Part shown: positions 1 to 64,000 of the stretch, piece after piece | Position numbering within the stretch: position 1 is the first letter of the stretch | Layout: every line of letters starts with the position of its first letter | NCBI RefSeq assembly: GCF_036013645.1 | Contig: NZ_CP107869.1 | Span: 3,844,001-3,908,000 of the forward strand | Source of the DNA: Streptomyces sp. NBC_00490 | Lineage (GTDB): Bacteria; Actinomycetota; Actinomycetes; Streptomycetales; Streptomycetaceae | DNA: 64,000 nucleotides | Direction: 5' to 3' | Made by a program: the position numbers and the translations under genes | The notes under the pieces: generated by a model | Database searches by the model: none | The model's input: the letters and a program-made list of their open reading frames with translations, nothing else | What the model was told of the DNA's origin: nothing

Positions 1-78
1 AGAATCCGCCCCATCGGTGCCACACACGTTCGGGGCGGCTCCGTTCGCCGCCGTAAGTCCGGGGAAAGCAGGTCGGCC

Positions 79-801
79 GTGCTGTTGCGTCTGCCCACGT
101 CCGTGTCCGAGGCACAGCGGTGTCTGTCCGAGGGAGCGATACCCGTCGGCGGTGCCACGCTCCAGTGGGCGCTCTGGCAACGGGACGGCTTCCCGGAGCA
201 GGCGGTGTCGCTGCGCGAGGTGCCGGAGGCCAATGTGCTCGCCGCCGAGGAGCTGGGGGCGGCGGTGCTGCTGTCCCGGGTCGACGACCGGGTCCCGGAG
301 GTACTGCGCGGGGCGGCCTCGCGGGTGGGTACCGGGGCGGTGCGCCGGGCCGCGACGGTCGGCGGGAACATCGTCGGCAGCACTCTGCGCTGCCTTCTCC
401 CCGCGGCGCTCGTCCTGGACGCCCGCGCCACGGTGCTGGACGCGGAGGGCCCCTACGAGACCGACCTGAGCGAGCTCACGGCGAAGCGTCCGGTGCTGCT
501 GAGCCTGCGCTGGCGCACCCCGCTGGCCAGCAGCCACCGCAAGCTGCCCGACGAGCCGGGCGGCGCACCGCCGCTCGTCGTCGCGGTCGCGGTGACGGCC
601 GGGAGGGACGGGACGGACGGACACGTCCTGCGGGTCGCCGTCCGGGAGGGCTACGACGTGCTCTGCGAGAGCGTGGAGTACGACGGGGGGAACGGCCCGG
701 TCCTCGACGCCCTGGCGCGTACCCCGATCGGCGCGCTGCCCGCCGGGGCATGGGACGTGGTCCGCGAAGAGGTGACCACCATCCTCGACCGCGTCACCTG
801 A
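79..801 (+). CDS. FAD-binding subunit of a molybdenum hydroxylase (CoxM/XdhB type), short and solitary
   Basis: 240 aa from a GTG start preceded by a GCAGG-like site. The protein matches the FAD_binding_5 fold of xanthine dehydrogenase/CO dehydrogenase medium subunits: an early 'VGGATLQW' segment corresponds to the first FAD loop and 'AATVGGNIV' to the second glycine-rich FAD loop ('TIGGN'). In the family this subunit passes electrons from the 2Fe-2S subunit to FAD and on to NAD or a quinone. It is shorter than the usual ~290 aa. No large molybdopterin or 2Fe-2S subunit follows it; partners could lie to the left, outside the window. The family is clear from the motifs; the substrate cannot be inferred. 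Confidence 0.8.
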   Translation: MLLRLPTSVSEAQRCLSEGAIPVGGATLQWALWQRDGFPEQAVSLREVPEANVLAAEELGAAVLLSRVDDRVPEVLRGAASRVGTGAVRRAATVGGNIVGSTLRCLLPAALVLDARATVLDAEGPYETDLSELTAKRPVLLSLRWRTPLASSHRKLPDEPGGAPPLVVAVAVTAGRDGTDGHVLRVAVREGYDVLCESVEYDGGNGPVLDALARTPIGALPAGAWDVVREEVTTILDRVT

Positions 802-818
802 ACCGCCCGCCGCGAGCG

Positions 819-1952
819 TCAGGCCGACCGGCGGAAACCGATGGTCGGCACCGCCCGCCGCAACGGCCACGGGCTCGTCTGCTCCGTGGGCACCAGGTCC
901 GCCAGGAACCCGTAGCGCCGCAGGGCCGTGGGGTCCTGTCCCTCGACGGACTGGACCTTGCGCCACCAGGCCCCGATCTCGGACCAGCCCGGCGCTGACA
1001 GCGACCCGCCGAACTCCTGCACCGACAACGCGGCCGTGAGCCCCGCGAAGGCCAGCCGGTCGGCCAGCGGCCAGCCCGCCAGCGTGCCGGTGACGAAACC
1101 GGCCACGAAGACGTCGCCGGCGCCGGTGGGGTCGAGGGCCTCCACGGCGATGGCGGGGACCTCTGCGGTCTCCCCCGTGCGCCGGTCCACCGCGTACGCG
1201 CCGTCCGCGCCGAGGGTGACCACGGCCAGCGGCACATGTGCGGTGAGGGCGTGGGCGGCCTCGCGGGGGCAGGAGGCGCCGGTGTACCGCATGGCCTCCT
1301 CCGCGTTCGGCAGGAACGCCTCGCAGTGCTCCAGATCGGCCAGACCCGCCAGGTCCCAGGCACCGGTCTCGTCCCAGCCGACGTCGGCGAAGATGCGGGT
1401 GCCCTCGCGCGCGGCCTGGGTGATCCAGGGGGCCCGCTTGCCCGGCACCAGCGAGGCCACGGCCGCACGCGCGCGGGGCGGGCAGTCCGGGGCGGCTTCC
1501 TCGGGGGGCGGTTCGTGGCCGTGGGAGACCATCGTGCGCTCGCCCTCGTACGCCATCGAGACGGTGACCGGGGAGTGCCAGCCGGTGACCGTGCGGGACG
1601 GCGAGAGGTCGATGCCCTCACCCTGCTCCAGCGCGTCCCAGCAGTACTCGCCGTAGTGATCGGAGCCGAAGGCGGCGGCAAGGGACGTTTTCAGCCCCAG
1701 CCGGGCCAGCGCGGTGGCCATGTTCGCGACACCGCCGGGGCTCGACCCCATCCCGCGCGCCCAGGACTCGGTCCCGCGCACCGGGGCGGAGTCGAGCCCG
1801 GTGAAGATGATGTCGAGGAAGACGGGGCCGGTCAGATACACGTCCCAGGGCGGATCGTCCGGTGCGCGCAGGGCGGCCAGCGGGTCGACCCGGGCCTGGC
1901 AGTGGCCGGTCTCTCCGGTGTCGTACGACGGTCCCTTCCCGGACACGATCAC
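819..1952 (-). CDS. PfkB/ribokinase-family carbohydrate or nucleoside kinase
   Basis: 377 aa from the GTG at 1952, chosen because AGGGAG lies 6 nt upstream; a longer in-frame reading to 2024 has no ribosome site. Visible PfkB signatures are 'SSPGGVANMATALARLG' near the N terminus (substrate lid and glycine motif) and 'DPTGAGDVFVAGF' near residue 280, which carries the anion hole and the catalytic Asp. The family transfers the ATP gamma-phosphate to a hydroxyl of a sugar or nucleoside; the substrate cannot be told from sequence. It converges with the FAD-binding gene, with only 17 bp between stops. No sugar pathway genes adjoin it directly, although the glucarate genes lie upstream on the same strand. 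Confidence 0.85.
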   Translation of the reverse strand: MIVSGKGPSYDTGETGHCQARVDPLAALRAPDDPPWDVYLTGPVFLDIIFTGLDSAPVRGTESWARGMGSSPGGVANMATALARLGLKTSLAAAFGSDHYGEYCWDALEQGEGIDLSPSRTVTGWHSPVTVSMAYEGERTMVSHGHEPPPEEAAPDCPPRARAAVASLVPGKRAPWITQAAREGTRIFADVGWDETGAWDLAGLADLEHCEAFLPNAEEAMRYTGASCPREAAHALTAHVPLAVVTLGADGAYAVDRRTGETAEVPAIAVEALDPTGAGDVFVAGFVTGTLAGWPLADRLAFAGLTAALSVQEFGGSLSAPGWSEIGAWWRKVQSVEGQDPTALRRYGFLADLVPTEQTSPWPLRRAVPTIGFRRSA

Positions 1953-2120
1953 GGTGCGCTCCCTGACATGGTGCCGATCAGGCCAGTCTGCACCACACCA
2001 CCGACAACCGACCGCCGCGCACACCCGACCCGCCCGTGAGTCGCCTTGGGGCGGAGAAGGCCGCCGCCACCTTCACGGTCCGTGTCCGGAGGGCTCCGCC
2101 TCTCCACGCCGGGCCCAGGT

Positions 2121-2152
2121 ATTTCAGTCCGCCCAGCGTTCGACGACGAGGG
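2121..2152 (+). repeat. Degenerate copy of dispersed repeat family 1 (head motif only)
   Basis: The stretch around 'CAGTCCGCCCAGCGTTCGA' reads like a mutated version of the head of the full copy at 2218 ('CAGCCCGTCCGGCGTTTGA'). It lies in the 408-bp gene-free interval 1953-2360, which otherwise holds the GTG ribosome site of the PfkB gene and the full repeat copy; no other reading frame in this interval looks real. Confidence 0.5.
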
Positions 2153-2217
2153 TTTGCCATCCCGATCCCCCACCCACCCGCAGGTGGCCGCACCTCTCGA
2201 CGCCGGTCCATGTCTTT

Positions 2218-2353
2218 CAGCCCGTCCGGCGTTTGAGGACGAGGCCCCTTCAGGGCCGACGGGGGTCTGGGGGCGGAGCCCCCAGGGGCCGGGGTCGAAG
2301 GGGCAGCGCCCCTGGAGGATGGGACGGGTAGGGGCGGCGGGGGCGAGAAAAGG
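2218..2353 (+). repeat. Dispersed repeat family 1, full copy
   Basis: This ~136-bp element is nearly identical to 34318-34450. It contains two GC-rich hairpins, GGGGGC-ggag-(C)CCCC and GGGGC-AGC-GCCCC. It begins 8 bp beyond the stop codon of the glucarate dehydratase gene, so on the minus strand it forms that gene's 3' end and may help terminate or stabilise its transcript. No protein product is supported. Confidence 0.8.
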
Positions 2354-2360
2354 CCCGGCG

Positions 2361-3650
2361 CTACCAGCGGGGCACGCTCGGCGTCACCCACCCCGCCTCG
2401 GCGACCCGCATCGCCGCCGCGTCGTCCCGCTCCCGCAGCGCCCCGTCGTCGTCGAGCCACCGCTGATGCAGGAACTCCAGCTTCCCCCGGTCCAGTTCGA
2501 CCCCGAGCCCCGGCGCGTCCGAGACGGCGACCCTGCCGTCGTCGAAGGTCAGCCGCGAGGTGAGGACGTCCTCCGACTGCCAGGGATAGTGGGAGTCGCA
2601 CGCGTGGTGCAGGTTGGGCACGGTGGCCGCCACATGCGTCATCGCCGCCAGCGAGATCCCCAGATGGGTGTTGGAGTGCATGGACACCCCGACCCCGAAC
2701 GTCCGGCAGATCGCGGCGAGTTGCTGGGTGTTGCGCAACCCGCCCCAGTAGTGGTGATCCGACAGCACCACCTGCACGGCATCGCGAGCGAACGCCTCCT
2801 TGATCTCCGCGAAAGTCGTCACGCACATGTTGGTGGCGAGCGGCACATCGGTCCCGGCGGACACCGCGGCCATGGCCGGCGTACCGAGGGCCGGGTCCTC
2901 CAGGTACTCGAGGACGTCCCCGAGCTCCTCGGCGACCTTCAGTGAAGTCTCCACGGACCAGGCCCCGTTGGGGTCGAGCCGCAGCGGATGCCCGGGAAAG
3001 GCCTCCGCCAGCGCCCGCACGGCGGCGATCTCCTCATCCGGCGGAAAGACCCCGCCCTTCAGCTTGAACGACGTGAACCCGTACCGCTCCTTGAACAGCC
3101 GCGCCTGCTCCACGACCCCGGCCGGATCCACGGCCGCCCCCCAGTCGTCCTTCTCGCAGGCCACGCCGGAGGGATGGTCGGCCCACCGGTAGAACAGGTA
3201 CGCGCTGTACTCGACCGCGTCCCGCACCTTCCCTCCGAGCAGCGCGTGCACCGGCAGCCCGAGCGTCTTGCCGAGCGCGTCGAGACAGGCGACCTCGAAC
3301 CCGGAGACGACGGACAGCCGCAGCTTGTCGGCGGTCTGGACACCGCGCAGCCCGCCGACGTCGACCTGCCCCAAGACCCGGGAGGAGTCGACCGAGACGT
3401 CCTCGGCGACCGCGAACAGCCCGTTCAGGTCGGACACCTGCCGCCCCACCAGCTTCTCGGCGAAGGGCCGCGCCAGCTCCAGGTACTTGGTGTCGCCGTA
3501 CGTCTCCCCGACGCCGGTCACCCCGTCCACGGTCTCCACCTCCACGATCAGGCGGGGGGTGTACGGCTGGTGCACGCCCTGCGTGTTGAGCAGCGGCGGA
3601 TCGGCGACGAGGATCGGCGTCAGCCGGACCTCCGCGATGGTGAGGTTCAC
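2361..3650 (-). CDS. gudD: D-glucarate dehydratase (enolase superfamily)
   Basis: 429 aa from the GTG at 3650, preceded by AGGAG at 7 nt spacing; its start overlaps the kdgD stop in a GTGA. The enolase-superfamily C-terminal barrel shows the glucarate dehydratase type of active site: 'FKLKGG' (KxK base), 'LRLDPNGAW' (metal Asp), 'YLEDP' (metal Glu), 'ATNMCV' (metal Asn typical of GlucD) and 'MHSNTHLG' (catalytic His). The enzyme dehydrates D-glucarate (and often L-idarate) to 5-dehydro-4-deoxy-D-glucarate, the substrate of the kdgD product encoded just upstream. The two genes are translationally coupled, which supports a dedicated aldarate pathway. A galactarate-acting relative cannot be fully excluded. 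Confidence 0.88.
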   Translation of the reverse strand: MNLTIAEVRLTPILVADPPLLNTQGVHQPYTPRLIVEVETVDGVTGVGETYGDTKYLELARPFAEKLVGRQVSDLNGLFAVAEDVSVDSSRVLGQVDVGGLRGVQTADKLRLSVVSGFEVACLDALGKTLGLPVHALLGGKVRDAVEYSAYLFYRWADHPSGVACEKDDWGAAVDPAGVVEQARLFKERYGFTSFKLKGGVFPPDEEIAAVRALAEAFPGHPLRLDPNGAWSVETSLKVAEELGDVLEYLEDPALGTPAMAAVSAGTDVPLATNMCVTTFAEIKEAFARDAVQVVLSDHHYWGGLRNTQQLAAICRTFGVGVSMHSNTHLGISLAAMTHVAATVPNLHHACDSHYPWQSEDVLTSRLTFDDGRVAVSDAPGLGVELDRGKLEFLHQRWLDDDGALRERDDAAAMRVAEAGWVTPSVPRW

Positions 3651-4594
3651 AGGTCGGCTCCTACGAGGTCGAGGCCGGTGGCGAGGAGGGACGCGAGGTC
3701 GGCCAGGTCGGCGGCCGACGGATCGGTCAGGGGTGCGCGTACGGGACCCACGGGACGGCCCCGCAGCCGGGCCGCGGCCTTCACGAGCGACACGGCGTAG
3801 CCGGGGACGCGGTCGCGGAGTTCGACGAGCGGGACGTAGAAGTCGCGCAGCAGCTTCTCCACCGTGCCCTCCTCGCCTGACTTCAGCGCGCCGAAGAAGG
3901 CGTCGGCGATCTCCGGGGCGAAGGCGTGGACGGCGGAGGAGTAGGCGGGGACGCCGACGGTGGCGTAGGCGCGGGCCTGGATCTCGGCGGTGGCGGCGCC
4001 GTTGAAGAAGAGGAAGCCCTCGGGGGCGGCGAGGGTGAGGCGCTGGAGGCGGTCGAGGTCGCTGTGGCCGTCCTTGAGGCCGATGACGGTGGGGATGGCG
4101 GCCAGTTGCCGGAACGCCTCCACGCCGAACGCGACCTGTCCGCGCTGGTAGGCGATGAGCGGCAGCCGGGTCCGCGCGGCGATCTCCGCCACCTGCCGGA
4201 CGAGTCCCTCCTGCGGGGCGGCGACCAGGTAGTGCGGGAGCACCAGCAGCGCGTCGGCGCCGGCCTCCTCGGCGATGCGGGCGAAGCGGACGGCCTGCGC
4301 CCAGCCATAGCCGATCCCGGCGACGACGGGCACCCGGCCGGCGGACTCCTGGACGGCCGCCGAGACCACGGTCCGGTACTCGTCCTCGTCCAGGGAGAAG
4401 AACTCGCCGGTGCCGCAGGCGGGGAAGACGGCGCCGGGGGCGGTGGCGATCTGGGCGGCGACATGGGTGCGGAAGCCGTCCGGGTCGAGGGAGCCGTCGG
4501 CGTGGAAGCTGGTCAGCGGGAACGACAGCACGCCGCCCGCCATGCCCGCCGCCAGCCGCCGCACGACGTCGCCCGTATCGAGACTCACCCTCAC
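3647..4594 (-). CDS. kdgD: 5-dehydro-4-deoxyglucarate dehydratase
   Basis: 315 aa, DHDPS/N-acetylneuraminate lyase superfamily barrel. 'IAYQRG' supplies the Tyr and 'VIGLKDGHSDL' the Schiff-base Lys expected for KDG dehydratase; an early 'ACGTGEFFSL' phosphate/carboxylate-binding loop is the KdgD variant. It decarboxylates and dehydrates 5-keto-4-deoxyglucarate to alpha-ketoglutarate semialdehyde. The start is a GTG at 4594 behind AGGGAG; a second GTG six bases in (4588) has better spacing. First gene of the kdgD-gudD operon and divergent from the IclR regulator. The semialdehyde dehydrogenase that would finish the pathway is not in this window. Confidence 0.9.
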   Translation of the reverse strand: MRVSLDTGDVVRRLAAGMAGGVLSFPLTSFHADGSLDPDGFRTHVAAQIATAPGAVFPACGTGEFFSLDEDEYRTVVSAAVQESAGRVPVVAGIGYGWAQAVRFARIAEEAGADALLVLPHYLVAAPQEGLVRQVAEIAARTRLPLIAYQRGQVAFGVEAFRQLAAIPTVIGLKDGHSDLDRLQRLTLAAPEGFLFFNGAATAEIQARAYATVGVPAYSSAVHAFAPEIADAFFGALKSGEEGTVEKLLRDFYVPLVELRDRVPGYAVSLVKAAARLRGRPVGPVRAPLTDPSAADLADLASLLATGLDLVGADL

Positions 4595-4692
4595 TCATCT
4601 CCCTATGTAGACATCATCCACGTATGAAGATGGAGATTAGATACACGAACCGCGACCGTCAATGGCGCGGACACCCCGATTACGATCGGTGC
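4595..4692. promoter_or_regulatory. Divergent promoter/operator region between kdgD-gudD and the IclR gene
   Basis: This 98-bp gap is more AT-rich than its surroundings. It holds an inverted repeat ATCTCC (4597-4602)/GGAGAT (4632-4637) and, inside it, TCAT-N6-ATGA (4614-4627), a plausible operator for the neighbouring IclR protein. Just before the IclR start, TACGAT (4681-4686) with GTCAAT 17 bp upstream fits a promoter whose transcript would begin close to the ATG. The operator assignment is inference. Confidence 0.5.
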
Positions 4693-5478
4693 ATGTCGGA
4701 GACAGGGGGCGTGCGCGAGGTGAAGTCGGCCGCGCGGACGGTCGAGCTGCTGGAAGTGCTGGCCGCGCGCGGGGACCGCCCGGCGCGGTTGCAGGAGCTG
4801 GCGGACGAGCTGGAGGTGCCGCGCAGCTCGATGTACGCGCTGCTGCAGACCCTGATCTCCCGCGGCTGGGTCCGCACCGACGTCACCGGTTCGCTCTACG
4901 GCATCGGCATCCACGCCCTGCTGACCGGCACGAGCTACCTCGACTCCGACCCGCGCGTCCGGGTCGTACGCCCCTATCTCGACGAGGCGTCCCAGGCGCT
5001 CGGCGAGACCATCCACATGGGCCGCCTGGACGGCCGGGACGTGGCGTATCTGGCGACCCGCGAGTCCCACGAGTACCTGCGCACGATCAGCCGCGTCGGC
5101 CGCCGCCTTCCCGCCCACGTCGGCGCCCTGGGCAAGGCCCTCCTGGCCGAACACCCCGACGACGAGCTGCCGGAGGGCCCGTACGAGGCCCTGACCCCCA
5201 ACTCCCACACCACCCGCGACGCCCTGACGGCCGACCTCCGCGAGATCCGCTCCCGCGGCCACTCCGTCGACCGCGAGGAGGGCGTCCTCGGCATCATCGG
5301 CTTCGGTTTCGCCCTGCGCTACGACTCCCCCGCGCAGGACGCCATCAGCTGCGCGGTCCCGGTGGCCCGGCTGACCCCGGCGCACGAGGAGCAGATCATC
5401 GCGGTGATGAGGGAGATCAGGGCCAAGATCGAGGCGACGGTACCGGCGGCGGGCGGGGCCGCCGTTCACTGGCGTTGA
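4693..5478 (+). CDS. IclR-family transcriptional regulator, probably of the glucarate genes
   Basis: 261 aa from the ATG at 4693; an in-frame ATG at 4624 exists but lies in the presumed promoter and has no ribosome site. The first ~65 residues form the IclR winged helix-turn-helix ('SAARTVELLEVLA', 'LQELADELEVPRSSMYALLQ'). The rest is the effector-binding domain, with 'GRRLPAHVGALGKALLA' and 'DREEGVLGIIGFG' as conserved landmarks. The family binds short palindromes and responds to small carboxylates or aromatic acids. Its divergent position next to kdgD-gudD suggests it controls aldarate catabolism, possibly sensing glucarate. The effector is unproven. Confidence 0.88.
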   Translation: MSETGGVREVKSAARTVELLEVLAARGDRPARLQELADELEVPRSSMYALLQTLISRGWVRTDVTGSLYGIGIHALLTGTSYLDSDPRVRVVRPYLDEASQALGETIHMGRLDGRDVAYLATRESHEYLRTISRVGRRLPAHVGALGKALLAEHPDDELPEGPYEALTPNSHTTRDALTADLREIRSRGHSVDREEGVLGIIGFGFALRYDSPAQDAISCAVPVARLTPAHEEQIIAVMREIRAKIEATVPAAGGAAVHWR

Positions 5479-5652
5479 GGCGCTCGTTTACCCGGCATTC
5501 CCCACCCGAAACACCACGTGCCTCAGATCACACCCCCCACTCTTCTTCTGAAACCGCGTGCTTGATACAAATTGCCCGCGCGTTCCTGTCCGTCGACGGT
5601 CGTCGCCCATCCCCTTTTTGAGCCGCTTCTTTCGCATGCCCAGGGAACGCCC

Positions 5653-6840
5653 GTGTTCGCCCCCCGCACCATCGCCTGGCCCCTCGTCGCCCTTTTCACG
5701 GCCGGGTACCTCGCCCCGTACCTCCTCCCGACCACCGTCGGCAGACTGGACTCGGGTCTTCCACTGACCGCCACTCAGGCGGGCGCCGTCGGCAGTGCGC
5801 TGCTGCTGAGTTCGGCGTCCGCGGGGTTCCTGCTGGCGTCGAAGGTGGACCGGATCGGCGCGCGGAGGCTGGCGCGGATCGGACTCGCCCTCGCGGTGGC
5901 CGGCTACGGCTGGGCCGCGCTCAGCGGCAGCGTCGCGGCCGTCGTCACCGGCGCGATGATCGGCGGGTTCGGATCCGGTACGGCCACCACGGTCGCCGCC
6001 ACCGGGATCGCCGCCCAGCGCGACCCCCACCGCACGACCACACTCGGTCTGCTCGGCGTCTCCGCCCTGGCGGGCGCCGTCTATCTGACCGTCCCGCACC
6101 TGGGACCGGGCCACGGCCAGCCCCTGGCCGCGATCGCCCTCACCGCCCTCGCCGTCTGGCCCCTGACGAACCGTCTCCCGCCGGCCCCGGCCGCCACCCC
6201 GCAGACCCGCCGGACGAGGACCCCCCTCCCCCACTTCCGGTCCGGGCTGCTCCTCGCCGCCACCCTCCCCTGCTGGTCCCTCGCCCAGAACGCCCTCTGG
6301 GGCGTCAGCGGCCACATCGGCCTCACCCAGGCCCACCTGACGGAGACCACGGTCGGCGCCGTCTTCGCCGTGGCGCTCGGCGCGGGCCTGCTCGGCGTCA
6401 TCGGCGCGGGCACCCTCGGCCCCCGCCTCGGCCACGCCCTGCCCATCGGCGCGGGCACGGCCCTGATCGCCGCCTGCATCGCCCTCAGTGCCTCCGCGAC
6501 CGACCTGACGACCTTCGCGACCGGCGAGATCGCCTGGAACACGCTCTACCCGATCGTCCTGTCCTACGTCATAGGCCTCGCCGCCACCCTGGACCCCCGC
6601 GGCAGATGGGCGGTCCTGGTCGGCTCGGCATCATCCCTGGGCACGGCGGCAGGCCCCCTCGCAGGCAGCCTGCTCGCGGCCCAGGCAGGCTTCCCGGCCA
6701 TGGGCCTGCTCCTGGCAGCAGGGCTGTTGGTCATCGCCGTACCGATGACGGCAGTGGCAGCGGGCACGGGACGTCACAAACTGCCGGTGGTGGAAATCCC
6801 GGTGGAGGCTCCGGCATACGACAGGGCAACGGCCGCGTAA
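5653..6840 (+). CDS. Major facilitator superfamily transporter
   Basis: 395 aa from the GTG at 5653, preceded by AGGGA at suitable spacing. The protein is almost entirely hydrophobic, with about twelve predicted membrane segments. The loop 'SKVDRIGARRLARIG' between segments 2 and 3 corresponds to the MFS motif A, and 'GFGSGTATTVAATG' is a glycine-rich segment 4. There is no clear substrate signature. It follows the IclR gene after a 174-bp gap that contains an AT-rich patch (around 5555-5575) suitable for its own promoter, so membership of the glucarate regulon is uncertain. Confidence 0.8.
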   Translation: MFAPRTIAWPLVALFTAGYLAPYLLPTTVGRLDSGLPLTATQAGAVGSALLLSSASAGFLLASKVDRIGARRLARIGLALAVAGYGWAALSGSVAAVVTGAMIGGFGSGTATTVAATGIAAQRDPHRTTTLGLLGVSALAGAVYLTVPHLGPGHGQPLAAIALTALAVWPLTNRLPPAPAATPQTRRTRTPLPHFRSGLLLAATLPCWSLAQNALWGVSGHIGLTQAHLTETTVGAVFAVALGAGLLGVIGAGTLGPRLGHALPIGAGTALIAACIALSASATDLTTFATGEIAWNTLYPIVLSYVIGLAATLDPRGRWAVLVGSASSLGTAAGPLAGSLLAAQAGFPAMGLLLAAGLLVIAVPMTAVAAGTGRHKLPVVEIPVEAPAYDRATAA

Positions 6841-6841
6841 G

Positions 6842-6896
6842 CGCCCCGTTAGGGGCGCGGGGAACTGCGCGATCAACCCCCACCGGCCCGCAGCCG
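6842..6896 (+). repeat. Dispersed repeat family 2, copy A, with a short terminator-like hairpin
   Basis: CGCCCC-gtta-GGGGCG forms a 6-bp hairpin directly after the MFS stop. The element from 6851 ('AGGGGCGCGGGGAACTGCGC' and onward to 'CGCAGCCG') recurs at 21443 and 57442. It sits between the convergent MFS and deaminase genes. Confidence 0.75.
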
Positions 6897-6901
6897 GAAA
6901 A

Positions 6902-7894
6902 CTACGAAAACTCGTAGCTCTCCACTTCACCCAGATACCGCTGACGCCGCTCCTCGTCATGCTCCAGGAAGGACGCGACAAAGGAGTTCCGCGCAAGCTC
7001 CCGCAACCGCTCCTCGCCAAGGCCCAGCGCCAAGCGCACCGCATCGAAGTTGTCTCCGGCGTACCCCCCGAAGTACGCCGGATCATCGGAGTTCACCGTG
7101 CACAACAACCCCGCATCCAGCATCGCCGGAAGCGGATGATCCGCCAGCACATCAACCGTCCGCAGCCGCACGTTCGACAACGGGCACAGCGTCAGCGGCA
7201 CGCGGTCCCGGACCAACCGCGCCACCAGCTCGGGGTCCTCCATGCACCGCAGCCCGTGATCGATCCGCTCCACGCCGAGCACATCGAGGGCCTGCGTGAT
7301 GTACTCCGGCGGCCCCTCCTCCCCGGCATGGGCCACGCGTCGCAGCCCGAGGGCCGCAGCCGCCTCGTACACCTCGCGGAACTTGACCGGCGGATGCCCG
7401 ACCTCGGCGGAGTCGAGCCCGACACCGACGATCCGGTCGAGATACGGCTTCGCGGCGTCCAGCGTCTCCAGGGCCGACTCGGCGGACTCGTCCCGCAGGA
7501 AGCACAGGATCAGCTGCGTGGAGACACCGTGGTTCGCCTCGCTGCTGCCGAGCGCCCGCCACAGCCCGTCGACGACCGTCCCCATGCCCACACCGCGCGC
7601 GAGGTGCGCCTGCGGGTCGAAGAAGATCTCCGCGTGCCGCACCCCCTGCGCGGCGGCGCGGGCGAGGTACGCGTTCGCGAGGTCCTCGAAGTCCCGTTCG
7701 GTGCGCAGGACGGCCATGAGCTCGTAGTACAGGTTCAGGAAGGACTGGAGGTCCTCGAACTGGTACGCCTTGCGGAGCTCGTCCGTGTCCGCGTACGGCA
7801 GTTCGACGCCGTTGCGGGCGGCCAGCTCGAACGCCAGCTCGGGCTCCAGCGTGCCTTCGATGTGCAGGTGCAGTTCAGCTTTGGGGAGGGGCAT
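6902..7894 (-). CDS. Adenine deaminase-like member of the adenosine/AMP deaminase family
   Basis: 330 aa. Zinc-site motifs are 'ELHLHIEGTLEPEL' (two His), 'AHAGEEGPP' (His and catalytic Glu) and 'TVNSDDPAYFGGY' (metal and catalytic Asp). It would hydrolytically deaminate a purine. Several features, notably 'FFDPQAHLARGV' and 'GLDSAEVGHPPVKF', resemble the yeast Aah1-type adenine deaminases more than classical adenosine deaminases, so adenine to hypoxanthine is a real alternative to adenosine to inosine. No strong ribosome site precedes the ATG at 7894, but TACGAT lies a few bases upstream, suggesting a near-leaderless transcript. It is followed by repeat family 2. Confidence 0.85.
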   Translation of the reverse strand: MPLPKAELHLHIEGTLEPELAFELAARNGVELPYADTDELRKAYQFEDLQSFLNLYYELMAVLRTERDFEDLANAYLARAAAQGVRHAEIFFDPQAHLARGVGMGTVVDGLWRALGSSEANHGVSTQLILCFLRDESAESALETLDAAKPYLDRIVGVGLDSAEVGHPPVKFREVYEAAAALGLRRVAHAGEEGPPEYITQALDVLGVERIDHGLRCMEDPELVARLVRDRVPLTLCPLSNVRLRTVDVLADHPLPAMLDAGLLCTVNSDDPAYFGGYAGDNFDAVRLALGLGEERLRELARNSFVASFLEHDEERRQRYLGEVESYEFS

Positions 7895-7914
7895 CGAAGC
7901 ATCGTACGGGTGGT

Positions 7915-8856
7915 TTACCGCCGTTTCGGAACCGGCACCCGCAGCAGATCGTGGGCGACCGTCAGCTCGCCCTCGAACCCCGCCGCCCGCGCCTGCCGTT
8001 CGAACTCTCCCCCACTCTCGGCTTCGCTCGAGCGGGAGGTGCCCCCATGGTCGCCGTAGCGCTGGCTGAAGTGCGTGAGCACGAGATGCCGTACGCCGGC
8101 GTCCCGCGCCACCTTGGCCGCCTGCCCGGCGGTGAGGTGGCCGTGGTCGACCGCCAGGTCGATGTCCTCGTCCAGGAACGTCGACTCGATGACGAGCATG
8201 TCGCACCCCTCGGCCAGCGCGTACACGCCGTCGCACAGCCGGGTGTCCATGACGAACGCGAACCGCTGCCCGCGCCGCACCTCGCTGACGTCCTCGAGAA
8301 GGACCCCGTCCACCGAGCCCTCCCGCTGGATCCGGCCGACGTCCGGGCCCTTGACGCCGTGGGCGGCGAGGCGGTCGGGCAGCATGCGGCGGCCGTCGGG
8401 TTCGACGACGCGATAGCCGTACGACTCGACGGGGTGGGAGAGCTTGCGGGCCTCCAGCTCGTAGGAAGAGCCCGTGGCCAGCGGCCCGTCCGCGCTCACC
8501 GGCGCCTCGGTGATCCCGACGGTCTCCCGGTACGCGGTGGAGTACCGCAGCCGGTCGAAGAAGCGCTGGCCGGACTTCGGGTAGTGGGCCGTGACCGGGT
8601 GCGGGACCTTGTCGAGGTTGATGCGCTGGATGACACCGGCGAGCCCCAGCGAATGGTCGCCGTGGAAGTGCGTGACGCAGATCCGGTTCAGGTCGTGCGC
8701 GGCGACACCGGCCCTCAGCATCTGGCGTTGGGTGCCCTCGCCCGGGTCGAAGAGGATGCCCTCGCCGTCCCAGCGCAGGAGGTAGCCGTTGTGGTTGCGG
8801 TGCCGGGTGGGAACCTGGCTGGCGGTGCCGAGGACCACCAATTCACGTACGGACAC
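7915..8856 (-). CDS. rnz: Ribonuclease Z (tRNA 3'-processing endonuclease)
   Basis: 313 aa from a GTG. The metallo-beta-lactamase motif '[10 protein letters not shown]' binds the catalytic zincs, and the start '[12 protein letters not shown]' and end '[14 protein letters not shown]' are standard for the family. The enzyme removes 3' trailers from tRNA precursors, needed here because the window's tRNA genes lack an encoded CCA. Just after the conserved 'LTHFSQRY' the protein carries an unusual Gly/Ser/Glu segment, encoded by an inserted repeat element (8006-8050). It starts 6 bp beyond the HIT gene stop, so the two are probably cotranscribed. Confidence 0.92.
8006..8050 (-). repeat. Hairpin repeat element inserted in frame inside rnz
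   Basis: The DNA 'CTCCCCCACTCTCGGCTTCG' continuing to 'CCCCCATGG' has CTCCC/GGGAG and CTCG/CGAG pairings. From general familiarity this resembles a short repeat scattered between genes in Streptomyces genomes. Here it is translated, giving a low-complexity loop of about 15 residues between 'SQRY' and 'EFERQ'. The frame is preserved. Insertion is inferred from comparison with the usual RNase Z C terminus. Confidence 0.65.
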
Positions 8857-8862
8857 GGTGGT

Positions 8863-9216
8863 TTATCCGGGCGGCCACTGCAGGCCGCGACCGCCCAGGA
8901 CGTGCGCATGGACGTGGAAGACGGTCTGGCCGGCACCGGCACCGGTGTTGAAGACGATGCGGTAGCTCTCCAGCTTGTCCTCGTCGGCGACGGACTGCGC
9001 CTCGCCGAGGACGTCGGCGGCGAGGGCCGGTTCGGCGGCGGCGAGGGTCGCGGCGTTCTCGTAGTGCGCCTTGGGGATCACCAGGACGTGCGTGGGGGCC
9101 TGGGGGTTGATGTCCCGGAAGGCGACGGTGGTGTCCGTCTCACGGACGATCGTCGCCGGGATGTGCCCTGCGACGATCTTGCAGAACAGGCAGTCGTCCT
9201 GCGGTTCCCCTGGCAT
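8863..9216 (-). CDS. HIT-family (HinT-like) nucleotide-binding protein
   Basis: 117 aa. The signature 'HVHAHVLGG' (HxHxH) near residue 100 is the histidine triad that hydrolyses nucleoside phosphoramidates or AMP-lysyl conjugates. The N-terminal 'CLFCKIVAG' supplies the usual zinc-type Cys pair, and 'RDINPQAPTHVLVIPK' is the conserved core. The ATG at 9216 follows AAGGGA at good spacing. It lies directly upstream of rnz. Cytoplasmic; physiological substrate unknown. Confidence 0.93.
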   Translation of the reverse strand: MPGEPQDDCLFCKIVAGHIPATIVRETDTTVAFRDINPQAPTHVLVIPKAHYENAATLAAAEPALAADVLGEAQSVADEDKLESYRIVFNTGAGAGQTVFHVHAHVLGGRGLQWPPG

Positions 9217-9263
9217 GTGGTGTCCCTTCGGGTCGCGGGTGTGGGGGCATCGTATCGATCAGG

Positions 9264-12200
9264 TCAGGGAAGCGACGGAGGCACCTTCGCCGGAGTCCGC
9301 TCCAGGGCCTCCAGCGCGATGCGTACCGCCTCGTCCAGTTGTACGTCCTTCCCCGCGGCGTGGTCCTGCGGGCGCTGGACCACCTCGACGTCCGGGTCCA
9401 CGCCGTGGTTCTCCACGCCCCACTCGTAACCCTCCAGCCAGAACGCGTACTTGGGCTGGGTGATCAGCGTGCCGTCGACGAGCCGGTACCGGCTGTCGAT
9501 CCCGATGACGCCGCCCCAGGTCCGCGTGCCGACCACCGGACCGATCCCCAGCGCCTTGATCGCCGCGTTGACGATGTCGCCGTCGGAGCCCGAGAACTCG
9601 TTCGCCACGGCGACCACCGGACCCCTCGGCGCGTCCTCCGGGTAGCTGTAGGGCCGCAGTCCGCGCGGCAGGGCCCAGCCGACGATCCGCCGGGCCAGTT
9701 TCTCGACGACGAGCTGGGAGGTGTGACCGCCGCGGTTCTCCCGGACGTCGACGACCAGCCCCTCACGGGCCACCTCGACCCGCAGGTCACGGTGGATCTG
9801 CGCCCAGCCGGGAGCCTGCATGTCGGGGACGTGCAGGTAGCCGAGCCGGCCGCCGGACCTCTCGTGGACGTAGGCCCGCCGGTCCGCGACCCACGCGTGG
9901 TAGCGCAGCGGTTCCTCGTCGGCGATCGGTACGACGACGGCGTGCCGCACGTCACCGCCGCCGGACGGTGAGACGGTCAGCTCGACCGGCTTGCCCGCCG
10001 TGCCGACGAGGAGCGGGCCCGGACCGGTGACCGGGTCGACCGGATGCCCGCCGACCGCGACGATCGCGTCGCCCGCGCGCACCGCGACACCGGGCGCGGC
10101 GAGCGGGGAGCGGGCGTCGGGGTCGGAGGTCTCGGTCGGCAGGATGCGGTCGATACGCCACTGCGGCGCACCCTGGGGGCCGTCGTCGTGGCGGGAGATG
10201 TCGGCGCCGAGGAGCCCTTGGCGCGGGCCTCTGCCGTAGCCGCCGCGCGGCATGACGTAGGCGTGCGAGGTGCCGAGCTCGCCCTGCACCTCCCAGAGGA
10301 GGTCGACGAGGTCGTCGTGGGTGGCGACCCGGTCCACCACCGGGCGGTAGCGGTCCAGGACGCCGGACCAGTCGACGCCGCTCATGTCGGGGCGCCAGAA
10401 GTGGTCCCGCATGATGCGGCCGGTCTCCTCGTACATCTGCCGCCACTCGGCCGACGGGTCGGCGGTCTGCCGGATCCGGGCGAGGTCGACGGTGATGTTG
10501 GTGTCGCTGTCCTCGTCGCCCGAGGCCCGCCGGTCGCTCGGTACGACCTTCAGCCGCCCGTCGGTCCACAGCAGGACCCGCTTGCCGTCCCCGCTGACCG
10601 CGAAGTGGTCGGCGTCGGCGGCGAGATGCTCCAGGCGCTGCTGGGCGAGGTCGTAGCGCTCCAGCTCGGTCTTGGGGTCGGGGTCGTCCGGGGTGGCCCG
10701 GGAGGAGCCGAGGACTCCCTGCACCGGGTGGCGCAGCCACAGCACGCCGTCCTTGGCCGCGCGCAGGTTGGAGTAGCGGGCGGCCTCGACCGGGAACGGC
10801 ACGATCCGGTCGGCGAGGCCTTCGAGGTCGATGCGGGTGGCCGGGGTGCCCTCGCTGTCGGGTGTCTCGTCCTTGTCCGGGGCCTCGAAGGGGCGGCCGT
10901 GCCGCTGCGGGCCGAACGGCGAGGGGGTGGTCGCGGCGAGCGTGATCAGGTGCGGGCGGTCGCCGACCACGAAGGCGAGGTCGAAGACGTGCTCGTCGTA
11001 GACCGGGTCGAAGGAGCGGGTGGAGAGGAAGGCGAGGTGCTTGCCGTCCAGGGTGAAGGTGGGCGCGTAGTCCTGGAAGCGGAGCGGGGTCGCCTCGGTG
11101 ACGGAGAGGTCGGTGGTGTTGGCGAGGCGGAGCTGGCGGAGCGGGCGCGGGCCGGGGTGGGACCAGGCGAGCCAGGCCGAGTCGGGTGAGAAGACCAGCC
11201 CGGAGACGTCGCCGTCCGCGCTCCGGTCCACCTCGCGGACCTCGCCGGTCTCCCGCTCGACGAGCAGGACGCGTCCGTCGTGCGCGGCGACCGCGGCGCG
11301 GCTGCCGTCGGGGGCCATGGCGAGTCCGAGGACCCGGCCGAGTTGTCCGGCGGCGAGGCGGCGCGGGGTGGCGCCGGGGGCGAGGCCGGTGGCGGGCGCG
11401 AACTCCAGGGCGTCGTCGCCCTCCGCGTCGGTCACCCACACCACCCACTCCTCGCCCTCCGTGCGGAAGGTGCGGGGCAGTCGGGCCCGTACGCCGGGTT
11501 CGGCGGCCAGCGCCCGGGTCGGACCGGAGCGGTGGGTGACCCAGTGCACGGCGCCTCGGACGGCGACCGCGCTGCCGCGCGCGGTGTGGTCGGGGGCGGC
11601 GGAGCCGAACCAGCGCGAGGCGTTCACCGCGAAGGGCTGCCGGTCGACGCGCTGCCCGCCGAGCCGCACGTCCAGGCGGCGCGGCTCGGCCCCGTCCAGG
11701 TCGTCCAGGACCCACAGTTCACCGGCCGAGGTGTAGACGATCCGGGTGTCGTCGCCGGCGGCGTGCCGGGCGTAGAACCCGTCGAGGGGAGTGTGGCGCC
11801 GCAGGTCGGACCCGTCGGCGAGAGAGGAGTAGAGCGCGCCGACGCCTTCGTGGTCGGAGAGAAAGGCGATCCGCTCCCCCGCCCACACCGGGAACTCGAT
11901 GTTCCCGTCGAGGTCCTCATGCAGCCGTACGAACTCGCCGTCGCCCTCGTGATCGATCCACAGCTTGCCCGCCGTGCCGCCCCGGTACCGCTTCCACCAG
12001 GCGGCCTCCCGCCCCATCGGAGCGGACAGCAGCACGGTGGACGGCCCGGACGCGACACCGCCCACGGGCCCGTACGGCAGGAGGGTCGACGGTCCCCCGT
12101 CGAGCGGGACGGCGTGCGCCCAGGAGCGGCGCAGACTGGCCTGGCCGTGGGTGGTGATCGCGAGGACCTGGCCGTCCGGGGTCCAGCCGCGCACCTGGGT

Positions 12201-12476
12201 GCGCCAACTCCCCCAGTGCGTCAGCCGCTTGGCGGGACCGCCGTCGACCGGGGCGATGTGCACCTCGGGGGCGCCGTCGCGGGTGGAGGTCCAGGCGACG
12301 GTGGTGCCGTCGGGTGAGATGCGCGGGGTGGAGACGGGCACGTTGTCGGCGCTGACCCGCCAGGCCCGGCCGCCGTCGAGGGGGGCGATCCATACGTCGT
12401 CCTCGGCGGTGAAGGCCGCCAAGTCGCCGTGCAGGTGCGGAAACCGGAGATACGAGGGCGTCGCGGGCTGTGTCAC
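9264..12476 (-). CDS. Tricorn protease homologue (S41 family)
   Basis: 1070 aa from a GTG. The order is an N-terminal beta-propeller built of repeated 'SPDG' blades (to about residue 320), a second propeller (about 330-670), a helical/PDZ-containing middle and an S41 catalytic domain. All four tricorn catalytic residues are recognisable at nearly the archaeal spacing: Ser737-His738 in 'GTSHAY', the nucleophile Ser964 in 'SGSDGD', and Glu1022 in 'GVENHG'. Tricorn degrades oligopeptides released by the proteasome, and actinomycetes do have proteasomes. There is no signal peptide, so it should be cytoplasmic. It appears monocistronic. Confidence 0.92.
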   Translation of the reverse strand: MTQPATPSYLRFPHLHGDLAAFTAEDDVWIAPLDGGRAWRVSADNVPVSTPRISPDGTTVAWTSTRDGAPEVHIAPVDGGPAKRLTHWGSWRTQVRGWTPDGQVLAITTHGQASLRRSWAHAVPLDGGPSTLLPYGPVGGVASGPSTVLLSAPMGREAAWWKRYRGGTAGKLWIDHEGDGEFVRLHEDLDGNIEFPVWAGERIAFLSDHEGVGALYSSLADGSDLRRHTPLDGFYARHAAGDDTRIVYTSAGELWVLDDLDGAEPRRLDVRLGGQRVDRQPFAVNASRWFGSAAPDHTARGSAVAVRGAVHWVTHRSGPTRALAAEPGVRARLPRTFRTEGEEWVVWVTDAEGDDALEFAPATGLAPGATPRRLAAGQLGRVLGLAMAPDGSRAAVAAHDGRVLLVERETGEVREVDRSADGDVSGLVFSPDSAWLAWSHPGPRPLRQLRLANTTDLSVTEATPLRFQDYAPTFTLDGKHLAFLSTRSFDPVYDEHVFDLAFVVGDRPHLITLAATTPSPFGPQRHGRPFEAPDKDETPDSEGTPATRIDLEGLADRIVPFPVEAARYSNLRAAKDGVLWLRHPVQGVLGSSRATPDDPDPKTELERYDLAQQRLEHLAADADHFAVSGDGKRVLLWTDGRLKVVPSDRRASGDEDSDTNITVDLARIRQTADPSAEWRQMYEETGRIMRDHFWRPDMSGVDWSGVLDRYRPVVDRVATHDDLVDLLWEVQGELGTSHAYVMPRGGYGRGPRQGLLGADISRHDDGPQGAPQWRIDRILPTETSDPDARSPLAAPGVAVRAGDAIVAVGGHPVDPVTGPGPLLVGTAGKPVELTVSPSGGGDVRHAVVVPIADEEPLRYHAWVADRRAYVHERSGGRLGYLHVPDMQAPGWAQIHRDLRVEVAREGLVVDVRENRGGHTSQLVVEKLARRIVGWALPRGLRPYSYPEDAPRGPVVAVANEFSGSDGDIVNAAIKALGIGPVVGTRTWGGVIGIDSRYRLVDGTLITQPKYAFWLEGYEWGVENHGVDPDVEVVQRPQDHAAGKDVQLDEAVRIALEALERTPAKVPPSLP

Positions 12477-12522
12477 GAGTCAACCCTATGCAGGGCCGAC
12501 GGCCCACGGACAGGGCTTTGGA

Positions 12523-13065
12523 TCACTTGCCCTGGACGGGCCTGCAGTCCGGGTACTTGTCGCACCAGATGGTCTCCGTGACCGTCACGGTGACGGTGTC
12601 CCCCGGCTGTCCGTTGCCGCCCGGGTTGTTCGGCTCGGGCGAGGCGTTGCAGTTGCCCAGTCCGTTGACCTGGAACCACTGCTTGCCGTCGATCTTCGCG
12701 GTCAGCTCACCGCGCACGCACTGCCCGTTGACCACGCGGGTGATCTTGCCGTCGACGTCGATGTCCTGGTTGCTGGTGGTCTCCCCGGTGCAGTGGACCT
12801 CGGCGACGGCGTTGTCGGTCGCCGTGGGCGTGGGCCGGTTCCCGTAGGAGGCCTGGCAGGTCAGCCACCGCACGTTGGCCTTCTGGCGCTCCAGCTCCTT
12901 GGTGACCGTCTGATCGGTCGTGTACGCCACGGACGCGGAGTTCAGCCCCGCCGGATCACAGGCGGTGAGCCCGCCGGCGACCACGACCGCGAGCACGGAC
13001 ACGGCTGCCACCCGCTGGACCCGGTGTCCTCGCGGGCGGCCCCAAAACCTGAGCAATACCCCCAT
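12523..13065 (-). CDS. Putative secreted lipoprotein of unknown function
   Basis: 180 aa from the ATG at 13065, preceded by GGGAAG. A basic N terminus and hydrophobic stretch end in the lipobox 'LTAC', so the mature protein would be lipidated at that Cys and anchored outside the membrane. The exported part has several Cys residues ('VRWLTCQ', 'EVHCTGE', 'GQCVRGE', 'LGNCNAS', 'IWCDKYPDC') that could form disulfides. Its middle resembles the DUF4333-like folds of actinobacterial lipoproteins, but I do not recognise the family securely. A Thr/Val-rich strand precedes the C-terminal Cys pair. It is divergent from the large membrane protein at 13159. Confidence 0.75.
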   Translation of the reverse strand: MGVLLRFWGRPRGHRVQRVAAVSVLAVVVAGGLTACDPAGLNSASVAYTTDQTVTKELERQKANVRWLTCQASYGNRPTPTATDNAVAEVHCTGETTSNQDIDVDGKITRVVNGQCVRGELTAKIDGKQWFQVNGLGNCNASPEPNNPGGNGQPGDTVTVTVTETIWCDKYPDCRPVQGK

Positions 13066-13124
13066 GGAGGGCAGCTTCCCACTGTCACGGCCGCCGCGGT
13101 AGAGCGCATACGGACACTCACCCC

Positions 13125-13142
13125 ACAATCGAGTGACACTCG
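13125..13142. promoter_or_regulatory. Perfect palindrome ATCGAGTG-A-CACTCGAT in a divergent promoter
   Basis: The 17-bp sequence ATCGAGTGACACTCGAT has 8-bp arms with one central base. It lies between the lipoprotein gene (start 13065, minus) and the membrane protein gene (start 13159, plus), only about 17 bp before the latter. A dimeric repressor site is likely; I do not recognise the regulator. Confidence 0.6.
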
Positions 13143-13158
13143 ATCATCGGGAGGACCG

Positions 13159-14787
13159 TTGCCCAGCTCGCCGCTCCGTCGGCGCGTTCTGCCCGCGCCG
13201 CGCCCCTCGGACGACACCGCGCGGTCCGTGGAAACGGCGCCCGACCCGACGGCGGGACCGCCCGCTCCGCCGCGTCGGCGTCGGGTGCGGATCCTGGTCG
13301 ACGTGGTCGACCAGGCGGATGAAGTGGCCTATGTGACGGCCCTGTTCGAGGAGCGGGGCTGGACCGTGCGTCCGGCCGCGGCCGGGGAGTCCGCCCCCGC
13401 CGCGCCGCACCGCACCTCGCTCGTCGTCGAGATCCGGCTGCACGGAGCCCGTCTCGGAGCGCTGCGTACGGCCACCGCGGAGGTGGAACGGCTCGCCCGT
13501 CAGGCGGAGTTGGGCGCATGGGTGCGGGACGCGGCCCTGGTGGAGCACCCCCGGCCGGTGACGACGACGTACCATGTGCATCGCGTACTGCCCTCCTGGG
13601 GCGGCCTGTTGACGTGGCTGGGGTTCGCGGACGAGCAGCGGGCGGTGACGGTGCCGGCGGGTCCGGAGTCCCGGGAGGCCGCGCGCACCGAGCTGGCCGC
13701 CCGGGCGCTGGGCGGGCGGGTTTTCGACCCCGCCGCGCACGGACTGCGGGTGCCGGGGCATTCCGACGCGAATCCGCCGCTGGACGAGACCCCGCATGCA
13801 CGCCGGGTCCGTTGGACGTGGGTGACGGTGGGCGCGGCCGGGATCGTGGTGGCGGCCGTCTGCGGGATGTACGTGGTGTGGGCGGACGGCTGGTGGAAGC
13901 TGCTGCCCGCGCTGCTGAGCACGGCGGGGGCGCTGCCGCTGGGCCGGATGGCGAAGGAGACCCGGGACCGGGGGCGGCCGGTGCAGTGGGCGGCGGGGGT
14001 GGCGGGGACCTCGGCGATGGGGGGGTTCGGGGCCCTGGTGGGCACGGACACCGAGCCGCGGGTGCTGTGGGCGGTCGTGCTGGTGATGGCGGTGGTCGCG
14101 TTCACCGGGGCCGGGACGGTGCTCGCGCTGCGCCGGACGGTCTTCACGCGGCATGCGGCCTGGCTGCTGCCGTTGTCGGTGCCGGTGGTGTGGTCGATGG
14201 TGAACTGGCTGGGCGGGCAGATGCATTCGTCGTATCTGGACCGCTTCGACATCCGCGCGGACGCCGTGCCCACACCCCGTCTCGGGACCTATCTGGCGGC
14301 GGGCGAACCCATGGGCCTCGCCCTGGGCAGCATGCTGTTCTTCCTGGCGGTGGTGGGCTGGCTGCGCTACTTCCACCTGGGCCGGGACAGCGGCAACCGC
14401 TTCTTCGTCGCGGTCCTGGCGAGCCTGTTGATCGTCTCCTACGCGCTGGGCGCGATCCTGCTGGGCACCTCGCAGGCGGCCAGGACCGCCGGCCGGGACG
14501 CCGAGAACGCCGCCCGCGACGGCGAGGAACCGAAGGCCTACTTCGGCATCTACGGCCACTTCATGTGCCTGAGCCCGGTGGACCCGGCCAAGCCGCTCCC
14601 GGTAGAGAACGGCCCGGCCCCGACCGACCACCCGGTCCTGTCCTTCGGCACCTCGGGCGACTGGATCTGGCTCTGGGACCCGAAGCGCAAGAACGGCGAC
14701 GTCCAGGAGTCCTTCGCGGTCCGCCGCGAGGACGTCCGGCTGATCCCCACGGAAAACCCGAAGACCAAGCGCTGCCCGCCCGTCTAG
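13159..14787 (+). CDS. Multi-spanning membrane protein, function unknown
   Basis: 542 aa if translated from the TTG at 13159, which follows GGGAGG by 4 nt; no ATG or GTG fits better nearby. Residues ~1-45 are Pro/Arg-rich. Residues ~45-215 are soluble and contain the repeated phrase 'VDVVDQADEVAYVTALFEERGW', split here as a strand-helix unit. From ~220 there are about six or seven membrane segments ('VTVGAAGIVVAAVC', 'LLPLSVPVVWSMVNW', 'LALGSMLFFLAVVGW', 'VAVLASLLIVSYALG'). The C-terminal ~100 residues are again soluble and Trp-rich ('GDWIWLWDP'). I cannot assign a family. The next gene starts 9 bp later and may be cotranscribed. Confidence 0.75.
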   Translation: MPSSPLRRRVLPAPRPSDDTARSVETAPDPTAGPPAPPRRRRVRILVDVVDQADEVAYVTALFEERGWTVRPAAAGESAPAAPHRTSLVVEIRLHGARLGALRTATAEVERLARQAELGAWVRDAALVEHPRPVTTTYHVHRVLPSWGGLLTWLGFADEQRAVTVPAGPESREAARTELAARALGGRVFDPAAHGLRVPGHSDANPPLDETPHARRVRWTWVTVGAAGIVVAAVCGMYVVWADGWWKLLPALLSTAGALPLGRMAKETRDRGRPVQWAAGVAGTSAMGGFGALVGTDTEPRVLWAVVLVMAVVAFTGAGTVLALRRTVFTRHAAWLLPLSVPVVWSMVNWLGGQMHSSYLDRFDIRADAVPTPRLGTYLAAGEPMGLALGSMLFFLAVVGWLRYFHLGRDSGNRFFVAVLASLLIVSYALGAILLGTSQAARTAGRDAENAARDGEEPKAYFGIYGHFMCLSPVDPAKPLPVENGPAPTDHPVLSFGTSGDWIWLWDPKRKNGDVQESFAVRREDVRLIPTENPKTKRCPPV

Positions 14788-14796
14788 CGTGACGGC

Positions 14797-15219
14797 ATGC
14801 GCAACGACCGCCGCCTTCGCCGTCTCGTCGTGGACGAGCGGACCGCCTACCTGTGGAACTTCCGCCAGAAGAAGGGCCATGACGGCGTCTGGCGGGACAT
14901 CGTCACCCTGCACCGGGACGGCGACCGCACCCGGATCGTCTTCCGGGCGGGCGGCCCCGGCTCGGGGCGGTACGTCTCCGAGGGCGACCTCTGGTTCCAG
15001 GGCTGCGCGGCCGACGGCCAGGGTGAGGCGATCATCCTCCGCGAGCCCGGCGTCGTGCGCGCCCTGCTCGACGAAGCCGCCCGGCGCGGACTGATGCGGC
15101 CCGGCGACCGGGAGCTGGACGGCTGGGATCTGTTCTACGCCGTCGCCGAAGCCGTCGACCTCAAGCGCGCAGCAGCAGCCACTCCTGCAGCTCCACGAGG
15201 TTGCCCTCCGGGTCCTTGA
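14797..15219 (+). CDS. Conserved-looking hypothetical protein
   Basis: 140 aa, starting 9 bp after the membrane protein gene and probably cotranscribed with it. The protein is acidic/basic mixed, without membrane segments, and with motifs 'AYLWNFRQKKGHDGVW' and 'DGWDLFYAVAEAV' that look like packed helices. I do not recognise a family. Its last 59 bp overlap the 3' end of the VOC gene on the other strand, so the final 15-20 residues (Ala/Pro-rich) are constrained by that gene. Confidence 0.65.
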   Translation: MRNDRRLRRLVVDERTAYLWNFRQKKGHDGVWRDIVTLHRDGDRTRIVFRAGGPGSGRYVSEGDLWFQGCAADGQGEAIILREPGVVRALLDEAARRGLMRPGDRELDGWDLFYAVAEAVDLKRAAAATPAAPRGCPPGP

Positions 15220-15553
15220 GGTGCGCGACCCGCATCCGGTCGGTCATGGGGGCGGGCCCGTGCAGCAGCACGGCGCCCCGCTCGGCGATCTGCTCGCAGT
15301 AGGTGTCGAGATCGTCGACGCGCAGCACGACCAGTGACCGGTGCCCGCTCGCCTCGTCGCCCAGCTCCCCCAGTATTCCGGCCATCATGGACCGGTCCTG
15401 GAGGGCGATACCGGCGGAGCCGGTGGCGGGGCTGAACTTCTCGTACGGTCCCTGCGTCGCCCCCGACTGCGCTTTGAGGCCGAGGACTTCGGCGTAGAAG
15501 CGGTAACAGACGGGGAAGTCGGTGACGAGCAGCCGGACTTGGGCGAGTTCCAA
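15161..15553 (-). CDS. VOC-superfamily (glyoxalase/bleomycin-resistance type) protein
   Basis: 130 aa from a TTG at 15553 that follows AGAGGGAA. The paired beta-alpha-beta-beta-beta modules are visible: 'VTDFPVCYRFYAEVLGL' in the first half and 'MRVAHLKDPEGNLVELQEW' in the second, the latter containing the typical metal-ligand Glu. Members include glyoxalases, dioxygenases and antibiotic-binding proteins; substrate unknown. It lies 17 bp downstream of rsmE on the same strand. Confidence 0.85.
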   Translation of the reverse strand: MELAQVRLLVTDFPVCYRFYAEVLGLKAQSGATQGPYEKFSPATGSAGIALQDRSMMAGILGELGDEASGHRSLVVLRVDDLDTYCEQIAERGAVLLHGPAPMTDRMRVAHLKDPEGNLVELQEWLLLRA

Positions 15554-15570
15554 GGCGTTCCCTCTGGTTC

Positions 15571-16311
15571 TCAGGACCAGCGGCCGGTGCGCGCGAGGAG
15601 CACGGCGGTCGCGGCGGTCCCGGCGGTCGATGTACGCAGCACGGTACGCCCGAGGACGTACGGCTTGCCGCCCGCCTCCTCGAACAGCGCCAACTCCTCG
15701 GGGGAGACGCCCCCTTCGGGCCCGACGACGAGCACGATGTCGCCCTCGGTCGGGAGTTCGACGGTGGCGAGCGGTTCGTCACCGCTCTCGTGGAGTACGG
15801 CGGCGAAGTCGGCCTCGGCGAGCAGCGCCGCGACCTGCTTGGACGTGGCCAGGTCCGCGACCTCGGGGAAGCGGAACCGCCGGGACTGCTTGCCTGCCTC
15901 GCGGGCGGTGGACCGCCACTTGGTGAGGGCCTTCAGTCCGCGGTCGCCCTTCCACTGGGTGATGCAGCGGGAGGCCTGCCAGGGCACGATCGCGTCGACG
16001 CCGGTCTCGGTCATGGTCTCGACGGCCAGCTCCCCGCGGTCGCCCTTGGGGAGGGCCTGGACGACGGTGATCCTGGGGGACTCCGCCGGCTCCTCGGACA
16101 CCGAGGTCATGTGGACGATCAGCCGGTCCTTGCCCTCGGTGCCGATCACGTCGCACACCGCGTAGCGACCCGCGCCGTCGGTGAGGACGACCTCCTCGCC
16201 GGGCTGGAGCCGCTTCACGGAGACCGCGTGCCGACCCTCGGGCCCTTCCAGGACGTAGCGTCCGCCGGCCCCGGCGTCGAAATGCTCGACCACGAACACG
16301 GGAGCCGTCAT
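15571..16311 (-). CDS. rsmE: 16S rRNA (uracil(1498)-N(3))-methyltransferase
   Basis: 246 aa, SPOUT (TrmD/SpoU-like knot) fold. 'VVGPEGGVSPEEL' and 'VLGRTVLRTSTAGTAATAV' form the S-adenosylmethionine-binding knot. The N-terminal PUA-like part contains 'GRHAVSVKRLQPGEEV'. The enzyme methylates U1498 of 16S rRNA. Its ATG overlaps the stop of the upstream nitronate monooxygenase gene in an ATGA (16308-16311), so the two are translationally coupled. Confidence 0.93.
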   Translation of the reverse strand: MTAPVFVVEHFDAGAGGRYVLEGPEGRHAVSVKRLQPGEEVVLTDGAGRYAVCDVIGTEGKDRLIVHMTSVSEEPAESPRITVVQALPKGDRGELAVETMTETGVDAIVPWQASRCITQWKGDRGLKALTKWRSTAREAGKQSRRFRFPEVADLATSKQVAALLAEADFAAVLHESGDEPLATVELPTEGDIVLVVGPEGGVSPEELALFEEAGGKPYVLGRTVLRTSTAGTAATAVLLARTGRWS

Positions 16312-17393
16312 CGCAGCTCATCGCCCTTCGGGAAGACCGACAACGCTGTCCGGGCGTCGGCGAGTTCGGCGGCCAGCACCTCCACCAGCCGCCCGGCGGG
16401 CAGCTCGCGCGCCATGCGGTGGCCCTGGCCGGCCCACAGGGCCATGCCCTGGGCGTCCTTGGCCTTGGCGGCGGCCTTGCGCAGCGGGGAGGTGAGGTGG
16501 TGGATCTCCGGGTAGGCGGCGGGGGCGTACCGGCCGTGCTCGCGCAGGAAGCGGTTGACGAGCCCGCGGGCGGGGCGGCCGGAGAAGGCACGGGTCAGCT
16601 CGGTCCGGACGAACAGGGGGTTGGTGAGCGCCTGCTTGTGGACGGGTGCGGCGCCGGACTCCGTGGTGGCGAGGAAGGCGGTGCCGAGCTGGGCGGCGGC
16701 GGCGCCTGCCGCGAGGACGGCGGCGATCTGGCTGCCGCGCATGATGCCGCCGGCGGCCACGACGGGGATGCCGACGGTCTCGCGGATCTGACCGACGAGG
16801 GACAGCAGCCCGATCCCGGTCCCGTCGTTCTCCGGGATGTCGCGGTGGGTCCCCTGGTGCCCGCCGGCCTCCACGCCCTGCGCGATGACCGCGTCGGCAC
16901 CGGCCCGCTGCACGGCGAGGGCCTCCTCGGCGGTGGTCGCGGTGACGAGGGTGAAGGTTCCCGCGCGCCGCAGGGACTCCAGCACCTCGCTGCTGGGCAC
17001 GCCGAAGTGGAAGGAGACCACCGGCACCGGGTTGTCGAGCAGTACGGCGAGCTTGGCGTCGTAGCCGTCGTCACGTCCGCTGTCGGGGTCCCCGAGCTCG
17101 GTCTCGTACCAGGAGGCCTCACCCGACAGCTGGTGCGCGTACACCTCGACGGCGGCCGGGTCGGCGTTCTCCGGCTGCGGCATGAACAGATTGACGCCGA
17201 AAGGCCGTCCGGTCAGCCCCCGCAGCTGCTTGATCTCCTGGTACAGCCCGTCCGCCGTCTTGTATCCGGCGGCAAGAAACCCGAGCCCCCCGGCATCGGA
17301 CACGGCGGCCGCGAGCTGCGGCACGGAGACGCCGCCCGCCATGGGGGCCTGCACGATCGGATGCGGGAAAAGATCGGTCAGCGCGGAGGACAT
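16308..17393 (-). CDS. Nitronate monooxygenase (class I, FMN-dependent)
   Basis: 361 aa TIM barrel. 'PIVQAPMAGG' at the N terminus and 'DAVIAQGVEAGGHQG' near the middle (with the catalytic His) are the class I NMO signatures, and 'VVAAGGIMRGSQIAAVLAAGA' binds the FMN phosphate. The family oxidises alkyl nitronates such as propionate 3-nitronate with O2. Coupling to rsmE through a 4-bp overlap is probably only an expression arrangement. Confidence 0.9.
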   Translation of the reverse strand: MSSALTDLFPHPIVQAPMAGGVSVPQLAAAVSDAGGLGFLAAGYKTADGLYQEIKQLRGLTGRPFGVNLFMPQPENADPAAVEVYAHQLSGEASWYETELGDPDSGRDDGYDAKLAVLLDNPVPVVSFHFGVPSSEVLESLRRAGTFTLVTATTAEEALAVQRAGADAVIAQGVEAGGHQGTHRDIPENDGTGIGLLSLVGQIRETVGIPVVAAGGIMRGSQIAAVLAAGAAAAQLGTAFLATTESGAAPVHKQALTNPLFVRTELTRAFSGRPARGLVNRFLREHGRYAPAAYPEIHHLTSPLRKAAAKAKDAQGMALWAGQGHRMARELPAGRLVEVLAAELADARTALSVFPKGDELR

Positions 17394-17512
17394 GACCGCA
17401 TGTTGTCACGTCCTCCGAACAAGTCCGAATCCGGCCTTCCAGTGGCATAGGTCAGCGGAATGGGCACGGGGTGAGGGCCTCGAACGCTCGACGCGAGCCG
17501 GTGAAAACCGGC

Positions 17513-17541
17513 CCGTCCGGCGCTTGAACGAGGCCCCGCGG
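17513..17541 (+). repeat. Dispersed repeat family 1, truncated copy
   Basis: 'CCGTCCGGCGCTTGAACGAG' matches the head of the family 1 element. It starts 10 bp beyond the dnaJ2 stop. A neighbouring inverted repeat GCCGGT/ACCGGC around 17499-17513 could act as part of the dnaJ2 terminator. Confidence 0.5.
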
Positions 17542-17550
17542 CCACCCCGC

Positions 17551-18687
17551 TCACCGACCGTTGAAGGCGTCCTTCAACCGCGAGAACAGCCCCTGCTGCC
17601 CGGGCTGGAACTGCCCCGTGGGCCGCTCCTCGCCCCGCAGCTTCGCCAGCTCCCGCAGCAACCGCTCCTGCTCCGGATCCAGCTTGTTCGGGGTCTGCAC
17701 CTCGACGTGGACGATGAGGTCACCCCGGCCGCCGCCGCGCAGATGCGTGACACCACGCGCGTGCAGCGGGATCGACTGCCCGGACTGCGTGCCCGGCCGG
17801 ATGTCGACCTCCTCCAGCCCGTCCAGCGTCTCCAGCGGGACCTTGGTGCCCAGAGACGCCGCGGTCATCGGGAGCGTGACCGTGCAGTGCAGATCGTCAC
17901 CACGCCGCTGGAACTGCGAGTGCGGCAACTCGTGGATCTCGACGTACAGGTCACCGGCGGGACCCCCACCGGGCCCGACCTCGCCCTCACCGGCGAGCTG
18001 GATCCGCGTGCCGTTGTCCACACCGGCCGGGATCTTGACCGTGAGGGTGCGACGGGACCGTACGCGACCGTCGCCCGCGCACTCGGGGCACGGCGTCGGA
18101 ACGACCGTCCCGAACCCCTGGCACTGCGGACACGGCCGGGACGTCATGACCTGCCCCAGGAACGACCGCGTCACCTGCGACACCTCACCGCGTCCGCGGC
18201 ACATGTCACACGTCTGGGCGGAGGTCCCCGGCGCCGCGCCCTCACCACTGCAGGTGGTGCACACGATCGCCGTGTCGACCTGGATGTCCTTCGTCGTACC
18301 GAAGGCCGCCTCGTCGAGTTCGATCTCCAGCCGGATCATCGCGTCCTGGCCCCGCCGCGTACGCGACCGCGGGCCCCGCTGCGACGCCGTGCCGAAGAAC
18401 GCGTCCATGATGTCCGAGAAGTTCCCGAACCCACCGGCCCCGAAGCCGCCCGCGCCACCGCCGCCCGCCTGGGACAGGGGGTCGCCGCCGAGGTCGTAGA
18501 CCTGCTTCTTCTGCGGGTCCGAGAGCACCTCGTAAGCGGCGTTGATCTCCTTGAACCGCTCCTGGGTCTTCGGATCAGGGTTGACATCCGGGTGCAGCTC
18601 GCGAGCGAGCCGACGGAAGGCCTTCTTGATCTCTTCCTGCGACGCGTCGCGACGCACGCCGAGAACGGCGTAGTAGTCCGTGGCCAC
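17551..18687 (-). CDS. dnaJ2: Chaperone DnaJ2
   Basis: 378 aa from a GTG that directly abuts the hrcA stop (TAAGTG). The J domain carries HPD near residue 35, followed by a short Gly/Phe region, then four complete zinc motifs 'CTTCSGEG', 'CDMCRGRG', 'CPQCQGFG' and 'CPECAGDG', then the C-terminal substrate-binding domain. It stimulates DnaK ATPase and binds unfolded proteins. Its place in an operon behind hrcA and a CIRCE site means heat-inducible HrcA control, separate from the dnaK-grpE-dnaJ1 operon. Confidence 0.95.
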
Positions 18688-19704
18688 TTACGACTCCGCC
18701 AGGATCTGTCCGACGTACCGTGCCACTGCGCGTACCGCTCCCATCGTTCCCGGGTAATCCATGCGGGTCGGTCCGACCACGCCGAGCTTGGCTACTGCCT
18801 CGCCGCCCGAACCGTAGCCGACCGACACGACAGACGTGGAGTTGAGCCCCTCATAGGCGTTCTCATGACCGATGCGTACGGTCATGCCCGAATCCCCGGC
18901 CTCACCAAGCAACTTGAGGAGCACGACCTGCTCCTCGAGGGCTTCGAGCACCGGACGGATAGTGAGGGGGAAGTCATGTCCGAAGCGGGTGAGATTGGCG
19001 GTTCCGCCGATCATCAACCGCTCCTCGTTCTCCTCGACGAGTGTCTCCAGAAGGGTGGAGAGCACGGTCGAGACGGTGCCGCGGTCCTCCAGGTCGAAGC
19101 CCTCGGGGAGGTCCTCGACAAGCATCGGCACATCGCTGAAGCGCCGGCCCGCGACCTTGCTGTTGAGCCGCGCCCGCAGATCGGCGAGGGACGTCTCGCC
19201 GAAGGGCGCCGGGCAGTCGATCATCCGCTGCTCGACCCGCCCGGTGTCCGTGATCAGCACGAGCATCAGGCGTGCGGGTGCGAGCGCGAGCAGTTCGACA
19301 TGGCGCACGGTGGAGCGGGTGAGCGAGGGGTACTGCACCACCGCGACCTGCCGTGTGAGCTGCGCGAGCAGCCGTACGGTCCGCGCCACCACGTCGTCGA
19401 GATCGACGGCGCCGTCGAGGAAGTTCTGGATGGCGCGCCGCTCGGGCGCGGTCATCGGCTTGACGCCCGCGAGCTTGTCGACGAACAGCCGGTAGCCCTT
19501 GTCCGTGGGGATCCGCCCGGCACTGGTGTGCGGCTGGGCGATGAACCCCTCGTCCTCCAGGGCCGCCATGTCGTTGCGGATCGTCGCAGGAGAGACGCCG
19601 AGACTGTGCCGCTCGGTGAGGGCCTTGGAACCGACCGGCTCCTCGGTGCCCACGTAGTCCTGGACGATGGCGCGCAGCACCTGAAGCCTGCGTTCACTCA
19701 GCAT
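18688..19704 (-). CDS. hrcA: Heat-inducible transcription repressor HrcA
   Basis: 338 aa, the usual length. The N-terminal winged helix reads '[17 protein letters not shown]' and '[19 protein letters not shown]'; the remainder is the GAF-like and inserted domains. It represses heat-shock genes by binding CIRCE and depends on GroE for activity. The ATG at 19704 is preceded by GGAGG at 8 nt. A CIRCE element lies 38 bp upstream of the start, so the gene is autoregulated together with dnaJ2. Confidence 0.96.
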
Positions 19705-19741
19705 CGCGCACACCTCCAGAAGTCGTTCCCGCTGTGCTTGC

Positions 19742-19768
19742 CTGGCACTCTGTCCGTCCGAGTGCCAG
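19742..19768 (-). promoter_or_regulatory. CIRCE operator for HrcA
   Basis: CTGGCACTC-N9-GAGTGCCAG is a perfect inverted repeat and matches the Streptomyces CIRCE form (consensus TTAGCACTC-N9-GAGTGCTAA). It sits upstream of hrcA-dnaJ2. Confidence 0.95.
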
Positions 19769-19854
19769 CATCCCCCGGCCCAGTGTACGGCGGTGGGGTA
19801 CCGCCCGGGCAAGGTCGGTCCTGCCGCGACCGCTCGTACGGCTAGCGTCGCCGT

Positions 19855-20586
19855 ATGACGGTGACTTGGGAAGAGCTGGGGTGGGAGCGGGTTGCGACCG
19901 GGGTCGGGCGGTGCCGACTGCCGGGCTGGGACTGCACAGCGGGGCTGGTCGTCGGTTCGGGGACCGCTCTGCTGATCGACGCCGGATCGAGCCTCGGCGA
20001 GGGCGCGCGGCTGCGGGCGCAGGCCGAATCGCTCGCCGGGCAGCGTGTGACTCATCTCGCGCTGACCCACCCCCACTTCGACCATGTCTTCGGGGCGGCG
20101 GCGTTCGCGGGGGCCGAGGTGTACGGGCCCGTGGGCATGGACGCCCTGTTCGACCAGCACCAGGCCCGCGAGGCGCTGCGCGCGGACGCGATCCACAACG
20201 GCCTGGACCCGGCACTGGCCGACGAGGCCGTCGACGCCCTGCCCCGCCCCCGCCACCATGTCTCCGGCGAGTGGACCCTCGACCTCGGCGGCGGCCGTCA
20301 GGTCCTGCTGGCGAACGTCGGCCCCGGCCACACCGGCCACGACCTCGTGGTCCTGGTCCCGGGCTCCCCCGAGGTGGTCTTCTGCGGCGACCTGGTCGAG
20401 GAGTCCGGCGAACCGCAGGCGGGCCCCGACGCCGTACCGTCGCACTGGCCGGCGGCGCTGGACCGGCTGCTGGACCTGGGCGGCGAGGACGCGCTGTACG
20501 TGCCCGGTCACGGAGCGGTGGTGGACGCGGCGTTCGTACGGCGGCAGCGCGACGCCCTGGCGACCCGCTTCGGCGTGTCGCGTTAG
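19855..20586 (+). CDS. Metallo-beta-lactamase-fold hydrolase
   Basis: 243 aa. '[11 protein letters not shown]' is the HxHxDH-type zinc motif (with the first His as 'H' in 'THPHFDH'). '[11 protein letters not shown]' and 'VVFCGDLVE' provide the later His and Asp ligands, and 'YVPGHGAVV' the last His. Members hydrolyse thioesters, lactones or phosphoesters; the substrate is unknown. It is divergent from hrcA and followed 31 bp later by the DUF3097 gene. Confidence 0.85.
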
Positions 20587-20617
20587 GTGGCGGCGGGCTT
20601 CTCCTATCGTCATCCGA

Positions 20618-21421
20618 ATGCGCCAGTACTCCGCCGACCTGACTCCTCCCTGGAAGAAGCCGAAGCCCGTCCCCGAGGTCGCGGCGGAGCCCGGCCTGGT
20701 GGTCGAGGAACCCGGCACCGGTTTCTGCGGTGCGGTGATCCGCTGCGAGGCGGGCACGGTGACCCTGGAGGACCGCTTCGGCAAGCACCGGGTGTTCCCG
20801 ATGGAGCCGAGGGGCTTCCTGCTGGAGGGCCGGGTGGTGACGCTCGTACGTCCCACCGGTCAGGCGCCGCTACGTCCCACCCGTACGGCATCCGGCTCGG
20901 TGGCCGTCCCCGGCGCCCGCGCCCGCGTGGCCCGCGCCGGCCGGATCTACGTCGAGGGCCGGCACGACGCGGAACTGGTGGAGAAGGTCTGGGGCGACGA
21001 CCTGCGCATCGAGGGCGTGGTCGTGGAGTACCTGGAGGGCGTCGACGACCTCCCGTCGATCGTCGAGGAGTTCGCGCCGGGCCCGGACGCCCGGCTGGGC
21101 GTCCTGGTGGACCACTTGGTACCGGGCACGAAGGAGTGGCGCATCGCACAGTCGGTGACCAGCGACCACGCCCTCGTCGTCGGCCACCCGTACATCGACA
21201 TCTGGGAGGCGGTGAAGCCGTCGTCCCTGGGCATCGATTCCTGGCCACGCGTCCCCCACGGCCAGGACTGGAAGACGGGCGTATGCCGAGCCCTGGGCTG
21301 GCCCTCGGAGAACACGGGCGCGGTGTGGCAGGCGATCCTGAAGCGAGTGAACTCGTACAAGGACCTGGAGCCGGAGCTCTTGGGCCGAGTAGAGGAACTG
21401 ATCGACTTCGTCACGGCGTAA
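20618..21421 (+). CDS. DUF3097 family protein with a Toprim-like core
   Basis: 267 aa from the ATG at 20618. The start lacks a Shine-Dalgarno but TATCGT lies ~10 nt upstream, so the transcript may be leaderless. After an N-terminal beta domain (~1-105), the central segment has '[18 protein letters not shown]', later '[18 protein letters not shown]', then '[17 protein letters not shown]'. This order resembles the Toprim fold of RNase M5/primase proteins (Glu of 'VEG', then the acidic 'TDPD-PG-KIR' motif). That resemblance is my inference; the family itself has no known function. It is conserved next to hrcA/hemW in actinomycetes as far as I recall. Confidence 0.8.
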
Positions 21422-21442
21422 CAGACCGAACTGCACCCACCC

Positions 21443-21489
21443 AAGGGGCGCGAGGAACTGCGCGACCAGCCACCACGAACCCGCAGCCG
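21443..21489 (+). repeat. Dispersed repeat family 2, copy B
   Basis: 'AAGGGGCGCGAGGAACTGCG' through 'CGCAGCCG' matches copies at 6851 and 57442. It lies between the convergent DUF3097 and hemW genes. Confidence 0.75.
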
Positions 21490-21522
21490 CCAGACGACAC
21501 TGCCCCGCACCCCACTAGGCGC

Positions 21523-22764
21523 CTAGTCCACCAGGTCCCGAACCACCGCATCCGCCAGCAACCGCCCCCGCAGGGTGAGCACCGCACGCCCCGCGCCATA
21601 CGGCTCCTTCTGGAGGAGCCCGTCCGACAGCGCCCGGCGGGAGGCCCGGAGCCCCTCCTCCCGCAGCAGCGACAACGGCACCCCCTCCAGAAGCCGCAGC
21701 TCCAGCAGGATCCGCTCGACCCGCCGGTCCTCCTCGGACAGGAGCTCACGGCCCGCCCCCGGTGACCGACCCGCCGCCAGCGCCCCGGCGTACGCCCCCG
21801 GATGCTTCACGTTCCACCAGCGCACCCCGCCCACGTGGGAGTGCGCGCCGGGGCCCGCGCCCCACCAGTCGGCGCCGCGCCAGTACAGCTCGTTGTGGAG
21901 GCAGCGGCCCGCCTCCGAGGTGGCCCAGTTGGAGACCTCGTACCAGTCGTAGCCCGCCTCGGACAGCACCGACTCCGCGATGAGATAGCGGTCCGCGTGG
22001 ACGTCGTCGTCGGTCATCGGGACCTCGCCGCGGCGGATACGACGGGCCAGCTGGGTGCCCTCCTCGACGATCAGGGCGTACGCGCTGACGTGGTCCGGGC
22101 CCGCGCCGATGGCCGCCTCCAGGGAGGCCCGCCAGTCGTCGTCCGACTCACCGGGGGTGCCGTAGATCAGGTCCAGGTTGACGTGCGAGAACCCGGCCGC
22201 CCGGGCCTCCGCCACGCACGCCTCGGGGCGGCCCGGGGTGTGAGTGCGGTCGAGCACCTTCAGCACGTGCTGACGGGCGCTCTGCATGCCCAAGGAGATC
22301 CGGTTGAAGCCGCCCTGGCGCAGGGTGGCCAGATATGCCGGGTCCACGGACTCCGGGTTCGCCTCCGTCGTGATCTCCGCGTCCGGCGCCAGCCCGAACT
22401 CGTCACGGATCGCCGCCAGCATCCGTACGAGGTCGTCCGCGGCCAGCAGGGTCGGCGTACCGCCGCCGACGAACACCGTGCGGACCTGGCGGGGGTCGTC
22501 GCCGAGGACCTTGCGGGCCAGCCGGATCTCGTCGATCAGGGTGTCGGCGTAGTTGTCGCGGGAGGCCAGCACACCGCCCGTGCCCCGCAGCTCGGTCGCC
22601 GTGTAGGTGTTGAAGTCGCAGTAGCCGCAGCGGGTCGCGCAGTACGGAACGTGCAGGTAGAACCCGAGGGGGCGGGCGTCGGCCCCGGCGAGTGCGGACG
22701 CGGGGAGCGCGCCGTCGTCGGGGACGGGCTCGCCGTCGGGGAGTGCGGAAGGCATGTCCTCCAT
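21523..22764 (-). CDS. hemW: Radical SAM heme chaperone HemW
   Basis: 413 aa (start possibly the ATG at 22755). 'YCATRCGYCDFNTY' carries the CxxxCxxC for the 4Fe-4S cluster, with the extra downstream Cys-free tail typical of HemW rather than oxygen-independent coproporphyrinogen oxidase HemN. 'FVGGGTPT' binds S-adenosylmethionine, and the C terminus is the HemN_C-like winged domain. HemW delivers heme to membrane proteins. It lies 27 bp after the SpoIIE-type phosphatase gene, so it may be read from that promoter. Confidence 0.9.
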   Translation of the reverse strand: MEDMPSALPDGEPVPDDGALPASALAGADARPLGFYLHVPYCATRCGYCDFNTYTATELRGTGGVLASRDNYADTLIDEIRLARKVLGDDPRQVRTVFVGGGTPTLLAADDLVRMLAAIRDEFGLAPDAEITTEANPESVDPAYLATLRQGGFNRISLGMQSARQHVLKVLDRTHTPGRPEACVAEARAAGFSHVNLDLIYGTPGESDDDWRASLEAAIGAGPDHVSAYALIVEEGTQLARRIRRGEVPMTDDDVHADRYLIAESVLSEAGYDWYEVSNWATSEAGRCLHNELYWRGADWWGAGPGAHSHVGGVRWWNVKHPGAYAGALAAGRSPGAGRELLSEEDRRVERILLELRLLEGVPLSLLREEGLRASRRALSDGLLQKEPYGAGRAVLTLRGRLLADAVVRDLVD

Positions 22765-22791
22765 TGTCCAGGACCGTGGCGACTGCTCCGC

Positions 22792-24720
22792 CTACTCCGC
22801 CTGAAGCACCAGCAGCGCGAGATCGTCCTCCGGCGGTCCTACGCCGAACTCGTGCACCAGCCGTCTGACGCGCTCCGCGATCAGCGGGGCGGTGAGCCCG
22901 GCACAGTCGGCGAGCGCCGTCGCGAGGCCGTCGCCGTCGTCGAACTGGCGGGGGCCGCAGCGCCGCTCCGTCACCCCGTCGGTGACGGCGAGCAGGGTGT
23001 CGCCGGGTCGCAGCTCGAAGGTCTCGCTGGTGTAGGTCTCGTCCTCGACGACCCCGAGCAGGGTCTGCGGCCGGGCCACGGTGCGGACCTCGCCGCCCGC
23101 GCCGAGGAGCAGCGGCAGGGGATGCCCGGCGGAGGCGAGGGTGCAGCGCACACCGCCGTCGAAGGGTGCCAGCTCGCCGTAGAGGAGGGAGAGGAAGCGG
23201 GTCTGGGGGCCGTCGCCGGTCAGGGACCGGCCGCCCGCGGCGATCAGCGCGCGGGCGGCGGCGTCGGCGGCCTCCGTGGCGTCGTCGAGGAGCAGCTGGT
23301 TGAGGCGGTCCAGGACGTCGGCGACGCGGTAGCCCTCGCGGGCGAGGAGCCGCAGCCAGGGGCGGGCCAGGCCGATCACCACGGCGGCTTCGGGGCCCTT
23401 GCCCTGGACGTCGCCGACGGCGAAGCACCAGCGGCCGTCGCCGGCCGGGAAGAGGTCGTAGAAGTCGCCGCTGGGGCCGCCCTTGTCGCACGGCTCGTAC
23501 ACCAGCGCGCTGCGCATTCCGGGGATCTCCGCGACGGCGCCGGGCAGCAGCCCGCGCTGGAGGATGGCGCTGATGGTGGCCTGGCGGGCGTACTGGCGGG
23601 CCGCGCCGATGGCGAGGGCGACCCGGCGGCCGAGGTCCTCGACCAGGCCGGTGATCTCGTCGGGGAAGCGGAGCAGCCCGGACCGTCCGATGACGAGCGT
23701 GCCGAGCGGCCGTCCGCCCGCGATCAGCCGGTACGCCAGTGCCGTGCCGCGCGCCCCGCGCCCGCCCAGCGCGTCGCCGGGCCAGGGGAACGGCACGGGC
23801 CCGGAACGCGGCGGCTCCACCGGTCTGGGCGGGTCCTTCTCCAGGGCCTGGCGCAGTTCCTCGATACGGCTCTCGTGGCCGTGCCAGACGCGGGCGAGCC
23901 GCGGCCCCGCCCCGCCGGTCCCCTCGCTGCCCCAGACGCCACCGCGCCCCATGTGCTCGTCCTCCAGCCACACCGCGCACCAGTCGGCGAGCCGCGGCAC
24001 GATCAGCTGTCCGGCGAGGGCGGCGACCAGGTCCTCGTCGAGCTGTCCGGCGAGCAGGTCGGAGGCCTCGGCGAGGAAGGACAGGGCGCCGCGGTTGAGC
24101 CAGTCCCGGTCGCGTTCGGTGCGCCGGGGCTCGGGGGCGAGGACTCCGGCGCTCTCCAGGCCGTTCACCCCCACGTACGCCTCGTCCTGCCCGGCGTACG
24201 GTCCGCTCTGCCCGACGGCCGCGCTGTCCTCCTCGGTCAGTCGCGCCCACACGGTCTTGGTGCCCTTGCGGTAGGTGATGCCCCAGGACTCGGCGAGGGT
24301 GGCGACGAGGCGCAGTCCGCGGCCGTACTCCGGTGTCCCGTACGACGGTTCGCCGGTGCCGTCGCGCGGGGCGCGCGAGGGGTGCTGGTCGGCGACCTCG
24401 ACGACGAGGGCACCGGTCTCCGTCTCCAGACGGCACTCCAGATCGACGTCGGTGCCGGCGTGCACGACCGCGTTCGTGACGAGTTCGCTGACGACCACGA
24501 CGGCGTCGTCGGCGAGGCGGTCGGTGAGCGGTGCCGTGCCGGGCAGGCCCAGTTCGGCCCACTCGGAGAGGGCGGCGCGCAGCAGGGCGCGGGCGGCGCC
24601 CGGTGCGAGGGAGCTGCCCGCGAGGGTGGCGTGCGCCCGGGCGTACGGAAGCACACTCCTGCGCACGGGGGCGTCACAAGCACCGGGATCGGTCTCCCGT
24701 TGTGCCGGAATGGCCCCCAT
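22792..24720 (-). CDS. SpoIIE-type serine phosphatase with RsbW-like ATPase and GAF domains
   Basis: 642 aa from the ATG at 24720, preceded by GGGGAG. Order: an RsbW/HATPase_c_2 domain at ~30-160 ('VSELVTNAVVHAG' N-box; 'GRGLRLVATLAESWG' G-box), a GAF-like domain at ~190-400, and a PP2C/SpoIIE phosphatase at ~405-640 with the metal Asp motifs 'GGPSGDFYDLFP', 'FAVGDVQGKGPEAA' and 'LLAVTDGVTE'. Such proteins dephosphorylate anti-anti-sigma factors and phosphorylate or bind others. It is divergent from the hybrid kinase, with a 102-bp gap. This architecture recalls the S. coelicolor OsaC protein that controls sigma-B after osmotic stress. Confidence 0.88.
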   Translation of the reverse strand: MGAIPAQRETDPGACDAPVRRSVLPYARAHATLAGSSLAPGAARALLRAALSEWAELGLPGTAPLTDRLADDAVVVVSELVTNAVVHAGTDVDLECRLETETGALVVEVADQHPSRAPRDGTGEPSYGTPEYGRGLRLVATLAESWGITYRKGTKTVWARLTEEDSAAVGQSGPYAGQDEAYVGVNGLESAGVLAPEPRRTERDRDWLNRGALSFLAEASDLLAGQLDEDLVAALAGQLIVPRLADWCAVWLEDEHMGRGGVWGSEGTGGAGPRLARVWHGHESRIEELRQALEKDPPRPVEPPRSGPVPFPWPGDALGGRGARGTALAYRLIAGGRPLGTLVIGRSGLLRFPDEITGLVEDLGRRVALAIGAARQYARQATISAILQRGLLPGAVAEIPGMRSALVYEPCDKGGPSGDFYDLFPAGDGRWCFAVGDVQGKGPEAAVVIGLARPWLRLLAREGYRVADVLDRLNQLLLDDATEAADAAARALIAAGGRSLTGDGPQTRFLSLLYGELAPFDGGVRCTLASAGHPLPLLLGAGGEVRTVARPQTLLGVVEDETYTSETFELRPGDTLLAVTDGVTERRCGPRQFDDGDGLATALADCAGLTAPLIAERVRRLVHEFGVGPPEDDLALLVLQAE

Positions 24721-24822
24721 GTCCCGCTCCCCGAGCAGTTCGGACGAATACGCCTCGGTCAGTGCGGACAGAGTGACAGACTGGCCCCGCCCATAAGCGC
24801 CGAGTTACTGAAGTGGGCCGCC

Positions 24823-28998
<4,176 letters not shown>

Positions 28999-29010
28999 GG
29001 CACAGTCACC

Positions 29011-29574
29011 ATGAGCGCTGAGGCAACGACCGAAGAGCGCGCCAGCATCCTCCTCGTCGACGACATGGAGGACAACCTGGTCGCCCTGGAGGCCGTCCTG
29101 GGGTCCCTCAACGAGCCGCTCGTCCGCGCACGTTCGGGCGAGGAGGCCATGAAGGCACTGCTGCGGCAGCAGTTCGCCCTCGTCCTGCTCGACGTCCGGA
29201 TGCCGGGCATGGACGGCTTCGAGACCGCCGCGAACATCAAACGGCTCGATCAGACCAAGGACGTCCCGATCATCTTCCTGACCGGCGCGGAGGACGACTC
29301 CGGCTATGCCTTCCGCGGCTACGCCACCGGCGCCGCGGACTATCTGACCAAGCCCTTCGACCCCTGGGTGCTCCGGGCGAAGGTCACCGTCTTCCTGGAC
29401 CTGCACCGCAAGAACCAGCAACTGGAGCGACTGCTGGCCCAGGACCAGGGCGAGGTGAACACCCGGCTGGCCGAACTGGAGAAGCAACTCTCCGGGGAGA
29501 ACCCCCCGGACCTGGCGGCACTGCGCACTCAGGTCCGGGAGATACGTCTGCTGGTCAGCAGAGGGCGCCTGTAA
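29011..29574 (+). CDS. Response regulator: receiver plus C-terminal coiled coil, no DNA-binding domain (OsaB-like)
   Basis: 187 aa. The receiver (residues ~12-127) has 'LLVDDMEDN' (acid pair), Asp61 in 'LVLLDVRMPGMDG', 'FLTGAEDD' and 'LTKPFDPWVLRAK'. Residues ~128-187 form a heptad-rich coiled coil ('HRKNQQLERLLAQDQGEV', 'RLAELEKQL') instead of an output DNA-binding domain. The protein is expected to act by protein contacts, receiving phosphate from the hybrid kinase encoded 12 bp upstream. The receiver/coiled-coil layout is that of S. coelicolor OsaB, whose function is osmoadaptation and aerial growth. Confidence 0.92.
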   Translation: MSAEATTEERASILLVDDMEDNLVALEAVLGSLNEPLVRARSGEEAMKALLRQQFALVLLDVRMPGMDGFETAANIKRLDQTKDVPIIFLTGAEDDSGYAFRGYATGAADYLTKPFDPWVLRAKVTVFLDLHRKNQQLERLLAQDQGEVNTRLAELEKQLSGENPPDLAALRTQVREIRLLVSRGRL

Positions 29575-29585
29575 CGCCCCCGCCC

Positions 29586-31460
29586 CTACGCCTCGCGGGC
29601 CCCGGCGTACATCTCGTCGATGAGGTGCTTGTACTCCCGCTCCACCACCGGCCGCTTCAGCTTGAGGCTCGGTGTGATCTCGCCGTGCTCGACGTCCAGG
29701 TCACGCGGCAGCAGCCGGAACTTCTTGATGGTCTGCCAGCGCTGGAGACCCTCGTTGAGCTCCTTGATGTGGCCCTCGATCATCTCGACGGTGGCCGGCG
29801 CGGCCACGACCTCGGCGTACGACTTGCCCTCCAGGCCGTTCTCCTTCGCCCAGCCGAGGATCGACACCTCGTCGAGGGCGATGAGGGCGGTGCAGAAGTT
29901 CCGGTCGGCGCCGTGCACCAGGATGTTGGAGACGTACGGGCACACCGACTTGAACTGTCCCTCGACCTCGGTGGGCGCGATGTACTTGCCGCCGGAGGTC
30001 TTGAAGAGGTCCTTCTTGCGGTCGGTGATGCGGAGGTAGCCGTCGGGCGACAGCTCGCCGATGTCACCGGTGTGGAACCAGCCGTCGGCCTCCAGCACCT
30101 CGGCGGTCTTCTCCGGCAGCCCGTGGTAGCCCTCCATGATGCCGGGCCCGCGCAGCAGGATCTCCCCGTCCTCGGCGATCCGCACCTCGGTGCCGGGCAG
30201 CGGCTTGCCGACCGTGCCGGTGCGGTACGCCTCGCCCGGGTTCACGAAGGAGGCGGCCGAGGACTCGGTCAGGCCGTAGCCCTCGAGGATGTGGATGCCG
30301 GCGCCGGAGAAGAAGAACCCGATCTCGGGGGCGAGGGCCACGGAGCCGGAGACACAGGCGCGCAGATTGCCGCCGAAGGCCTCGCGGATCTTGGCGTACA
30401 CCAGCTTGTCGGCGACCGCGTGCTTGGCGGCGAGGCCGAAGGGGGCGCTCGCCGTGCCGGTGCGGCGGAAGTTGTCCTGGGTGACCTTGGCGTACTCACG
30501 GGCGACCTCGGCGGCCCAGCGGAAGATCTTGTACTTGGCGCCGCCGCCCGCGCGGGCCTTGTTGGCGATGCCGTTGTAGACCTTCTCGAAGATGCGCGGG
30601 ACGGCCGCCATGTACGTCGGCTGCACGATCGGCAGATTCTCGATGATCTTGTCGACGCGGCCGTCGACGGCGGTGACGTGACCGACCTCGATCTGCCCCG
30701 AGGTGAGCACCTTGCCGAAGACGTGGGCGAGCGGCAGCCACAGGTACTGCACGTCCTCGACGCTCACCAGGCCGGTCGCGGCGATCGCCTTCGCCATGTA
30801 CGCCCAGTTGTCGTGCGGCAGGCGGACACCCTTGGGGCGGCCGGTGGTACCGGAGGTGTAGATGAGGGTGGCGAGCTGGTCCTTGGTGATCGCGCCGACC
30901 CGCTCCTTGATCAGGTCGGGGTCCTTCTCCAGGCGGGCCGTGCCACGGGCCTCCAGCTCGGCGAGGGTCAGCACCCAGTCGCCGGTCTCCACGCCCTCGG
31001 CGTCGATGACCACGACATGGGTCAGGTCGGGCAGCTCGGCGCGCTTGTCCTGCGCCTTGGCCAGCTGCTCGGCGTTCTCCGCGAACAGCACGCGGCTGTC
31101 GGAGTCGGCGACGATGAACGCGGACTCGTCGGCGTTGGTCTGCGGATACACCGTGGTCGTGGCGGCGCCGGCGCACAGGATGCCGAGGTCCGCGAGGATC
31201 CACTCGATCCGGGTCGCGGAGGACAGGGCGACCCGCTGCTCGGGCTGCACCCCGAGCTCGATCAGGCCGGCGGCGATGGCGTAGACCCGCTCGGCGGTCT
31301 GCCCCCAGCTCAGCGACTTCCAGTCGTCGGGACCCTCGCCGGAGGCCGAGGGCACGGGGTAGCGGTACGCCTCGGCGTCCGGAGTGGCCGAAACGCGCTC
31401 CAGGAAGAGGGTCGCCACGCTCGGCGGACGGTTCTCGATCAGGGTCTGTGTGTCGCTCAC
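29586..31460 (-). CDS. Long-chain fatty acid-CoA ligase (FadD/AMP-forming)
   Basis: 624 aa from a GTG after GGAGG with 5 nt spacing. 'TLIYTSGTTGRPKGV' is the AMP-binding P-loop, 'GYGLTESSA' the A5 motif, and 'GWFHTGDIGELSPDGYLRITDRKKDLFKTSGGKYIAPTEVE' region (read in pieces) the hinge and catalytic Lys domain. It activates fatty acids to acyl-CoA for beta-oxidation or lipid synthesis. It converges with the response regulator (11 bp between stops) and is the only gene of its transcript. Its upstream region holds a cluster of CGAGT half-sites. Confidence 0.9.
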   Translation of the reverse strand: MSDTQTLIENRPPSVATLFLERVSATPDAEAYRYPVPSASGEGPDDWKSLSWGQTAERVYAIAAGLIELGVQPEQRVALSSATRIEWILADLGILCAGAATTTVYPQTNADESAFIVADSDSRVLFAENAEQLAKAQDKRAELPDLTHVVVIDAEGVETGDWVLTLAELEARGTARLEKDPDLIKERVGAITKDQLATLIYTSGTTGRPKGVRLPHDNWAYMAKAIAATGLVSVEDVQYLWLPLAHVFGKVLTSGQIEVGHVTAVDGRVDKIIENLPIVQPTYMAAVPRIFEKVYNGIANKARAGGGAKYKIFRWAAEVAREYAKVTQDNFRRTGTASAPFGLAAKHAVADKLVYAKIREAFGGNLRACVSGSVALAPEIGFFFSGAGIHILEGYGLTESSAASFVNPGEAYRTGTVGKPLPGTEVRIAEDGEILLRGPGIMEGYHGLPEKTAEVLEADGWFHTGDIGELSPDGYLRITDRKKDLFKTSGGKYIAPTEVEGQFKSVCPYVSNILVHGADRNFCTALIALDEVSILGWAKENGLEGKSYAEVVAAPATVEMIEGHIKELNEGLQRWQTIKKFRLLPRDLDVEHGEITPSLKLKRPVVEREYKHLIDEMYAGAREA

Positions 31461-31512
31461 GACATCCTCCGGGGCCCGCGACGATGCGGCGGCTGGCTCA
31501 GTGCGGCTGGTG

Positions 31513-31556
31513 ACTCGAGGGGGTGTTGTTTAACTCACGAGTAACTATCGAGTGGA
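31513..31556 (-). promoter_or_regulatory. Cluster of CGAGT/ACTCG half-sites upstream of the acyl-CoA ligase gene
   Basis: Three elements lie together: ACTCGAG (31513-31519), ACTC-AC-GAGT within 'TTTAACTCACGAGTAACT' (31530-31547) and ATCGAGTGG (31547-31555). They give palindromic and direct CGAGT spacing and form a plausible binding site for a fatty-acid-responsive repressor. The regulator is not identified. Confidence 0.4.
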
Positions 31557-31637
31557 GATCAGAGTAGAACGCGACCGACGCCGATGTAAGGGGCGGCGGC
31601 CTGTCACTTTCTACAGAGCGCGACGCTACGCACGCGT

Positions 31638-31671
31638 AGGGGCCCGTCGCTCTCATCCGCGACAGGCCCCT
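31638..31671 (-). terminator. Hairpin terminator downstream of lepA
   Basis: AGGGGCC(t)GTCGC pairs with GCGAC(g)GGCCCCT with an 8-nt loop, 21 bp after the lepA stop. On the plus strand it is followed by GTTTTC, so it may also stop transcription in that direction. Confidence 0.7.
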
Positions 31672-31691
31672 GTTTTCACGGGAAAACGGCG

Positions 31692-33560
<1,869 letters not shown>

Positions 33561-33782
33561 GCAGGGTCCTGTCTCTTGAGGCGCCTTGTGCCTCGGGTCG
33601 GATCGATACGTAGGCTCCATGGTCCCATGGGCGGCGACCGGAGGCCGTTTTGGGCCGTCGGTCGGCCCACTGGTACTGTGGGTGGCTGTGCCTCCTGCCC
33701 TCTCAGCACGAGGCGCACCCCAAGAAATCACCTGGCCCGGGTCCCTTGTGGTCCCGTGCCTGAACCTGAAAAGGCTCAATCA

Positions 33783-34049
33783 GTGGCGAACATCAAGTCC
33801 CAGATCAAGCGGATCAAGACCAACGAGAAGGCTCGGCTGCGCAACAAGGCCGTCAAGTCCTCCCTGAAGACCGCCATCCGCAAGGCCCGTGAGGCCGCTG
33901 CCGCGGGTGACACCGAGAAGGCCACCGAGTACCAGCGCGCTGCTGCGCGTCAGCTCGACAAGGCCGTCGCCAAGGGCGTCATCCACAAGAACCAGGCCGC
34001 CAACAAGAAGTCGGCGCTTGCTTCGAAGGTCGCTTCCCTCAAGGGCTGA
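33783..34049 (+). CDS. rpsT: 30S ribosomal protein S20
   Basis: 88 aa from a GTG at 33783, preceded by AAAGG at 8 nt. The sequence is lysine/arginine/alanine-rich ('[20 protein letters not shown]' at the start) and made of long helices that bind 16S rRNA h9/h44. A likely promoter is TTGGGC-N18-TACTGT around 33651-33680, leaving a ~100-nt leader that could serve S20 autoregulation. It is divergent from lepA. Confidence 0.96.
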
Positions 34050-34188
34050 CACCTCTATCTGATCTGATCTTTTTGATCTGACTGCCGGAAGGACCCAGAG
34101 CGGGCCCTCTCTCATCCGCTCCCACCCGGCACCCAGAGCTCGTACGCGGCCTGCGTTCGCCACGCGGGTATGAGCTCGAAAGCTTGGT

Positions 34189-34239
34189 CCGAAGGCCCCG
34201 GAGCCCGCCCTTCCCCAGGGCGGAAGCCGGGGCCTTCGG
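34189..34239 (+). terminator. Large GC-rich stem-loop downstream of rpsT
   Basis: CCGAAGGCCCCGG and CCGGGGCCTTCGG pair perfectly over 13 bp, with an inner CCGCCCT/AGGGCGG hairpin. There is no U-tract, so it fits the U-less actinobacterial type. It lies in the 440-bp gene-free interval 34050-34489, which also has a TGATCT-rich patch at 34058-34080 and repeat family 1. Confidence 0.65.
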
Positions 34240-34317
34240 CATGCGCTGTGAGGCTGCGCGGCTCGGCGCTCATCGTGCCGTCGGTCTCCTCGAACAGCCG
34301 GCCGTGACCACCACCTA

Positions 34318-34450
34318 CAGCCCGTCCGGCGTCTGAGGACAAGGCCCTTTCGGGGCCGACGGGGGTCTGGGGGCGTAGCCCCCCAGGGACCGGGGTCGAA
34401 GGGGCAGCGCCCCTGGAGGACGGGACGGGTAGGGGCGGCGGGGGCGAGAA
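34318..34450 (+). repeat. Dispersed repeat family 1, second full copy
   Basis: Nearly identical to 2218-2353, including both internal GC-rich hairpins. It ends 40 bp before the holA stop codon, so again it forms the 3' region of a minus-strand gene. Confidence 0.8.
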
Positions 34451-34489
34451 CAGCCCCCGCCGGCCACGGACGTACCTCAGCGAGGCCCG

Positions 34490-35479
34490 CTACACCCGCC
34501 CTCGCGACCGCGCTGCCCGAGCGATCACCACGACCGCCTTCTCCAGGGCGTATCCGGGATCGTCCCCCCCGCCCTTCACCCCCGCATCCGCCTCGGCAAC
34601 GGCCCGCAACGCATCAGCGACCCCATCCGGCGTCCACCCCCGCATCTGCTGCCGCACCCGATCGATCTTCCACGGCGGCATCCCCAGCTCCCGCGCGAGA
34701 TCCGCCGGCCGCCCGCCCCGAGCCGACGACAGCTTCCCGATCGCCCGCACCCCCTGAGCCAGCGCACTCGTGATCATCACCGGCGCCACCCCCGTGGCCA
34801 ACGACCACCGCAACGCCTCCAGCGCCTCCGCCGCCCGCCCCTCGACCGCCCGGTCGGCGACGGTGAAGCTCGACGCCTCGGCCCGCCCGGTGTAGTACCG
34901 CCCCACGATCGCCTCGTCGATCGTCCCCTCGACATCGGCGACCAGCTGCGACACGGCCGACGCCAGCTCCCGCAGATCACTCCCGATCGCATCGACGAGC
35001 ACCTGACAGGCCTCGGGTGTGGCCGACCGCCCGGTCGCCCGGAACTCCTGCCGCACGAAGGCCAGCCGGTCCGCCGGCTTGGTCATCTTCGGACAGGCGA
35101 TCTCCCGCGCTCCCGCCTTCCGCGCGGCGTCGAGCACCCCCTTGCCCTTCACCCCGCCGGCATGCAGCAGCACGAGCGTGATCTCCTCGGCGGGGGCCGA
35201 GAGATACGCCTTCACGTCCTTCACGGTGTCGGCCGACAGATCCTGCGCGTTGCGTACGACCACGACCTTGCGCTCCGCGAAGAGCGAGGGACTGGTCAAC
35301 TCGGCGAGCGTGCCGGGCTGTACCTGTTCCGGGTTCAGATCCCGTACGTCCGTGTCGGCGTCAGCGGCCTTCGCGGCGGCCACCACCTCCCGCACGGCAC
35401 GGTCGAGCAGCAGGTCCTCCTGCCCCACGGCCAGCGTCAGCGGGGCAAGGGGGTCGTCGTTCGCACTCTTCTTTGCCAT
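34490..35479 (-). CDS. holA: DNA polymerase III subunit delta
   Basis: 329 aa from the ATG at 35479 (an alternative in-frame ATG at 35497 adds six residues; neither has a clear ribosome site). The N terminus 'LAPLTLAVGQEDLLLDRAVREVV', split by the family as the beta-clamp-opening start, and the Rossmann-like 'AERKVVVVRNAQDL' segment fit HolA. The C-terminal collar domain follows ('WSLATGVAPVMITSALAQGV'). Delta opens the sliding clamp within the clamp loader. The gene lies downstream of the comEA-comEC-NAT set on the same strand, as usual in Streptomyces. Confidence 0.92.
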   Translation of the reverse strand: MAKKSANDDPLAPLTLAVGQEDLLLDRAVREVVAAAKAADADTDVRDLNPEQVQPGTLAELTSPSLFAERKVVVVRNAQDLSADTVKDVKAYLSAPAEEITLVLLHAGGVKGKGVLDAARKAGAREIACPKMTKPADRLAFVRQEFRATGRSATPEACQVLVDAIGSDLRELASAVSQLVADVEGTIDEAIVGRYYTGRAEASSFTVADRAVEGRAAEALEALRWSLATGVAPVMITSALAQGVRAIGKLSSARGGRPADLARELGMPPWKIDRVRQQMRGWTPDGVADALRAVAEADAGVKGGGDDPGYALEKAVVVIARAARSRGRV

Positions 35480-35522
35480 CGCCGACAAGCATGGCACGGG
35501 CCACTGACAGCGAGCCCCGCCC

Positions 35523-35768
35523 CTACGGCTCCTCCCGCCACCCTTCCCACTCCCCCGCGAACTCGTCCAGCGCCCCGGGATCCAACCGCCCGTCCTCGTC
35601 CCGCAGCACTACGAGCCACTGCGCGTCCTCGGCATCGTCCTCCCCCGCCAGCGCGTCGCGGACGATGCGCGGCTCCTCAGCCACCCCGAACCGCTCCCTG
35701 AGCGCCTCCGCCACCTCCTCCGCGGCATCCCGATCAGGCAGCACCAGCACATGTCTCACATCGCTCAC
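35523..35768 (-). CDS. Small acidic hypothetical protein
   Basis: 81 aa from a GTG at 35768 (a frame extending to 35786 is possible). It is strongly acidic, with an alpha/beta pattern 'VRHVLVLPDRDAAEEVAEAL' followed by 'DAQWLVVLRDEDG'. This resembles small regulator-of-RNase-E-inhibitor-like or ACT-like folds, but nothing firm can be said. It sits between holA and the N-acetyltransferase gene, all on the same strand. Confidence 0.6.
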   Translation of the reverse strand: MSDVRHVLVLPDRDAAEEVAEALRERFGVAEEPRIVRDALAGEDDAEDAQWLVVLRDEDGRLDPGALDEFAGEWEGWREEP

Positions 35769-35857
35769 CCGGCCATTGTCCGGCACCCGGAAAGCGCCCG
35801 AACCCCAGTTCGGCCCACGACCACCAGGACCTCACCCAGCGTCCCGGCCCATCCGCG

Positions 35858-36688
35858 TCACCCCGTCTTCCGCGCCACCGGCACCCGATCGAGCTCCACC
35901 CCGAACCGCTCCCGGTACACCCCCAGCACCTCCTCGTCCGTCCCCAGCTCCCGCACCTCGCGGGTCCCGTCCGCCCCCGTCACCGTGAAGCTGCGCCCGC
36001 TGAGCGTGATCCTGCCGCCGTCCTCCGTGACCCGCGAACACACCGGCGACCGTGTGAAGTGCGAGGCCGGCGAGGTGCTGTGCCACCAGGCGCCCGCCAC
36101 GAAGTCACCGAGCACCCGGGGCCGCACCTCCAGGCGGTACTGGGGCTTGCCGCCCATGACGACGTCCAGGTCGGCCGTCTCCGCCCCCACGTGCCCGCCC
36201 CGCACCCCGGCCGCGTCCGCCCCGGCCTCGACGATCCGGAACGTGCCCCCGGGATCCACCTGTTCCCCCCGCGCCCCCATCGCCAGGGGATGGTGGCTGT
36301 GCGCCCCGAAGCCGACGTCGGCCAGCCAGTCGCCCCCGTCCACCGTCCGCACCCGCAGGGCGAGATGGTCGTAGGGGATGCCGAGCCGCCCCTCCTCCCC
36401 GTACACCCGGGCCGCGAGCAGCGTGACCTCGAAGCCCAGCGCGGCGAGCAACGCCCCGAAGCAGCCGTTGAGTTCGTAGCAGAACCCGCCCCTGCGCGCC
36501 CCCACCACCTTGTCCAGCAGCCGCTTCTCCTCCAGCACGATCTCCTCGCCGAGGTGGATCGACAGGTTCTCGAAGGGCACGGTCTGCAGATGGCGCAGTT
36601 GCAGTTCGCGCAGGACGTCCACGGTGGGCCACGCCGGGTGCTCGGCACCGAGGCGGCGGAGATAGGCATCAACCTGTGCGGAATTCAT
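35858..36688 (-). CDS. Arylamine N-acetyltransferase
   Basis: 276 aa from the ATG at 36688, preceded by GGGAG. The Cys-His-Asp triad is visible: Cys in 'RRGGFCYELNG', His in 'IPYDHLAL', Asp in 'WLADVGFG'. 'VPFENLSIHLGE' is also family-typical. It transfers acetyl from acetyl-CoA to arylamines or hydrazines, and relatives act in polyketide chain release. It starts 4 bp after the comEC stop, so it is likely in the comEA-comEC operon. Confidence 0.93.
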   Translation of the reverse strand: MNSAQVDAYLRRLGAEHPAWPTVDVLRELQLRHLQTVPFENLSIHLGEEIVLEEKRLLDKVVGARRGGFCYELNGCFGALLAALGFEVTLLAARVYGEEGRLGIPYDHLALRVRTVDGGDWLADVGFGAHSHHPLAMGARGEQVDPGGTFRIVEAGADAAGVRGGHVGAETADLDVVMGGKPQYRLEVRPRVLGDFVAGAWWHSTSPASHFTRSPVCSRVTEDGGRITLSGRSFTVTGADGTREVRELGTDEEVLGVYRERFGVELDRVPVARKTG

Positions 36689-36692
36689 GCCC

Positions 36693-39443
36693 TCAGTCTC
36701 CCGCCACCCGCAGTGACTCACCCGTTCCCAGGACCGCCAGCGCCCCGTCCTCGTCCGTCCGCAGCACCATCGCCCCCTGGGCCCGCAGCGCCGCGACCGT
36801 GCCGGGGGCCGGATGTCCGTACGTGTTGTCCCTCCCCACCGAGATGAGCGCCAGCCGCGGAGCCGCTCTGCGTATCAGTTCCGGATCCTGGTAGGCCGAG
36901 CCGTGGTGGGCGACCTTGAGGACGTCCACGCCGCCCAGCAGCGTGCCCGCCGGGGATCTCAACAGGGCCCGCTGGGCCAGGGGTTCGAGATCGCCGAGCA
37001 GCAGGAACCGCAGTCCGCCCGACCGCACGAGCAGGGCGACGCTGGCATCGTTGGGTCCTTCCGGTTCCATCGCGGGGGCCGGAGCTCCCGGAGCTCCCCC
37101 GGCCGGCGGCGGCCACACCACCTCCCAGTCCAGCCCTCCGGTGCGCCGTCGCTCCCCCGCCACGGCACGGGTGAGCGGAATCCGCTGCCGCGCCGCCTGC
37201 CGCCGTACGAACTCCACCTGGTCCACCGGTTCCTCGAACCCGGTCGTCTCGATCGCCCCCACGCTCCGCCCGCGCAGCACGCCGGGCAGCCCCGCCACGT
37301 GGTCGGCATGGAAGTGGGTCAGCACGACCAGCGGGATCCTGGTGATGCCGAGGGTGCGCAGACACCGGTCGACGCGCGTCGGATCGGGCCCCGCGTCCAC
37401 CACCACACCGGTACCGTCGCCCGCGGCGAGCACGGTCGCGTCCCCCTGCCCCACATCGCACATCACCAGCCTCCAGCCGGGCGGCGGCCACCCGGTGATC
37501 ACGCGGGCCAGCGGCGGCGGCTGCACCACCACCAGCAGGAGCAGTACTCCGCAGACCCCGCACCACGCGGGATGCCGCGACAACCGCCGCCCGGCCGTCA
37601 CCACGGCCACCGTGACCAGGGCGAGCAGGACCGCGCCGGTCCAGCTGCCCGGCCAGTCGATCCCGGCACCGGGCAGGGACGCCCCGGTACGGGCGACGTC
37701 CGCGATCCATCCCGCGGGCCAACTCGCGCACCAGGCCAGCGCCTTGGCGACCGGCATCACCAGGGGTGCCGTCGCCAGCGCGGCGAAGCCCAGCACGGTG
37801 GCCGGCGCCACGGCGAACTCCACGAGCAGATTGCACGGCACCGCCACCAGGCTGACCCGCGCCGACAGCACCGCGACGACCGGCGCGCACAGTGCTTGCG
37901 CGGCACCCGCGGCGGCCAGCGCCTCGGCCAGCCGCGGTGGCACCCGCCGCGCCCGCAGGGCCGCGCTCCAGCGGGGCGCGAGCGTGAGCAGGGCCCCGGT
38001 GGCCAGCACGGACAGCAGGAATCCGTAACTCCGGGCCAGCCAGGGGTCGTACAGCACCAGCAGCAGGACGGCCGTCGCCAACGCCGGGATCAGCGACCTG
38101 CGGCGCCCGGTCGCCAGGGCGAGCAGGACCACGGTTCCGCAGGCCGCGGCCCGCAGCACGCTCGGGTCCGGCCGGCACACGACGACGAAGGCGAGCGTGA
38201 GCGCCCCGCCGAGCAGCGCCGTCGTCCGCAGGGGGATGCCGAGCCGGGGTGCGAGCCCCCGGCGCTCGACGCGCTGGGCCAGTCCGGGCGGCCCGATGAG
38301 CAGGGCCAGGATGATCGTGAGGTTGCTCCCGGAGACGGCGAGCGTATGTGCGAGGTCGGTCTCCTTGAACGCGTCGTCCAGGTCCGGGGTGATCCGCGAG
38401 GTGTCCCCGACGACGAGCCCCGGCAGCAGCGCCCGCGCATCTCCGGGCAGCCCGTCGGTGGCCTCCCGCAGCCCGCCCCGCAACCGCCCGGCGAACCGCT
38501 GCACCCCCGACGGCCCCGCCACGACCTCCGGCGCCCGCTGCCCCCGCACCCGCACCACGGCCGCGACCCTGTCCCCGCCCACCATCACCGGCGCCAGCCG
38601 CGCGGAGACACGGAACCGTGTGGAAGGCAGCAACCGCAGCCAGGGCGAGGAACCGGGCCCGCCGACCAAGGAGCCGCCACCACCCGCCGCCCGGTCGGCG
38701 AAAGGACTCCCCTTTGCCGACCCGTCGCCGAAGCCGCCCCCATCTGCCGCCCCGAGGCCAGCTCCGCCCCCGTTCACCACCCCGCCGGAAGAGCCCACGC
38801 CTCCCTCTCCGCCCCCGGCAGCGGCACTCGGACTCCCCAGCGCCCCGGCCCCTCGGTCCGCACTCCCTCCGGTCCCGGTCACGTCGACCATCACCAGCAC
38901 CGGTGTCCGCGTGTCCACCACCTCCCCGCCCGCCTTCTCCACCCGCCGCACCTCCCCCTTGATCAGCACGGAGGTCGGCGCCGGACGGTCTCCCTGGACC
39001 CTCGGCCGGGTGAGCCGGGGATCGGAGGTGACCTCGATCTCGGCGGTCGCGGTCGCGTAGTTCCGCGCCAGCCCGGGTACCGGCCCACGGCGCAGATCGG
39101 CTCCGTGCAGTCCGGCCGAGACGGCGGCCGCGGCGACGCAGAGCAGCGCGGCGGCGACCGGGACCCGTGGCCCCGCGCGTCCCCGGGTCAGCAGCAGCAC
39201 GCCCGCTGCCACCAGGCACAGGACGGCGATCCCGGTGACCCACTCGGGAGCGGCGTCCAGCGTCAGCGCCGCCGTCGCCCAGGCGGCTAGCGCGGGTGGG
39301 ACGAGTCGTAGGTCCGCCGGCCCTTCCTGGCGGGGGTTGGCGTCCCCGAGCCGTGTGCCGGAGGCGGCGTGCACGGCTCGGCGGGGCCGGGGCATCGGGG
39401 GTGGAGACGGGGAGGAGGGCGGACCCTCGGGTACGTGACTCAT
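36693..39443 (-). CDS. comEC: ComEC/Rec2-type DNA uptake channel with C-terminal metallo-beta-lactamase domain
   Basis: 916 aa. It has N-terminal membrane segments, an OB-like DUF4131 domain, the multi-spanning competence domain ('GDTSRITPDLDDAFKETDLAH', 'VSGSNLTIILALLIG') and a C-terminal metallo-beta-lactamase domain with 'LTHFHADHVAG', 'LLLGDLE' and 'VAHHGSAYQD'. ComEC carries single-stranded DNA across the membrane. Inside the OB region (about residues 190-275) is an unusually long Gly/Ser/Ala-rich insert. The start overlaps the comEA stop in an ATGA. Streptomyces is not naturally competent in the usual sense, so the role may be DNA transfer or nucleotide scavenging. Confidence 0.92.
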   Translation of the reverse strand: MSHVPEGPPSSPSPPPMPRPRRAVHAASGTRLGDANPRQEGPADLRLVPPALAAWATAALTLDAAPEWVTGIAVLCLVAAGVLLLTRGRAGPRVPVAAALLCVAAAAVSAGLHGADLRRGPVPGLARNYATATAEIEVTSDPRLTRPRVQGDRPAPTSVLIKGEVRRVEKAGGEVVDTRTPVLVMVDVTGTGGSADRGAGALGSPSAAAGGGEGGVGSSGGVVNGGGAGLGAADGGGFGDGSAKGSPFADRAAGGGGSLVGGPGSSPWLRLLPSTRFRVSARLAPVMVGGDRVAAVVRVRGQRAPEVVAGPSGVQRFAGRLRGGLREATDGLPGDARALLPGLVVGDTSRITPDLDDAFKETDLAHTLAVSGSNLTIILALLIGPPGLAQRVERRGLAPRLGIPLRTTALLGGALTLAFVVVCRPDPSVLRAAACGTVVLLALATGRRRSLIPALATAVLLLVLYDPWLARSYGFLLSVLATGALLTLAPRWSAALRARRVPPRLAEALAAAGAAQALCAPVVAVLSARVSLVAVPCNLLVEFAVAPATVLGFAALATAPLVMPVAKALAWCASWPAGWIADVARTGASLPGAGIDWPGSWTGAVLLALVTVAVVTAGRRLSRHPAWCGVCGVLLLLVVVQPPPLARVITGWPPPGWRLVMCDVGQGDATVLAAGDGTGVVVDAGPDPTRVDRCLRTLGITRIPLVVLTHFHADHVAGLPGVLRGRSVGAIETTGFEEPVDQVEFVRRQAARQRIPLTRAVAGERRRTGGLDWEVVWPPPAGGAPGAPAPAMEPEGPNDASVALLVRSGGLRFLLLGDLEPLAQRALLRSPAGTLLGGVDVLKVAHHGSAYQDPELIRRAAPRLALISVGRDNTYGHPAPGTVAALRAQGAMVLRTDEDGALAVLGTGESLRVAGD

Positions 39444-40495
39444 GGCCGTACGAGATTCCGCAGGTCGGCGAAGCGGCGTTCTCCGATGCCGTTGACCTCG
39501 CGCAGTTCGTCCACCGAGCGGAAGCCGCCGTGCTGGGTGCGGTAGTCGACGATGTGCTGGGCCAGGACCGGGCCGACCCCCGGCAGGGTGTCCAGCTGGT
39601 CCACGGTGGCCGTGTTGAGGGAGACCGGTGTCGCGGGTCCCGCTCCCGGCACGGATCCGGCGGAACCGACCGGACCGCCGCCCGCCGTACCGCCCTGGCC
39701 GGCCCCGGGCGCGGCAGGGCCGCCGACCACGACCTGCTCGCCGTCCACGAGGAAGCGAGCGCGGTTGAGCCCCTCGGTGTCCGTACCGGACCGCACCCCA
39801 CCGGCCGCACGCAGCGCGTCGGCGACACGCGAACCCGCGGGGAGCCGGTGAACGCCGGGCTCGCGGACCTTGCCGCTGACGTCCACCACGATCTCGGCCG
39901 CTGGCGAGCCCACCGCGTTCGGCGCACCGGCCGACGCCCCCGGACCGGCCTGCTCACTCCGCTCCGCGAAGGGGGCGGCCACGACTTCGGGTGGCCGCAC
40001 GGCCTGCGTCCGCCCCGCCCAGAAGTGCTGCACGGCAAAGCCCGCGGCGACGACGAGCACCACCGCCAGCGCGACCACGCTCCGCCGCTCCAGGCCGCAC
40101 CTGGTCTGCAACCACACCGGCATCCGCTCCCGCAGAGCCAGCCCGGCCCGCACCCGCCGGTCCCCCGTCGCAGGGGGAACGTCGGCCCAGTCCCCCTGCG
40201 CCGGCCCGTCGTCAGGGCCGAAGTCCGTGTCCGCGCCGATTCCGTCGGCTTCCGCACCGGGCACGCCACCCCCGTCGAGGCCCGGCGGCCCTGTCCCCGC
40301 CTCGCGTCGCTCCCCGACGCGATCGGCGAACATGACCTCCGCTCGCCGCCGGAGTTCCTCGGCCGAGGCGTACCGGTGCCGGCCCCGTGGCGTCCGGTGC
40401 TGGCGTGGGTGGTGGCGGGTACGGACGTCGGAGGCAGGCCCACGGCCCGGCCCACTGGTCGGAGTCGCTGTGCGTGAACGTGATCGAAGTGCCAT
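39440..40495 (-). CDS. comEA: ComEA-like membrane-anchored DNA-binding protein
   Basis: 351 aa from the ATG at 40495. A cytosolic Arg/Pro-rich N terminus of ~125 residues precedes one membrane helix ('SVVALAVVLVVAAGFAVQ'). The exported part has a SLBB domain ('IVVDVSGKVREPGVHRLP') and a C-terminal helix-hairpin-helix pair ('LNTATVDQLDTLPGVGPVLA', 'FRSVDELREVNGIGERRF') that binds double-stranded DNA. The N-terminal cytosolic extension is longer than in Gram-positive relatives. A single DnaA-box sequence lies ~70 bp upstream. It overlaps comEC by 4 bp. Confidence 0.92.
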   Translation of the reverse strand: MALRSRSRTATPTSGPGRGPASDVRTRHHPRQHRTPRGRHRYASAEELRRRAEVMFADRVGERREAGTGPPGLDGGGVPGAEADGIGADTDFGPDDGPAQGDWADVPPATGDRRVRAGLALRERMPVWLQTRCGLERRSVVALAVVLVVAAGFAVQHFWAGRTQAVRPPEVVAAPFAERSEQAGPGASAGAPNAVGSPAAEIVVDVSGKVREPGVHRLPAGSRVADALRAAGGVRSGTDTEGLNRARFLVDGEQVVVGGPAAPGAGQGGTAGGGPVGSAGSVPGAGPATPVSLNTATVDQLDTLPGVGPVLAQHIVDYRTQHGGFRSVDELREVNGIGERRFADLRNLVRP

Positions 40496-40563
40496 GCGAC
40501 GAGGATCGGGCACCCGGCGCTCTGGCGATAATCTTGCTCAATTCCCGGGGACGACACCCCGGT

Positions 40564-40572
40564 TGTGGACAA
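40564..40572 (-). promoter_or_regulatory. Isolated DnaA-box sequence upstream of comEA
   Basis: TTGTCCACA on the minus strand is identical to the Streptomyces DnaA-box consensus. Only one copy is seen, so it is not an origin; it could mark DnaA control of the comEA operon or be chance. Confidence 0.4.
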
Positions 40573-40649
40573 CTCCGCCACCCACACGAGTGGCGGCCGA
40601 CCACCCGCGGCCCTCGACGACGGCGTCACCGCACCTTCGCGTCACCGCC

Positions 40650-41495
40650 TCACCGCGGCGAGACCACGGTCCCCAACAGCCCGGGCCCCGTGTGCGCCCC
40701 GATCACCGCACCGACCTCACTGACATGCAGATCCGCCAGCCCCGGCACCCGCGCCCGCAACCGGTCCGCCAGTGCCGACGCCCGGTCGGGAGCGGCGAGG
40801 TGGTGGACAGCGATGTCGACCTGCGCGCTGCCCGCCCGGTCGGCCACGATCTCCTCGAGGCGGGCGATCGCCTTCGACGCGGTGCGCACCTTCTCCAGCG
40901 GTTCGATCCGCCCGCCCTGCAACTGGAGCAGCGGCTTGACGGCGAGCGCGGAGCCGAGGAGTGCCTGTGCGGCGCCGATCCGGCCGCCCCGGCGCAGATA
41001 GTCGAGAGTGTCGACGTAGAAGAAGGCGGACGTCCCGGCGGCCCGCTTCTCCGCGGCGGTGACAGCCTCGTCCACCGTGCCGCCCGCCTCGGCCACCTCC
41101 GCCGCCGCGAGGGCGCAGAAGCCGAGCGCCATGGCGATCATTCCGGTGTCCACGACCCGTACCGGCACCGGTGCCTCGCGCGCCGCGAGGACCGCGGCGT
41201 CGTAGGTGCCGGAGAGCTCGGCGGACAGGTGCAGGGAGACGATGCCGGTCGCGCCGGACTCCGCGACCCGCCGGTAGGTCTCCGCGAAGAGCTGGGGGCT
41301 GGGGCGCGAGGTGGTGACCGGGCGCCGCTTCTGCAGTGCCTGGGCCAGGGACCGGGTCGAGATCTCGGTGCCCTCTTCGAGGGCCTGGTCGCCGAGGACG
41401 ACGGTCAGGGGCACCGCGGTGATGCCGTGACGCTCCATCGTCCGCTGCGGCAGGTAGGCCGTTGAATCGGTGACGATCGCGACATGGCGGGACAT
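40650..41495 (-). CDS. DegV-family fatty-acid-binding protein
   Basis: 281 aa. 'VAIVTDSTAYLP' at the N terminus, 'TSRPSPQLF' in the first third, 'VRVVDTGMIAMALG' in the middle and a 'IGAHTGPGLLG' C terminus are the DegV family landmarks; the Ser and Thr of those motifs bind the fatty-acid carboxylate. In Firmicutes related FakB proteins present fatty acids to the kinase FakA; no FakA is visible nearby. It is the first gene downstream of the membrane protein at 41568 on the same strand. Confidence 0.9.
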   Translation of the reverse strand: MSRHVAIVTDSTAYLPQRTMERHGITAVPLTVVLGDQALEEGTEISTRSLAQALQKRRPVTTSRPSPQLFAETYRRVAESGATGIVSLHLSAELSGTYDAAVLAAREAPVPVRVVDTGMIAMALGFCALAAAEVAEAGGTVDEAVTAAEKRAAGTSAFFYVDTLDYLRRGGRIGAAQALLGSALAVKPLLQLQGGRIEPLEKVRTASKAIARLEEIVADRAGSAQVDIAVHHLAAPDRASALADRLRARVPGLADLHVSEVGAVIGAHTGPGLLGTVVSPR

Positions 41496-41567
41496 GAGCT
41501 GGAGGTTACCTGCCGTAGCGCCAGGGCGGCAGCCCGACCCCTGGCACCTGGGACAGCCTTGACCGGA

Positions 41568-42311
41568 TCAAGTCGTGCTCTCGGGACGGGGCTTCTTCTG
41601 CCACGGGTACGCGGGGCGCTGTGCCGGCGGGGTGATGGCGGGCCGGGTCGGTTCGTCGGTGGTGCGTGACTTCGGGGTCTCCGGCCAGGTCTGCTGGGCC
41701 GTGGTGGCGTCGGCGACGGGTGCCTCGGGCCACGGGGGCGGGGACTGCGCGGGCTCGGTCGGCTCCGCTGTCGTCCAGTGCCGCAGCGCGCCGGCCTCCA
41801 TGTCGATCTGGGAGCTCAGCGAGTCCAGGTCGTCGTCCGCGAAGCGGCGGGCGCGGTCCCGGGCCGCCCAGCGCAGTGAGTCCGCGGAGTGCGTGATCTG
41901 TTCGGTCCGCTCGCGCAGCCCCGGCAGTCGCTCGGCGAGCGTCGCCCGGTCCGGTTCGGACTCGAGGCGCCTGAGTTCGCCGTCCAGTTCGTGTCCGTGG
42001 GCGCTGAGGCGCTGGAAGAGGGCGAGGGACTCCTTGAGGGACTCGTCCTCGGCCACGCCCGCGTGCAGGGCGTCCTGGGTGGCGCGCATGGAGGTGCGCA
42101 GCTTCAGCCGCAGTTGCGCCAGTTCGCCCGCCGCGCCGGGCTGGGCGAAGGACTTGGCCCGCAGTGTGTGGTCCTCGACCGTGCGGCGGGCCTGGGTGAT
42201 GGTGCGGTCCACGCCGCGCTTGGCCGCGCCGACCACCTTCACCGTGGCGTAGACGCCGAGCACCAGGAAGAGCACGAAAAGCAGAGCGACTATCGCCATC
42301 AGTGCCTCCAC
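41568..42311 (-). CDS. Single-pass membrane protein with coiled-coil body, unknown function
   Basis: 247 aa from a GTG at 42311 (GGAGGAG upstream), or 243 aa from the ATG at 42299 (GGAGG upstream). One N-terminal membrane helix ('IVALLFVLFLVLGVYAT') is followed by a long charged helical region of ~150 residues with repeated 'LRxR/ELxxL' heptads. The Pro/Thr-rich tail ends in basic residues. No known domain recognised. It lies between the DegV and leuS genes on the same strand, separated from leuS by a terminator. Confidence 0.7.
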   Translation of the reverse strand: MEALMAIVALLFVLFLVLGVYATVKVVGAAKRGVDRTITQARRTVEDHTLRAKSFAQPGAAGELAQLRLKLRTSMRATQDALHAGVAEDESLKESLALFQRLSAHGHELDGELRRLESEPDRATLAERLPGLRERTEQITHSADSLRWAARDRARRFADDDLDSLSSQIDMEAGALRHWTTAEPTEPAQSPPPWPEAPVADATTAQQTWPETPKSRTTDEPTRPAITPPAQRPAYPWQKKPRPESTT

Positions 42312-42368
42312 GATGCTCCTCCTCGGACCGGGCGCGATGTTCCGCGCCGCTCTTCAACGGTAAACGCA

Positions 42369-42411
42369 ACGGGCAGGCGCGGAGTTCCGGAAGAACCCCG
42401 AACCTGCCCGT
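42369..42411 (-). terminator. leuS terminator hairpin
   Basis: ACGGGCAGG and CCTGCCCGT pair over 9 bp around an inner GGGGTTC/GGAACTCC hairpin, 27 bp beyond the leuS stop. The 3' side reads TGCGTTT. Confidence 0.7.
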
Positions 42412-42437
42412 ACGGGACCCCTAGGGGGTGCCGCGTC

Positions 42438-45311
<2,874 letters not shown>

Positions 45312-45360
45312 GATCCTTAAGCTCCATCGATCGTCTCTGCCAGCGGCTGTGTCGTTCAGG

Positions 45361-45390
45361 AAACGAAAAATCCCCTCGCACAGGAGGGGA
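45361..45390 (-). terminator. Attenuator terminator in the leuS leader
   Basis: TCCCCTC and GAGGGGA form a 7-bp stem with a 6-nt loop, followed by UUUUU and further U/C-rich bases on the minus strand, between the leader peptide and the leuS start. GCGCGGC just before the stem (45392-45398) can pair with GCCGCGC at the end of the leader peptide (45442-45448), giving an alternative structure. Confidence 0.8.
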
Positions 45391-45438
45391 CGCCGCGCCG
45401 ATTCCGACCCAGCCGGTTCACCCGGCGGTCGGGACTGA

Positions 45439-45477
45439 TCAGCGCGGCCCGCTAAGCAGAAGGCGTACGGCACGCAT
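45439..45477 (-). CDS. leuS leader peptide (12 aa, three consecutive Leu codons)
   Basis: ATG CGT GCC GTA CGC CTT CTG CTT AGC..., encoding [12 protein letters not shown], then TGA. A TACTCT -10 hexamer at 45484-45489 would place the transcription start at or very near this ATG, so the peptide is probably translated from a leaderless end. Stalling at the Leu codons would change pairing in the 3' part of the leader, as in amino-acid biosynthesis attenuators. Function is inferred from position, codons and the downstream terminator. Confidence 0.75.
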
Positions 45478-45609
45478 GGCGTCAGAGTACCGCAGCCGTT
45501 GAGCAAGCCGCGACGCGCTTACGTATGCCTCTTCGGCACCGGGTGCCGTTCGCTCCAACCCCGCAGAGCACTCCAACATCACCCGCCTAGAACTGAACAA
45601 GAGTCAAAA

Positions 45610-45701
45610 GTTACTTCGCGTAACGACTAGTAAAGGACATCACAACAACCGCATAGTCCTTTGGTAACAACGCAATAACTCAAACCTCGTACCGATCGGT
45701 A
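45610..45701 (+). promoter_or_regulatory. Operator/promoter region upstream of the cytochrome-flavoprotein operon, three inverted repeats
   Basis: In an unusually AT-rich stretch: GTTAC-N5-GTAAC at 45610-45624, AAAGGAC-N17-GTCCTTT at 45632-45662, and a perfect 12-bp palindrome TACCGATCGGTA at 45690-45701. TAGAGT at 45712-45717 could be a -10, with the palindrome covering the -35 position, a typical place for a TetR-type repressor. Regulators unknown. Confidence 0.55.
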
Positions 45702-45760
45702 TGGCTCCACTTAGAGTGCGGCAGCGGGACCGCTTTCCCGAACTGCTCGGAGTTGCCCCC

Positions 45761-47047
45761 ATGAACGCTCGTCGTAGTAACAGCTCGCTCCCCAGGACAG
45801 GCCGCTCGGCCTATGGCGTGGTGTCGGCTGTCGTCCTGCTTTTCATACCCGTGTTCGTGCTGGTCGGAGGTGAAAGGGTCCGCGACTTCCTGAACTTCGG
45901 CGCGGGCGTGCTCTCCCTCGTCTGCCTCACCTGCTCGGTGATCTGGGGCCTGGTCGCCCAGGACCGGATCTTCCTCAATCCGCAGCAGCGGATCATCGGC
46001 CAAGCGGTGCACCGGACGACGGCGGTCGGCTCGATCGCGTTCCTGCTGCTGCACATCACCACGAAGGTCGCCCTCGACCACACCTCGCTGATCTCGGCGA
46101 TCATCCCGTTCTCACTCGGCGTCACCGGCAGCGCCGGTCTGATCGGCCTGGGATCACTGGCCGGCCTGCTGATGATCTTCGTGGGCATCACCGGCGCCCT
46201 GCGCAGCCAGTTCGCCTCCCCGGCCCCGGTCGCCGCCCGCTGGCGCGCCATGCACATGCTGGCCTACCCGGCCTGGTGCTTCGCCCTGGTCCACGGCCTG
46301 TACTCGGGCCGCGAGGCCAAGCCGATCTTCGTGATCCTCTACAGCCTCTCGCTGGCCGGCGTCATCGGCGCACTCGCCCTGCGCTCGGCACCCCGCCCGA
46401 TCAAGCGCAAGGTCGCCGACCGGATCCAGACCGTCCTGGGCACCGGGGAGCGCCCGGGCCGCGAGGAGCTGGACGCGAGCCGCGCCAGGAACGCGGAGGC
46501 CTCGTCCGCCCTGCCGGGCTACGAGAACAAGCGCGCGGGACAGTCGCGTACGGCCCAGTCCTACGAAGCCCCCGCGCCGCCCGCCCCCGAACCCGCCAAC
46601 GGCTTCGCGGCCGCCTACCGCGCCGTCACACCGACCCCGCGCATCCCGCAGCAGCCGTCCTACGGCGCCGACCAGACCGCCCGCATGGACCTGCCGATGG
46701 ACATGCAGGCCACGGAGGCGATCCCGCGCTACGACACCGGCGGCAGCACCTCGGGCAGCTGGCCGATCCCGTCGCCCCCGCCGGTCGGCGAGGCACCTCC
46801 GTCGGCCTACGACCCGCTCCAGGACACCGGATACAACATCCCGACCTACCGCAATACGGACACATCCGGATACGGCACGAGTGATGTGTACGACACCGGT
46901 GAGTCGAACAACTCGTCCGGCGCGTACTACCCGAATGACACGTACAACAGCGGTCCCGCCACTGATCCATCGCCCGGTGATTCGTATGACTTCGGCACAC
47001 CGGGCTCGGGCGAACCTTGGAACATGCCTTCCGGAGGCTATAGGTGA
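45761..47047 (+). CDS. Diheme FRE/NOX-type membrane cytochrome b with long disordered C-terminal tail
   Basis: 428 aa from the ATG at 45761 (GGAG 8 nt upstream). About six membrane helices occupy residues ~15-215. The helix 'VHRTTAVGSIAFLLLH' has HX13H and the later helix 'MHMLAYPAWCFALVH' has HX12H, the bis-heme pattern of ferric reductases, NADPH oxidases and MsrQ. From ~225 the cytosolic tail is disordered, rich in Pro/Tyr/Asp/Ser with many 'YDTG'-like phrases. The next gene, a NuoF-like flavo-iron-sulfur protein, overlaps by 4 bp (GTGA), so the pair should form one electron-transfer unit. Electron acceptor unknown. Confidence 0.85.
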   Translation: MNARRSNSSLPRTGRSAYGVVSAVVLLFIPVFVLVGGERVRDFLNFGAGVLSLVCLTCSVIWGLVAQDRIFLNPQQRIIGQAVHRTTAVGSIAFLLLHITTKVALDHTSLISAIIPFSLGVTGSAGLIGLGSLAGLLMIFVGITGALRSQFASPAPVAARWRAMHMLAYPAWCFALVHGLYSGREAKPIFVILYSLSLAGVIGALALRSAPRPIKRKVADRIQTVLGTGERPGREELDASRARNAEASSALPGYENKRAGQSRTAQSYEAPAPPAPEPANGFAAAYRAVTPTPRIPQQPSYGADQTARMDLPMDMQATEAIPRYDTGGSTSGSWPIPSPPPVGEAPPSAYDPLQDTGYNIPTYRNTDTSGYGTSDVYDTGESNNSSGAYYPNDTYNSGPATDPSPGDSYDFGTPGSGEPWNMPSGGYR

Positions 47048-48657
47048 ACGAGGCCCTGCCCGACGTCCCAGAAGTCCGCGTGGTCGGTCTTCCTCAGCTC
47101 ACGTCGGGTTTCGACCTTGTCGAAAGACTGGACCTGCCCATGCACCTGAAGGTGCATGGGCCGCTCGAACCCCTGGGCGGCGAACAACTCGCGAAGCTGG
47201 CCGAGAACATCAACCTGAAGGGCCGCGGCGGCGCGGGCTTCCCCTTCCACAAGAAGCTGCGCTCGGTCGCCGAGGCGGCCATCAAGCGCGGTGTGCGCCC
47301 GGTCGTCGTCGTCAACGGCAGCGAGGACGAACCGGCCTGCCGCAAGGACACGGTGCTCATCAACCGTGCCCCGCACCTCATCCTCGACGGCGCCCTGCTG
47401 GTCGCCGAGGCCCTGGGTGCGCGCACGCTCGTGGTGGGCGTCACCCGTGAGTCCACCCAGCGGTCCATGGAGGCCGCGCTCGCCGAACGCGGCCTCAGCA
47501 ACGGCCGCCGGTCGGCGCTCCGCGCGCGCGTGCAGCGCAATCCCGTCCGTATGGTCACCGGAGCGGCGGCCTCACTGATCCGCTCCATCGACGGCGGCCC
47601 GGCGATCCCGCCCGGCCGCAAGGTCAGCGCCTCGCAGAACGGCGTCGGCGGCGCGCCCACCCTGCTGTCGAACGCGGAGACGTTCGCGCAGCTGGCGATC
47701 GCCGCCCGCATCGGCCCGGAGCGCTACGGCAACACCGGCCTGTACGACGAGCCGGGCACCGTCATGCTCACGGTCTCCGGCGCGGTCGCCCGCCCCATGG
47801 TGATCGAGGCCCCCACCGGCGTGCCGCTGCGCTACATCCTGCAGCTCGCCGGCGCCCCGCCGGTCCCGCAGGGCGTGCTGACCGGCGGCTACCACGGCAA
47901 GTGGATCGACGCCGCGACGGTCAACGAGGCGGTCGTCTCGCGCAACTCCCTGGACGCGGTGGGCGGTGCGCTCGGCGCGGGCGCGATCCTGCCGATCAGT
48001 CAGGAGACCTGCCCGCTGGGCGAGTCGCTGATGGTGGCGAAGTGGCTGGCCGAGGAGAGCGCGGGGCAGTGCGGTCCCTGCTACCTCGGTCTGCCGGCCG
48101 CCGCGCGCGGCCTGGAGGACATCCTCAACGGCGGCGGCCCGGCCGCCCTGGAGGCCCTCAAGCAGGTCGCCAAGAACGTGAAGCGGCGCGGCGCGTGCTC
48201 GCACCCGGACGGCTCCGCGATGTTCCTGGAGTCGACCATCAAGGCGTTCACCGACGACCTCGCCGCGCATGTCCTCGGCAACGGCTGCGGACGGCCCGTG
48301 GAGGGCGTTCTGCCGCTCTTCGAGGGCGGCATCACACCCGCGGGCCTCCCGAGTGGCGCCAGCGCCGAGGAGAACGGCCCCAGCCGCCAGAAGATCTACG
48401 TCGACTGGACGCTGTGCCGCGGCCACGGCCTGTGTGCCGACATCCTCCCGGAGGTCTTCGAACTCGGCGCCGACGGCTTCCCCACCGTCGCCCAGGCCCA
48501 GGTGCCGCGTTACGCCGAGGCGAAGGCACTCCGCGCGGTCCGCCGCTGCCCCGCCCTCGCCCTGCGCCTCGAGGAGGCGGCACCGCGCGACAACAGCGCG
48601 TCCCGCAACCTCCCGGTCCTCTCCCAGGGCCGCGGCCGCCGCGCACTGGGGCGCTGA
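47044..48657 (+). CDS. NuoF-like FMN/iron-sulfur protein fused to a C-terminal 3Fe-4S ferredoxin
   Basis: 537 aa from a GTG. The NuoF-type FMN core is seen as 'GRGGAGFPFHKK' (from residue 60), 'VNGSEDEPACRKD' and 'PTLLSNAETFAQL'; a SLBB segment follows. The cluster motif of NuoF, normally ESCGxCxPC, reads 'ESAGQCGPC' here: Ala340 replaces the first Cys, leaving Cys343, Cys346 and Cys385. The GEE-type NADH motif is also absent. The C terminus (from ~450) is a 3Fe-4S ferredoxin with Cys458, Cys464 and Cys502 (CX5C...CP). It likely moves electrons between a soluble partner and the diheme cytochrome encoded with it. A strong terminator follows. Confidence 0.88.
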   Translation: MNEALPDVPEVRVVGLPQLTSGFDLVERLDLPMHLKVHGPLEPLGGEQLAKLAENINLKGRGGAGFPFHKKLRSVAEAAIKRGVRPVVVVNGSEDEPACRKDTVLINRAPHLILDGALLVAEALGARTLVVGVTRESTQRSMEAALAERGLSNGRRSALRARVQRNPVRMVTGAAASLIRSIDGGPAIPPGRKVSASQNGVGGAPTLLSNAETFAQLAIAARIGPERYGNTGLYDEPGTVMLTVSGAVARPMVIEAPTGVPLRYILQLAGAPPVPQGVLTGGYHGKWIDAATVNEAVVSRNSLDAVGGALGAGAILPISQETCPLGESLMVAKWLAEESAGQCGPCYLGLPAAARGLEDILNGGGPAALEALKQVAKNVKRRGACSHPDGSAMFLESTIKAFTDDLAAHVLGNGCGRPVEGVLPLFEGGITPAGLPSGASAEENGPSRQKIYVDWTLCRGHGLCADILPEVFELGADGFPTVAQAQVPRYAEAKALRAVRRCPALALRLEEAAPRDNSASRNLPVLSQGRGRRALGR

Positions 48658-48667
48658 GCCGGCATCA

Positions 48668-48702
48668 CGAAGGGGGCCGCCCGGATCGGGCGGCCCCCTT
48701 CG
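48668..48702 (+). terminator. Terminator after the NuoF-like gene
   Basis: A perfect 16-bp stem CGAAGGGGGCCGCCCG / CGGGCGGCCCCCTTCG with a 3-nt loop, 11 bp after the stop codon. Confidence 0.85.
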
Positions 48703-48745
48703 TCGTCAGCGGGGACGCGGGACAACTGCCCCTGGAAACGCAAGA

Positions 48746-48775
48746 ATCCCGCCGGATCGGATGATCGGGCGGGAT
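48746..48775 (-). terminator. Terminator downstream of the first tRNA-Ala
   Basis: ATCCCGCC/GGCGGGAT, 8-bp stem with an inner 14-nt loop, 8 bp beyond the tRNA 3' end on the minus strand, followed by TCTTG. Confidence 0.6.
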
Positions 48776-48782
48776 CTTTCTG

Positions 48783-48855
48783 TGGAGCTAAGGAGAATTG
48801 AACTCCTGACCTCCTGCATGCCATGCAGGCGCTCTACCAACTGAGCTATAGCCCC
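48783..48855 (-). tRNA. tRNA-Ala (anticodon GGC), first copy
   Basis: 73 nt. The acceptor stem GGGGCTA/TAGCTCC, a D-arm with 'AGCTCAGTTGGTAGAGC', the anticodon stem CCTGC/GCAGG with loop ATGGCAT (anticodon GGC), and a T-arm with 'GTTCAATTC' fold as a standard cloverleaf. The discriminator is A and CCA is not encoded. Identical to the copy at 51879. Confidence 0.96.
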
Positions 48856-48958
48856 TTGCGCTGGCCCCGTGGGTTTCCCCCCGGCGGCGACGCCAACATT
48901 ACACGCTCCCCCGGGTGGAACACCAAATCGTTTCCCTGAGGCCCGCCACCGACGGGCC

Positions 48959-49192
48959 TCACGCAGTGACGAACGAGTAGAACCGTTTGAGCGTGCAGTG
49001 TTCCTCGAGGAGCCGGCCGTAGATCGGCTCGCCCTCGAGTTCACGGTACGTCTCGATCGGGTCGCCTTTTATGATCAGCGCCCGCGCGCACTCCTCGCAC
49101 CAGTACTGGTAGTCGGGATTGACCGGCTCCATGTCCCGCACGATCGGCGTCCCGCTGCCGCACCAGTCGCACTTTCGCCTGTGTGCACCCAT
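48959..49192 (-). CDS. Small zinc-ribbon protein (77 aa)
   Basis: 77 aa from the ATG at 49192; GGAG of its ribosome site lies in the last codons of the upstream small gene. 'CDWCGSG' and 'YWCEECARALI' form a CxxC...CxxC pair, a likely zinc ribbon. The C-terminal half is acidic/aromatic ('LKRFYSFV'). No family recognised. Second gene of a two-gene unit. Confidence 0.75.
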   Translation of the reverse strand: MGAHRRKCDWCGSGTPIVRDMEPVNPDYQYWCEECARALIIKGDPIETYRELEGEPIYGRLLEEHCTLKRFYSFVTA

Positions 49193-49195
49193 CGA

Positions 49196-49369
49196 TCAGC
49201 TCCAGCTGTGGCCGCAGGCCGTGCACACGTAGGAAATCCCGCCGTTGTCACCGAGGACTTGGGCGACATGGAGGGAACCGCAGGAAGGGCAGGTGAGCCG
49301 GGTGACCGTATCCCGTGTCGACGCTGCTTCAAGGAGGTGGCCCACCTCCTTGAGGATGCTCGCAGGCAT
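49196..49369 (-). CDS. Tiny zinc-ribbon protein (57 aa)
   Basis: 57 aa from the ATG at 49369, preceded by GGGAGGGA. It starts M-P-A-S-I-L-K-E-V, and the ribbon is 'LTCPSCGSLHV' and 'YVCTACGHSW' (CxxC...CxxC). The stop lies 3 bp before the start of the 77-aa gene, so the two are coupled. Codons 5-13 contain a perfect 12-bp inverted repeat (49329-49353) with a strong Shine-Dalgarno core. Function unknown; zinc ribbons of this type often bind nucleic acids or RNA polymerase. Confidence 0.75.
   Translation of the reverse strand: MPASILKEVGHLLEAASTRDTVTRLTCPSCGSLHVAQVLGDNGGISYVCTACGHSWS
49329..49353. repeat. Perfect inverted repeat inside the 57-aa zinc-ribbon gene
   Basis: TCAAGGAGGTGG-C-CCACCTCCTTGA, 12-bp arms with one central base. 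On either strand it contains AAGGAGGTG, a complete anti-16S match. Confidence 0.8.
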
Positions 49370-49438
49370 CACTGCTCCCTCCCGTCGGGCCGCGCCCCCT
49401 TCCGGCCGTTTGATTCTGCCACGGCCGGACCAATACGG

Positions 49439-50902
49439 TCAGCGACGCCTCAGTACCAGTCCGGACACGGCACCCACCGCCGCCGTCCCGGCCAGCGCGA
49501 ACATGCACGCCGAGAGCGCCTCCGCAGAGGTATACGCCTCGAAAGCCCCGAGTGACTCAAGCCGGTTCAAGAACAGTGTGCCGAACGCGGCGACTCCGGT
49601 CAGCTGACCGAGCTGGGTGACCGTGGCGAGCAGCCCGCTGGCGTCCGCCGCGTCCTCGGGCCGCACCGTGGCCAGCGCCCTGGTCAACGTGGGGCTGAAG
49701 GCCAGCGCGAGCCCGACACCCACGCACGCGTACGCGACATGTGCCCACACCCCGCCGTCACCGCCGCCCTCCAGCGCGAGACCGACCCCGGCCACGGACA
49801 GCGCGGTGATCAGGAACCCGGCCGGCGTCAGCGCGCGCTGCCAGGCCGCGGGCCACCTCCGCCAGGTCAGGCCGACCAGGCCGAAGACGACCGCGGTCGG
49901 CGCGAAGGTCAGGCCGGCGCGCAGGGCGCTGTAGCCGAGACCGCCCTGGACGTGCAGCGTGAGCACGAACAGGAAGCCGCCGTTGACCGCCATGACGGCC
50001 ATGATGCGCAGGACGGCCAGGCCCATGCCCGGATGCCGCAGCACCCTCGGCGCGATCAGCGGATCGCCGCCGCGCCGGGCGAGCCGGGCCTCGTACGCGC
50101 AGAACACCGTGAACAGCACCGCGGCGGCGGCCAGCGAGAGCCAGGACCACAGCGGCCAGTCCTCCTCCTGCCCCAGCACCAGCGGCACGGTGAACAGCGA
50201 CACGGCCGCACCGAGCAGGACCAGGCCCGGCAGGTCCAGGCCGCGCCGGCGCTCGCCGCCGTGGTCGCGCGGCAGCACACGGCGTCCGACGATCAGGAGG
50301 ACGACGCCCACGGGCACGTTCACCAGGAACACCGGCCGCCAGCCGGTGCCGAACAGGTCGGCGCTGACCAGGACTCCGCCGAGTATCTGTCCGGCGACGG
50401 CACCGACCGCGAGGACCGCCGAGTACGCGCCCAGCGCCTTCACCCGGGCCTCGCCGACGAAGTTCCGCTGGATGAGGCTGAGCACCTGCGGGATCATCAC
50501 GGCCGAGCCGATGCCCTGGACCAGCCGGAAGGCGATCAGTTCGGGGGCGCCCTGCGCCAGGCCGCAGGCGAGCGAGGCGGCGGTGAACAGGCCCATCCCG
50601 ACGAGGTGGACCCGGCCGTGGCCGTACCGGTCGCCGAGGCGGGCACCGGTGATCAGCAACACGGAGTAGGTGATGGTGTATCCGGCGACCACCAGCTGCA
50701 ACTCGGCACCCGAGGCGCGGAGTTCGGAACCGATGGTGGGAGCCGCGACGTTCACGATGAAGACGTCGAGCAGGGCCATGAACGTGGCGGCGAGCACGAC
50801 CGCGAGCAGCGGCCGGGGCCCGTTGTCAGTGCCGGGTGTTTGACTGGTCGCAGGACTTGGAACGGGTGCGATACCCGCTCCGGAACGGGGCGTTGTCGTC
50901 AT
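49439..50902 (-). CDS. MFS drug-efflux transporter (DHA2/EmrB type)
   Basis: 487 aa from the ATG at 50902, about 14 membrane segments. 'ALLDVFIVNVAAPTI' in helix 1 and 'RLGDRYGHGRVHLVG' in the 2-3 loop (motif A) are DHA2 signatures, and 'AVGAVAGQILGGVLV' is the antiporter motif C. It would export a hydrophobic toxin or antibiotic with proton antiport. It is divergent from an XRE regulator, the usual repressor-pump layout; a TGCTG-N7-CAGCA repeat lies between them near 50952. Substrate unknown. Confidence 0.88.
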   Translation of the reverse strand: MTTTPRSGAGIAPVPSPATSQTPGTDNGPRPLLAVVLAATFMALLDVFIVNVAAPTIGSELRASGAELQLVVAGYTITYSVLLITGARLGDRYGHGRVHLVGMGLFTAASLACGLAQGAPELIAFRLVQGIGSAVMIPQVLSLIQRNFVGEARVKALGAYSAVLAVGAVAGQILGGVLVSADLFGTGWRPVFLVNVPVGVVLLIVGRRVLPRDHGGERRRGLDLPGLVLLGAAVSLFTVPLVLGQEEDWPLWSWLSLAAAAVLFTVFCAYEARLARRGGDPLIAPRVLRHPGMGLAVLRIMAVMAVNGGFLFVLTLHVQGGLGYSALRAGLTFAPTAVVFGLVGLTWRRWPAAWQRALTPAGFLITALSVAGVGLALEGGGDGGVWAHVAYACVGVGLALAFSPTLTRALATVRPEDAADASGLLATVTQLGQLTGVAAFGTLFLNRLESLGAFEAYTSAEALSACMFALAGTAAVGAVSGLVLRRR

Positions 50903-51011
50903 GCCGTCGAGCGTGACGCCAGCGCGGTACGGGTGCCGAGAGCCCACCGATGCTGGTACTGACAGCACCTGGCAGGGCACGGGCCGGGCGGCGAGGATGG
51001 GGGATGTGACG

Positions 51012-51860
51012 ATGGGGACGACACAGCGCCGCCGACCCGAGCTGGCCGCGTTTCTGCGCACCAGGCGCGCCCGGGTGACGCCGGCGGACGTGGGGATGCC
51101 GCCGGGCTTACGCCGCCGTACGCCGGGACTGCGCCGCGAGGAGGTCGCCCAGCTCTCGGGGGTCGGGATCACCTGGTACACCTGGCTGGAGCAGGGCCGC
51201 CCGATCAACGCCTCCGCGCAGGTCCTGGACGCCGTGGCGCGCACCCTGCGCCTGGATCCGCCCGAGCGTGAGCATCTGTACCACCTGGCCGAAGTGCCGT
51301 ACTCCTCCGCGCCGGAGGCCGTCGCGCAGTCCGTGGGCCCGGAGGTCCAGGGCATCATCGACGCCCTGGAACCGCGCCCGGCGGTGGTCTACAACTCCCG
51401 GTTCGACATCGTGGCCGCCAACGAGGTCTACCGGACCCTGTTCGGCGTACCGCTGAGACAGCCCAGCGGCCGCCTGCCGAACGCCCTGTGGGCCATATTC
51501 ACCGCGTCGGACGAGGACTGCCCGCTGATGTTCCGGGAGACGGAGCTGCCGGTGATGGTCGCGACCCTGCGCGCCGCCTACGGACTGCATGCCGGCGAGC
51601 GGGTCTGGGAGGACTTCATACGCAAGCTGTCCGGGGTGAGCCCGCTGTTCGCCCGGCTGTGGGAGAGCGGCGACGTGGCGGAGCCGGGACGGCGGGTGAA
51701 GGGTTTCCGGCATCCGGCGGTGGGCGAACTGCGGATGACCTCGTTGTCGCTGTCGATCCATGGGATGCCGGAGTGCCGGATCGTCGTCTACACACCGGAC
51801 GACGAGCAGACGGCACAGCGCACGGCCCTGTTGACGGCAATGAAAAATCCCGCCCTGTGA
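51012..51860 (+). CDS. XRE-family (MmyB-like) transcriptional regulator
   Basis: 282 aa from the ATG at 51012 (an in-frame ATG at 50997 adds five residues). The N-terminal helix-turn-helix region carries the class hallmark 'RRTPGLRREEVAQLSGVG' and 'WYTWLEQGRP'; the C-terminal MmyB-like (MLTR) ligand-binding domain includes 'VVYNSRFDIVAANEVYR' and 'HPAVGELRM'. It is divergent from the MFS pump and likely represses it until a ligand binds. Its stop codon lies inside the terminator hairpin of the following convergent tRNA gene. Confidence 0.88.
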   Translation: MGTTQRRRPELAAFLRTRRARVTPADVGMPPGLRRRTPGLRREEVAQLSGVGITWYTWLEQGRPINASAQVLDAVARTLRLDPPEREHLYHLAEVPYSSAPEAVAQSVGPEVQGIIDALEPRPAVVYNSRFDIVAANEVYRTLFGVPLRQPSGRLPNALWAIFTASDEDCPLMFRETELPVMVATLRAAYGLHAGERVWEDFIRKLSGVSPLFARLWESGDVAEPGRRVKGFRHPAVGELRMTSLSLSIHGMPECRIVVYTPDDEQTAQRTALLTAMKNPAL

Positions 51861-51869
51861 GGACGGGAT
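51847..51869 (-). terminator. Terminator downstream of the second tRNA-Ala
   Basis: ATCCCG-(t)-CCT/AGG-(c)-CGGGAT with a 3-nt loop, followed by UUUU on the minus strand; it overlaps the last codons and stop of the XRE gene. Confidence 0.8.
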
Positions 51870-51878
51870 CTTCGTCTG

Positions 51879-51951
51879 TGGAGCTAAGGAGAATTGAACT
51901 CCTGACCTCCTGCATGCCATGCAGGCGCTCTACCAACTGAGCTATAGCCCC
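51879..51951 (-). tRNA. tRNA-Ala (anticodon GGC), second copy
   Basis: 73 nt, base-for-base the same cloverleaf as the copy at 48783-48855, same orientation, 3.1 kb away. CCA not encoded. Confidence 0.96.
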
Positions 51952-52026
51952 TTGCTGAGTTCTTCCCGCTCGGCGGGGCGAACAAGAAGAACTTTAGCCT
52001 GCGACCTGCCAGAAAGTGAAATCCGC

Positions 52027-52698
52027 TCAGTCGTCGTCGCCGAGCACCGGTTCCGGCAGCGTGCCGGCGTTGTGCTCGAGGAGACGCCAGCCGCGGGCAC
52101 CTTCGCCGAGGACGGACCAGCAGCAGTTGGAGAGGCCGCCGAGGCTCTCCCAGTGCCGGGTCTCCAGACCGAGGAGCCGGCCGATGGTGGTGCGGATCGT
52201 GCCGCCGTGGCTGACCACGACGAGCGTGCCGTTGTCGGGGAGCTTGTCGGCGTGCCGGGTCACCACGGGGGCGGCGCGGTCGGCCACCTCGCTCTCCAGT
52301 TCGCCGCCGCCGCGGCGGACCGGCTCACCGCGCTTCCACGCGGCGTACTCCTCACCGTGCGCGGCGATGATCTCGTCGTGCGTCAGCCCCTGCCAGACGC
52401 CCGCGTAGGTCTCGCGCAGGCCCTCGTCGTGGCTGACGTCGAGACCGGTGAGCGCGGCGAGCTCGGCGGCCGTGTTCGCGGCCCGCTTGAGGTCCGAGGC
52501 GACGATCGCGTCGGGCTCCAGGGAGGCGAGCAGCCGGGCGGCCCGGCGGGCCTGGGCCACGCCGGTCTCGGTGAGCTCCACGTCCGTGGTGCCCTGGAAG
52601 CGGCGCTCCACGTTCCAGGCGGTCTGGCCGTGCCGCCACAGGATGACGCGGCGGCCCCGGCCGGGCCGCCCTGCCGTCACCTCACCGGTGGCGCTCAT
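52027..52698 (-). CDS. Histidine-phosphatase family enzyme, GpgP-like by position
   Basis: 223 aa. 'ILWRHGQTAWN' contains the phospho-accepting His (RHG), and 'VVVSHGGTIR' the second catalytic His. The branch includes phosphoglycerate mutases and phosphatases. In Mycobacterium tuberculosis the gene next to rsfS-nadD encodes the glucosyl-3-phosphoglycerate phosphatase GpgP; the same order here suggests a similar role, but this is inference from synteny. Its ATG overlaps the rsfS stop in an ATGA. Confidence 0.85.
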   Translation of the reverse strand: MSATGEVTAGRPGRGRRVILWRHGQTAWNVERRFQGTTDVELTETGVAQARRAARLLASLEPDAIVASDLKRAANTAAELAALTGLDVSHDEGLRETYAGVWQGLTHDEIIAAHGEEYAAWKRGEPVRRGGGELESEVADRAAPVVTRHADKLPDNGTLVVVSHGGTIRTTIGRLLGLETRHWESLGGLSNCCWSVLGEGARGWRLLEHNAGTLPEPVLGDDD

Positions 52699-53141
52699 CG
52701 CCAGTCACCACCGAGGTCCTCGGCGTCCTCGGCGGCCTTCAGCTTGGCGTGCTCCTCGGCCTTGCCGCGGGTGGCCTTGGCGTCCTCGGGCAGGTCGAGC
52801 TCGGGGCAGTCCTTCCACAGCCGCTCCAGGGCGTAGAAGACGCGCTCCTCGCTGTGCTGGACGTGGACGACGATGTCGACGTAGTCGAGCAGGACCCAGC
52901 GGGCCTCGCGGTCGCCCTCGCGGCGCACCGGCTTGACGCCGAGCTCCTTCTGGAGCCGCTCCTCGATCTCGTCGACGATCGACTTGACCTGGCGGTCGTT
53001 GGGCGCGGAGGCCAGCAGGAAGGCGTCCGTGATCGACAGTACGTCGCTGACGTCGTAGGCGATGATGTCGTGCGCGAGCTTGTCGGCGGCCGCCTGTGCG
53101 GCGGTGTGGATGAGCTCGATGGAGCGGTCAGTGGCGGTCAC
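52695..53141 (-). CDS. rsfS: Ribosomal silencing factor RsfS
   Basis: 148 aa. 'AADKLAHDIIAYDVSDVLSI', read in two pieces, and 'SAPNDRQVKSIVDEIEERL' followed by 'WVLLDYVDIVVHVQ' are the RsfS/Iojap signature. It binds L14 on the 50S subunit and blocks subunit joining in starvation. It sits between the LCP-like/nadD genes and the phosphatase gene; the C-terminal tail is extended and charged as in other actinobacteria. Confidence 0.94.
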   Translation of the reverse strand: MTATDRSIELIHTAAQAAADKLAHDIIAYDVSDVLSITDAFLLASAPNDRQVKSIVDEIEERLQKELGVKPVRREGDREARWVLLDYVDIVVHVQHSEERVFYALERLWKDCPELDLPEDAKATRGKAEEHAKLKAAEDAEDLGGDWR

Positions 53142-53227
53142 TACACGGCTTTCGGTCGGCGGTCACTTGACATCAAGGGTCTCACGGACCGCCGACGGCT
53201 CCCCATTCCTTTGACGATCACGCCGTG

Positions 53228-53259
53228 GGGCCGGGTCGCGGACGTCCGCGACCCGGCCC
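53228..53259 (-). terminator. Perfect 32-bp palindromic terminator after the LCP-like gene
   Basis: GGGCCGGGTCGCGGAC directly joined to GTCCGCGACCCGGCCC, 16-bp arms without spacer, 33 bp after the LCP-like stop. No U-tract. Confidence 0.7.
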
Positions 53260-53291
53260 TGTGACCCGGTTCCCGCCGGTCTTCCGGCCGG

Positions 53292-55010
53292 TTACGACGC
53301 CGAGGGCTCGTAGTCCTGGCCGAGGACCACGGAGACGTTCGCGTTGGAGGAGGTCTTGCCCTTGGTGACGGCGCTGGTGGGCAGGCCCAGGGTCTTGGCG
53401 ACCTCGGTGGCGTTCTCCTTGTCGGCGGCGTCGGTGTAGACGACCTCGGAGGCGCTCCGGGCGGCGGACGCGGTGCCGCCCTCCAGGAAGGTGAAGCCGC
53501 CGTTGAGGAGCACGATGCGGGCCTTCTCGGAGTTGCCCTTGACGCCGCTGGCGTTCTGGACGGAGACGCGGACGGCGGCATCCTTGTCGGGGCTCTTCGC
53601 GGTGCCGCCGAGGACGTCCTTGACGACGCTGTCGCTGGCCTGGGCGCTCAGCGTGCCGTCGGTCTGGACGGGCAGCAGGGCGGTCTTGTAGTCGCCGCCC
53701 TTGGCGAGGTCAGCGAGCTTGGCGAGGAAGGTGCCGAGGTCCTTGTCGGTGAGCGAGGGGTCGAGGATCTGTGCCAGCGTCTGGACGGTGACCGTGGCGC
53801 CCTGCGCGTCGGAGGACACCTTGCGCAGCACGCCCTGCATGACCTGCCCGAACCGCTCCAGCTGGGCGTTCTGGGCCTCGCCGGAGGCGCGGTAGGTGGC
53901 GTAGGCGACGGCCGCCTTGCCGCCGAGGGTCCGGTCCTTGCCCTTGCTCACCAGGGGCGCGGTGCCCTTCTTGCCGTCCGGGTCGGGCACGTCGGCGTTG
54001 GTGTCGACCTCGATGTTGCCGATGATGTCGACGAGGTTCTGCAGGTAGGGGGTGTCCAGGCGCCAGGTGCCCTGGATCTCGGTCCCGAGGACCGTGTCGA
54101 TGGCCTCGCGGGTGCCGGAGGAGCCGTCGTCCTCGACCGACTTGGCGAGCGTGGTCGTGGAGCCGTCGTCGTCGGCCACGGCGAGGGAGTTGGGGAGCAG
54201 GACCGTGGTGCCCTGCTCGGTGGTGGTGTTGTCGACGAGCAGCGCCGTGGAGGTGCCGCCCTTCTTGGTGTTGTGCAGGTGGACGACGATCACGTCGCGC
54301 TTCTGGGCGGCCGCGGAGGTGGCCGTGCCCGTCTTGGAGTCGGAGGAGGACAGGCCGGGCAGCTTCCCGGCGTACCAGAGGTAGCCGACGCCGCCGACCG
54401 CGGTCAGCGCCAGGACGACGACGAGGGCGACGAGGCGGCTGCGGGCGCGGCGCTTGGCCTCCTCGCGCCGCTCGGTGCGGTTCTCGGTGAAGTTCAGCCA
54501 GTCGATGACGTCCTCGGAGTCGGTGTCCGGCTCCTCGACGAAGGCGAACTGCCCGGTCGCGTAGTCGCGTTCGGACCGGCCGTCACCGGCGGCAACGTCG
54601 GTCTCCTCGGCCGGGCCGGCCTGCTGCGGGATGTAGGCGGTCTGCTCGGCGACCCGGGGCTGCTGCCCGCTCGCGGCGGCGTGGCCGTAGGGGTCGTACG
54701 ACGTCCCGGGCGCCCCGGGCGCTCCTTGCGCCGCTCCGTTCCCGTACGGGTCGTAGGACGGCACGGGAGCCTGCTGACCGGTGCCGTACGGGTCGTACGA
54801 CTGCCCGGGGTACTGCCCTGTCTGCTGTCCGCCCGCCGCGTACGGGTCGTAGCCGTAGCCCTGTTGCTGTGCGTACGGGTCGTACGGCTGCTGTTGCGGC
54901 TGCTGCTGGGCGGCCGGCTGGTAGATGGGCCGGCCGTACTCGTCGTAGCCGACGAGCTCGTACCGGTCGTCGTGGTCGCCGCCGTGTCCCGCGTCGTATC
55001 GGTCGTTCAC
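53292..55010 (-). CDS. LytR-CpsA-Psr-like envelope protein with LytR C-terminal domain; catalytic residues not conserved
   Basis: 572 aa from the GTG at 55010 (GAGAGGGG upstream). A cytosolic Pro/Gln/Tyr-rich N terminus (~1-135) carries five 'YDPY' repeats. A single membrane helix follows ('LVALVVVLALTAVGGVGYLWY', read as one span near residue 200). Then comes an LCP-like domain (~235-460) and a LytR_C domain (~480-572, 'VRVSVQNASGVKG'). The usual LCP 'PRDS' Arg is replaced ('LLPNSL') and the Arg-rich 'RHR...D..R' segment reads 'ATYRASGEAQNAQLERF', so ligase activity is doubtful. It lies between nadD and rsfS in the conserved cluster and may have a structural or regulatory role in cell-wall polymer attachment. 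Confidence 0.82.
   Translation of the reverse strand: MNDRYDAGHGGDHDDRYELVGYDEYGRPIYQPAAQQQPQQQPYDPYAQQQGYGYDPYAAGGQQTGQYPGQSYDPYGTGQQAPVPSYDPYGNGAAQGAPGAPGTSYDPYGHAAASGQQPRVAEQTAYIPQQAGPAEETDVAAGDGRSERDYATGQFAFVEEPDTDSEDVIDWLNFTENRTERREEAKRRARSRLVALVVVLALTAVGGVGYLWYAGKLPGLSSSDSKTGTATSAAAQKRDVIVVHLHNTKKGGTSTALLVDNTTTEQGTTVLLPNSLAVADDDGSTTTLAKSVEDDGSSGTREAIDTVLGTEIQGTWRLDTPYLQNLVDIIGNIEVDTNADVPDPDGKKGTAPLVSKGKDRTLGGKAAVAYATYRASGEAQNAQLERFGQVMQGVLRKVSSDAQGATVTVQTLAQILDPSLTDKDLGTFLAKLADLAKGGDYKTALLPVQTDGTLSAQASDSVVKDVLGGTAKSPDKDAAVRVSVQNASGVKGNSEKARIVLLNGGFTFLEGGTASAARSASEVVYTDAADKENATEVAKTLGLPTSAVTKGKTSSNANVSVVLGQDYEPSAS
54680..54900 (-). repeat. Tandem YDPY-coding repeats in the LCP-like gene
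   Basis: Five TACGACCCGTACG-type units encode [S/G/P]YDPY[G/A] separated by short Gln/Gly/Pro linkers of 6-15 residues. The tract is in frame and contributes a disordered cytosolic tail. Confidence 0.75.
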
Positions 55011-55026
55011 CGGTGCCCCTCTCGGC

Positions 55027-55665
55027 TCACTCGCCGCGGTACAGCTCGCGCTTGTCGATGTAGCGCACGACTCCGTCCGGCACCATGTACCAGATGGGGT
55101 CCCCCTTGGCGACTCTCGCACGGCAGTCCGTCGAGGAGATGGCGAGCGCGGGCACCTCCACGAGGGAGACACCACCCTCGGGGAGCCCCGCGTCCGTGAG
55201 GTGGTGGCCGGGGCGGGTGACCCCGATGAAGTGCGCCAGGGAGAACAGTTCCACGGTGTCGCGCCAGGTCAGCAGCTGGGCGAGAGCGTCGGCGCCGGTG
55301 ATGAAGAAGAGGTCCGTGTCGGGGTTGAGCGCACGCAGGTCGCGCAGGGTGTCCACGGTGTAGGTGGGACCGCCCCGGTCGAGGTCGATCCGGCTCACCG
55401 AGAACTGCGGGTTCTCGGCGGTCGCGATGACCGTCATCAGATAGCGGTCCTCGGCCGGCGAGACGCTGCGGTGGCTCTTCTGCCACGGCTGCCCGGTCGG
55501 CACGAACACCACCTCGTCCAGGTGGAACTGCGCGGCGACCTCACTGGCCGCCACGAGGTGCCCGTGGTGGATCGGGTCGAACGTTCCGCCCATGACGCCG
55601 AGGCGGCGCTTGCCGGGGTTCGACGGGGCGTTGCCCGGGCCGGTAGGCATGTCCTGCTCTCCCAT
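55027..55665 (-). CDS. nadD: Nicotinate-nucleotide adenylyltransferase
   Basis: 212 aa from the ATG at 55665, or 207 aa from the ATG at 55650, which has GGGAG and AGCAGG just upstream; both are plausible. '[15 protein letters not shown]' contains the HxGH nucleotidyl-transfer motif and '[11 protein letters not shown]' the ISSTxxR motif. It makes nicotinic acid adenine dinucleotide in NAD synthesis. The LCP-like gene starts 17 bp after its stop, so both are probably on one transcript with rsfS. Confidence 0.95.
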
Positions 55666-55744
55666 GCGTGCAGACCCTACCGGCCCGTCCTGAGGACACC
55701 GGTCGGAGGAGGCCCGGAGTGCCCTGTTATGGGCACCGGGTGCC

Positions 55745-55909
55745 TCAGCGGTCGCGGTTGAAGCGGGTGGTGATCCACAGCAGGAGCAGCAGGACGACGA
55801 AAGCGCCGCCACCGGTGAGAAGGGGGTTGAGGCTCTCGTGGTTGCCGCCGTGCTCCTCGCCCTCGGCGGCAAGGGTGACCAACTGGGCTGCGGCGCTGTG
55901 GAAGCTCAT
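55745..55909 (-). CDS. Tiny single-pass membrane protein (54 aa)
   Basis: 54 aa. An acidic, His-containing N-terminal half ('[15 protein letters not shown]') is followed by one membrane helix ('[14 protein letters not shown]') and a basic C terminus ('TRFNRDR'), so the N terminus should face outside. Too short for homology by eye. It lies upstream of nadD on the same strand. Confidence 0.65.
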
Positions 55910-56017
55910 CTTCGGCAGGACCTATCCGGTGGGCGGGATAAAGATGTCGGCCCATCGTAAGCGGGCGGCTCCGCGCCGATCACGCCGACTCCGCCGCGAG
56001 GGAACTTCCGCGCTCTT

Positions 56018-56179
56018 TCAGTCGTCTTTCTGCCTGTAGCCACGCAGCAGGAACCACGCGGTCAGGGCACAGCCCACCAGCATCACGACCAGTACGACCC
56101 GGAGCAGGTTTCCGGCCCCTTGCTGCTCGGCTGCGCCCGCGGCTCCGGCGAGCCAGGCGGACGCGGGGTTGTGCTCCAT
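56018..56179 (-). CDS. Tiny single-pass membrane protein (53 aa)
   Basis: 53 aa from the ATG at 56179 behind a strong AAGGAG at 7 nt. It begins M-E-H-N-P-A-S-A-W-L and has one helix ('LLRVVLVVMLVGCALTAWFLL') and a charged tail ('RGYRQKDD'). It is divergent from the M48 peptidase gene. Function unknown. Confidence 0.65.
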   Translation of the reverse strand: MEHNPASAWLAGAAGAAEQQGAGNLLRVVLVVMLVGCALTAWFLLRGYRQKDD

Positions 56180-56303
56180 GACGGGACTCCTTCGCTGTAC
56201 TGCCCGTCCACCGTATCTCCGCCTAGGCTGGGCTCTGCTTCGGGGGCGCAAAGGACCGCACAAGGGTCCGCAAAGGGTCACTCTCACGCACATGGGGGAA
56301 GAC

Positions 56304-57422
56304 ATGTCCGACGACGGACACGAGCAGAACGGGCACGAGCAGAACGGGCACGAGAACGTGCCGAGCAGGCAGCGCAGGCGCTTCCCCGGAATCTCCTCGC
56401 GTGCGTACGAGCACCCTGCCGACCGCTCCGCCCTGGTGGCGCTGCGGAAGCTGAGCGGGTTCGACACGGTCTTCAAGGCGCTCAGCGGGCTGCTGCCCGA
56501 GCGGAGCCTGAGGCTGCTGTTCCTGTCCGACTCCGTACGGGTGTCGGACCAGCAGTTCGCGTACCTCAACGACATGCTGCGGGACGCCTGTTACATCCTG
56601 GACCTGGAGAAGGTCCCGCCGATGTACGTGAGCCAGGACCCGAAGCCGAACGCGATGTGCATCGGCCTGGACGAGCCGATCATCGTCGTCACCACGGGCC
56701 TCGTCGATCTGCTGGACGAGGAGGAGATGCGGGCGGTCGTCGGGCACGAGGTGGGGCACGCCCTGTCCGGCCACGCGGTCTACCGGACCATCCTGCTGTT
56801 CCTGACCAGCCTCGCCATCCGGGTGGCGTGGATCCCGCTGGGCAACCTCGCGATCATGGCGATCGTGACCGCGCTGCGCGAGTGGTTCCGCAAGTCGGAG
56901 CTGTCGGCGGACCGGGCGGGGCTGCTGGTGGGGCAGGACCTGAGGGCCTCGATGCGGGGTCTGATGAAGCTGGCGGGCGGCCACCATCTGCACGAGATGA
57001 ACGTGGACGCGTTCCTGAAGCAGGCCGAGGAGTACGAGGCCGGGGGCGATCTGCGCGACTCCGTGCTGAAGATCCTCAATGTGCTGCCGCGTTCCCACCC
57101 CTTCACCACCGTGCGGGCGGCCGAGCTGAAGAAGTGGGCCGAGTCCCGCGACTACCAGCGGATCATGGACGGCCACTACCCGCGCCGCACCGAGGACAAG
57201 GACACCTCGGTCACGGACTCCTTCCGTGAGTCGGCGGCCAGCTACGCGAGCAATGTGAAGAGCTCCAAGGACCCCCTGATGAAGCTGGTCAGCGACATCG
57301 CCGGCGGCGCGGGCGACCTGGGCGGCCGCGTCCGCCGAGGCTTCGGCGGCTTCACGACCACGACCACAAGGGACGACCAGCCTCCGACGGACACGGACAC
57401 ACCGCCCCGCAATGACAACTGA
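56304..57422 (+). CDS. M48-family membrane metalloprotease (HtpX-like)
   Basis: 372 aa from the ATG at 56304 (GGGGAAG upstream; an in-frame ATG at 56292 adds four residues). After a His/Glu-rich start with 'HEQNG' repeats, the zinc site 'VVGHEVGHALSGH' (HExxH) and downstream 'SELSADRAGLL' (third ligand Glu) are intact. One or two membrane segments follow the HExxH ('ILLFLTSLAIRVAWIPLG' and 'LAIMAIVTALREW'). It would degrade misfolded membrane proteins. The Thr-rich acidic tail is poorly conserved. Followed by repeat family 2. Confidence 0.88.
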   Translation: MSDDGHEQNGHEQNGHENVPSRQRRRFPGISSRAYEHPADRSALVALRKLSGFDTVFKALSGLLPERSLRLLFLSDSVRVSDQQFAYLNDMLRDACYILDLEKVPPMYVSQDPKPNAMCIGLDEPIIVVTTGLVDLLDEEEMRAVVGHEVGHALSGHAVYRTILLFLTSLAIRVAWIPLGNLAIMAIVTALREWFRKSELSADRAGLLVGQDLRASMRGLMKLAGGHHLHEMNVDAFLKQAEEYEAGGDLRDSVLKILNVLPRSHPFTTVRAAELKKWAESRDYQRIMDGHYPRRTEDKDTSVTDSFRESAASYASNVKSSKDPLMKLVSDIAGGAGDLGGRVRRGFGGFTTTTTRDDQPPTDTDTPPRNDN

Positions 57423-57441
57423 CGGCCGCTGAAGACGCCCA

Positions 57442-57489
57442 AAGGGGCGCGGGGAACTGCGCGAGCAACCACTGACGGCCCGCAGCCGC
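57442..57489 (+). repeat. Dispersed repeat family 2, copy C
   Basis: 'AAGGGGCGCGGGGAACTGCG' to 'CGCAGCCG' matches copies at 6851 and 21443. It lies between convergent genes (M48 protease and the membrane protein at 57521). Confidence 0.75.
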
Positions 57490-57520
57490 CGCACAACCGC
57501 ACCCCTAATGCGAAATGGCG

Positions 57521-58600
57521 TCAAACCTTCGGCTGAGCCCCAGTGGCCAACGTCCCGCACACCGCCGTCGCCCGATCCGTGGCGAACGGATCCGTGCCGG
57601 CCGGCCCGCCCGTCTTCGCGGTCTGGCCGGCCAGCAGCGGACTCAGCACCTCCGCCACGTCGCCCCCGCAGGACATCGGCCCGGCCTGGACGTACGACAC
57701 GGTGAGCTGGGCCTGGTGCAGGCGCACGTCGTTGTGGTCGAAGCGGAACCGCATCTCGCGCCGCACGGTGAACAGCGACGCCTCGGCCTTGGCACCCGCC
57801 CCGACGGGCCGCAGCGCGTACACGAAGGTGTGGTCCGCGGTGACCTCGAGGAACGTCGAGTCGGTCTCGGTGGCCCGCAGGGTCCCCTGCACCCGGATCC
57901 TCGGGTCGGCCAGCTCGACGCTCTTGGCGTCGAAGCGCACCAGCCATCCGGTGACCGTGTGGCGCCCGTCGGCGGCCGGATGGCTCAGGCTCTCGTCGAA
58001 CTGGAGGTGCTGGTCCGCCGGCAGCAGCACCCGCACGGGACGGGTCTGCCCGCCGGTGAGCACCTCCGGGTAGAGCGCGGAGCGGACGAGGTACTCCTTG
58101 ACGGTGTCCAGCGCGCTCGACACCTGGGTCTGGGAGAAGTGCGAGGTGTCACGGGCGGCGGGCATCGTGATCCCCGCGGCGCCGATGCGGAACCGGGCGG
58201 CGGGGCTGTGCGCGTACAGCTGCTCGGGGTCGGTCGCGCCGGGCACCTTGCCCTCGGGGGCGAGCGGGACGACGGTCGCCCGGAAGAGGCTCGCTTCGAC
58301 ATCCCTCATCGCGGCGGGGCTCTCGTAGGGGTGCCGTACGCCCATGTAGATCGCCGTGCCGAAGGCCAGGGCGATCAGCAGGACCAGGACGAGCGCCTGC
58401 CGGGACAGTCCGCCGCGGCGGACCGGTGGACGGCGGCGGACGGCGGGCGCGTGGTCGGCGATGCGCTCCTGCGCGGAGAATTCCTGGAGCCGGGCAGCAC
58501 GGACGAACGATTCGTCGAAGACGACGGATCGGTACTCGTCCTCTCCACCAGCGGGGCCGCCCTCGGGTGCCCCCTCGGGTGGTTCTCCAGGCCCTCCCAT
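57521..58600 (-). CDS. Single-pass membrane protein with large exported domain and SVVFDE-type N-terminal motif
   Basis: 359 aa. A Gly/Glu-rich start leads to 'EYRSVVFDESFVRAARLQEF' (~residues 22-41), then an Arg-rich stretch and one membrane helix ('ALVLVLLIALAFGTAIYM', ~70-87). The remaining ~270 residues are extracytoplasmic, with two late Cys ('GPMSCGGD', 'ATAVCGTL') that could pair. The ATG at 58600 has no ribosome site but TACTCT lies 8 nt upstream, suggesting a leaderless transcript. By gene order it should match S. coelicolor SCO2583; function unknown to me. Confidence 0.75.
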   Translation of the reverse strand: MGGPGEPPEGAPEGGPAGGEDEYRSVVFDESFVRAARLQEFSAQERIADHAPAVRRRPPVRRGGLSRQALVLVLLIALAFGTAIYMGVRHPYESPAAMRDVEASLFRATVVPLAPEGKVPGATDPEQLYAHSPAARFRIGAAGITMPAARDTSHFSQTQVSSALDTVKEYLVRSALYPEVLTGGQTRPVRVLLPADQHLQFDESLSHPAADGRHTVTGWLVRFDAKSVELADPRIRVQGTLRATETDSTFLEVTADHTFVYALRPVGAGAKAEASLFTVRREMRFRFDHNDVRLHQAQLTVSYVQAGPMSCGGDVAEVLSPLLAGQTAKTGGPAGTDPFATDRATAVCGTLATGAQPKV

Positions 58601-58701
58601 ATCTTCAGAGTAGGTCTCCGGGAGCTCAGGTAAACGCCCCGCTGCGCGACAACTTCTGACAGGTTCTCACCAGGATCGTCAGCCGGTGGGCCGGTAAAGG
58701 C

Positions 58702-59280
58702 TCACGGCATCCGCGGGGTCGCCGAGATGGCCGGCTGGGAGTGGTCGGCGGAGGCCGAGGGTGCCGACCCGGTGCCCTGCTCCAGTCCGGTGGAGGCGGG
58801 GGCGGACGGACCTTGGTCCCGGCTGTTGGAGGAGGCGCCCCGGTAGACCGCGGTGAAGGCCAGCGCGACCATGCCGATGCCCATCACGAGGGCCAGCATC
58901 CAGGCGACGGGACGGTGCCAGCGGACCTGTTTGCCGTACGTCCCCGGGGCGCCGTAGCGGCCCTCCAGGACATCGGTGTCGTCCAGCTCGTCGAGCTCGG
59001 GATCATGGCCGAAACGGTCGTGCCCGTCGGGGCCGTACCCGTCCTCGTAGCGCTCGCCTCTGCCGTGGGTCCGGCGGGCCTCGGCCTCGGAGGCCTCCGC
59101 TCTCGCCTGCGCGGCGGCCAGGAGGCGTTCGACGGCGGTCGGCTCGTGCACCACGGCCGCTCGTACGAAGGCCTCGTCGAAGACCACGGAGGCGAACTCT
59201 TCGTCCGACACCCCGCGGTCGTGGTCGTCGTCGGGCTCCCAGCCGTCAGGGAACGGCGTGCCCCCCACGTCCTCCGGCAC
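58702..59280 (-). CDS. Membrane protein with the same SVVFDE-type N-terminal motif (SCO2584-like by position)
   Basis: 192 aa from the GTG at 59280; a frame extending to 59391 lacks start signals. 'EFASVVFDEAFVRAAVVHEP' at ~29-48 matches the neighbour's motif. An acidic linker follows, then one membrane helix ('VAWMLALVMGIGMVALAFTAV') and a Ser/Pro/Thr-rich exported tail. TACTCT lies 7 nt before the GTG, as in the neighbour. From memory, S. coelicolor SCO2584, at the corresponding locus, was reported as a partner of the spore wall synthesizing complex; I cannot verify identity. Confidence 0.7.
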   Translation of the reverse strand: MPEDVGGTPFPDGWEPDDDHDRGVSDEEFASVVFDEAFVRAAVVHEPTAVERLLAAAQARAEASEAEARRTHGRGERYEDGYGPDGHDRFGHDPELDELDDTDVLEGRYGAPGTYGKQVRWHRPVAWMLALVMGIGMVALAFTAVYRGASSNSRDQGPSAPASTGLEQGTGSAPSASADHSQPAISATPRMP

Positions 59281-59412
59281 GGATCCAGAGTAGACCTGGG
59301 GGGTCAATTTGGGCAGACGGTATGGAAATTCATCCGCCTGGTGAGACACCTCTCGTGCGGCACCGGCGCGCACCGGGAGCGCGTGCCGCACGCATATGCG
59401 CGGACGCGCGCC

Positions 59413-60699
59413 TCAGCGCCGTACGTGCCCGTCGCCCGTGACGATGTACTTCGTGCTCGTCAGCTCCGGCAGCCCCATCGGGCCGCGCGCGTGCAGCTTC
59501 TGCGTGGAGATGCCGATCTCGGCGCCGAAGCCGAACTGGCCGCCGTCGGTGAAGCGGGTGGAGGCGTTCACGGCGACGGTCGTGGAGTCGACCAGCTGGG
59601 TGAAGCGGCGGGCGGCCTGCTGGGAGGTCGTCACGATGGCCTCGGTGTGACCGGAGGTCCACAGCCGGATGTGCTCGACGGCCTTGTCGAGCGAGTCGAC
59701 AACCGCGGCGGCGATGTCGTAGGAGAGGTACTCGGTGTCCCAGTCCTCGAGCGTGGCCTCGACGACGGTCGCCTTGCTGTCCTTCGCGTACGCCAGCACC
59801 CGCTGGTCGGCGTGGACGGTCACCCCGGCCTCCGCGAGGGCGTCCAGGGCGCGCGGCAGGAACTCGGGGGCGATGTCCTGGTGGACCAGGAGGGTCTCGG
59901 CGGCGTTGCAGACGCTGGGGCGCTGGGCCTTGGAGTTGATCAGGATGTCGATCGCCATGTCGAGGTCCGCCTGGGCGTCGACGTAGACGTGGCAGTTGCC
60001 GGTGCCGGTCTCGATGACCGGGACGACGGACTCGGTGACGACCGTCTGGATCAGCGAGGCGCCGCCGCGCGGGATCAGGACGTCGACGAGGCCGCGGGCC
60101 CGCATCAGCTCGCGCACGCTCTCCCGGCTCTCGCCGGGCACCAGCTGGACGGCGTCGGCGGGCAGCCCGGCCCCGCCCACGGCGTCGCGCAGCACCCGCA
60201 CGAGAGCGGTGTTGGACTCGTACGCCGAGGCCGAGCCGCGCAGCAGCACCGCGTTGCCGGACTTGAGGCACAGCGCCGCCGCGTCCACCGTCACGTTCGG
60301 CCGGGCCTCGTAGATGATGCCGACGACGCCGAGCGGGACCCGGACCTGGCGCAGGTCGATGCCGTTGGGGAGGGTGGAGCCGCGGACGACCTCGCCGACG
60401 GGGTCGGGCAGGGCGACGACGTCCCGCACGTCGGAGGCGATGGCGCGGATCCGCTCCGGGGTCAGCGTCAGCCGGTCGATGACGGTCTCGCTGGTGCCGG
60501 CCTCGCGGGCCTTGGCGATGTCCTTGGCGTTGGCCTCGACGATTTCGCTCGTACGGACCTCCAGGGCGTCCGCGATGGCGAGCAGCGCGTCGTCCTTCTC
60601 GGCCCGCGGGAGCGGGGCGAGGTCGGCGGCGGCGGCCTTGGCACGGTAGGCGGCCTGTGTGACCGGGGACATGGAGTCGTACGGCGAGAGCGTGGTCAT
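59413..60699 (-). CDS. proA: Glutamate-5-semialdehyde dehydrogenase (gamma-glutamyl phosphate reductase)
   Basis: 428 aa from the ATG at 60699. '[12 protein letters not shown]' holds the catalytic Cys, '[10 protein letters not shown]' and '[12 protein letters not shown]' are ProA signatures, and the N terminus carries the NADPH-binding aldehyde-dehydrogenase fold. It reduces gamma-glutamyl phosphate to glutamate semialdehyde in proline synthesis. TACCCT lies just before the start and no Shine-Dalgarno is seen, so it may be leaderless. proB lies upstream with one unknown gene between. Confidence 0.95.
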
Positions 60700-60772
60700 G
60701 AGGGAAGGGTAGTGCGCCCTACGGAGGCGACTACCGCTCATCCCACACCCCGAGACACCTGTCCACCGGCCG

Positions 60773-61240
60773 TCAGAACGGGTGAACCCCCACCGGTGTC
60801 GCCGGCAGCGGGCCGTACCCCTCGGAGATGCGCTGGTGGTAGGTCTCGCGGTCGATGACCTCCAGGCCGACGATCTCCCAGGGCGGCAGCCCCGCGGTCA
60901 GGCGGTGCTCGCCCCACAGCCGCAGCGCGACGGCGGCCGCGTCGTGCAGATCGCGGGCCTCCTCCCAGTAGCGGATCTCCGCGTGGTCGTTGGCATAGCG
61001 GCTGGTCAGCAGAAAGGGATGGTCGTGGGCGAGCTGTTCGAGGCCGCGCCGCACTTCCTTCAGCGGGGCCTCCTTCCCGGAGACACTGAGGGTCACGTGC
61101 CACAGGCGGGGCAGGTCCCGCGGCTCCTCGTACCGATCACCGGCCGCGACGCTCGTCAGGGCGCGCTCCTCACCGGCCGCACGCGACGGGGCCTCGGCGG
61201 CACCGCTGCGGGACCGGTCCCCAGGGCGCACTCGTCTCAC
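60773..61240 (-). CDS. Hypothetical protein between proB and proA
   Basis: 155 aa from the GTG at 61240, preceded by AAAGGAGG. An N-terminal basic segment is followed by an alpha/beta domain: '[20 protein letters not shown]', '[20 protein letters not shown]', '[13 protein letters not shown]' and '[17 protein letters not shown]'. I recognise no family by name; it appears to be a conserved actinobacterial protein. It may share the proB transcript. Confidence 0.75.
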
Positions 61241-61424
61241 GACGGCCTCCTTTACGCAGTGACCGACCCGGTGGTCGTGCGGAATGTGTCCCTGAGACAA
61301 AGTTGAGCAGGCCGCAAGGGTTCGCGTGGCGCTTTTGCGGAACGTCCACCTGAGGGCGACGGTCTTGGCAGGGCGTTCACCCCGTTTTCGGCTACGACGT
61401 GGCCTCTGCGGCCTGCTGCCGCGC

Positions 61425-62567
61425 TCAGGGCTGCAGGATCACCAGGTCGTCCCGGTGCACGACCTCGCGCTCGTACGCCGGACCCAGCTCGCGCGCCAGC
61501 TCCCGCGTCGAACGTCCAATCAGCTGAGGGATCTCCTTGGCGTCGAAGCTGACGAGCCCCCGGGCCACCGCGCGCCCCTCGCCGTCCCGCAGTTCGACGG
61601 GGTCGCCGGCGTTGAACTCGCCCTCGACGGCGGCGATCCCGGCCGGCAGCAGCGACTTGCGGCGCTGGACGACCGCCCGGACCGCGCCGTCGTCCAGGGT
61701 CAGGGAGCCCTGCGGGGTGGAGGCGTGCTGAAGCCACAGCAGCCGGTCGGCGGAGCGCTTGCCGGTGGGGTGGAAGTAGGTGCCGGTATCGCCGCCGAAG
61801 AGCGCGTCGGCCGCATGGACCGCACTGGTCAGCACCACGGGGATGCCGGCCGCGGCGGCGATCCGGGCGGCCTCGACCTTGGTGACCATGCCGCCGGTGC
61901 CGACGCCGGCCTTGCCGGTGCTGCCGATGTCGACGCCGGCCAGGTCCGCGGGCCCGCGCACCTCCGCTATCCGCGAGGTACCCGGCTTGCTGGGGTCGCC
62001 GTCGTAGACCCCGTCGACGTCGGACAGGAGCACCAGGAGGTCGGCCCGCACCAGATGGGCCACCAGCGCGGCGAGCCGGTCGTTGTCGCCGAAGCGGATC
62101 TCGTCGGTGGCGACGGTGTCGTTCTCGTTGACGACCGGGAACGCGCCCATCGCCAGGAGCTTGTCGAGGGTGGTGGAGGCGTTGCGGTGGTGGGAGCGGC
62201 GGCTCATGTCGTCGCTGGTGAGCAGGACTTGGCCGACGCGGACGCCGTAACGGGCGAAGGAGGCGGTGTAGCGGGCCATGAGCAGGCCCTGGCCGACGCT
62301 GGCGGCCGCCTGCTGGCGGGCGAGGTCCTTGGGGCGGCGGCGCAGTCCCAGCGGGGCGAGTCCGGCCGCGATGGCGCCGGAGGAGACGAGGACGACCTCC
62401 TTCTCCCCGCCGCTGCGGCTCTTGGCGAGAACATCGACGAGCGCGTCGACCCGGTCGGCGTCCAGGCCGCCCGAGGCGGTGGTCAGCGACGAGGAACCCA
62501 CCTTGACGACGATCCTGCGGGCCTCGCTCACGGCCTGCCTCACGCTTGCCACCTGCACTGTCCCCAC
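61425..62567 (-). CDS. proB: Glutamate 5-kinase
   Basis: 380 aa. An amino-acid kinase domain ('IVVKVGSSSLT', 'VLVSSGAIAAG', 'VNENDTVATDEIRFGDND', 'LLSDVDGVYDGDP', 'GVGTGGMVTKVEAA') is followed by a C-terminal PUA domain ('DPVELRDGEGRAVARGLVSF'). It phosphorylates glutamate at the start of proline synthesis and is feedback-inhibited by proline. The start is a GTG at 62567, with a second GTG three codons later having similar signals. Confidence 0.95.
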   Translation of the reverse strand: MGTVQVASVRQAVSEARRIVVKVGSSSLTTASGGLDADRVDALVDVLAKSRSGGEKEVVLVSSGAIAAGLAPLGLRRRPKDLARQQAAASVGQGLLMARYTASFARYGVRVGQVLLTSDDMSRRSHHRNASTTLDKLLAMGAFPVVNENDTVATDEIRFGDNDRLAALVAHLVRADLLVLLSDVDGVYDGDPSKPGTSRIAEVRGPADLAGVDIGSTGKAGVGTGGMVTKVEAARIAAAAGIPVVLTSAVHAADALFGGDTGTYFHPTGKRSADRLLWLQHASTPQGSLTLDDGAVRAVVQRRKSLLPAGIAAVEGEFNAGDPVELRDGEGRAVARGLVSFDAKEIPQLIGRSTRELARELGPAYEREVVHRDDLVILQP

Positions 62568-62755
62568 TTCCTCGCGCGTGGCAGCAATCTACGCGAAGGA
62601 GCCGGTGCGAGACGTATCGGTCCAGCCCCCGGACACATCAGGAGGTAACTGTTTGCTCACCCTTCGCATACGGCAAAAAGGTTGTAGAGGTTGCTCATAG
62701 AAATCAAAGACGATCCAAATTTATTCTGAAGTTTGTGTCACCTAAAGTTCACAGC

Positions 62756-64000
62756 GTGAAGCGCATCCTGATCCGGTCCGGCAAGAGCCCGTTCGACGTG
62801 GTCCCCGTGGAAGAGTCCCTCCAGCGGGACATCATCGCCACCAACTCGGGCAACTTGATCTTCAGCGACGCCACCCACAAGCTGCTCGAGGCCCCGGACA
62901 CCGAGGTGGTTTCGAACGGCATGCGGACCGTGGTGGCCGAGGCTGACCGGATCAACCAGGAGTACGACGCATTCGTCGTGCCTCTGGCCAACGCCTTCCG
63001 ACCGTCCTTCGAGACGGCGCTCAAGCGGATGACACGACTGATCACCCGGCTGAAGATCCCCGTCGTCGTGGTCGGCGTCGGCGCACAGACCGGGTTGAAC
63101 TACGACCCGGCGCGGCTGAAGCCCATCGAGCCGTCGGTGCGCGAGTTCGTCTCGGCGGTGCTCGACCGCAGCGCCTCCATCGGGGTGCGCGGCGAGTTCA
63201 CCGAGCAGTACCTCAAGGACATGGGGTTCCGGGACGTCGAGACCATCGGCTGCCCCTCGCTGTTCATGTACGGCAAGGAACTCGACGTACAGAAGCGGTC
63301 CGCGGAGCTGACCGCCGAGTCCCGGATCGCGGTCAACGGGTCGCACAACGCGGTCCAGAAGCAGGGTCTGGGCAAGATCATCGAGCGGGCCCACGCCCGC
63401 TATCCGCATCTGCGCTTCATCGGCCAGAACCTCTCCGACGCACGGCAGTTGCACTGGCGGGACCTGTCGGACCCGAACTCCCGGGTGAAGGCGATACCGA
63501 CGCACCCCGACCACCCGATGTACCAAGAGGACAAGGTCCGCGTCTACGTCGACCCGATCACCTGGATCGACGACCTGCGCGACTTCGACTTCTCCTTCGG
63601 ATCCCGCATCCACGGCAACATCGCGGCGCTGCTCGCCGGCACGCCCGCCACCGTGCTCGTCGGTGACTCCCGGACCCTGGAGCTGTGCCGCTACTTCGAC
63701 ATCCCGCACGTCAGGATCGACAAGGTGCCAGCGGACCTGGACGCGGCGCGGCTGTACGAGGAGGCCGACTTCGGCAAGCTGGTGAGCGGTCACCACGAGC
63801 GCTTCGAGCGGTTCACGGCGTTCCTCGACCGCAACGGCCTGCAGAACACCTTCACGCACGGCGACGGCGGCGCGGCCTTCGAGAAGCGCATGAGCAAGCT
63901 GTCCTTCCCGGCGGGCGTCCGCCCCTGGCTGGAGGCCGATCTCGCCTCGCTGGCCACGCGGATGGCGTGGATGCAGCACCACATCACCGAACTGACCCTG
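62756..64000 (+). CDS. Polysaccharide pyruvyl transferase family protein, 3' end beyond the window
   Basis: At least 415 residues, no stop before the window ends. It begins V-K-R-I-L-I-R-S-G from a GTG at 62756. Family landmarks are 'VVVVGVGAQTGLNYDP', 'SIGVRGEFTEQYLKDMG', 'IGCPSLFMYG' and 'FSFGSRIHGNIAALLAGTPA', typical of PF04230. Such enzymes transfer pyruvate from phosphoenolpyruvate to sugars of cell-wall polymers. The upstream 120 bp (62636-62755) is strikingly AT-rich. It likely opens the cell-wall glycopolymer gene set that lies between proB and obg in Streptomyces. Confidence 0.85.
   Translation, partial: MKRILIRSGKSPFDVVPVEESLQRDIIATNSGNLIFSDATHKLLEAPDTEVVSNGMRTVVAEADRINQEYDAFVVPLANAFRPSFETALKRMTRLITRLKIPVVVVGVGAQTGLNYDPARLKPIEPSVREFVSAVLDRSASIGVRGEFTEQYLKDMGFRDVETIGCPSLFMYGKELDVQKRSAELTAESRIAVNGSHNAVQKQGLGKIIERAHARYPHLRFIGQNLSDARQLHWRDLSDPNSRVKAIPTHPDHPMYQEDKVRVYVDPITWIDDLRDFDFSFGSRIHGNIAALLAGTPATVLVGDSRTLELCRYFDIPHVRIDKVPADLDAARLYEEADFGKLVSGHHERFERFTAFLDRNGLQNTFTHGDGGAAFEKRMSKLSFPAGVRPWLEADLASLATRMAWMQHHITELTL

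Follow-up and report, generated by a model that had tools for sequence, protein, structure and literature searches.

A conserved two-gene module of Streptomyces pairs an FRE/MsrQ-like cytochrome b with a NuoF-like protein fused to a ferredoxin

What does a membrane cytochrome do beside a NuoF-like flavoprotein that carries its own ferredoxin, and where would electrons enter and leave such a pair? The question is raised by two adjoining genes, here called A and B, in a 64,000-nucleotide stretch of Streptomyces sp. NBC_00490 (the window; coordinates are positions within it).

45761..47047, + strand: gene A, FRE/MsrQ-like cytochrome b, 428 aa (sequence, homology, hydropathy, charge)
47044..48657, + strand: gene B, NuoF-like FMN/Fe-S protein fused to a ferredoxin, 537 aa (sequence, Pfam, predicted model)

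B starts with a GTG at 47044 and A stops with the TGA at 47045-47047, the shared GTGA forming the 4-bp overlap that an earlier note on this DNA had reported. A is present in 85 of 86 Streptomyces loci, the exact overlap recurs in 81 of the 85 loci with A, and the module motif was detected in 32 of the 40 Streptomyces genomes sampled, one of the 32 being the window's own. Relatives also occur elsewhere in the actinobacteria. A and B form a conserved two-gene module, in agreement with the earlier observation. As their adjacency is conserved in divergent genomes, our data support reading the diheme FRE-type protein and the FMN/Fe-S NuoF-like protein as one electron-transfer unit, as the note had done.

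The module is flanked by the following elements.

45610..45624, no strand: intergenic inverted repeat GTTAC-TTCGC-GTAAC (alignment of 80 upstream regions)
45665..45760, + strand: conserved leader of A with TAACAACGCAATAACTCAAAC, CACTTAGAGTG and a GGAG Shine-Dalgarno-like site (sequence and alignment; putative role)
48667..48703, no strand: terminator-like perfect inverted repeat, 17-bp stem and 3-nt loop, no T tail scored

Across the 80 aligned upstream regions, 13 of them placed without anchoring on an ATG, the core TTAC...GCGTAA of the first repeat is conserved, with TTAC-N5-GTAA at 45611-45623; it is possibly a regulator site. Three palindromes had been noted upstream, although which three were meant is uncertain. 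Conservation holds for TTAC-N5-GTAA, but AAAGGAC/GTCCTTT, TACCGATCGGTA and ACTAGT occur in 4, 12 and 2 of the 80 regions (the window counted in each), and we rejected these three as regulatory sites because they are not conserved. The ATG of A at 45761 has GGAG upstream; a longer A from the ATG at 45701 is unlikely, since the aligned leader of locus L019 carries an inserted base. Where the strong terminator was described after B there is a perfect inverted repeat, but a scan requiring a T run listed no + strand terminator there.

The ligand residues and the tail of A map as follows, with residues numbered from the ATG at 45761.

46010..46054, + strand: HX13H, H84 (46010-46012) and H98 (46052-46054)
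46253..46294, + strand: HX12H, H165 (46253-46255) and H178 (46292-46294)
46388..47044, + strand: C-terminal tail of A, of low complexity, carrying short conserved motifs, among them GEPWNMP close to its end (GEPW count)

Hydropathy and spacing give A six transmembrane segments, and charge places both ends inside; A has two pairs of haem-ligand histidines in a six-segment protein, the segment count coming from hydropathy only. Both histidine patterns, already noted from the sequence, recur in 83 of 85 orthologs whose selection rested on homology only; in alignment A3 the invariance of the four histidines reflects genes selected by those patterns. H84 and H165 likely hold an inner haem, and H98 and H178 an outer one. 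A shares the four haem-ligand-type histidines and the six-segment build with the FRE/NOX superfamily and MsrQ, but differs in that a Pfam scan found no fused FAD/NAD domain. It scores 12.8 bits against PF01794, below the cut-off of 28, while 30 of 40 aligned partners match this family at E<=0.01. We rejected A as MsrQ proper on score (10.2 bits against the NCBIfam MsrQ model, cut-off 130). The low-complexity tail, absent from the earlier note, comprises about 200 residues and is cytoplasmic by charge; of the 82 Streptomyces A proteins with more than 380 aa, 79 have GEPW close to the C-terminus.

In B, the following sites bear on cofactor and substrate binding.

47221..47244, + strand: GRGGAGFP FMN-site loop, residues 60-67 (motif reading)
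47314..47349, + strand: NGSEDEPACRKD, residues 91-102, the kept half of the FMN/NADH site (motif reading)
47560..47568, + strand: G-A-A, residues 173-175, at the G-E-E position of complex I NuoF (motif reading)
48055..48081, + strand: ESAGQCGPC, residues 338-346, with Ala340 at the first N3 cysteine and Cys343 and Cys346 kept (motif reading)
48196..48198, + strand: Cys385, the fourth N3 ligand position, kept (alignment)
48388..48579, + strand: Fer4_15 ferredoxin domain, Cys458-x2-His-x2-Cys464 ... Cys502-Pro (Pfam and motif)

B matches Complex1_51K (7.4e-31), NADH_4Fe-4S (1e-16) and Fer4_15 (1.1e-14), and scores 61 bits against PF10589 (cut-off 23.5). Motif reading and a superposed predicted model both point to a NuoF fold with its FMN loop; the VIA-align superposition covers about residues 6-414, with the ferredoxin domain outside it. 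As the note had it, B departs from the standard NuoF. It lacks the four-cysteine N3 motif (ESCGxCxPC plus C): all 25 rows gathered by homology have alanine in place of the first N3 cysteine, against cysteine in 4 of 4 NuoF-type rows; the remaining 38 rows of the motif table came from a pattern demanding alanine. Both GEE glutamates are alanine in B, and the second is retained in none of the 14 fused rows. Against the complex I NuoF model TIGR01959, B reaches 160 bits, below the curated cut-off of 558.65. Unlike the complex I 51-kDa subunit (NuoF/Nqo1), B also carries a fused ferredoxin, and the genome has its own NuoF-type gene, with ESCGKCTPC and GEE, at 5.99 Mb. We therefore rejected B as a complex I subunit on the N3 cysteine, GEE and the score.

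The claim that B has no NADH motif stands for GEE but not for the N-x-x-E-x-E-P...K-D stretch, which is kept. In Aquifex NuoF, Glu95, Glu97 and Asp103 make water-mediated contacts with NADH (PMC6560083), and motif spacing suggests that their counterparts in B lie within this stretch. Nevertheless, as both GEE glutamates are lost, nucleotide binding by B of the fused clade is doubtful.

The ferredoxin domain reads CRGHGLC...CP, the CX5C...CP pattern seen earlier, and fits CXX?XXC(X)nCP; CXGHGLC was read in 84 of 86 Streptomyces loci. Elsewhere the variable residue is His in 24, Arg in 13 and another residue in 8 of 45 motifs, a few of them spurious. Ferredoxins of this type are reported to hold [3Fe-4S] clusters, the His and Asn versions being relatively positive in potential (PMC6237146). 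B shares the His variant and the Fer4_15 domain with such P450-system ferredoxins (PMC6237146), but differs in its fused NuoF-like core and its adjoining membrane cytochrome gene, and in that no P450 lies among the four window neighbours scanned.

In other actinobacteria the common order is ApbE, diheme protein, NuoF-like protein and separate ferredoxin (33 of 51 loci). Of the 51 loci, 49 include a ferredoxin in the unit, 40 as a separate frame just downstream and 9 as a fusion. ApbE lies just upstream in 35 of 51, but none lies nearby in the 9 of 9 fused loci fetched. In 31 of the 33 genomes with an ApbE-type cluster (all but G521 and G432), no FMN_bind was found within 15 kb on the same contig, many of the assemblies being fragmented. 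In the tree, the fused forms group as a single clade (100/99), to which two ApbE-type loci are sister. A diheme gene was found in 43 of 51 loci, a count of genes selected by their histidine patterns; as 8 of 51 gave no recognised one, the flavin/ferredoxin core also exists without it.

The earlier note knew of no described complex with this set. However, 31 flavinylation clusters pair an MsrQ-like protein (PF01794) with a NuoF-like protein (PF10589) (Meheust et al. 2021, PMC8238504), so novelty is not supported on that ground; MsrQ-like clusters as a whole are mostly actinobacterial. Among the matches listed, with most subscription papers outside their scope, this is the only report of FRE and NuoF-like pairing and the closest published precedent of A and B, and none is an experimental study of the pair. 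The section of PMC8238504 on these clusters makes no mention of a ferredoxin or a fused form. A and B further differ from these systems in the lack of linked ApbE or FMN_bind, in the score of A under the PF01794 cut-off and in the loss of GEE.

We favour, with modest confidence, a reading in which A and B form a transmembrane electron-transfer unit running from FMN through the altered Fe-S site and the ferredoxin domain to two haems and the outside. B would be a cytoplasmic FMN protein with a NuoF fold, and a reduced cytoplasmic donor would deliver electrons to its FMN. This donor is presumably NAD(P)H for the GEE-bearing relatives; in the Streptomyces clade it may be NAD(P)H, through the altered site, or another donor. 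From FMN, electrons would pass to the modified N3-type site with its three cysteines, probably a [3Fe-4S] or open-site cluster, and on to the flexibly tethered CXXHXXC domain, which could dock at the membrane and pass electrons one at a time to the inner haem (H84/H165) and from there, by way of the outer haem (H98/H178), to an extracytoplasmic acceptor. With entry at FMN and exit through the ferredoxin domain, that domain would therefore be the membrane link, not an entry port. The long A tail and its conserved terminal motif may serve to keep B at the membrane. The fused form probably arose from an actinobacterial cluster of ApbE, FRE, NuoF-like and ferredoxin genes when the ferredoxin was fused, once, and the linked ApbE was lost. 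An outward direction is suggested by analogy and by the published potentials of related ferredoxins, although the variable residue is often not His in other loci.

If A and B were instead a plain MsrQ-like/NuoF-like flavinylation system, they would depend on NADH and on a flavinylated protein whose gene lies elsewhere in the genome. Homology and the published precedent (PMC8238504) favour this, as do FMN_bind and ApbE genes at 2.48 and 7.69 Mb and FMN_bind at 0.39 Mb of the same genome. However, the pair lies at 3.89 Mb with neither ApbE nor FMN_bind in its cluster, and the 2.48- and 7.69-Mb loci have their own FRE-like genes (H-x13-H, 460 and 446 aa) by FMN_bind and ApbE. Given also the missing ApbE in fused loci and the loss of GEE, we consider a plain flavinylation system unlikely.

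The earlier note had the FMN/Fe-S module fed by a ferredoxin partner; in such a scheme a separate low-potential ferredoxin (or flavodoxin) would reduce the FMN, with the fused domain as entry port. As the second GEE glutamate is lost in every fused row, NADH may indeed no longer be the donor. But the ferredoxin belongs to the unit itself, separate or fused; characterised CXXHXXC relatives are relatively positive in potential (PMC6237146), a poor source for FMN; and GEE-bearing relatives have a Rieske oxygenase (L134) or a P450 (L131) in their vicinity, where flow would go from flavin to ferredoxin. We consider feeding by a ferredoxin partner similarly unlikely.

Still less probable is inward flow, in which quinol or a donor outside the cell would reduce A, and B would reduce a cytoplasmic acceptor. 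The relative MsrQ is described as quinone-binding (PMC8238504), but the upstream ApbE points to work outside the cell and the TlpA/CcdA-like or DUF1996/DUF4142 genes beside fused relatives suggest the same, though neither fixes the direction. That B serves cytoplasmic oxygenases as their ferredoxin reductase, with A a mere anchor or neighbour, is the least probable reading: oxygenase genes near some relatives and the loci without a diheme gene fit it, but the haem-ligand histidines and exact overlap are conserved and the four neighbours scanned include no P450 or Rieske gene.

A bolder reading, which we hold to be less likely than not, makes the fused clade an exporter of electrons across the membrane that works independently of flavinylation. 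Its FMN would be reduced by a source other than NADH, and its partners outside would be either thioredoxin-like proteins or proteins of unknown function (DUF1996, DUF4142, PF03640). In Streptomyces we recognised no extracytoplasmic partner next to the pair, nor was DUF1996 or DUF4142 found near it in the window's own genome, the nearest DUF1996/DUF4142 pair being about 81 kb apart.

If this is true, the exporter would form a respiratory or extracellular redox branch of its own in Streptomyces and its relatives. The clade permits a direct test of whether a NuoF fold still functions when the GEE glutamates are gone and three N3 cysteines are left. The core of NuoF-like protein and ferredoxin seems to be an electron-delivery part that actinobacteria reuse, beside a membrane diheme protein in one branch and near oxygenases in another. 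Knowing the donor and the acceptor outside would tell how these soil bacteria pass electrons out of the cell.

In the 10.8-Mb genome (window, G000:C1:3844001-3908000), the leucyl-tRNA synthetase gene is the divergent neighbour of gene A, and the locus is laid out as follows:

45761-47047, plus strand: gene A, the membrane protein
47044-48657, plus strand: gene B, the NuoF-like protein fused to a ferredoxin, sharing a GTGA overlap with gene A
48667-48703: perfect 17-bp inverted repeat, 3′ of gene B
48782-48855, minus strand: tRNA-Ala (GGC), after the inverted repeat
51878-51951, minus strand: second tRNA-Ala (GGC) gene

The two tRNA-Ala (GGC) genes, both on the minus strand of the window, lie ~3 kb apart.

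Protein A gave nothing above cut-off against Pfam and NCBIfam; NCBI calls its orthologs 'cytochrome b/b6 domain-containing protein' or 'YedYZ heme-binding membrane subunit'. By simple hydropathy it has five segments, or six when the HX13H-bearing segment is added, and the loop charges predict that both termini lie inside. The HX13H and HX12H patterns reported by the earlier note are each present in 83 of 85 orthologs picked by homology, and both occur in 10/10 frames adjoining the NuoF-like gene at distant loci, the membrane frames there having been collected with no His criterion. Four of the eight invariant columns in an alignment of 40 diheme proteins are these histidines; because most rows were chosen by the His patterns, this invariance is no independent test. 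PF01794 was matched at E<=0.01 by 30 of the 40, and the profile matched 8qt6 (E 3.9e-4), with a weak match to STEAP4 (E 0.65). Protein A is thus a divergent FRE/MsrQ-like protein, in which we infer haem. In the 82 Streptomyces A proteins longer than 380 residues, P, A, G, S and T abound in the tail, which also has conserved islands; GEPW lies close to the C-terminus in 79.

Within Streptomyces, we compared 86 loci, comprising the best 80 of 410 related stretches (all Streptomyces by title) and six others. Gene A is present in 85, with L035 the sole locus in which it was not found, and the spacing between the A stop and the B start is -4 in 81/85, the same 4-bp overlap as in the window; the other four spacings are 159, -1 and two strongly negative ones, taken for extraction errors. 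The ESAGQCGPC motif, also noted earlier, could be read with at most one letter changed in 84/86 loci, as could CXGHGLC (two unread in each case). L035 (5626-7611) is a second NuoF-ferredoxin copy of S. cyaneochromogenes near a chromosome end, and the N-terminal extension of its open frame differs.

Across the class, a DNA pattern for AGQCGPC was found in 98/394 genomes, 42/137 genera and 32/40 Streptomyces, while a reversed-pattern control hit 4/394 genomes. A wider sample of 53 loci combined 40 of the 69 non-Streptomyces pattern places with 13 earlier loci (one Streptomyces); two pattern matches lacked the NuoF-like gene, leaving 51 for counts. A gene with both His patterns lies directly upstream of the NuoF-like gene in 43/51, and 61 residues separate the two His pairs in 33 of these 43. 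The ferredoxin is a directly downstream frame in 40 loci, fused in nine and absent in two. At its variable position, 24 of the 45 motifs read have His, 13 have Arg and eight have some other residue (a few of these reads are spurious); six loci gave none. ApbE lies just upstream in 35/51 loci, and 33 of these also carry the diheme gene; of the nine fused loci, all have the diheme gene and none has ApbE nearby. One locus, L129, is truncated on its upstream side, since it starts 690 bases from a contig end.

In a tree of 67 rows (first 440 residues; midpoint root, for drawing; L191, L128 and L188 are long, unsure branches), the fused rows group as a single clade (100/99), and its sister consists of two ApbE-type loci, L116 and L188 (joint support 100/99). 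The simplest reading of this tree is a single fusion with loss of the linked ApbE. Rows labelled oxygenase or catabolic form a separate clade.

The neighbours of fused loci were counted by similarity to seeds drawn from the same loci: all six loci of family f84 (L195-L200, five genera) have a DUF1996 and a DUF4142 gene within ~3.5 kb of B, and three of them have PF03640 repeats; in two loci of family f6, TlpA-like and CcdA-like genes lie downstream (DsbD_TM slightly under cut-off). Pfam agrees for four DUF1996, two DUF4142 and two PF03640 proteins beside fused relatives. None of the five kinds was found in separate-ferredoxin loci or 80 Streptomyces loci (E<=1e-6); in the window's genome, genes for DUF1996 and DUF4142 lie at other places. 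These proteins are candidate outside partners of the fused unit.

Among 31 of the 33 genomes with an ApbE-type cluster, many of them fragmented assemblies, FMN_bind was found within 15 kb on the same contig in none and, in 14, nowhere at E<=0.001. The linked ApbE may therefore modify something else. By a rough filter, single-TM proteins of ~90-115 residues with S/T/G-rich or T/P-rich tails lie upstream of ApbE in 8/35 ApbE loci (L116, L118, L165, L174, L175, L177, L178 and L179); possibly they are an unrecognised ApbE substrate or anchor.

Published MsrQ-like flavinylation clusters number 1797, with an NAD-binding domain in 1437 and a NuoF-like protein in 31, and NAD(P)H was inferred as donor for at least some, according to the MsrQ-like section of PMC8238504. 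In that section neither a ferredoxin nor an N3 change (such as first cluster Cys to Ala in B) nor an ApbE-less form is named; NuoF is absent from the passages of the 2024 follow-up (PMC11334425). Among the matches listed, no experimental study of the A-B pair was found. The earlier note's observation is confirmed and its interpretation partly supported; the pair is a variant of the published MsrQ-like plus NuoF-like kind. A donor other than NADH is a reasonable hypothesis for the Streptomyces clade, with F420H2 as a speculative candidate.

Seven relatives (L124-L127, L130, L131 and L134) bear GEE, the NADH motif of complex I NuoF, and by coordinates a ferredoxin-like frame immediately follows the NuoF-like gene in 7/7. 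A Pfam check of L134 and L131 placed a Rieske oxygenase adjoining the pair in the former and, ~4.5 kb away in the latter, a P450 together with another ferredoxin. Such pairs may be an unrecognised type of ferredoxin reductase, and these arrangements fit a path from flavin to ferredoxin to acceptor. Passages of PMC6237146 describe CXX?XXC ferredoxins as carrying [3Fe-4S] clusters, those with His or Asn having relatively positive potentials. Since a ferredoxin regularly belongs to the flavin module, whether fused or encoded by the next gene, its simplest role would be to carry single electrons between flavin and acceptor; if that acceptor is the diheme protein, the chain would run outward.
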